Below are positions 1-21,732 of a stretch of 21,732 nucleotides of DNA, piece by piece. The position numbers were made by a program, and so were the translations under genes. The notes beneath the pieces were generated by a model that had not been told where the DNA came from, made no database searches, and saw nothing but the letters and a program-made list of their open reading frames with translations. Location: positions 1 through 21,732 of the IMG/VR virus record IMGVR_UViG_3300037137_000454. One strand, 5' to 3'. Every line of letters starts with the position of its first letter. Position 1 is the first letter of the stretch. This stretch comes from a virus.

Positions 1-2
1 CC

Positions 3-644
3 GACAAGTTCTTCACTGGGTGGAAGGCTGCGACGCCAAAACACAACGACTTCATCCGTGCCATCGTTCACTCGCCCATGCATGTCATTGTGACGGTGCG
101 ACAGAAGGATGACTACGTGATCGGCACAGATGTCAATGGAAAAAGTGCACCTCAGAAAGTGGGCATGGCACTGATTCAGCGCAAGGAGTTCGAGTATGAG
201 TTCAATGCTGTCGGCATCTTCGATATTGACCATACTCTACGGTTCCAGTGGAGTGCGATTGACTTTCTCCCAAATGGAACAGTTGTGCCAGCCTTTGATC
301 CCGGCCTCGAAGGTGCCATCGACCTCGGCTCTGCCATCGGCAAATGGCTCAACCAAGGCGACGAAGCGTGGACACCCCCGACGTTCAAGAAAGCCTTCTA
401 CGTCAGCGGCAAAGAGTACCTCACCTCGGGTATCGAGCGTGAAACCTTCGTCAAAGCCCTCAACCTCGGCACCGCTCTTGACGCCGCGACGAAACGAGGC
501 ACAGCCAAGACGCTCATTGCGTCAGCAACTGGCAAGGCAAACCTTGCAGACCTCACGGCTCCTGAAGCTACCATCTTGATCGAGAAGCTTGAGGAGGCTG
601 TCGCAACGGCAGAGGAGGCGAAGCGTGTACTCAAATCGGCTTAA
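3..644 (+). CDS. Sak4-like RecA-fold ATPase, 5'-truncated by the window edge
   Basis: The reading frame is open from base 3 to the TAA at 644, so the N-terminal part, including any Walker A motif, lies outside the window. What remains is the C-terminal half of a phage AAA/RecA-fold ATPase of the Sak4 type. The segment HVIVTVRQKDDYV, followed by a lysine-rich linker and KVGMALIQRKEFEYEF, is the usual post-Walker-B part of these proteins. The tail (about the last 60 residues) is Ala/Glu/Lys-rich and probably helical. Family members promote single-strand annealing in phage recombination. The next gene encodes a Cas4-like exonuclease, the classic partner. The function is inferred from family resemblance; the catalytic motifs cannot be checked here. 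The first internal ATG is at 78, but the upstream codons continue the conserved sequence, so 78 is not the true start. Confidence 0.72.
   Translation, partial: DKFFTGWKAATPKHNDFIRAIVHSPMHVIVTVRQKDDYVIGTDVNGKSAPQKVGMALIQRKEFEYEFNAVGIFDIDHTLRFQWSAIDFLPNGTVVPAFDPGLEGAIDLGSAIGKWLNQGDEAWTPPTFKKAFYVSGKEYLTSGIERETFVKALNLGTALDAATKRGTAKTLIASATGKANLADLTAPEATILIEKLEEAVATAEEAKRVLKSA
613..618 (+). promoter_or_regulatory. Ribosome binding site deciding the exonuclease start
   Basis: AGGAGG lies 6 nt before the GTG at 625. The frame could begin at a TTG at 589, but that codon has no site at proper spacing, so the GTG start is preferred. Confidence 0.7.
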
Positions 645-1674
645 CCTCCCTGCTCCCCTGGTCAGGGCTGCCGAGAAGGCTCGCGAGGGCTATTCGAAAG
701 GTGCTGCGAAGTACAGCGTCACCGAGTTGATCGGTCCTCCCCGTGAGGCAGCGTTGATGCGGGTGTATGGTCAGTTCATCACGGAGGACATCGCTGACGT
801 ACTCACGGCGATGTATGGCTCGCTGATACATAAGATCATCGAGCTTGGCGGGCCTGGTCCTGAAGGGGCTGTACTTGAAGAACGCATCTTTGCGGAAGTG
901 GATGGCATCCTCATCAGTGGTGCTATGGACCATACTTTGTTCTATCCCGATGGTGCGATCGAGGATTGGAAGTTCACTGCAACCTACTCTGTACTTGGAA
1001 AGGTGAAGGCAGAGTGGGAAGCCCAGTTGAACCTCTACAAGTTCCTGCGCGAGACACAGGGACACATCATCACCAAGCTTCGCATCGTGGCTTTGCTTCG
1101 TGACTGGTCGATTGCTCAGGCGCGGCAGGCTGGCCATGCTTGGGAATATACATATCGTGATGATAACACCATCGACGTGTTCCGTTCTCCCGATCCTGAA
1201 CAACCCAACGAGGAGGCTGAGCGGCGCTATCCCGCACAGGGGCAGAAAACACTTGACGTTCCCGTGTGGGACCCCGTACACACCTTCGATTACCTCCGTA
1301 CTCGCATCCAACTCCATCTTGAAGCCGACAAGTGGGCAGAAGCTGAAGCCGACAAGTGGACAGAAGCCTTGTCAACGAAGCAACGTTACGAAGGTCTTGA
1401 ACCTTACTGCTCCGATGAGGAGCGGTGGACACGTCCAGTCAAATGGGCGCACATGAAGCACAGTCGCAAAACAGCCGTGCATCTCTACCAGACGGAAGAA
1501 GAAGCACACTTTGCAGCCAACGCGGCCCCTGGGTCATATGTGGAGATGAGAGGCGGCGAACGGACACGATGCCTTGACTGGTGCGTGCCCGGACGAGCGG
1601 GCCTCTGTACACAATGGAACGCGGATCGACCGACAGGAAAGGTGACGCCAACCATGGAGAACGTGTATGAATAA
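625..1674 (+). CDS. PD-(D/E)XK exonuclease (Cas4/RecB-like)
   Basis: A 349-residue protein starting at GTG 625 and overlapping the upstream gene by 20 nt. The nuclease core is visible: His69 (LIHKIIE), Asp102 (GAMDHTLF), the Asp114-x-Lys116 pair (IEDWKFT) and Gln134 in QLNLY, in the order and spacing of RecB/Cas4-type PD-(D/E)XK enzymes. These cleave DNA using Mg2+ or Mn2+. The C-terminal part carries cysteines (one in PYCSDE, then CLDWC and LCTQW), resembling the four-Cys Fe-S cluster of Cas4 and AddB nucleases, but the spacing is not exact and cluster binding is inferred. The likely role is 5'-end resection for the Sak4-like annealing ATPase encoded just upstream. A 24-nt tandem duplication lies in a helical segment after the core. 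There are no Cas1/Cas2 genes nearby, so a CRISPR role is not supported. Confidence 0.8.
   Translation: MYSNRLNLPAPLVRAAEKAREGYSKGAAKYSVTELIGPPREAALMRVYGQFITEDIADVLTAMYGSLIHKIIELGGPGPEGAVLEERIFAEVDGILISGAMDHTLFYPDGAIEDWKFTATYSVLGKVKAEWEAQLNLYKFLRETQGHIITKLRIVALLRDWSIAQARQAGHAWEYTYRDDNTIDVFRSPDPEQPNEEAERRYPAQGQKTLDVPVWDPVHTFDYLRTRIQLHLEADKWAEAEADKWTEALSTKQRYEGLEPYCSDEERWTRPVKWAHMKHSRKTAVHLYQTEEEAHFAANAAPGSYVEMRGGERTRCLDWCVPGRAGLCTQWNADRPTGKVTPTMENVYE
1321..1368 (+). repeat. 24-nt tandem duplication inside the exonuclease gene
   Basis: Two adjacent 24-nt units (1321-1344 and 1345-1368) differ at two bases. They encode EADKWAEA followed by EADKWTEA, in frame, in a charged helical segment after the nuclease core. 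Confidence 0.85.
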
Positions 1675-1957
1675 CGCTGGAAAAGAGGGACTGCCAGCCG
1701 AGTTGGAGATTCAGGCTTTGGTGCCGACTGAGGGTAACGAGGAGCAACCAATTATCTTAGCTATCGTGCTCACATCGGCACCAAAGTTTCCGTTCAACTT
1801 CGTGTTCGAGACGAAAGATCCCAAGCTTGTCTCGCGCATGGCTTCGGAACTTGTGGACATCGCGGAACGCATGATCGCACATCCTGCCAACGAGGAGTTC
1901 ACGGGGACACACGTAGGTACCGACAGCGGTACTGACAACGCAACGAAAGGACACTAA
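1667..1957 (+). CDS. Small protein of unknown function
   Basis: A 96-residue protein whose ATG overlaps the end of the exonuclease gene by 8 nt, so it is probably translationally coupled to it. I do not recognise a family. The middle contains a predicted beta-strand-rich stretch (IILAIVLTSA and FNFVFE) followed by an amphipathic helix (ELVDIAERMIA), and the tail is Thr/Gly/Asp-rich and probably disordered. No signal peptide, Cys motif or catalytic motif is visible. Its place between the exonuclease and a candidate ssDNA-binding protein suggests a recombination accessory role, but that is only from context. Confidence 0.6.
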   Translation: MNNAGKEGLPAELEIQALVPTEGNEEQPIILAIVLTSAPKFPFNFVFETKDPKLVSRMASELVDIAERMIAHPANEEFTGTHVGTDSGTDNATKGH

Positions 1958-1961
1958 TCCT

Positions 1962-2570
1962 ATGCCCCAACAGGCAAATGCTGAGCAGGACGAGTTCGAC
2001 GCCGCAGCGGAGGCTGCGGTGGCTGTGAGTGGCTATGAAGCGACGTTGCTGATGCCCGCACAGGATCAGCGCGAGTACACCCTGGTGCCCCGCAACACGC
2101 TGTGCACCTTGAAAATCCTGGGCTTCGAGTTGGCGACGCAGAATCCTGCGAAGCCTGCAATCATCTGTCGCCTGGGTGTGGACGCTCCCGAGCAGTACGC
2201 GAACGGGGCGAGCACGTTCAGCACCTTCTTGAGCCTCAACTCGACCATCGGTGAAGGGAAGAAGTCGAGCGGCTGGATCATGACGGTGATGCAGTTGGCC
2301 TGGCTGTACGCCGGGGCCGAGCAGGTTACGTCGGACGAGGGGAAGGAGAAGATGGTCAACGCCGTCCTCCGTCAGTTCCCGCACATCGAGTTGGAGGACT
2401 ATCCGGCCTTCCACGCGATGCTCGTGCAGAACGCCAATGAGTTGCTGAAGGGCGCGACGTTTAAGACGAAGATCGGAGTGCAGTTGGGCAAGCAGAAGCC
2501 CGACTCGACCGAGAAGTACCCCGACAAGCAGACCCTCGGGACGATCGACTACCCGAAGGCAGGCAAGTAA
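1962..2570 (+). CDS. Candidate ssDNA-binding or recombination accessory protein
   Basis: A 202-residue soluble protein starting 4 nt after the previous gene. The N-terminal about 20 residues are acidic and Ala-rich. A conserved-looking globular region follows, with beta-strand-like segments (TLCTLKILGFELA, AIICRLGV) and a helical part, and the C-terminal tail is Lys/Asp/Pro-rich (LGKQKPDSTEKYPDKQ). Phage modules made of a Sak4-like ATPase, a Cas4-like exonuclease and a third small gene often carry an SSB-like third member, and this gene is in that position. I see no clear OB-fold signature and no acidic C-terminal tip of the DDDIPF kind, so the assignment is contextual. It is the last gene before the structured RNA block. 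Confidence 0.6.
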   Translation: MPQQANAEQDEFDAAAEAAVAVSGYEATLLMPAQDQREYTLVPRNTLCTLKILGFELATQNPAKPAIICRLGVDAPEQYANGASTFSTFLSLNSTIGEGKKSSGWIMTVMQLAWLYAGAEQVTSDEGKEKMVNAVLRQFPHIELEDYPAFHAMLVQNANELLKGATFKTKIGVQLGKQKPDSTEKYPDKQTLGTIDYPKAGK

Positions 2571-2580
2571 CATGAGCAAC

Positions 2581-2662
2581 GCTGCCCACGCCCTGGATCG
2601 GTTACACGAGCCGCTCAAAGGCCAGACGTGTAGTGGGTTTGACTCCCATGTGGGCAGCGCCA
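2581..2662 (+). tRNA. tRNA-like element 1, atypical core
   Basis: The ends pair as a perfect 9-bp stem (2581-2589 with 2650-2658), followed by a G and an encoded CCA (2660-2662). A T-arm is present at 2633-2649: stem GTGGG/CCCAT with loop TTTGACT. Between 2590 and 2632 I cannot fold a standard D-arm and anticodon arm. Only short pairings (TCG/CGA, CTGG/CCAG) are seen, and no convincing anticodon. The coaxial acceptor plus T-stem would be 14 bp instead of the usual 12. It could be a very diverged tRNA, a decayed tRNA gene or a tRNA mimic. Confidence 0.4.
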
Positions 2663-2667
2663 ATCAT

Positions 2668-2735
2668 GGTCGCAATCGTCTAACTGGACAGGTACCCGTC
2701 GTGGGTGATGTAGGTTCGAGTCCTACTTGCGACCC
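2668..2735 (+). tRNA. tRNA-like element 2 with shortened loops
   Basis: Acceptor stem GGTCGCAA/TTGCGACC (2668-2675 with 2727-2734) and a canonical T-arm GTAGG-TTCGAGT-CCTAC (2710-2726). T8 is in place, and the D-arm GTCT/GGAC (2678-2681 with 2686-2689) resembles Gln/Glu-type tRNAs, but its loop is only 4 nt and lacks the usual GG pair. The anticodon arm TACCC/GGGTG has a 5-nt loop (GTCGT) instead of 7, so no anticodon can be assigned. CCA is not encoded. The T-arm and acceptor are strong; the core looks deleted. Confidence 0.45.
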
Positions 2736-2739
2736 TTCT

Positions 2740-2816
2740 GGTAGCACGCGGTCAGCGCGGCGATTAAGCGTCCCTCCGAGGACGCATCGCGGCGGGTGCG
2801 AATCCCGTCTGCTGCC
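2740..2816 (+). tRNA. tRNA-like element 3, resembling tRNA-Arg(CCG)
   Basis: Acceptor GGTAGCA/TGCTGCC (2740-2746 with 2810-2816, one G-T pair). T-arm at 2791-2809 with loop TGCGAAT and a 6-bp stem. The arm at 2768-2785 is GCGTCC-CTCCGA-GGACGC, close to the anticodon arm of bacterial tRNA-Arg(CCG), with T33 and CCG followed by A, but its loop has 6 nt instead of 7. A further 5-bp pairing (GCGAT 2760-2764 with ATCGC 2786-2790) extends this arm across a TAA bulge, and CGCG/CGCG (2747-2750 with 2756-2759) could be a D-arm. CCA is not encoded. It may be functional, decayed or a mimic. Confidence 0.42.
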
Positions 2817-2829
2817 CTCTCATTCTGAC

Positions 2830-2937
2830 ATGGCGGATAAGCTCTCAGTACGGACTGTAAGGATGACCACGCTGAATAAGCGGTTGTCACGACCAAACCA
2901 GACGTACTGCATCGGGAGCAAAGAGGGAACACGCCAT
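2830..2937 (+). ncRNA. Nested long-hairpin RNA domain
   Basis: ATGGCG (2830-2835) pairs with CGCCAT (2932-2937). Inside it, GCTCTC (2841-2846) pairs with GGGAGC (2914-2919), then AGTACG (2847-2852) with CGTACT (2903-2908) across a 5-nt bulge. Inside that, an imperfect hairpin around 2863-2889 closes on CGCT/AGCG. The nesting of three helices in order over about 108 nt favours a real fold. I recognise no known RNA class. Confidence 0.42.
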
Positions 2938-2964
2938 CCAACGCGATCCGAAAGTGTCTGTAGA

Positions 2965-3054
2965 GCGGTCAGGCACGCGCGGAGGAATGGTCCGCCCCAC
3001 TCATGTGTCGCGCAGGCCACGCGACCTTCCCTCCGGATTAGGGTGACCGCACCA
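2965..3054 (+). ncRNA. Cloverleaf-like element with encoded CCA end
   Basis: GCGGTCA (2965-2971) pairs perfectly with TGACCGC (3044-3050), followed by A and CCA (3052-3054), the layout of a tRNA 3' end. Three hairpins lie inside, each with a 7-nt loop: GCGGA/TCCGC (2979-2995), GTCGCG/CGCGAC (3007-3025) and CCCT/AGGG (3029-3043). Against a standard tRNA, the third loop (CCGGATT) is not a T-loop, no U33 is seen, and the linkers between arms are too long. It may be a tRNA mimic or a chance cloverleaf. Confidence 0.35.
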
Positions 3055-3083
3055 GAAAACCGGTACCTCACGATGGTGGCCAG

Positions 3084-3108
3084 AGCCCCCCGTTATGAGC
3101 GGGGGGCT
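3084..3108 (+). terminator. GC-rich 9-bp hairpin before the UDG-like gene
   Basis: AGCCCCCCG (3084-3092) and CGGGGGGCT (3100-3108) pair perfectly around a 7-nt loop (TTATGAG). There is no T-tract after it, so it is not a standard intrinsic terminator. It ends 5 nt before the ATG at 3114, where it would compete with ribosome access. It could be an RNA 3'-end structure, a processing site or a translational brake. Confidence 0.5.
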
Positions 3109-3113
3109 ACGCC

Positions 3114-3929
3114 ATGATCTACCGAGACTACGTTGAAGAAAGGAAGTCCCATGGCGCGCTCTGTCACATCTGTCCATTCAAGGGTCAACGCCGTGCAGGT
3201 CACGATGGACCGGCAGAGGCGGACCATATCTACATCCTTGACACGCCAACTCGCGGAGATTCGGAAAATCTACTCGGTAAAACGCGGTATGGACGCATCC
3301 TCAATGATAAGGTTGGATATTTTGTCAAGAAGAATTATCTCGCTCCGCTGGGCCTTGTGGAGTTGGTCGTAAATGACAAGAAACCAGAGTACCCACGCAT
3401 TGGCAAGCTCAAAGTCCACATCATGTCCGTCACCATGTGCCATCCACCAGATATCCGAAATCTGAATAACGCAGTCGTGCGCAAGGCGGTGAAATGCTGT
3501 GCCGATTCAGCACGTTGGTTCCTGAACGAGCGCATCGCTGCCAACCCGAACATCATGCTCAACCCCGCAGGGGCTATCGCACTCTCACTCGTACGCAGCA
3601 TGGAGACACCCATCGAACCCTATCGTGGGCGCTTCCTGGTGAAAGCCAAAGAGCCTTTTGCCTACGAAGATGAAAATGTAATTGCAAGTGTAGTGTTGCG
3701 GGGCGCGAAGCCCAAGGAGGCATGGTGGCCAGGCGTAGAGAGTGGATTGAAGCACTGGATAAAACTCTGGCGGAAGCTAGAGCGCGATATCGTGAAGCGT
3801 TCTGGGAAGGCTATGGAAACGCAGCTTTTGTTGGACAACCCATGGCTCGTGGAGTGGACGAAGGTGTGGAAGAAGCAGAAGGCAGTACGAGCCAAGGCAG
3901 CGAAAGACCCACAATGCATCCTCATCTGA
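3114..3929 (+). CDS. Uracil-DNA-glycosylase-superfamily-like protein (family 4 type), diverged
   Basis: A 271-residue protein. The N-terminus has Cys17 and Cys20 (CHICP), and later Cys109 (VTMCHPP) and Cys128 (KCCAD). This two-plus-two spacing matches the 4Fe-4S cysteines of family 4 uracil-DNA glycosylases. ADHIYILDTPTRGDSENLLG sits where those enzymes have the GEAPG motif and the glycine-rich loop, and the stretch after Cys109, with an Asn-rich turn and a helix, matches the second cluster region. The expected HPS-type active-site motif near the C-terminus is not visible, and the GEAPG Glu is replaced by Asp, so activity is uncertain. The C-terminal 70 residues are Trp/Lys-rich and helical. 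It starts directly after the GC hairpin. It might repair uracil or protect modified DNA, or be a binding protein derived from a UDG. Confidence 0.5.
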   Translation: MIYRDYVEERKSHGALCHICPFKGQRRAGHDGPAEADHIYILDTPTRGDSENLLGKTRYGRILNDKVGYFVKKNYLAPLGLVELVVNDKKPEYPRIGKLKVHIMSVTMCHPPDIRNLNNAVVRKAVKCCADSARWFLNERIAANPNIMLNPAGAIALSLVRSMETPIEPYRGRFLVKAKEPFAYEDENVIASVVLRGAKPKEAWWPGVESGLKHWIKLWRKLERDIVKRSGKAMETQLLLDNPWLVEWTKVWKKQKAVRAKAAKDPQCILI

Positions 3930-4096
3930 ACTGTCCGCTATGTCCCGCGTACGGTGTAGTGTCACACGGTGAACTCGATCATCGTGAGTTGACGTTGTTC
4001 CTCGTTGAGCATGGTCACAGCCGCAACTGGCAAGACGTAGCGGCCAAGCTCTTGAAGCAGTTCACCCTAACCAAGAAGGAGAAGTCCAATGCGTAG
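3914..4096 (+). CDS. Small CxxC protein
   Basis: A 60-residue protein, starting at ATG 3914 and overlapping the previous gene by 16 nt. The frame is open back to 3722, and that ATG has an AAGGAGG in front of it, but with only 1 nt of spacing and a 207-nt overlap; the short form is preferred. It contains NCPLC near the N-terminus and a His/Asp-rich middle (HGELDHREL, EHGHSRNW), so half a zinc site is plausible. The tail is Lys-rich. No family is recognised. Confidence 0.5.
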   Translation: MHPHLNCPLCPAYGVVSHGELDHRELTLFLVEHGHSRNWQDVAAKLLKQFTLTKKEKSNA

Positions 4097-4442
4097 ATTC
4101 ACATTCGTACTCGGTTTCTTACTGCTCGCAGCCCCTGCGAGTGCGGCATCCCTCCGTATCTGCATGGTTGATCCGCTTCCCGCTGATACTGAAACGCTAG
4201 AGTTTTCCATCGACGCGGCAGTCATCGCTGCCGATCTGCTACCAGGAAGCACGCTCACAGGAACCACACGCTGCAAAATCATTCCATTCCCCGCCACACT
4301 CACACGTGGCGATCATGCAGCTACAATACGTGCATTCAATGTCATTGGCGAAGGGGGTCCGGTGTCCGCACCGGTCACGTTTCGTGCGCCTACTATCCCT
4401 GCCGGGGTCACGAACGTTACGGTTCAGGCTGTCGCACCCTGA
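4089..4442 (+). CDS. Exported single-domain protein, fibronectin type III-like
   Basis: A 117-residue protein overlapping the previous gene by 8 nt. It begins with a clear Sec signal peptide: MRR, a hydrophobic run (FTFVLGFLLLAAP) and an ASA cleavage site near residue 19. The mature part of about 97 residues is beta-rich and ends with the pattern HAATIRAFNVIGEGGPVSAP, which resembles the last strands of an Fn3 or Ig-like domain. Cys25 and Cys62 could form a disulfide after export. A secreted protein among phage replication genes is unusual; it could act in the periplasm or on the host surface, for example in superinfection exclusion, but there is no direct evidence. A 36-nt gap follows. Confidence 0.65.
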   Translation: MRRFTFVLGFLLLAAPASAASLRICMVDPLPADTETLEFSIDAAVIAADLLPGSTLTGTTRCKIIPFPATLTRGDHAATIRAFNVIGEGGPVSAPVTFRAPTIPAGVTNVTVQAVAP

Positions 4443-4478
4443 CGGCACAGTCAGAACGACAATCGAGGAGGTGCAACG

Positions 4479-4910
4479 ATGAGCATAGCTGATACAAAAA
4501 GAGAACGATGTGAACATTGCACAGGCTTAATGCCACGCACCTATCGACGGTCACTCAATGCGATGCATGTCAAGACTCTGTACTGGTTCTACGAATCACC
4601 AACGTTCAGTCGTATGACCAGTAGCAAGTCGGGGCATCGCATTCAGCCCCTATACTCTGCATACGACAAGCTTTCCTTCTGGGGCTTGATTCACCAGGAC
4701 AAGGATGTGTTTGCTAAGTGGTGGTTGACACGCCTCGGACAAGATTTTGTCGAGGACAAGTGTACTGTACCACGCACATTGCTGATACGCGCAGGCATTG
4801 TACTTGGTGAAGCGCCAGGTACAAAACAAGTCTCAGCGGATTGGCTCATGCGAAACACGAAGTGTCAGTATGAGGGTCCGAGGGATCGCAGGCTAGAGGA
4901 GGCGGTATGA
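4479..4910 (+). CDS. Zinc-finger/winged-helix-like hypothetical protein
   Basis: A 143-residue protein with a good ribosome binding site (GAGGAGGTGC) upstream of ATG 4479. The N-terminus has Cys11 and Cys14 (CEHC) followed by an Arg-rich helix. The body resembles a family of small phage proteins with a helix-turn region (MHVKTLYWFYE), an aromatic middle (LYSAYDKLSFWGLIH), a wing-like WWLTRLGQDFVE and a basic stretch (VPRTLLIRAGIVLG). The pattern suggests a winged-helix DNA-binding fold, possibly transcriptional. No catalytic motif is seen. The fold is inferred from pattern, not from a match. Confidence 0.6.
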   Translation: MSIADTKRERCEHCTGLMPRTYRRSLNAMHVKTLYWFYESPTFSRMTSSKSGHRIQPLYSAYDKLSFWGLIHQDKDVFAKWWLTRLGQDFVEDKCTVPRTLLIRAGIVLGEAPGTKQVSADWLMRNTKCQYEGPRDRRLEEAV

Positions 4911-5263
4911 ACGAGGGCATGACACACTTCATCGGTGATGACTGTGATCCTCCCCATGCACAGATTGGTGGGGAGGGTGACGAACGAGTACTCAGCAAGT
5001 CGGAGTACCGCCGTATCGAGGTGCAGAAAACCAGCCAGTGGACTGACAAGGAGAAGGAGGCAATCCAGCACTGGACTGACACGCCCCCGAAACCACCGGA
5101 GTGGGTCACAGCCTACACGGTAGGCTCCTCGATCTACCACGAAGGGTGGGAGTCCTTCATTCGACACGTTGGGCAAGAAGATGGGCATTGGCTCGTGCTC
5201 ATTGAGCCCGTACGGAAGATGAACCGTGCTGCTCGAAGGCGGGAAGGGAGGAATACGCGATGA
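4907..5263 (+). CDS. Hypothetical protein
   Basis: A 118-residue protein sharing ATGA with the gene before it; AGGAGG lies a few bases upstream. The N-terminal half is acidic (HFIGDDCDPP, GGEGDER). The middle is Lys/Glu-rich (SKSEYRRIEVQKTSQWTDKE), followed by aromatic segments (WVTAYTVGSS, WESFIRHVGQ), and the C-terminus is strongly basic (KMNRAARRREGRNTR), which may bind nucleic acid. No family is recognised. It is in a run of genes joined by 4-nt overlaps. Confidence 0.6.
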   Translation: MNEGMTHFIGDDCDPPHAQIGGEGDERVLSKSEYRRIEVQKTSQWTDKEKEAIQHWTDTPPKPPEWVTAYTVGSSIYHEGWESFIRHVGQEDGHWLVLIEPVRKMNRAARRREGRNTR

Positions 5264-5460
5264 CGTTTACTGCTTGGCTGCGTAAACAGGTATGGCGAGA
5301 TGATCCAGTTGGTGATCTCGCTAGGGATGTTGTCGTAGACCCAACATGGCCGCGCACACGTGGATATTTTGGCTTTCATCTGTATCTTCGGAAGCTAGCT
5401 GCATGTGAGGGAGCCCAACGCACCTTGTCTCAAGCATGGGCTGAGTGGTCGCAAAGATGA
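5260..5460 (+). CDS. YozE-like SAM-fold small protein
   Basis: A 66-residue protein coupled by ATGA to the gene before it. The sequence FTAWLRKQVWRDDPVGDLA followed by D-x-x-W-P and ending AWAEW matches the YozE SAM-like fold seen in small bacterial and phage proteins: an N-terminal helix with a W-x-x-K core, a conserved R-D-D-P-x-G-D-L-A segment and a C-terminal helix around an Ala/Glu-rich turn. The usual length is 65-75 residues, so it is complete. YozE-like domains are of unknown function, with proposed roles in protein or nucleic acid binding. Confidence 0.65.
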   Translation: MTFTAWLRKQVWRDDPVGDLARDVVVDPTWPRTRGYFGFHLYLRKLAACEGAQRTLSQAWAEWSQR

Positions 5461-5750
5461 GGGTCGAGCACATTCCTGATGTCACACCTCGCTTCGTGTC
5501 TCGTGAAACAACGACACGTCAAGAGTACTGTACCTATATTTCAAAGCTCGAAAATGAACGCTCTTGTTGGGAGTCTCGCATTCGTGTGTGCCAGGAACGT
5601 GAGTTCATGTACAAGAAGATGGTGAATGACATGGCCGCATTCCTCATGGCGACATTCCAAAGCGGGCATGAAACCGTCAGCGAAAATGCGGCCAAGGCTG
5701 GCGAGCTAATCGAAGCCATTCAAGCATGCATGCGAAGGCTTGAAGCATGA
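5457..5750 (+). CDS. Coiled-coil hypothetical protein
   Basis: A 97-residue protein; ATG 5457 shares ATGA with the previous stop, preferred over the GTG at 5445. After a short N-terminal segment it is almost entirely helical, with heptad-like patterns around residues 22-95 (YISKLENERSCWESRIRVC, then AAKAGELIEAIQACMRRLEA). It probably dimerises. There are several Met and three Cys but no metal motif. It overlaps the next gene by ATGA. Confidence 0.6.
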   Translation: MRVEHIPDVTPRFVSRETTTRQEYCTYISKLENERSCWESRIRVCQEREFMYKKMVNDMAAFLMATFQSGHETVSENAAKAGELIEAIQACMRRLEA

Positions 5751-6553
5751 GGCCGTCTGGCACCCTCGTTCTGCCGATGTTGAATCCGAACCAGTTCTTC
5801 TCCAGTTCGGTCCTCTCGTTCACTGCTGCCGAGGACTGGAAGAAGGCGATACGGATTCAGCGTGACGGGCCGACGAGGGTGCCACTCCCAATGGAGGAGT
5901 GGCAGTGGCGTCCAAGTGTGCATGATGTTAAGTCATACTTTTGGCGTATGACTGCTTTTCTTGATAACACTATTAATGGCTTTGGTGATCCCGGCCCGTG
6001 GTCCATCGACTTCGAGGCCACCCTCAAACGCGAGATTGTATGTCTCGGGATATGGAGTTGTCATGAACCTACCAAACATCGCGGTATCGTCATCCCTTTC
6101 CTTTCCCAAGGTGGGGTGCCCTACTGGAGTCCTGAAGATGAACTCGTCGTACTTGATCTGGTGCGGGCCTTCTTCACTGATGCGCGTCGGCACAAGATCG
6201 GCCAGAACACGGTCGGCTACGACACCGGGTACCCGCCCTTCAACCAACGCTCTCTCATCAAGCAAGCGTGGGGCATAGATGTCGCAGGCATCCTTGGTGA
6301 CACGATGGTGGCGCACCACGTCTGCTTCCCAGAGTTGCGTCACGGACTTGCATTCCTCTCATCCATTTCCACGGATCTTGGACCTTACAAGGAAGAACTC
6401 TGGGATGCGGAACAAGGTCAAGAGGACGACGCAGAGAAGGACTGGACCCGTATCCTCGAACGCTCTGACATGAAGGTGCGGGTGTACTGTGGCAAGGATT
6501 GCTACGCGCAAGCGGAGGTATGGAATGCGTTGGCCTTGGAGATGGCGCCATAA
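5747..6553 (+). CDS. Stand-alone DnaQ-like 3'-5' exonuclease (DNA polymerase I type)
   Basis: A 268-residue protein. All three exonuclease motifs of the family A polymerase proofreading domain are visible: ExoI with Asp88 and Glu90 (SIDFEAT), ExoII with Asn154 and Asp159 (IGQNTVGYD), Asp185 (GDTMVAH) with PELRHGLAFL, and ExoIII with Tyr247 and Asp251 (YCGKD). These residues bind two metal ions and remove mismatched 3' nucleotides. The polymerase domain is a separate gene at 7550-8926, with three genes between, so this phage splits the enzyme into two chains. The first about 60 residues have no clear homology and are Pro/Trp-rich, perhaps a docking region for the polymerase. Upstream coupling is by ATGA. 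Confidence 0.8.
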   Translation: MRPSGTLVLPMLNPNQFFSSSVLSFTAAEDWKKAIRIQRDGPTRVPLPMEEWQWRPSVHDVKSYFWRMTAFLDNTINGFGDPGPWSIDFEATLKREIVCLGIWSCHEPTKHRGIVIPFLSQGGVPYWSPEDELVVLDLVRAFFTDARRHKIGQNTVGYDTGYPPFNQRSLIKQAWGIDVAGILGDTMVAHHVCFPELRHGLAFLSSISTDLGPYKEELWDAEQGQEDDAEKDWTRILERSDMKVRVYCGKDCYAQAEVWNALALEMAP

Positions 6554-6558
6554 GGAGG
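6552..6558 (+). promoter_or_regulatory. Ribosome binding site deciding the zinc-ribbon gene start
   Basis: AAGGAGG lies 5 nt before the GTG at 6564, starting within the stop codon of the exonuclease gene. It marks 6564, not the upstream ATG at 6489, as the start. Confidence 0.7.
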
Positions 6559-6563
6559 CATAT

Positions 6564-6767
6564 GTGAAGGTGAGAATGATTATTCCGGAACCGGCAACGG
6601 TACACTGTTTCAACTGCGAGAAAAATGTAGACAAGATTGCGCGGTTCCAAGGTCCCAAGGTGTGGGATACGTATACGAGCTACATGCCGCGTATTACACA
6701 TATTGATTTATGTCAGGAGTGTCTCAACCAAGGATTGAGCGCGCTTGGACCTGTCAATGACACGTAG
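6564..6767 (+). CDS. Small zinc-ribbon protein
   Basis: A 67-residue protein starting at GTG 6564. It has two CxxC knuckles, HCFNCEKN near the N-terminus and LCQECLNQG near the C-terminus, about 30 residues apart, the spacing of a single zinc ribbon. Between them lies a beta-like aromatic stretch (VWDTYTSYM). It starts just after the exonuclease stop and overlaps the next gene by 11 nt. Such ribbons often bind nucleic acid or another protein; its position between the exonuclease and polymerase halves may mean a replication role, but this is only contextual. Confidence 0.65.
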   Translation: MKVRMIIPEPATVHCFNCEKNVDKIARFQGPKVWDTYTSYMPRITHIDLCQECLNQGLSALGPVNDT

Positions 6768-7143
6768 AGACTTCCTCGGCGCCCTCATTGGCGGGATGGC
6801 TGTCACCGCAGCGGGGCTCTATCTCCCAGGCACCAAGGTGTTCTCATTCCCAAGCGTCATCGTACCCGTAGGTGCATTTTCACTTGAAAGCTTCGACGCC
6901 ATACTCAAGGCAGTATACCGAGACATGGTGTTAGACTTGTTGCAACAGGAACCGACGTTCTACGCGCGGTTCCGTGGAGAGGAGATGTCGTGGACTTCGT
7001 TGGATTCCCCAAGATCGCCCGCTACTCACGGCCTTGCATTGTCACCGAAAAGATTGACGGTACCAATGCCCAGGTATGGATACCCACTGAGGAGCAACGC
7101 GCCGAACTCCCCGACAAATGGCGTGCTCTCCCTATCATTGTAG
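6757..7143 (+). CDS. Twin-arginine (Tat) signal protein, 3' half overlapping the ligase gene
   Basis: From ATG 6757 the product starts MTRRDFLGALIGG: a twin-arginine motif (T-R-R-D-F-L) and a hydrophobic run of about 17 residues, the form of a Tat signal. A hydrophobic linker follows, then a helical segment, roughly FDAILKAVYRDMVLDLLQQ, which loosely resembles the N-terminus of some phage capsid proteins; this is weak. The last 50 or so residues are Ser/Pro-rich and lie over the first 154 nt of the ligase gene in another frame. Either the overlap is real, the gene was frameshifted, or the true end is near 6990. No cofactor motif is visible. Confidence 0.45.
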   Translation: MTRRDFLGALIGGMAVTAAGLYLPGTKVFSFPSVIVPVGAFSLESFDAILKAVYRDMVLDLLQQEPTFYARFRGEEMSWTSLDSPRSPATHGLALSPKRLTVPMPRYGYPLRSNAPNSPTNGVLSLSL

Positions 7144-7559
7144 CCTCGCGCTCACGGTGGATGTACCCACCTGATGACAACCATGGCTTCGCGAAATGGG
7201 CCTATGAAAACGCAGAATGTCTACTTGAACTCGGGCCTGGCCATCACTTCGGGGAGTGGTGGGGGCAAGGCATTCAACGCAAGTATGGGCTTACCGAACG
7301 TCGTTTCAGCTTGTTCAACACCGAGCGTTGGCGTGAGAGTCGCCCGGCATGCTGCCATGTCGTACCTGTGCTTTGGGAGGGCTTGTTCGATGACCTCCAG
7401 GTGCAGACACACATCGACCAGTTGCGCGATGGTGGGAGCGTTGCGGCCCCCGGCTTCATGAAGCCCGAGGGCATCGTCATCTTCCATCCTGCATCGGGCC
7501 GTGCGTTCAAGAAAACAGTCGAGAAAGACGAGCAACATAAGGTCGCAACGTGGGCATGA
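6990..7559 (+). CDS. RNA-ligase-like nucleotidyltransferase
   Basis: A 189-residue protein starting at GTG 6990, behind a purine-rich site (GGAGAGGAG). The covalent nucleotidyltransferase motifs are in order: motif I with nucleophile Lys21 (TEKIDGTNAQVW), motif III around Glu89 (HFGEWWGQGI), motif IIIa (RRFSLFN), motif IV (KPEGIVI, Glu160) and motif V (FKKTVEKDE, with Lys174/175). These residues form the ligase-AMP intermediate and seal nicks. The short length and lack of an OB domain fit the single-domain RNA ligase group more than DNA ligases. It may repair tRNA cut by host anticodon nucleases or join nicked RNA; a DNA ligase role cannot be excluded. The gene overlaps both neighbours. Confidence 0.72.
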   Translation: MDFVGFPKIARYSRPCIVTEKIDGTNAQVWIPTEEQRAELPDKWRALPIIVASRSRWMYPPDDNHGFAKWAYENAECLLELGPGHHFGEWWGQGIQRKYGLTERRFSLFNTERWRESRPACCHVVPVLWEGLFDDLQVQTHIDQLRDGGSVAAPGFMKPEGIVIFHPASGRAFKKTVEKDEQHKVATWA

Positions 7560-8926
7560 ACTGTCGGCACATTCACGATTACATCGGGCTCCCACTCTTG
7601 CCCATTGTGCAGGATCTTGGGTTGCGTGGTATCCCGGTCAATCTTGCGACACGCGATGCGCTGCTCGACACGCTGAACCGCAGAGTCGGGGTCCTCGACC
7701 TACGCTTGATGCAATCGGGCATCGAGAACCCTAGCTCCGACTTGAAACTCGGGCTCGAACTACGGGCACTCGGTGTGCCCTTGACGGCAATGACGCCAGG
7801 AGGAGGCCAGTATAAACTTGACTCAGAAATCCTAGGACGGAAGAACTACGACCTCAACACAAAGTACATCGAAGCTGGCAAGCCACCACGTTTCCCATTC
7901 ATTCCTGACTTGTTGCTCCGCAACAAGTTGTCCAAAGCCTGCGAATGTCTCAACGCCATTGGCGTCTGTGATGACGGGCTGATCCGCACCGCACTCAAGT
8001 CCTGTCACACGGCGACAGCGCGCTATGCGAGTAGCGGATTCGGGCGCAAGGGGAAGCCGGGGTTCTGTCCAGTATGCCGTGTATGGGGAGAGCATGGAAC
8101 CAATCTACAAAATATCAGCCGAGGATGTAGCATCTGCGGATCACCGCCAGCAAAGTGTGTTTGCCCAAGCGGAGGCATTCATATCAAGTCTATTTTCCAA
8201 GCTTGGCCTGGTTGGCGGCTTGGCGAATGGGACTACAGTGCCCTTGAGCTTAGAGTCATGGCGTATCGAATCCGTTGCCGTAAGCTCATCGAACGTCTCG
8301 AATCAGGTATTGATCTCCATACTCTGCACGCCAAGATCATGTTCCCCGGTCTGGAGATTACTACGCGCCGTAGGACCCTGGCTAAGAACTTCATCTATGC
8401 CATTCGCGGAGCGGGCGGGAATCGTGCCGTCCAGCGGGTCCTAGCGCAACAAGGAGAGTACATTGAACTCCATGAAATCCAACAGTGGCGGCTCCGCATC
8501 TTTGCAGAGTATCCTGAAATTCCAGCGTGGATTGAAGAAGTTGGTGCTGAGCTTACCCGAGCAGGTACAAGTGGAGAACGTCGTATCATACGTAATGCTT
8601 TCGGACGGCCGCGTGTACTACTGGGATATGAACCTATCAAGGAAGCCCTTGCCACCGAAATCTCAGGAACATCTGCTGACATCATGAACTGTGTGGCCGT
8701 GCGCCTTGCGTACGAACAGCCTGAACACTTTCAGTATGTCGTCCTTCAAGTTCACGATTCATGGCTTGTGCATGCACCAGAGGGTATCTTTCCTACCGTG
8801 ATGAACGCCGTGCGGTCTGAAATGGAACGTCCAGTGTGGCATTGGGATCGTTTTGCCACCTATCCAGTCGAAGCGAAAGCGGGGGAGCGGTGGTCAGACT
8901 TGACCGCCTGGCAGGAGGCAGCATGA
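7550..8926 (+). CDS. Family A DNA polymerase, polymerase domain only, with Cys-rich insertion
   Basis: A 458-residue protein. GTG 7550 has AAGG 7 nt upstream; ATG 7556, which shares ATGA with the ligase stop, is the alternative. There is no exonuclease domain; that is a separate gene at 5747. Motifs: NLQNI at 185-189, motif A WDYSALELR with Asp228, motif B from Arg275 to Lys279 and Tyr283 (the T7 Tyr526 position), and motif C VHDSWLVHA with Asp403, where the usual HDE has Ser. Motif B (KNFIYAIRGAG) is one residue shorter than T7's and lacks the O-helix Tyr. Three Cys pairs flank NLQNI: Cys173/176, Cys193/196 and Cys203/205, suggesting a zinc-binding insertion. With the RepA-like ATPase next door this is the likely replicase. 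Confidence 0.82.
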   Translation: MGMNCRHIHDYIGLPLLPIVQDLGLRGIPVNLATRDALLDTLNRRVGVLDLRLMQSGIENPSSDLKLGLELRALGVPLTAMTPGGGQYKLDSEILGRKNYDLNTKYIEAGKPPRFPFIPDLLLRNKLSKACECLNAIGVCDDGLIRTALKSCHTATARYASSGFGRKGKPGFCPVCRVWGEHGTNLQNISRGCSICGSPPAKCVCPSGGIHIKSIFQAWPGWRLGEWDYSALELRVMAYRIRCRKLIERLESGIDLHTLHAKIMFPGLEITTRRRTLAKNFIYAIRGAGGNRAVQRVLAQQGEYIELHEIQQWRLRIFAEYPEIPAWIEEVGAELTRAGTSGERRIIRNAFGRPRVLLGYEPIKEALATEISGTSADIMNCVAVRLAYEQPEHFQYVVLQVHDSWLVHAPEGIFPTVMNAVRSEMERPVWHWDRFATYPVEAKAGERWSDLTAWQEAA

Positions 8927-8933
8927 GGTCAGC

Positions 8934-9977
8934 ATGGAGTTAACGGAGGACCCATTCAAATGGATGACACTACGCACCCTGCGCCGCGACGTACCGCCCG
9001 AGGTCAAGTTCCTGTGGGGGGACAAGACGAATGGGCTCTTGCAAGAGCGCAGCTTCATGCTGCTGCACAGTGCGGAGAAGCAGGGCAAGTCGATGTTCAT
9101 GTTGAACCTCGCCATAGCCGGTGCCCGTGGCGATGCGGACTTCCTGGGCTTTACCTTGCGCCCTGGTGGGTTCAAGACGGTGATCCTCCAGTGTGAGGTC
9201 CACCTTCGTGCGATGTACGAACGCTTCGAGGAGATGCTCAAGACGGGAGAACTCACCGATGAACAAGCTGATCGTATTGTCATCAACGGCTATCGCGCGG
9301 TTACGCTCTCGAATGACGACATGTTTTCGTTCTTCAAGTTCAAGCTTACCCAGTTCCAACCTGACCTCGTTGTTATTGACCCACTGGCACATATGCTCAC
9401 GGAGGACGAGAATAGTAACGTGGCGGTGGGAAAGGGGCTTGCTCCTCTGCTCAAGCTGCGGGACAATCCTGGCTGCGCCATCGCCGTCGTCCATCACGAC
9501 TCTAAAGCAAGCGAGTCATCGGGTAAGAGTGGCGGCTCCGCTCGCCCACCCCAACAACGTAGCCGAGGGGCGAATCGGCTTACCGCTGACCCTGACTCCA
9601 TTCTCTCGCTCTCGCCTACGAAACGTAGTGGTGGCCCGACAGCTAAGATGTTCTGTATGCCGCGCTATGGACGAACCATGCCCCCACTTCGGGTTCGACT
9701 CAACGAAGATACGTTCTGGTTTGAACGCTATTCTCCAGAGAGTGAGCACGGAGAAGTCTTGGTGGACATCATTACGAAAGCGGGTGGCAAGATCGACGAG
9801 GATGACTTCATCGCGGACGCCGAGGAAGCGTGGGCGGTGAAAGATTCGCAGGGGCGTCATCGTACGGCAAAGGGACGCATCGAACGTGCGGTACTCGATG
9901 GTGTGATCCTACGCCATGAGTCTGACGATGGCATCTACTACACCATTGGGAAGGTGAAAGAGGAGGACGAGGAATGA
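8934..9977 (+). CDS. RepA/AAA_25-like ATPase (putative replicative helicase)
   Basis: A 347-residue protein starting 7 nt after the polymerase stop, with a GAGG site. It has a RecA-fold ATPase: a Walker A-like segment (SAEKQGKSMF, Lys52-Ser53), a Glu at 88 in LQCEVHLRAMYER, Walker B LVVIDP (Asp149) and AVVHHDSK (185-191). The order fits the AAA_25/RepA family of hexameric helicases and DNA-loading ATPases. Residues 195-215 are Ser/Gly/Arg-rich, and a C-terminal region from about 275 looks like a winged helix. No primase domain is present. The likely role is DNA unwinding ahead of the polymerase encoded upstream; loader activity is an alternative. Confidence 0.72.
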   Translation: MELTEDPFKWMTLRTLRRDVPPEVKFLWGDKTNGLLQERSFMLLHSAEKQGKSMFMLNLAIAGARGDADFLGFTLRPGGFKTVILQCEVHLRAMYERFEEMLKTGELTDEQADRIVINGYRAVTLSNDDMFSFFKFKLTQFQPDLVVIDPLAHMLTEDENSNVAVGKGLAPLLKLRDNPGCAIAVVHHDSKASESSGKSGGSARPPQQRSRGANRLTADPDSILSLSPTKRSGGPTAKMFCMPRYGRTMPPLRVRLNEDTFWFERYSPESEHGEVLVDIITKAGGKIDEDDFIADAEEAWAVKDSQGRHRTAKGRIERAVLDGVILRHESDDGIYYTIGKVKEEDEE

Positions 9978-10408
9978 TCTATCTCATTGGCTCGCTCAGA
10001 TCACAACGGGTACCTGAGGTGGCACAGGATTTGCGCGCCCTCGAATACGATGTGTTCGATGACTGGTTTGCTGTCGGCCCCGAGGCTGACGATTACTGGC
10101 GTACCTACGAGAAGGGTAAGGGCAATAGCTTTCTTGCAGGATTGCAAGGGGCGGCTGCCGAGAACGTGTACAACTTCGACAAGCGTCATCTTGATGCCTC
10201 AGACGTAGCAGTACTGGTAGCTCCTGCTGGCAAATCCGCCCATCTTGAGCTAGGCTACATGATCGGTAGCGGCAAACGCGGATACATTTTCCTCCCTCCT
10301 CAAGACGAGGAGCCAGAAAGGTGGGACATCATGTACAAGTTTGCAACAGGGATCACTGCCGACTTCAGCGAGTTGGTGTGCTTGCTCGGCCCGGTGGAAT
10401 CATGCTGA
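9974..10408 (+). CDS. Nucleoside 2-deoxyribosyltransferase-like protein
   Basis: A 144-residue protein coupled by ATGA. It starts MIYLIGSLRS, the strand-loop of this fold, with DASDVAVLVAP (Asp74/77) and SAHLELGYMIGSGKRG, where Glu92 matches the catalytic Glu of deoxyribosyltransferases. The length fits. Members exchange bases on deoxyribonucleosides, and relatives cleave N-glycosidic bonds in nucleotides. In a phage it may alter the nucleotide pool or break a signalling nucleotide. Substrate cannot be read from the sequence. Confidence 0.65.
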   Translation: MIYLIGSLRSQRVPEVAQDLRALEYDVFDDWFAVGPEADDYWRTYEKGKGNSFLAGLQGAAAENVYNFDKRHLDASDVAVLVAPAGKSAHLELGYMIGSGKRGYIFLPPQDEEPERWDIMYKFATGITADFSELVCLLGPVESC

Positions 10409-10965
10409 ACACCGAACAGGCAGAGGTACTCGGGCTGTTCATGGACATGCTCAAAGCACCAACCGGTGACGGCGGCGTGAAGCGTGCCCTTGGGCAGAAG
10501 GTCTGTTGGAAGGATGACACCTCTCACGAGGCTGCTATCTTCTCGCACCTCAACAAGTGGAAGCACGGCGAGCGTCGTGATGCCACGAGCGGCGCGCATC
10601 CCTTGGTGCACCTGGCATGGCGTGCACTGGCGATTGCGTGGCAGGAGTCACAGACTGTACCAGAGCCCATTGTCCAAACAATCCCCAAGCAAGTCATCGA
10701 GCAATTCCAGCATGCGCGCTTCGATCCCAGCGACCCGCGACTCCTGCCGGTCTATCGCGATGTAATCTCCAGCGACCAGGACGACATTGCCGATGCTCTC
10801 TCGGCCATTGCGTTTGCTGGCAAGACGGAAGCCGAACGGCGGGCCGACAGCTTGGAACAGCAACGCATGGTAGCCGACGCCAAGTACCGCGACACGCACC
10901 CCGTTGAGCATCCCGATCCCGAGGGGCTCAGGGCTGCGCGTGCGCGCAATAGGATACTGGACTGA
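10402..10965 (+). CDS. Possible dATP/dGTP diphosphohydrolase-type (DUF5664-like) protein
   Basis: A 187-residue protein whose ATG overlaps the previous gene by 7 nt. Near residue 45 it has EAAIFSHLNKWKHGE, then SGAHPLVHLAWRALAIAWQE, a His-rich helical segment that resembles the N-terminal domain called dATP/dGTP diphosphohydrolase in phage annotations. The second half is charged and helical and may be a different domain; it has several Glu/Asp but no clear motif. The gene beside it is a deoxyribosyltransferase-like enzyme, which fits a nucleotide-pool role. Family assignment is from memory of the pattern and is moderate. Confidence 0.45.
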   Translation: MLNTEQAEVLGLFMDMLKAPTGDGGVKRALGQKVCWKDDTSHEAAIFSHLNKWKHGERRDATSGAHPLVHLAWRALAIAWQESQTVPEPIVQTIPKQVIEQFQHARFDPSDPRLLPVYRDVISSDQDDIADALSAIAFAGKTEAERRADSLEQQRMVADAKYRDTHPVEHPDPEGLRAARARNRILD

Positions 10966-11180
10966 TGGCCGCGTTCATCGGTCGGTTGCTCGCACTCATG
11001 TTCGTGCTCACGGCGTTCGCTGCCATTGCAACCTGTGGCAGTCTCCTTGCAGGTTGCACACAGCCACTGATCCCTGTCGAGGACCAGTGGAAGATTGAGG
11101 AGTGGGGTACACCACTTCCCTTCCCGAGTCCAGCATTGGACTGGCAAGGCGGTTGGGGTGGAGGGCCAGCGCATGAGTAA
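10965..11180 (+). CDS. Small lipoprotein
   Basis: A 71-residue protein whose ATG uses the last A of the previous stop. It has a hydrophobic N-terminus and a lipobox (SLLAGC) with Cys31 as the acylation site, so the mature part is about 41 residues, Pro- and Trp-rich (PLPFPSPALDW, then GGWGGG). Phage lipoproteins include spanin outer subunits (Rz1) and superinfection-exclusion proteins. It is not next to the lysis genes, which favours an exclusion-type role, but this is inference. It overlaps the metallophosphoesterase by 8 nt. Confidence 0.6.
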   Translation: MAAFIGRLLALMFVLTAFAAIATCGSLLAGCTQPLIPVEDQWKIEEWGTPLPFPSPALDWQGGWGGGPAHE

Positions 11181-11934
11181 GCCACGGCGCCACTTGTTCA
11201 TTCCCGACACTCAGATACAGCCGGGAGTGAGAATAACGCACATCACTGCTCTCGGTAACTACATCGCGGACTGGAAGCCCGAGGTCATCGTCATCGGGGG
11301 CGACTGGTACGACATGAAGTCCTTGTGCGTGTACGACCGTGATCTTGCGGGCGTGTCGCAACGACGCTACCAGCAGGACATCAACGCGGGGAACGCAGGC
11401 ATCGACGCGCTCATGAAGCCGTGGGTAGACGACAAGAAGTACACGCCCCGACTGGTGTACACCATGGGCAACCACGAGGAGCGTGCCCAACGTCTCACCG
11501 ATATGCAGCCACAGCTACGTGGGGCAATCGAAATGCCAGGTGCGTACGCTAAAGCGCGAGGCTGGGAGATTCATCCTTACCTCGCACCTGTTGTCATCGA
11601 CGGGATCGCGTATGCCCATCTATTCGTGAAAGGTGCCAATGGCCGGGTCGTCAATAAACGCTTTGGCGCGGCGAACGCACGGACTCAAGTACTGCGTGAG
11701 ATGCGGTCTTGTACTTCCGGGCACAAGCCGGGTTTGGATGTGCACATTCAACCGATCGGTGTTGGTTCCTTGCGTGGAGTCATCGCTGGTTCCTTCTACC
11801 AACACGAAGAAGAATACATGTCCCTCCAAGGAACCACCTACTGGCGTGGCGTCCTCATGAAGCATGAGGTGCACCGTGGTGACTACTCGCTGATGGAAGT
11901 CAGCCTTAAGTATCTCCTACGCCGATGGCTCTAG
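11173..11934 (+). CDS. Calcineurin-like metallophosphoesterase
   Basis: A 253-residue protein beginning at ATG 11173. The metal-binding motifs are in order: Asp12 (IPDTQ), GGDWYD with Asp44, GNHE (Asn100, His101, Glu102), His149 (AYAHLF) and His184 in SGHKPG with a downstream His (VHIQ). These coordinate two metals and cleave phosphodiesters or phosphomonoesters. The first motif is DTQ, not D-x-H, a change also seen in some phage enzymes. No extra domains are visible. Possible substrates include nucleotides, cyclic signalling nucleotides or nucleic acid ends; the sequence does not say which. Confidence 0.75.
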   Translation: MSKPRRHLFIPDTQIQPGVRITHITALGNYIADWKPEVIVIGGDWYDMKSLCVYDRDLAGVSQRRYQQDINAGNAGIDALMKPWVDDKKYTPRLVYTMGNHEERAQRLTDMQPQLRGAIEMPGAYAKARGWEIHPYLAPVVIDGIAYAHLFVKGANGRVVNKRFGAANARTQVLREMRSCTSGHKPGLDVHIQPIGVGSLRGVIAGSFYQHEEEYMSLQGTTYWRGVLMKHEVHRGDYSLMEVSLKYLLRRWL

Positions 11935-12098
11935 CCAAGGTTATCCCCTTCGTGTTCAACAAGAACCACGCCTGCTTTCCACTTGCACTCAAGTACAACG
12001 GTGCGTGCCCGCTGTGCGAGGAACACAAGGAGAAGAAGAAGAAGTTCATCAAGCAGGCACGCTGGCGAGCCCGGATGCGGCAGGGGATTGTCGTATGA
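11925..12098 (+). CDS. Tiny Cys/Lys-rich protein
   Basis: A 57-residue protein, overlapping the previous gene by 10 nt and the next by ATGA. It has CPLC at the middle with Cys17 nearby, then a strongly basic stretch (EEHKEKKKKFIKQARWRARMR). Zinc or nucleic acid binding is plausible from the composition. No family is recognised. Confidence 0.55.
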   Translation: MALAKVIPFVFNKNHACFPLALKYNGACPLCEEHKEKKKKFIKQARWRARMRQGIVV

Positions 12099-12271
12099 GA
12101 CTTCGACATTTCTGGCGATATTTACGGTGCTGGGGACGAGGACATATCATCTTTGTTGCCCATGATCTAGGACATGTCGCGGATTATACAAATGGTGGGT
12201 GGTTCCTTTGTGGGTACTGTCACAGTAGCTTGTGGCTTCCCCCTACCTTCATGAAGTGCGAGAAGTGCTGA
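12095..12271 (+). CDS. Tiny zinc-ribbon-like protein
   Basis: A 58-residue protein starting MRLRHFWRYLR, coupled by ATGA to the previous gene. CGYC and CEKC (the last four residues) are separated by about 14 residues, with other His and Cys in between (HDLGH, Cys12). It looks like a compact zinc ribbon. Function unknown; it lies in a series of small Cys-rich genes. Confidence 0.55.
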   Translation: MRLRHFWRYLRCWGRGHIIFVAHDLGHVADYTNGGWFLCGYCHSSLWLPPTFMKCEKC

Positions 12272-12651
12272 TGATCGAGTGGATTCACACTGGGAAGAAG
12301 GAACCCATCTATGTTCAAGTCATCTGGACCGACGCTGCGTCCGATAATACGTTTTCATGTACCATATCTGAAGTCGGTAAACGCGCTACCCTTATGCACC
12401 ACCGACAATCTGATGGACGTTTGGTGTTCGTATCTACAGAAGGTAGGGAGGCCAAGGTGGTTCTCGCGTCACTCTATGATGCGCCCGATACAGCAGATGA
12501 TGAAGCGACCGTAGAGAACTTCATGGTCATCCCGTGGGGCTGGGTCGAACGGATCAAGATGATTCGTGGTCCGGTGATTTACGAGCGGGACGTTCCCGAA
12601 AGTCGTACAACCGCAAGAGCCAGCCGGTCACGAGTAGTAGAAGAAGAATGA
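12271..12651 (+). CDS. Hypothetical protein
   Basis: A 126-residue protein whose ATG shares an A with the previous stop. It looks beta-rich (WIHTGKKEPIYVQVIWTD, LVFVSTEGREAKVVLASLYD) with an acidic loop (DAPDTADDEATVE) and a Trp-rich hydrophobic stretch (VIPWGWVERIKMI); the tail is Arg-rich. No family is recognised. It overlaps the next gene by ATGA. Confidence 0.55.
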   Translation: MIEWIHTGKKEPIYVQVIWTDAASDNTFSCTISEVGKRATLMHHRQSDGRLVFVSTEGREAKVVLASLYDAPDTADDEATVENFMVIPWGWVERIKMIRGPVIYERDVPESRTTARASRSRVVEEE

Positions 12652-12971
12652 AATCACCAGCGCCAAGTATGGCTGATCGTAGGAGGGTTTGCCTTCGCGC
12701 CTTCGCTCGCATGGGCGAACTCCTGTTCGGCAGGGGATGGTATAGCGCCAGCAGCGGGTGGGAGAACGCTCTTACTCTCCTCGACACTCAACTTGAGAAA
12801 TACGAACAGTCGCTTAACGAGGACTTGAATCGAATTGTCTGGCAAGTTCCTCTCGAATCCGTGCCGCTTCGCAAGGCCGACATCGACCCTTACGTCTTAG
12901 CTTCTTCAGTCCGCGTGGCGTCTCCACGAACTCCATTTGCTCGCTGTCTCCCTCCAGGAAATGAGGATTAG
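12648..12971 (+). CDS. Hypothetical protein, C-terminus overlapping a convergent gene
   Basis: A 107-residue protein starting at ATG 12648 (ATGA). A second Met lies at 12669. The N-terminal 65 residues look like real protein: an Arg-rich start, a Trp-containing helix (ELLFGRGWYSASSGWENA) and a coiled-coil-like stretch (LLDTQLEKYEQSLNEDLNRI). The last 45 or so residues lie over the end of the convergent - strand gene (12814-12971) and look less protein-like. It is the last + strand gene. The exact end may be wrong if a frameshift exists. Confidence 0.45.
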   Translation: MKSPAPSMADRRRVCLRAFARMGELLFGRGWYSASSGWENALTLLDTQLEKYEQSLNEDLNRIVWQVPLESVPLRKADIDPYVLASSVRVASPRTPFARCLPPGNED

Positions 12972-13071
12972 GACAGCCCCACTCGATCCCTTGTAAGTGA
13001 ATGAAGCGCGGCTCAAGCGGCACGTCGCAGCTTGGGCACATCTGAATCGTCGGAATGCTACTCGTCATCAT
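12814..13071 (-). CDS. Small zinc-finger-like protein, last gene of the - strand unit
   Basis: An 85-residue protein. Its start is one of two adjacent ATGs (13071 or 13068) that overlap the end of the large virion gene; the later ATG before CPSC (13041) is a further option. It has CPSC and CRPC about 55 residues apart, with Cys and His between (GCPNPHF), so one zinc site is plausible. The C-terminus is basic (LKKLRRKGRCRPCEAARIREE). It overlaps the convergent + strand gene over 12814-12971. Function unknown. Confidence 0.55.
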   Translation of the reverse strand: MMTSSIPTIQMCPSCDVPLEPRFIHLQGIEWGCPNPHFLEGDSEQMEFVETPRGLKKLRRKGRCRPCEAARIREELARQFDSSPR

Positions 13072-16000
13072 AGGCAGGATCGTTATACACGTCTGTCTCG
13101 TGACGCGCAATCGAGGCGTCGATCTCCTGGCGATGCTCAGGGTACCGCTGATAGAGTGTGTTCAACTGATCGTTGGTGATCCCCTTCCGCGCCTGCTTCT
13201 GCTCCTCGGTCGCGGGTTCGATCGCGTGTGGCACGCCACCAAGTGCTTTCCCGAATGACACGAGCGGGTGGTATTGCTTCTGCCGTCGTGGGAAGCCCGT
13301 CTCATTGTCGATCTGCCATGCCTCGGGACTGTTCGTCGCCATGGAAATGAGCGACGCAGTATCCGTAGGCACACGCCCTTGGGATACCATGTCCCGTACC
13401 GTCTGGTAGGGCCAGAAGGATCGGAGGAACGATTCAGCAAACGAGGGACGCTCGAACGAGTCGGCAATCCCTCCAGTCTTGGGGTCGATCTCTCGACCCG
13501 TGTACGAGGACATCGCGCCACGGTAGCGTTCGCGCGTGAACAGGTTGACCCCCAAGGCTTGTTCCAGGGCTACCTTGATGACCGGATTCATCATCTGGAC
13601 CATCTGCTCACTCAGATGGCCGTCCATCTGAGAGAAGGGATTCAATCCCTTCGTGCTGTACACCCACACACGCTTCTTGCCGGGATTCTCGGGATCACCC
13701 GCATCCTCGGCACTGATCGGAATGGAATCTTGAAACTGTGACGGCACGTCACGGTTCCATTGCAAGCCGAACATCTTCAACTGCTGGTGTAAGTCCTCAG
13801 TCGCAATCTGTCCAAGCTGCCGTGCGACCTGACCCTTGAGAGGGTGCTCGAAGGGGTAGCGCGTGATGAGGTCCGTCGAGTGCTTGAAGAACTTGTAGTA
13901 GGGCGTGAGACGCCGGAACATCATGCGCTCCAGCGGAGTTGTACGCTCGTAGTTGTTGAAGAACCGGTTCACCTGGCGCAAGCCTGCGCGGTATTCAGGG
14001 ACCTTCATGGTGACAGTCGCGCCCGCCTTGGCGAACCCGTCGATCTTCTCGGCCAAGTCCATCGCAGCACCCATGTGCCCCGTCATCCGTGCGACGCGTG
14101 TCGTGGCGTTGTCGGACAACTCATAGAACAAGGCCGCGCCACGGAAGGCGCTTTCAACGTTACCGTTCACTTGCTGCATTTTCGCAGCCCAGTTGCCAAG
14201 CATGCGGACGGGTGCCGTCGCAGCACGCCCGAGCATCCCAAGCTCGCTGCCTGTGGTCTGTACCTTGTGACCAACGGTACCCGTGGCAGCGTTCAGGGAG
14301 AGTTGCAACCCACCCGACCGAATCCCTGGAAGGTCGAATACCTTCGCGAGCTTCCCCGATCGCTCACTTGTGAGCAAGCCTGCCTTGTTCCCCATGGCGA
14401 TGCCCATGTTCGTGAGTGCCGTCAGCCCCCGTGGTGTAAAGGGATGGACGCCCATCATGGCCGCGAACCCTGTGTTCCCCACGATGTTGTTCACGACGCG
14501 TGAGACACGGACATTCAAGTTCGTCCAGTTCCACCATTGGGTTGCCCCGTCGATGGCGCGGATTACGCTGTTGGCAGATGGCTCCATGGAATCGCGGAGC
14601 GTCTTGAACGAGTGGCCCAGGGCGGTAGGGATCTTGTACAGGGGAATCTCTTTCCGCAAGCGGAAGATGTCACCCTTGTCGGCTTGGCCAACCATCGCGT
14701 GCATGATGTCCGCGAAGTTGACCTGACCTACGGGCGTACCCGCAGGATAGTTGATCCCACCGCGCGGGCCAGTGGCCGTCGAAGGATGCGAGCCGGGCGG
14801 GCCGGTCACATGGTCGATGGTCATTTCACTGGCCTTCATGCCCGTCGTTTTCTGGTCGATCGTCTCCATCAGACGGGTGAGCATATGTTGGCCATGCTCC
14901 TCAACCAGATCATCCGTCAGCATCAAGCCAGGATGGAACGGCTGGTGCGTACCCTTGATGACATCGGGGTCCGTTTTCCAGTTCCACGTTTTCTTCTGTC
15001 GCGAAGCGGTGCCCGCCTTGACGGCATCCTCAGCAGCCTCGTAGGACATCTGCGTCCAGGCTTTCCCCTTCTCCATCGAGGAGTATGCTCGCAGCAACTG
15101 GTTGATGGGGTCTTGGTGCTCCATCACCCCGGCGCTGTACAGCGCGTAGGTGTTCTCCTTGTAGGGAGATGCCTCACCCATGCGCTCTAGGATGTTCGAG
15201 ATCGTGCTTTGCTCGCGCGTATAGACTTCCGCAGAGTGCGGAAAGTACATACCACCTTGCGGACCCATGAGGGTAACCGCTTCCTCGGGAGTCGTCCGTG
15301 TAGGACGAGGGAGTCCAGCTTCGGCATCACGCGCGGTCGCGAACATGTTGGACTTGACAGCAGCTTCAATGTCGCCACGGTACTTACGCTCCTTTGCGAT
15401 GTCGAGCGAGGTCCGCATTTCCCCGGTCGCGACACGCTTCTGATGCTCCATGTTATCGACAAGTGCCTTGTTGACACTTTCGGTGATGAAGGACTGCACC
15501 TCGGGATGGAAGGGATCGAAGTTGTCCCCGAGAAAGCCATGAGCATCGTTGAAGGCTTTCTCCATCGCGGTCTGCTTGACCTGATCGGGCGTGAGTCCAC
15601 GCATGTACTCAAGTTCCTGCTGGAGCGGAAGATACTTTTGACGCGCAGCTTCGAGCGCATCGGGACGAATGGTGTCCCCTTTCAGGGGCACCCACTCACC
15701 CGTGTGCGTCATCAACTGCTCGCTGATGGGGCGCTCGAAGTTCACCCGCCCGCTGACGTAGGGGCGGAACACCATCTTCTCGGCTTCGTTCAGGCCCTCG
15801 AATACGGCATGCACGTCACGCTCATGCTTCGCCTCATGGGCTGACATGATGGCGCTACGCTCTGCGATACCATCCGTGACGCGTTGCGTAGCCTTGAGCC
15901 CCGCGACAACCTCGGGCGCGAACCGGTTGAGGATCTTCTCACCGCTGTTGACTGCGATGTTGATGGGATCGAGCAACTTTGCACGCGCGGTCTGGTTCTC

Positions 16001-16639
16001 GAAGAAGTCAATGGTTTTCGTGGCCTTGGCCGCGTTGCGAGTCGCGTCAAGAAAGACTTGCCCGACTTCGGTCGCGGGCGCCCCGGATGCCACCGCCAAT
16101 GCCTCGGCAGCGCGTCCACCTTCGGCCAGGCCGCGCGTACCAGCGGTCGCCGCCCTGGTAGCTAGGCCCAGGCCCCCGGTCGCAACCTGGGCCAAAAGAG
16201 ACGCATCCATGAGGGTATCGAACGGCTTCTCGTAAAAACGCCGCGCGAGCATTTGCGGGACGTTCTCGTCCGGGTGCGGGGTGTAGTTCTCCTTGTAGCT
16301 GTCGTACATCGCCCCTGCAATTTTCGTGCCAGTGTCGATGGGGTGCTTCGTAGCCTCGTAGGTGTTGACGGGATGCCGTACAGGATAGGTTAGGGCAAGG
16401 AATGTGCCCTTGGCGAAGTCCTCGACGTTCGAGCCGAGGTTGGTAAGGAACCCATGGACGTTCGGCAAGCCATCTTGGATGGGCTTGTCGAGGATCTTGG
16501 GCTGCATCTCACTGATGACGCGACGCCCGGTTTCGTCATCGACGTTGAGTGTTTCACGCTCGTAAGGACCGTAGGCTTCGGGGTCCTTCTCTGCTTCAAA
16601 CGTCGGGTCGAGATAGTCTTGAAGATCGGCCAGGGCCAT
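13058..16639 (-). CDS. Large (1193 aa) virion/ejection-type protein
   Basis: A long, mainly helical protein with no signal peptide. An Ala/Gly-rich hydrophobic stretch lies near residues 155-185. The region about 890-950 holds the pattern RTTPLERMMFRRLTPYYKFF followed by HSTDLITRYPFEHPLKG, which I associate with large phage proteins of the internal-virion or ejected type. The C-terminal 200 residues are Tyr/Arg-rich and acidic at the end. No transglycosylase, protease or polymerase motif was found by eye. It follows the 462-residue gene with a 1-nt stop/start overlap and is the longest gene here. Its position beside lysis genes and another virion-like gene supports a structural role, but no homologue has been checked. 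Confidence 0.55.
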   Translation of the reverse strand: MALADLQDYLDPTFEAEKDPEAYGPYERETLNVDDETGRRVISEMQPKILDKPIQDGLPNVHGFLTNLGSNVEDFAKGTFLALTYPVRHPVNTYEATKHPIDTGTKIAGAMYDSYKENYTPHPDENVPQMLARRFYEKPFDTLMDASLLAQVATGGLGLATRAATAGTRGLAEGGRAAEALAVASGAPATEVGQVFLDATRNAAKATKTIDFFENQTARAKLLDPINIAVNSGEKILNRFAPEVVAGLKATQRVTDGIAERSAIMSAHEAKHERDVHAVFEGLNEAEKMVFRPYVSGRVNFERPISEQLMTHTGEWVPLKGDTIRPDALEAARQKYLPLQQELEYMRGLTPDQVKQTAMEKAFNDAHGFLGDNFDPFHPEVQSFITESVNKALVDNMEHQKRVATGEMRTSLDIAKERKYRGDIEAAVKSNMFATARDAEAGLPRPTRTTPEEAVTLMGPQGGMYFPHSAEVYTREQSTISNILERMGEASPYKENTYALYSAGVMEHQDPINQLLRAYSSMEKGKAWTQMSYEAAEDAVKAGTASRQKKTWNWKTDPDVIKGTHQPFHPGLMLTDDLVEEHGQHMLTRLMETIDQKTTGMKASEMTIDHVTGPPGSHPSTATGPRGGINYPAGTPVGQVNFADIMHAMVGQADKGDIFRLRKEIPLYKIPTALGHSFKTLRDSMEPSANSVIRAIDGATQWWNWTNLNVRVSRVVNNIVGNTGFAAMMGVHPFTPRGLTALTNMGIAMGNKAGLLTSERSGKLAKVFDLPGIRSGGLQLSLNAATGTVGHKVQTTGSELGMLGRAATAPVRMLGNWAAKMQQVNGNVESAFRGAALFYELSDNATTRVARMTGHMGAAMDLAEKIDGFAKAGATVTMKVPEYRAGLRQVNRFFNNYERTTPLERMMFRRLTPYYKFFKHSTDLITRYPFEHPLKGQVARQLGQIATEDLHQQLKMFGLQWNRDVPSQFQDSIPISAEDAGDPENPGKKRVWVYSTKGLNPFSQMDGHLSEQMVQMMNPVIKVALEQALGVNLFTRERYRGAMSSYTGREIDPKTGGIADSFERPSFAESFLRSFWPYQTVRDMVSQGRVPTDTASLISMATNSPEAWQIDNETGFPRRQKQYHPLVSFGKALGGVPHAIEPATEEQKQARKGITNDQLNTLYQRYPEHRQEIDASIARHETDVYNDPAYDDE

Positions 16640-18027
16640 TAGAACTTCCCAAGCATGTTCTCAATGGCACGGATGCCAAGCATCTTCTTTCCGACAGCGC
16701 CTGCGGCTCGCTTCATCCCAACACCTCCAACGGCAGTCGCAATGTCACCAGGCAAGCGAGGTCCATAGAACGAGGCAATGTCTTTCGCCATTCCACCGGC
16801 ACCTGACTCACCAGAACCATGGCGTCCCTCACCACCAAGGAATCCTTCGATGTCCTCGAACAACCCACCAGCCTTCCCACCTTCAGCAATGACAGAACGC
16901 GGTGGCGGCTTCGGGGGCTTCTTCCCCGTGGCATACTGTGCAGTGCGTGGAAGTTCCCCGCCATCCTTTGTCAGAGCTTCTGAAAGAACTTGCTGATGAT
17001 TGTTGTCAGCCTGCAAGTGATCGTACGTAGTGATCGCTTGTGGGTTGGGTCCCCCTTCGGGATTCGCGAATGACGAAGGCTGGGTCGGATCGGAGTCAGA
17101 CAGTGGTCTCCGGATGACATCAGGGATGAAGAAGTTCGGATCGAGACGCTTGGTGTGAATCTCCTTGGTCGTACGAATATGTTTACTAATGTTGTGGTCA
17201 ATGAGTACAGCTTCTTTTCCTGTAATCTTCTGCTTCAACAGCGTACCATCCATGAGTTCCTTGTTCAGTCGCTCACGCGCTTTGTTCCCGCCAGCGGTAC
17301 GACCATACTGTATTAACTCATCTGCATACTGCGAGAGTTTCTGTGTATGCTCCATGTCGTGCTCATCTTTCATGGCACGATCCGTAGCACGATCAAGCTT
17401 ACCCTCGAACATCTGCTCCGAGTTCGACATGCCTGCACGCTTTTCACCCTGAGCAGCACTTCCAGCTGGCGCAAGGTCGTGCATGTTCATGTTCATCAAG
17501 CCATAAGCAGGATGGCGAGACTCGTCAGCATGTGCATCGGTTCCGAGGCGGTGTTGTTGCTCGTCGCCAAGTTCCTTGTTAGTGAGATTCGTGTAGTAGG
17601 GCTCGCCAGCTTGACCGGTCCCCTGGCGGTATCGACGTGCGTCCTCACCAGGTGGGGTTGCATTGACCCCGTCACGCCCAAGAATCTTCAGCGCTGCCCC
17701 GACGTTCTCCTTGAATCCTTCGGGGTCCAGCTTATAGCGTGTGCCAGCATCCTTCTCGAACACACCAAGAGACATCAACTGCGCTACTTTGTCCTTGTTT
17801 GATGTGCCATACTGTGCCACAAGCGCCTCACGCCCAGCAATCGCTGCGGCGTTCTGTGTCGATGTCAGCCCCTCGCTTACTGGCTTCTTGGGCTTCGTCC
17901 AGCCACCTTCCGTCAGGTCAGGCTCGTTCTCGGTGAGTGACCGAAACGACGACGATGGTCCCGCAAATGTCGAAGGTCCCCCGAACCCTGAAGGGGCCGA
18001 GAAGTCAGCGTTATCCCGTGGTGGCAT
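16639..18027 (-). CDS. Hypothetical virion-associated protein
   Basis: A 462-residue protein overlapping the lysozyme gene by 17 nt and the next gene by 1 nt. Its composition is hydrophilic and disorder-like: Pro/Ser/Gly-rich N-terminus (SGFGGPSTFAGPSSSF), a helical, charged middle (MEHTQKLSQYADELIQYG) with many Lys/Glu, and a Gly-rich C-terminal third ending in a hydrophobic Ala/Gly/Met segment. No enzymatic motif is visible. It may be an internal or scaffold-type protein working with the 1193-residue neighbour. An AGGAG site lies 9 nt before its ATG. Confidence 0.55.
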   Translation of the reverse strand: MPPRDNADFSAPSGFGGPSTFAGPSSSFRSLTENEPDLTEGGWTKPKKPVSEGLTSTQNAAAIAGREALVAQYGTSNKDKVAQLMSLGVFEKDAGTRYKLDPEGFKENVGAALKILGRDGVNATPPGEDARRYRQGTGQAGEPYYTNLTNKELGDEQQHRLGTDAHADESRHPAYGLMNMNMHDLAPAGSAAQGEKRAGMSNSEQMFEGKLDRATDRAMKDEHDMEHTQKLSQYADELIQYGRTAGGNKARERLNKELMDGTLLKQKITGKEAVLIDHNISKHIRTTKEIHTKRLDPNFFIPDVIRRPLSDSDPTQPSSFANPEGGPNPQAITTYDHLQADNNHQQVLSEALTKDGGELPRTAQYATGKKPPKPPPRSVIAEGGKAGGLFEDIEGFLGGEGRHGSGESGAGGMAKDIASFYGPRLPGDIATAVGGVGMKRAAGAVGKKMLGIRAIENMLGKF

Positions 18028-18457
18028 CCGTACATTCTCCTACGTAGAGGGCAATTTCCGCTGAACGGCGGGAGCGTAGTTCGCGCTGCTTCGTCCACTT
18101 GCGCATTTCATCAGGGACGGCGCAGCAATGACCGTGATTCAACTTGCGAAGAAGTGTGGACTTGGCGAAGGCACCCACACCGACGTTGTAGACGAAACTA
18201 ACCAGGGCATCGAATTGCTCCTGACGCAGTGGGACCTTTACGTAGGTGTTGACCGCAGCCTCGGCCAAGGCTACATCGCCCTTGGCGAGTTCAATCGCAG
18301 CCTCGTGTGACAGGCATATCGTCTTGAGTTCGGGCTCGTCATCCTTGATAAGATGTCCAATCCCGATCGTCATGTGTCCTGCGGTATCGTGGTACGCCTT
18401 CGCGCGATACCCCTCAACCTGTTCCAAGTGATTGTAGAAGTACGGGCTGACGATCAT
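18011..18457 (-). CDS. GH24 lysozyme (endolysin)
   Basis: A 148-residue protein. The T4-lysozyme-type catalytic set is visible: Glu15 (VEGYRAKAYHD), Asp24 and Thr30 (MTIGIGH), the E-8-D-5-T layout of muramidases. The second conserved block is QFDALVSFVYNVGVGAF followed by STLLRKLN. It cleaves the beta-1,4 bond between N-acetylmuramic acid and N-acetylglucosamine to release progeny. There is no signal peptide, so it needs a holin for access; candidates lie upstream in the same unit. The length matches phage endolysins of this family. Confidence 0.85.
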   Translation of the reverse strand: MIVSPYFYNHLEQVEGYRAKAYHDTAGHMTIGIGHLIKDDEPELKTICLSHEAAIELAKGDVALAEAAVNTYVKVPLRQEQFDALVSFVYNVGVGAFAKSTLLRKLNHGHCCAVPDEMRKWTKQRELRSRRSAEIALYVGECTDATTG

Positions 18458-18723
18458 TACTCGTCTCCGTCGTCCGCCTTTGGATCGTAGGCAGCTTGGG
18501 CATCGGTTAGACGCTTGGCATATTGCTGTGCCGTTTCTCGGTCAGTCTTGGGCATGCTCTGCCGTGAAGGACGTTCCTTCGCCTTTTCCTTTTTCGACTC
18601 GACTTCCTCAATGCGCTTCGACTTCGCTTTAGAGCGTACGCCAACATCTGTATCGCCCATGGCCTCGGCCATCTGCTTCTTCTTGTCGGCCACCAGGCCC
18701 ACCAGGCCCGGAAAACTAGCCAC
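18457..18723 (-). CDS. Small charged protein
   Basis: An 88-residue protein starting at GTG 18723, overlapping the previous gene by 8 nt and the lysozyme gene by 1 nt. It is highly charged (Lys, Glu, Arg, Asp) and probably helical or disordered. The N-terminus has a short hydrophobic stretch (FPGLVGLV) but no clear membrane segment. No family is recognised. Confidence 0.5.
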   Translation of the reverse strand: MASFPGLVGLVADKKKQMAEAMGDTDVGVRSKAKSKRIEEVESKKEKAKERPSRQSMPKTDRETAQQYAKRLTDAQAAYDPKADDGDE

Positions 18724-19033
18724 GAGTCACCGCCTGCGCTGCCAACTGCACGATAGTTTCGAGAGTACGATTTGCCACGTTGATTCCTTCCTTTCGTGCC
18801 GCATCAGTGACGGCTTGCTTGACGGCATCGAACTTGGCATCCCCGCCAATTGTGTTCAATGCCTCGACCTGGACGGCCTTGTTCCGCGCAACATCGAACA
18901 GGATACTTAAGCCAGCGGCAGTTATTTCATGCAGAAGCACACCAAGCGCATCCTTGACGACCTGGCCACCAGTCGTGCCAAAGAACGCACGAATCTTGGT
19001 CGCGATTGCACTGAAAAACTCCTTGATTGACAT
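18716..19033 (-). CDS. Small helical protein
   Basis: A 105-residue protein preceded by GGAGG. The N-terminal half is amphipathic and Ala/Phe-rich (FFSAIATKIRAFFG, LLHEITAAGLSILFDVA), and the second half has a helical Ala-Val-Lys pattern (FDAVKQAVTDAARKEG) loosely like LLH-family phage holins; I do not see a certain transmembrane segment. Its position among small lysis-region genes makes a holin-associated or lysis role possible. Confidence 0.5.
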   Translation of the reverse strand: MSIKEFFSAIATKIRAFFGTTGGQVVKDALGVLLHEITAAGLSILFDVARNKAVQVEALNTIGGDAKFDAVKQAVTDAARKEGINVANRTLETIVQLAAQAVTRG

Positions 19034-19042
19034 ACAGCCTCC

Positions 19043-19366
19043 TTACAATTTGCCAAAGGGTCCACCACCAGACGCAACCCTATCGAATGAGTCGTTACTG
19101 TGGAGTGCAGGACTACCTTCAGGAAGTTGATACTTGATTTGGTGCTGCTTGATGGCGTAGTCCTTTGACCGCTGCACCATGTCTTTCCACTTCGCGAGCT
19201 TCGCGGCATCGACGGTTTGTTCATCGGCAGTTGGGGTGATCGCCGTCACCCCTGGCCGACTCATGGATGCTTTGAGGTCAATCGTTTCCAGCGCCTGCTT
19301 GAGTTCAAGCGCACGTTGGCGATCTTCGTCCTGCCGGACCAGAACTGCTTTGGAGAAGTTCGCCAT
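19043..19366 (-). CDS. Hypothetical protein
   Basis: A 107-residue protein that starts directly after the stop of the holin-like gene. It is hydrophilic and helical (RQDEDRQRALELKQALETI, LAKWKDMVQRSKDYAIKQHQ), with a Gly-rich tail. No motif is recognised. It is coded between holin-like genes and the lysozyme. Confidence 0.5.
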   Translation of the reverse strand: MANFSKAVLVRQDEDRQRALELKQALETIDLKASMSRPGVTAITPTADEQTVDAAKLAKWKDMVQRSKDYAIKQHQIKYQLPEGSPALHSNDSFDRVASGGGPFGKL

Positions 19367-19633
19367 CTAGGACCCCGGAGACTTGAGCGCAGCCGCGATC
19401 TTGTCCTGCTTGCCAGCCTGGCCGATGACCGTATAGCCAAAGGCAATCGCAGCCCATGCGGCACCCGCCTTCTCATTCGAGAAGTGCCCGCCTGCCACCA
19501 TGTCGAGCACGAGGATGACACCCCCAAGAATCGAGGATGCCCCGCCCACGTACATCCGATAGCCCTGAAGCCACGACTGTTTCACAAGGGCGTCGAAAAC
19601 CCACCCCATCAATGCAACCAAACCCTGGTTCAT
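19367..19633 (-). CDS. Putative holin
   Basis: An 88-residue protein coupled by ATGA to the gene before it, with a GGAGGT site. Two likely transmembrane segments (about residues 27-47 and 56-72) are separated by a short polar loop (GGHFSNEKAG), and the C-terminus is basic. The layout WLQGYRMYVGGASSILGGVI resembles small phage holins. A holin would form the membrane lesion that lets the GH24 lysozyme reach the wall. No functional test is possible here. Confidence 0.58.
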   Translation of the reverse strand: MNQGLVALMGWVFDALVKQSWLQGYRMYVGGASSILGGVILVLDMVAGGHFSNEKAGAAWAAIAFGYTVIGQAGKQDKIAAALKSPGS

Positions 19634-19914
19634 GGTACCTCCGTGACGTTACTCGCTACTTTACCACCACTTGTCGGCTTTGGCAAGCGGTCAAGCTGGC
19701 CCTCAATACGCTCCAATCGACGAAGGATTTCATCGAGTTTGGTCGTCGTTTTGAGGTCTACCATGTGCTCTACTTCGGACATGCTAATCGCGGCAACTGC
19801 CAGGGCATTGACGTGGCGGTCCATGGCGAGGTACCCGGTAGCCAGGGCAAGTACGATAGCAACAATGGCACCACTAAGTCCGACAATATGCTGGAGTGTT
19901 GCGTTTTTGGGCAT
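19630..19914 (-). CDS. Membrane-anchored coiled-coil protein (Rz-like or holin candidate)
   Basis: A 94-residue protein with one hydrophobic segment near residues 9-30 (IVGLSGAIVAIVLALATGYL) followed by a coiled-coil-like charged stretch (TTKLDEILRRLERIEGQLDR) and a Gly/Ser tail. The architecture (N-terminal anchor plus periplasmic coil) matches i-spanins, but the partner gene is not seen within it. A holin role is also possible. Confidence 0.52.
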   Translation of the reverse strand: MPKNATLQHIVGLSGAIVAIVLALATGYLAMDRHVNALAVAAISMSEVEHMVDLKTTTKLDEILRRLERIEGQLDRLPKPTSGGKVASNVTEVP

Positions 19915-19922
19915 CCTTTTTC

Positions 19923-21224
19923 CTACTGATTCACGAGTATATAATTGCCTGTAGGAGTCATGGAGTTCGCAGCGTTACTCACACCAGCCATATGGATACA
20001 TGATTTATTCCAAACACGAACACCAGGATTTAGGAGTACGTTCTGTGGGAGCATTGATGCACTGAATAGTGCGTTCGGCAAGGGAACTGAACCCAGTTCA
20101 CGATAGATTATGAGTGCCATGGTACCCGAGGTATAGGTGGTACCAAGTGTGATTTCCGAGATTGATCGAATACCACGATCGCCTGCCGCAAGCGCAAAAG
20201 GCATGAACGTCCCGATCACGGGAGTTGCGGGTGCTTGCATGCCAACCAGGGCCTGGAACGTTGCCGTATTTCCGGCATTGTTGTCGCTATCTACATAGGT
20301 CAATGTCGTATTGGAAATGGTCGCTGCATTGCCCAGTGCCGTGAGTGCATACAGTGCAATCTTGTATCCATCACCATTGGTACTTCCATTATCATCACGT
20401 GCGGGCATTGCGCCGGATGTAATGGCTTGCGTTGTTGTGGTGGTAACTGTTAAACCTGTTTCGATCCATACAATGTCGATAATTTTGAGGAACGCAGTGT
20501 TGGCAGTCATGAACGTCGCCTGTGATAAGTAGAAGCCACCACTCGCTGGACTTATAAGTACCTGTGCACCCATCTCTGAGGCGCCATAGGGATTTGCATT
20601 GTTCGAGGCGACTGAACAGTCAGTAGTGAAACCATTTATCCCCGGTGCTGGCGGAAGCCATGTACCTGGATTGCCAGCATCTTTAGCAAACATGTACCAG
20701 TATCCGGCAGCATCCGTTACTGTTGAGGCTTTGTAGTAGCCAAGGTTAAATGCGTTGATACCGGCACCAACTACACTGGCAAGTTTTTCACGACCACCAG
20801 CATCACGCGCGAAGAAGCCGCGTGTTTCGCTAAAGATTGCTGATTCCCCCGCTTGAAGTGTGGTAGTGTAGAGAAAGCGTTGTGTCGCATTCGCGTCGAA
20901 GATAAAATTCATCGTTTGTGACGCAGTAGTTGAACGGTTGAAGATAGTACAATACTTCACTTGGCGTTGCTCGTTTGCAGCGGGCGCCGCAACAATAGTT
21001 GTGGTAGTCGCTGTAGTAGTCTGCCCCGATTGGTTCCCAGGCACGAACGTAGTCGTCGTGTGGTCAGCATATTGACACTCGAAATCCGTTGCGGCAGTCG
21101 AACTCGTAATGAGTTTGAGGGTATCTGGTGCCGACGCGATGTTCGTGAGAATGATCCCACCCTCGGCCCGTGCCAGGGAAGGCAGGACCAAAAGCAGGCA
21201 CAGTACAAGAATGAGTCGTTTCAT
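19923..21224 (-). CDS. Secreted or surface virion protein with signal peptide
   Basis: A 433-residue protein starting MKRLILVLCLLLVLPSLARA, a clear Sec signal peptide ending near residue 20. The mature N-terminal domain (about residues 25-140) is Thr-rich with beta strands and carries patterns (TTTATTTTIVAAPAANEQRQ, then a GESAIFSE turn) that I associate with an N-terminal domain of phage surface proteins. The rest is Gly/Ala/Thr-rich and beta-like, fitting a fiber- or adhesin-type protein, and ends in a compact domain (IHMAGVSNAANSM). A signal peptide is unusual for a virion protein; the protein may instead be exported to the host surface. The RBS AGGAGG overlaps the stop of the gene before it. 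Confidence 0.55.
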   Translation of the reverse strand: MKRLILVLCLLLVLPSLARAEGGIILTNIASAPDTLKLITSSTAATDFECQYADHTTTTFVPGNQSGQTTTATTTTIVAAPAANEQRQVKYCTIFNRSTTASQTMNFIFDANATQRFLYTTTLQAGESAIFSETRGFFARDAGGREKLASVVGAGINAFNLGYYKASTVTDAAGYWYMFAKDAGNPGTWLPPAPGINGFTTDCSVASNNANPYGASEMGAQVLISPASGGFYLSQATFMTANTAFLKIIDIVWIETGLTVTTTTTQAITSGAMPARDDNGSTNGDGYKIALYALTALGNAATISNTTLTYVDSDNNAGNTATFQALVGMQAPATPVIGTFMPFALAAGDRGIRSISEITLGTTYTSGTMALIIYRELGSVPLPNALFSASMLPQNVLLNPGVRVWNKSCIHMAGVSNAANSMTPTGNYILVNQ

Positions 21225-21228
21225 GATT

Positions 21229-21234
21229 CCTCCT
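21229..21234 (-). promoter_or_regulatory. Ribosome binding site of the signal-peptide protein
   Basis: On the - strand AGGAGG lies 4 nt before the ATG at 21224 and overlaps the TAG stop (21233-21235) of the upstream small gene. Confidence 0.75.
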
Positions 21235-21376
21235 AGAATCGTAGTGATACCCGCGACATCACTTGCGGGTGCGTTAAGAACTCGCCCACCGCCCAGATGA
21301 ACGTTGGGTTCCAGATTTCTGCCACGCCAACCCCGAGGAGGAAGGCGAGGATGATGGTTCGTTGCTGCTTGGTCAT
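21233..21376 (-). CDS. 47-residue membrane peptide
   Basis: A very short gene starting at ATG 21376 behind AGGAGG. The product has a hydrophobic helix near residues 7-20 ([14 protein letters not shown]), an aromatic segment ([14 protein letters not shown]) and a basic C-terminus (SRVSLRF). It may be a small membrane protein of lysis or host interaction. The strong ribosome binding site argues that it is real. Confidence 0.6.
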
Positions 21377-21380
21377 ATGT

Positions 21381-21386
21381 CCTCCT
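21381..21386 (-). promoter_or_regulatory. Ribosome binding site of the 47-residue peptide
   Basis: On the - strand AGGAGG lies 4 nt before the ATG at 21376 and overlaps the TAG stop of the Thr-Pro repeat gene (21385-21387). Confidence 0.78.
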
Positions 21387-21732
21387 ATGTCAGCGAATCA
21401 TGTCCCATAACCATCGGGTGTGTTTCGCCCGTAGCGGTCGGGGTTGGAGTTGGCGTCAAGGTTGGCGTTACAGTCGGAGTGGCTGTAAGAGTCGGGGTAG
21501 GTGTTGGCGTAGGTGTAAGCGTCGGTGTAGGCGTAGGTGTTGGCGTCGCGGTCGCGGTTGGGGTGGCGGTTTCGGTCGGCGTCGCGGTCAGCGTCGGTGT
21601 CGCGGGCTCGGTTGGTGTCGCGGTCTCGGTGGGGGTGGCCGTGAGCGTCGGCGTCGCGGTGGGCGTCGGGGTCGGCGTAAGTGTGGGTGTTGGAGTCAAC
21701 GTTGGAGTCGGCGTTACTGTTGGGGTAGCTGT
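21385..21732 (-). CDS. Thr-Pro repeat protein, 5'-truncated by the window edge
   Basis: The - strand frame is open from the right edge to TAG at 21385, so the N-terminus is outside the window. About 100 visible residues are Thr-Pro dipeptides with Ala, Leu, Val or Glu between them ([11 protein letters not shown] type), ending in [17 protein letters not shown]. Such repeats form extended, rigid linkers, often glycosylated in surface proteins. It may connect a membrane or capsid anchor to a surface domain, or be a linker of a longer upstream protein. No enzyme motif is visible. The next gene has its ribosome binding site over this stop codon. Confidence 0.6.
21431..21732 (-). repeat. Imperfect 6-nt tandem repeats coding for Thr-Pro
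   Basis: On the + strand the stretch is made of variants of GTNGGN units (for example gtcggcgttggcgtaggtgt). They are in frame with the Thr-Pro gene. Units vary mainly in the third codon position, as expected for a coding repeat kept by selection on protein composition. It continues beyond the right edge. Confidence 0.75.

Follow-up and report, generated by a model that had tools for sequence, protein, structure and literature searches.

tRNA-like elements without a usable anticodon arm between the genes of an uncultivated virus and beside the DNA polymerase gene of Microbacterium phages

The window, by which we mean the entire stretch of 21,732 nucleotides analysed here, comes from an uncultivated virus (IMG/VR record IMGVR_UViG_3300037137_000454), of which it is a 21.7-kb fragment; in it, a block of RNA elements sits between genes of 202 and 271 amino acids (Table 1). 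When viral contigs were scanned, with either alignments or several of the proteins as queries, one useful relative emerged, IMGVR_UViG_3300005441_000001 (hereafter G001; 53,170 bp), which is syntenic over most of the window and whose larger genes are ~45-78% identical to those of the window at the amino acid level; the other viral contigs were near-identical or short and did not cover the block, and the genome contigs scanned yielded no relatives. The 202-residue protein has a homologue at the equivalent position of G001 that is 54% identical, and a DNA search of window positions 1900-4100 against phages gave no match. Since an open frame of 181 codons covers the block exactly, its coding potential was checked and the frame was rejected as a gene: its codon score is -0.25, where 11 genes range from +0.16 to +0.45, its GC content is flat by codon position (0.60/0.61/0.61, versus 0.57/0.40/0.85 in the preceding gene), and a family search with it found no match.

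Elsewhere in the window, the DNA polymerase is divided between two ORFs, an exonuclease-like one and the polymerase (5747-6553 and 7550-8926), which are separated by an RNA ligase gene (6990-7559) and one further ORF and are adjacent in G001. A protein of 1193 amino acids (13058-16639, minus strand) has no match in PHROG or among phage records and is 58% identical in G001, and the end of the contig (21385-21699, minus strand) carries an ORF of Thr-Pro repeats (TPTPTLTPT...).

Table 1. Position and properties of the features at the RNA block and of the related cloverleaf in G001.
Feature	Positions	Strand	Remarks
Flanking gene, 202 aa	1962-2570	+	Ends 9 nt upstream of E1; no family match
Open frame, 181 codons	2572-3117	+	Spans the entire block; judged non-coding
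E1, tRNA-like cloverleaf	2580-2659; CCA 2660-2662	+	Acceptor 2580-2589/2650-2659
E2, tRNA-like	2668-2734	+	Perfect 8-bp acceptor, D arm, canonical T arm (TTCGAGT); no encoded CCA
E3, tRNA-like cloverleaf	2740-2816	+	7-bp acceptor with one G-U; no CCA
Nested helical domain	2830-2937	+	Weak: z -2.09, 8/200 shuffles equally good
Cloverleaf with CCA	2965-3054	+	7-bp GCGGTCA/TGACCGC, then ACCA; z -0.45, 59/200 shuffles equally good; no T-loop
Strong GC hairpin	3084-3108	+	z -4.36, 0/200 shuffles equally good; immediately before the next gene; no T run
Flanking gene, 271 aa	3114-3929	+	No family match; ~50% identical homologue at the equivalent position in G001
G001 cloverleaf on the plan of E1	47078-47157 (G001)	- (coding strand)	Between homologues of the two genes flanking E1; CCA encoded

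The three elements E1, E2 and E3 follow one another in tandem with spacers of 5-8 nt, and each combines near-perfect acceptor and T arms with the lack of a usable anticodon arm. The acceptor of E1 is a perfect helix of 10 bp (CGCTGCCCAC/GTGGGCAGCG) followed by CCA or, when parsed as a tRNA, an acceptor of 9 bp with a discriminator G and CCA; it encloses a D-type arm of 3 bp, a middle arm of 30 nt with an asymmetric internal loop and a 7-nt loop (GCTCAAA), and the T arm GTGGG-TTTGACT-CCCAT. E2 has a short anticodon hairpin with a 5-nt loop (GTCGT), and a focused search of the block region assigns it to the Rfam tRNA family (RF00005) with 34.4 bits against a gathering score of 29; ARAGORN and a whole-window Rfam search at the gathering threshold, neither of which gave a match in the window, both missed it. 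E3 consists of a D-type arm (CGCG-GTCAG-CGCG), a two-part middle arm of 31 nt closing in a 6-nt loop, and a T arm with a 6-bp stem (GGCGGG-TGCGAAT-CCCGTC). In shuffle tests the folds reach z-scores of -2.89 for E1 (1 of 200 shuffles equally good), -2.65 for E2 and -2.89 for E3. E1 and E3 are the sole four-way junctions in the window without an unpaired base (block-shuffled windows contain 0, 2, 0, 0, 1 and 0 of them), and they lack the unpaired bases 8-9 and 26 as well as the variable loop; E2 has these features and a D arm in its Rfam alignment. The combined acceptor and T-arm motif is present in E1 and E2, appears in none of 300 shuffled windows and, in the other contigs tested, occurs only within genuine tRNA clusters, while a canonical anticodon arm (5-bp stem, 7-nt loop, T33, purine 37) is found in none of the three elements.

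The original prediction, made from the sequence alone, had described near-perfect acceptor and T arms in three tandem elements, and this description is borne out over the first ~240 nt (z -2.7 to -2.9). Of the unusual cores that it reported, the 5-nt anticodon loop of E2 and the 6-nt loop of E3 stand, whereas the 4-nt D-loop ascribed to E2 depends on the parse, for in the Rfam alignment the D stem is canonical, at 4 bp, and its loop has 8 nt; the supposed tRNA-Arg(CCG)-like arm of E3 comes down to the letters CCG within its 6-nt loop. The nested helical domain placed after E3 folds weakly and is left out of the mechanism proposed below, and the cloverleaf-like element with an encoded CCA does no better than shuffled sequence and has no T-loop (Table 1); no counterpart of either was recognised in G001. 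A hairpin resembling that at 3084-3108 does stand ahead of the homologous gene in G001 (z -4.29).

The suggested comparison with Rfam, GOLLD and ROOL included, returned nothing but tRNA at threshold in positions 2500-3200, with no match to ROOL, GOLLD or other RNA families; neither ARAGORN nor Rfam detects a tmRNA, YrlA has no Rfam match in 2500-3200, and no TROVE/Ro60 protein turned up in a general scan of the window proteins. A selenocysteine tRNA was considered and rejected both for E3, which scores 18.3 bits with RF01852 against a gathering score of 47, and for E1, in which the loop UCA is preceded by C, the D-type stem has 3 bp and a variable arm is missing. A promoter-like site at 2639-2667 falls within the T arm of E1 and is probably due to chance. 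When used alone as blastn queries, E1 and E3 gave chance-level matches only; E2 gave T-arm matches, one of which led to the Microbacterium phages of cluster EA.

At the site of G001 that corresponds to E1 there is a cloverleaf of the same plan, with arms of 12, 31 and 17 nt (13, 30 and 17 nt in E1), an acceptor of 10 bp and no unpaired base at the junction. The two cloverleaves are identical at 37 of 80 positions and retain all 26 pairs, of which 14 are unchanged, 2 are changed on one side, 10 carry double (compensatory) changes and none is broken, a count that leans towards agreement because the two were detected by folding and then aligned on their structure. Independently of that alignment, the E1 pairing scheme, when slid over both genomes on both strands, fits fully at these two sites only, the next best reaching 22 of 26 pairs. 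Counterparts of E2 and E3 are absent from the G001 site, where the cloverleaf is followed by a frame of 73 codons with a ribosome-binding-like site, and this leaves their own folds and their membership of the class as the backing for E2 and E3.

G001 also contains a second tRNA-like element of 149 nt (L012:872-1020, minus strand), which scores 34.1 bits as an Rfam tRNA and has 118 nt between intact acceptor and T arms; it is a further member of the kind at another site in the genome. A sub-threshold Glutamine-II riboswitch match (L010:10983-11038, plus strand; 25.0 bits against a gathering score of 33), antisense to a 73-codon frame of G001, is probably fortuitous.

The cluster EA phages reached through E2 encode a DNA polymerase 28% identical to that of the window, and in them the element directly precedes the DNA polymerase I gene, after a small gene. 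We read 19 distinct EA loci that span the diversity of the cluster and include members annotated without a tRNA: acceptor and T arms are present in all 19 elements, with 31-93 nt between them, and all 19 loci have a hairpin of 13-28 bp that ends 0-7 nt upstream of the element (in Andromedas this hairpin is embedded in a longer folded leader). Existing annotations of the element conflict, ranging over tRNA-Ala, Phe(AAA), Pro(ggg), Pro(agg), Ser(tga), undetermined and none, and in Rfam searches 6 of 18 EA loci come out as tRNA. Jacobs-Sera et al. (PMC7302621) described EA2-5 and EA8 with a single tRNA-Ala and tabulated EA1 without a tRNA; for the same loci we find instead that the EA1 types carry the element too and that most of the elements lack a canonical anticodon arm. 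E1, the G001 element and at least 5 of the 19 EA elements encode a CCA, which is absent from E2, E3 and others. Because Gordonia and Mycobacterium phages with a related DNA polymerase have no gap at the equivalent place, this polymerase does not generally come with such an element. The element is also absent from the distant phage MW202554, and shared ancestry between the 202-residue gene and the gene preceding the EA element was looked for and not found.

It is in the lower half that the EA elements part ways. A normal D arm is kept in Fulton, Zayuliv and Cheeto1, is rearranged in Koji and loses its signature in the EA1 types, and the lower half diverges fast even between the close relatives Fulton and Zayuliv. 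The element of Mercedes, 112 nt long, has a branched domain in place of the D arm and an intact top half. The elements of Aubergine, MonChoix and McGalleon come near to being tight four-way junctions; in these three phages the loop of the middle arm (GGTGTG) complements that of the D-type arm (CACACC or CACC), which suggests a loop-loop contact. Some features of this half do recur: the middle stem covaries in the EA1 types (AGCAAGC/GCTTGCT versus AACGCAC/GTGCGTT), and a loop motif RTYGMGC (ATTGCGC, ATCGCGC and similar) occurs in 10 of 19 EA elements, the rows being related, where shuffles would give 0.5, the remaining arms differing among the elements that bear it.

The top half behaves otherwise. 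A canonical acceptor of 7 bp with a T arm of 5 bp and a 7-nt T-loop is found in E1, E2 and the EA elements with a few gaps of one pair, the acceptors of E1 and E2 extending to 8-10 bp and the T stem of E3 to 6 bp. Among 13 EA elements, 97.4% of the acceptor and T cells are paired, double changes occur in 9 of 12 pairs, and the covariation score is 0.741 compared with 0.269 in shuffles, none of 500 reaching the observed value; sliding the partners by one column lowers the pairing to 55-56%. With the window and G001 added, the 18 elements give 97.7% pairing, double changes in 10 of 12 pairs and a score of 0.880 (0 of 500 shuffles), figures to be read with the window, G001 and several syntenic EA rows having been located partly by this pairing and the rows found by DNA similarity not. 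The search for covarying stems in related phages that had been recommended thus gives a positive result both for E1 and for the class as a whole. We scored as a canonical anticodon arm any plausibly positioned hairpin with at least 4 of 5 pairs, a 7-nt loop, T33 and purine 37, and found one in 2 of 26 tRNA-like elements as against 10 of 10 ordinary phage tRNAs used as controls; the two, Zayuliv and Chepli, have stems of 4 bp with 13-16 nt behind them. Across the window, G001 and the EA phages, the stretch between the acceptor and T arms measures 31-118 nt, and every element lies on the same strand as its flanking genes. What the window and EA elements share is their kind, and they may have arisen from tRNAs independently.

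These observations may be accounted for by assuming that E1-E3 are non-decoding tRNA-like RNAs, most likely cut by host tRNA-maturation enzymes and in this way splitting a polycistronic mRNA, a reading to which we give about an even chance of being right. The elements would be former tRNAs or tRNA-shaped RNAs, set between the genes of what appears to be one phage operon, that have kept the acceptor and T arm while the anticodon arm was lost or replaced. RNase P and RNase Z recognise the acceptor/T half (PMC4919922, PMC11143913); because this invariant half is their target and lies at intergenic sites on the coding strand, excision by the host would be expected, RNase P presumably making the 5' cut and either RNase Z or an exonuclease forming the 3' end. 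Provided that the block is transcribed, such cuts would divide the message, free RNAs of tRNA size and possibly alter expression. In the EA phages the 5' cut would fall just past the hairpin, given where the hairpin ends, so that the upstream mRNA would end in a hairpin and the DNA polymerase mRNA would gain a 5' end of its own; no hairpin stands directly ahead of the window elements, and the function that we propose would be common to both. Three tandem copies are present though a single cut needs one, and hence the released RNAs may matter themselves; moreover, the lower half of the EA elements is partly conserved (the RTYGMGC loop and the EA1 middle stem), which pure cutting does not require. 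Tandem copies, loop motif and the loop complementarity in EA1 together make a decoy or mimic role of the released RNA possible. A combined proposal, in which at least two phage lineages use tRNA bodies whose lower half can be exchanged both as mRNA-cutting sites and, once free, as small RNAs that mimic tRNA and counter host defences based on it, we consider rather unlikely.

The main rival, possible but on the doubtful side, holds that it is the freed tRNA-shaped RNAs that count: to host factors that bind tRNA, for instance defences that sense or cut it, they would present a decoy or mimic, and without an anticodon loop they would escape inactivation by anticodon nucleases. Such a role is in keeping with the tandem, closely spaced arrangement in the window, which is that of tRNA clusters, with the retention of D and T arms in several EA types, with the rapid variation of the lower half between Fulton and Zayuliv, with the conserved loop motif, with the RNA ligase gene of the window and with the reported link between altered anticodon loops of phage tRNAs and evasion of host tRNA nucleases (PMC10264068). 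However, the D-arm signature is lost in the EA1 types and in E1 and E3, the CCA end is not conserved, the ligase has no match in G001, and one would expect a decoy for anticodon nucleases to retain the anticodon loop. That the elements are instead ordinary translation tRNAs, decoding despite odd arms, is how annotators and PMC7302621 have read the EA loci and would agree with the tRNA scores of E2 and of a third of the EA loci in Rfam, but the amino acids assigned to the same locus disagree, 24 of 26 elements have no 5-bp/7-nt arm bearing T33 and R37, and E1 and E3 are devoid of the unpaired positions and variable loop of a tRNA; we regard this as very improbable.

A functionless cluster of decaying tRNAs, one of the three options of the original prediction, has in its favour that several EA elements look as if they had diverged from a normal tRNA not long ago (D arm TAGCTCAATCGGCAGAGC). 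Yet neutral change would break the acceptor and T stems, and these covary, with 68 double-change cells over the 18 elements, while E1 has persisted at one site through a divergence to ~50% protein identity, so that decay is largely refuted for the top half and, as an account of the whole, appears even less credible than decoding. Least probable of all is the option that E1-E3 are domains of one larger structured RNA reaching position 3113: the whole block does fold better than shuffles (z -2.76) and ends in a strong hairpin, but both downstream domains fold weakly and lack a recognised counterpart in the relative, G001 has the 73-codon frame after its cloverleaf instead, and the EA phages carry one element alone. 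The remaining option, tRNA mimics, came nearest, inasmuch as the top half is kept, the decoding half is not, and the kind is conserved elsewhere.

Phage tRNA genes are counted in hundreds of genomes and read as codon suppliers. Here an entire cultured phage group has beside its DNA polymerase gene an element, inconsistently annotated or overlooked, in which the processing signal rather than the anticodon is conserved. Cutting at this site by host RNase P and RNase Z would mean that phages punctuate their mRNA with tRNA in the manner of organelles; as a decoy, the RNA would represent a small-RNA arm of anti-defence, and both readings are open to test in laboratory Microbacterium phages. We found no description of such an element in phages in the open-access literature searched. 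The phage-encoded substrates of host RNase P, not all of them tRNAs, include the M3 RNA, the C4 antisense RNA of P1/P7 and the T4 tRNA precursors (PMC11143913), which are likewise phage RNAs, though that source does not describe them as tRNA bodies devoid of an anticodon. In the phage tRNA clusters of PMC10264068 the tRNA genes also stand in tandem and have mutated anticodon loops, although those tRNAs keep a complete anticodon arm and decode, whereas E1-E3 and the EA-type elements do not.

Outside phages, a non-decoding tRNA-like element that serves RNA processing is known from organelles and from mascRNA, both precedents for the excision proposed here. The latter, cited in PMC11658184 as a substrate of RNase P and RNase Z that is not aminoacylated, resembles our elements, as does the MEN-beta tRNA-like RNA (RF01684), in keeping acceptor and T arms around a divergent D/anticodon region; its context is that of a human lncRNA, and the G001 cloverleaf, at 17.2 bits against a gathering score of 42.5 for mascRNA-menRNA (RF01684), falls below the threshold and is therefore not a mascRNA member. 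The t-elements of plant mitochondria are tRNA-like sequences beside genes at which cuts by RNase P and RNase Z define mRNA ends, with no use in translation (PMC11658184, PMC4919922). They differ from the phage elements, at which cutting is a prediction, in being mitochondrial and not viral and in having no genome-encoded CCA, which E1, the G001 element and some of the EA elements do encode. In their tRNA-like form, their divergent middle and their position beside genes on the same strand, they nonetheless match what we find in the window, in G001 and in the EA phages.
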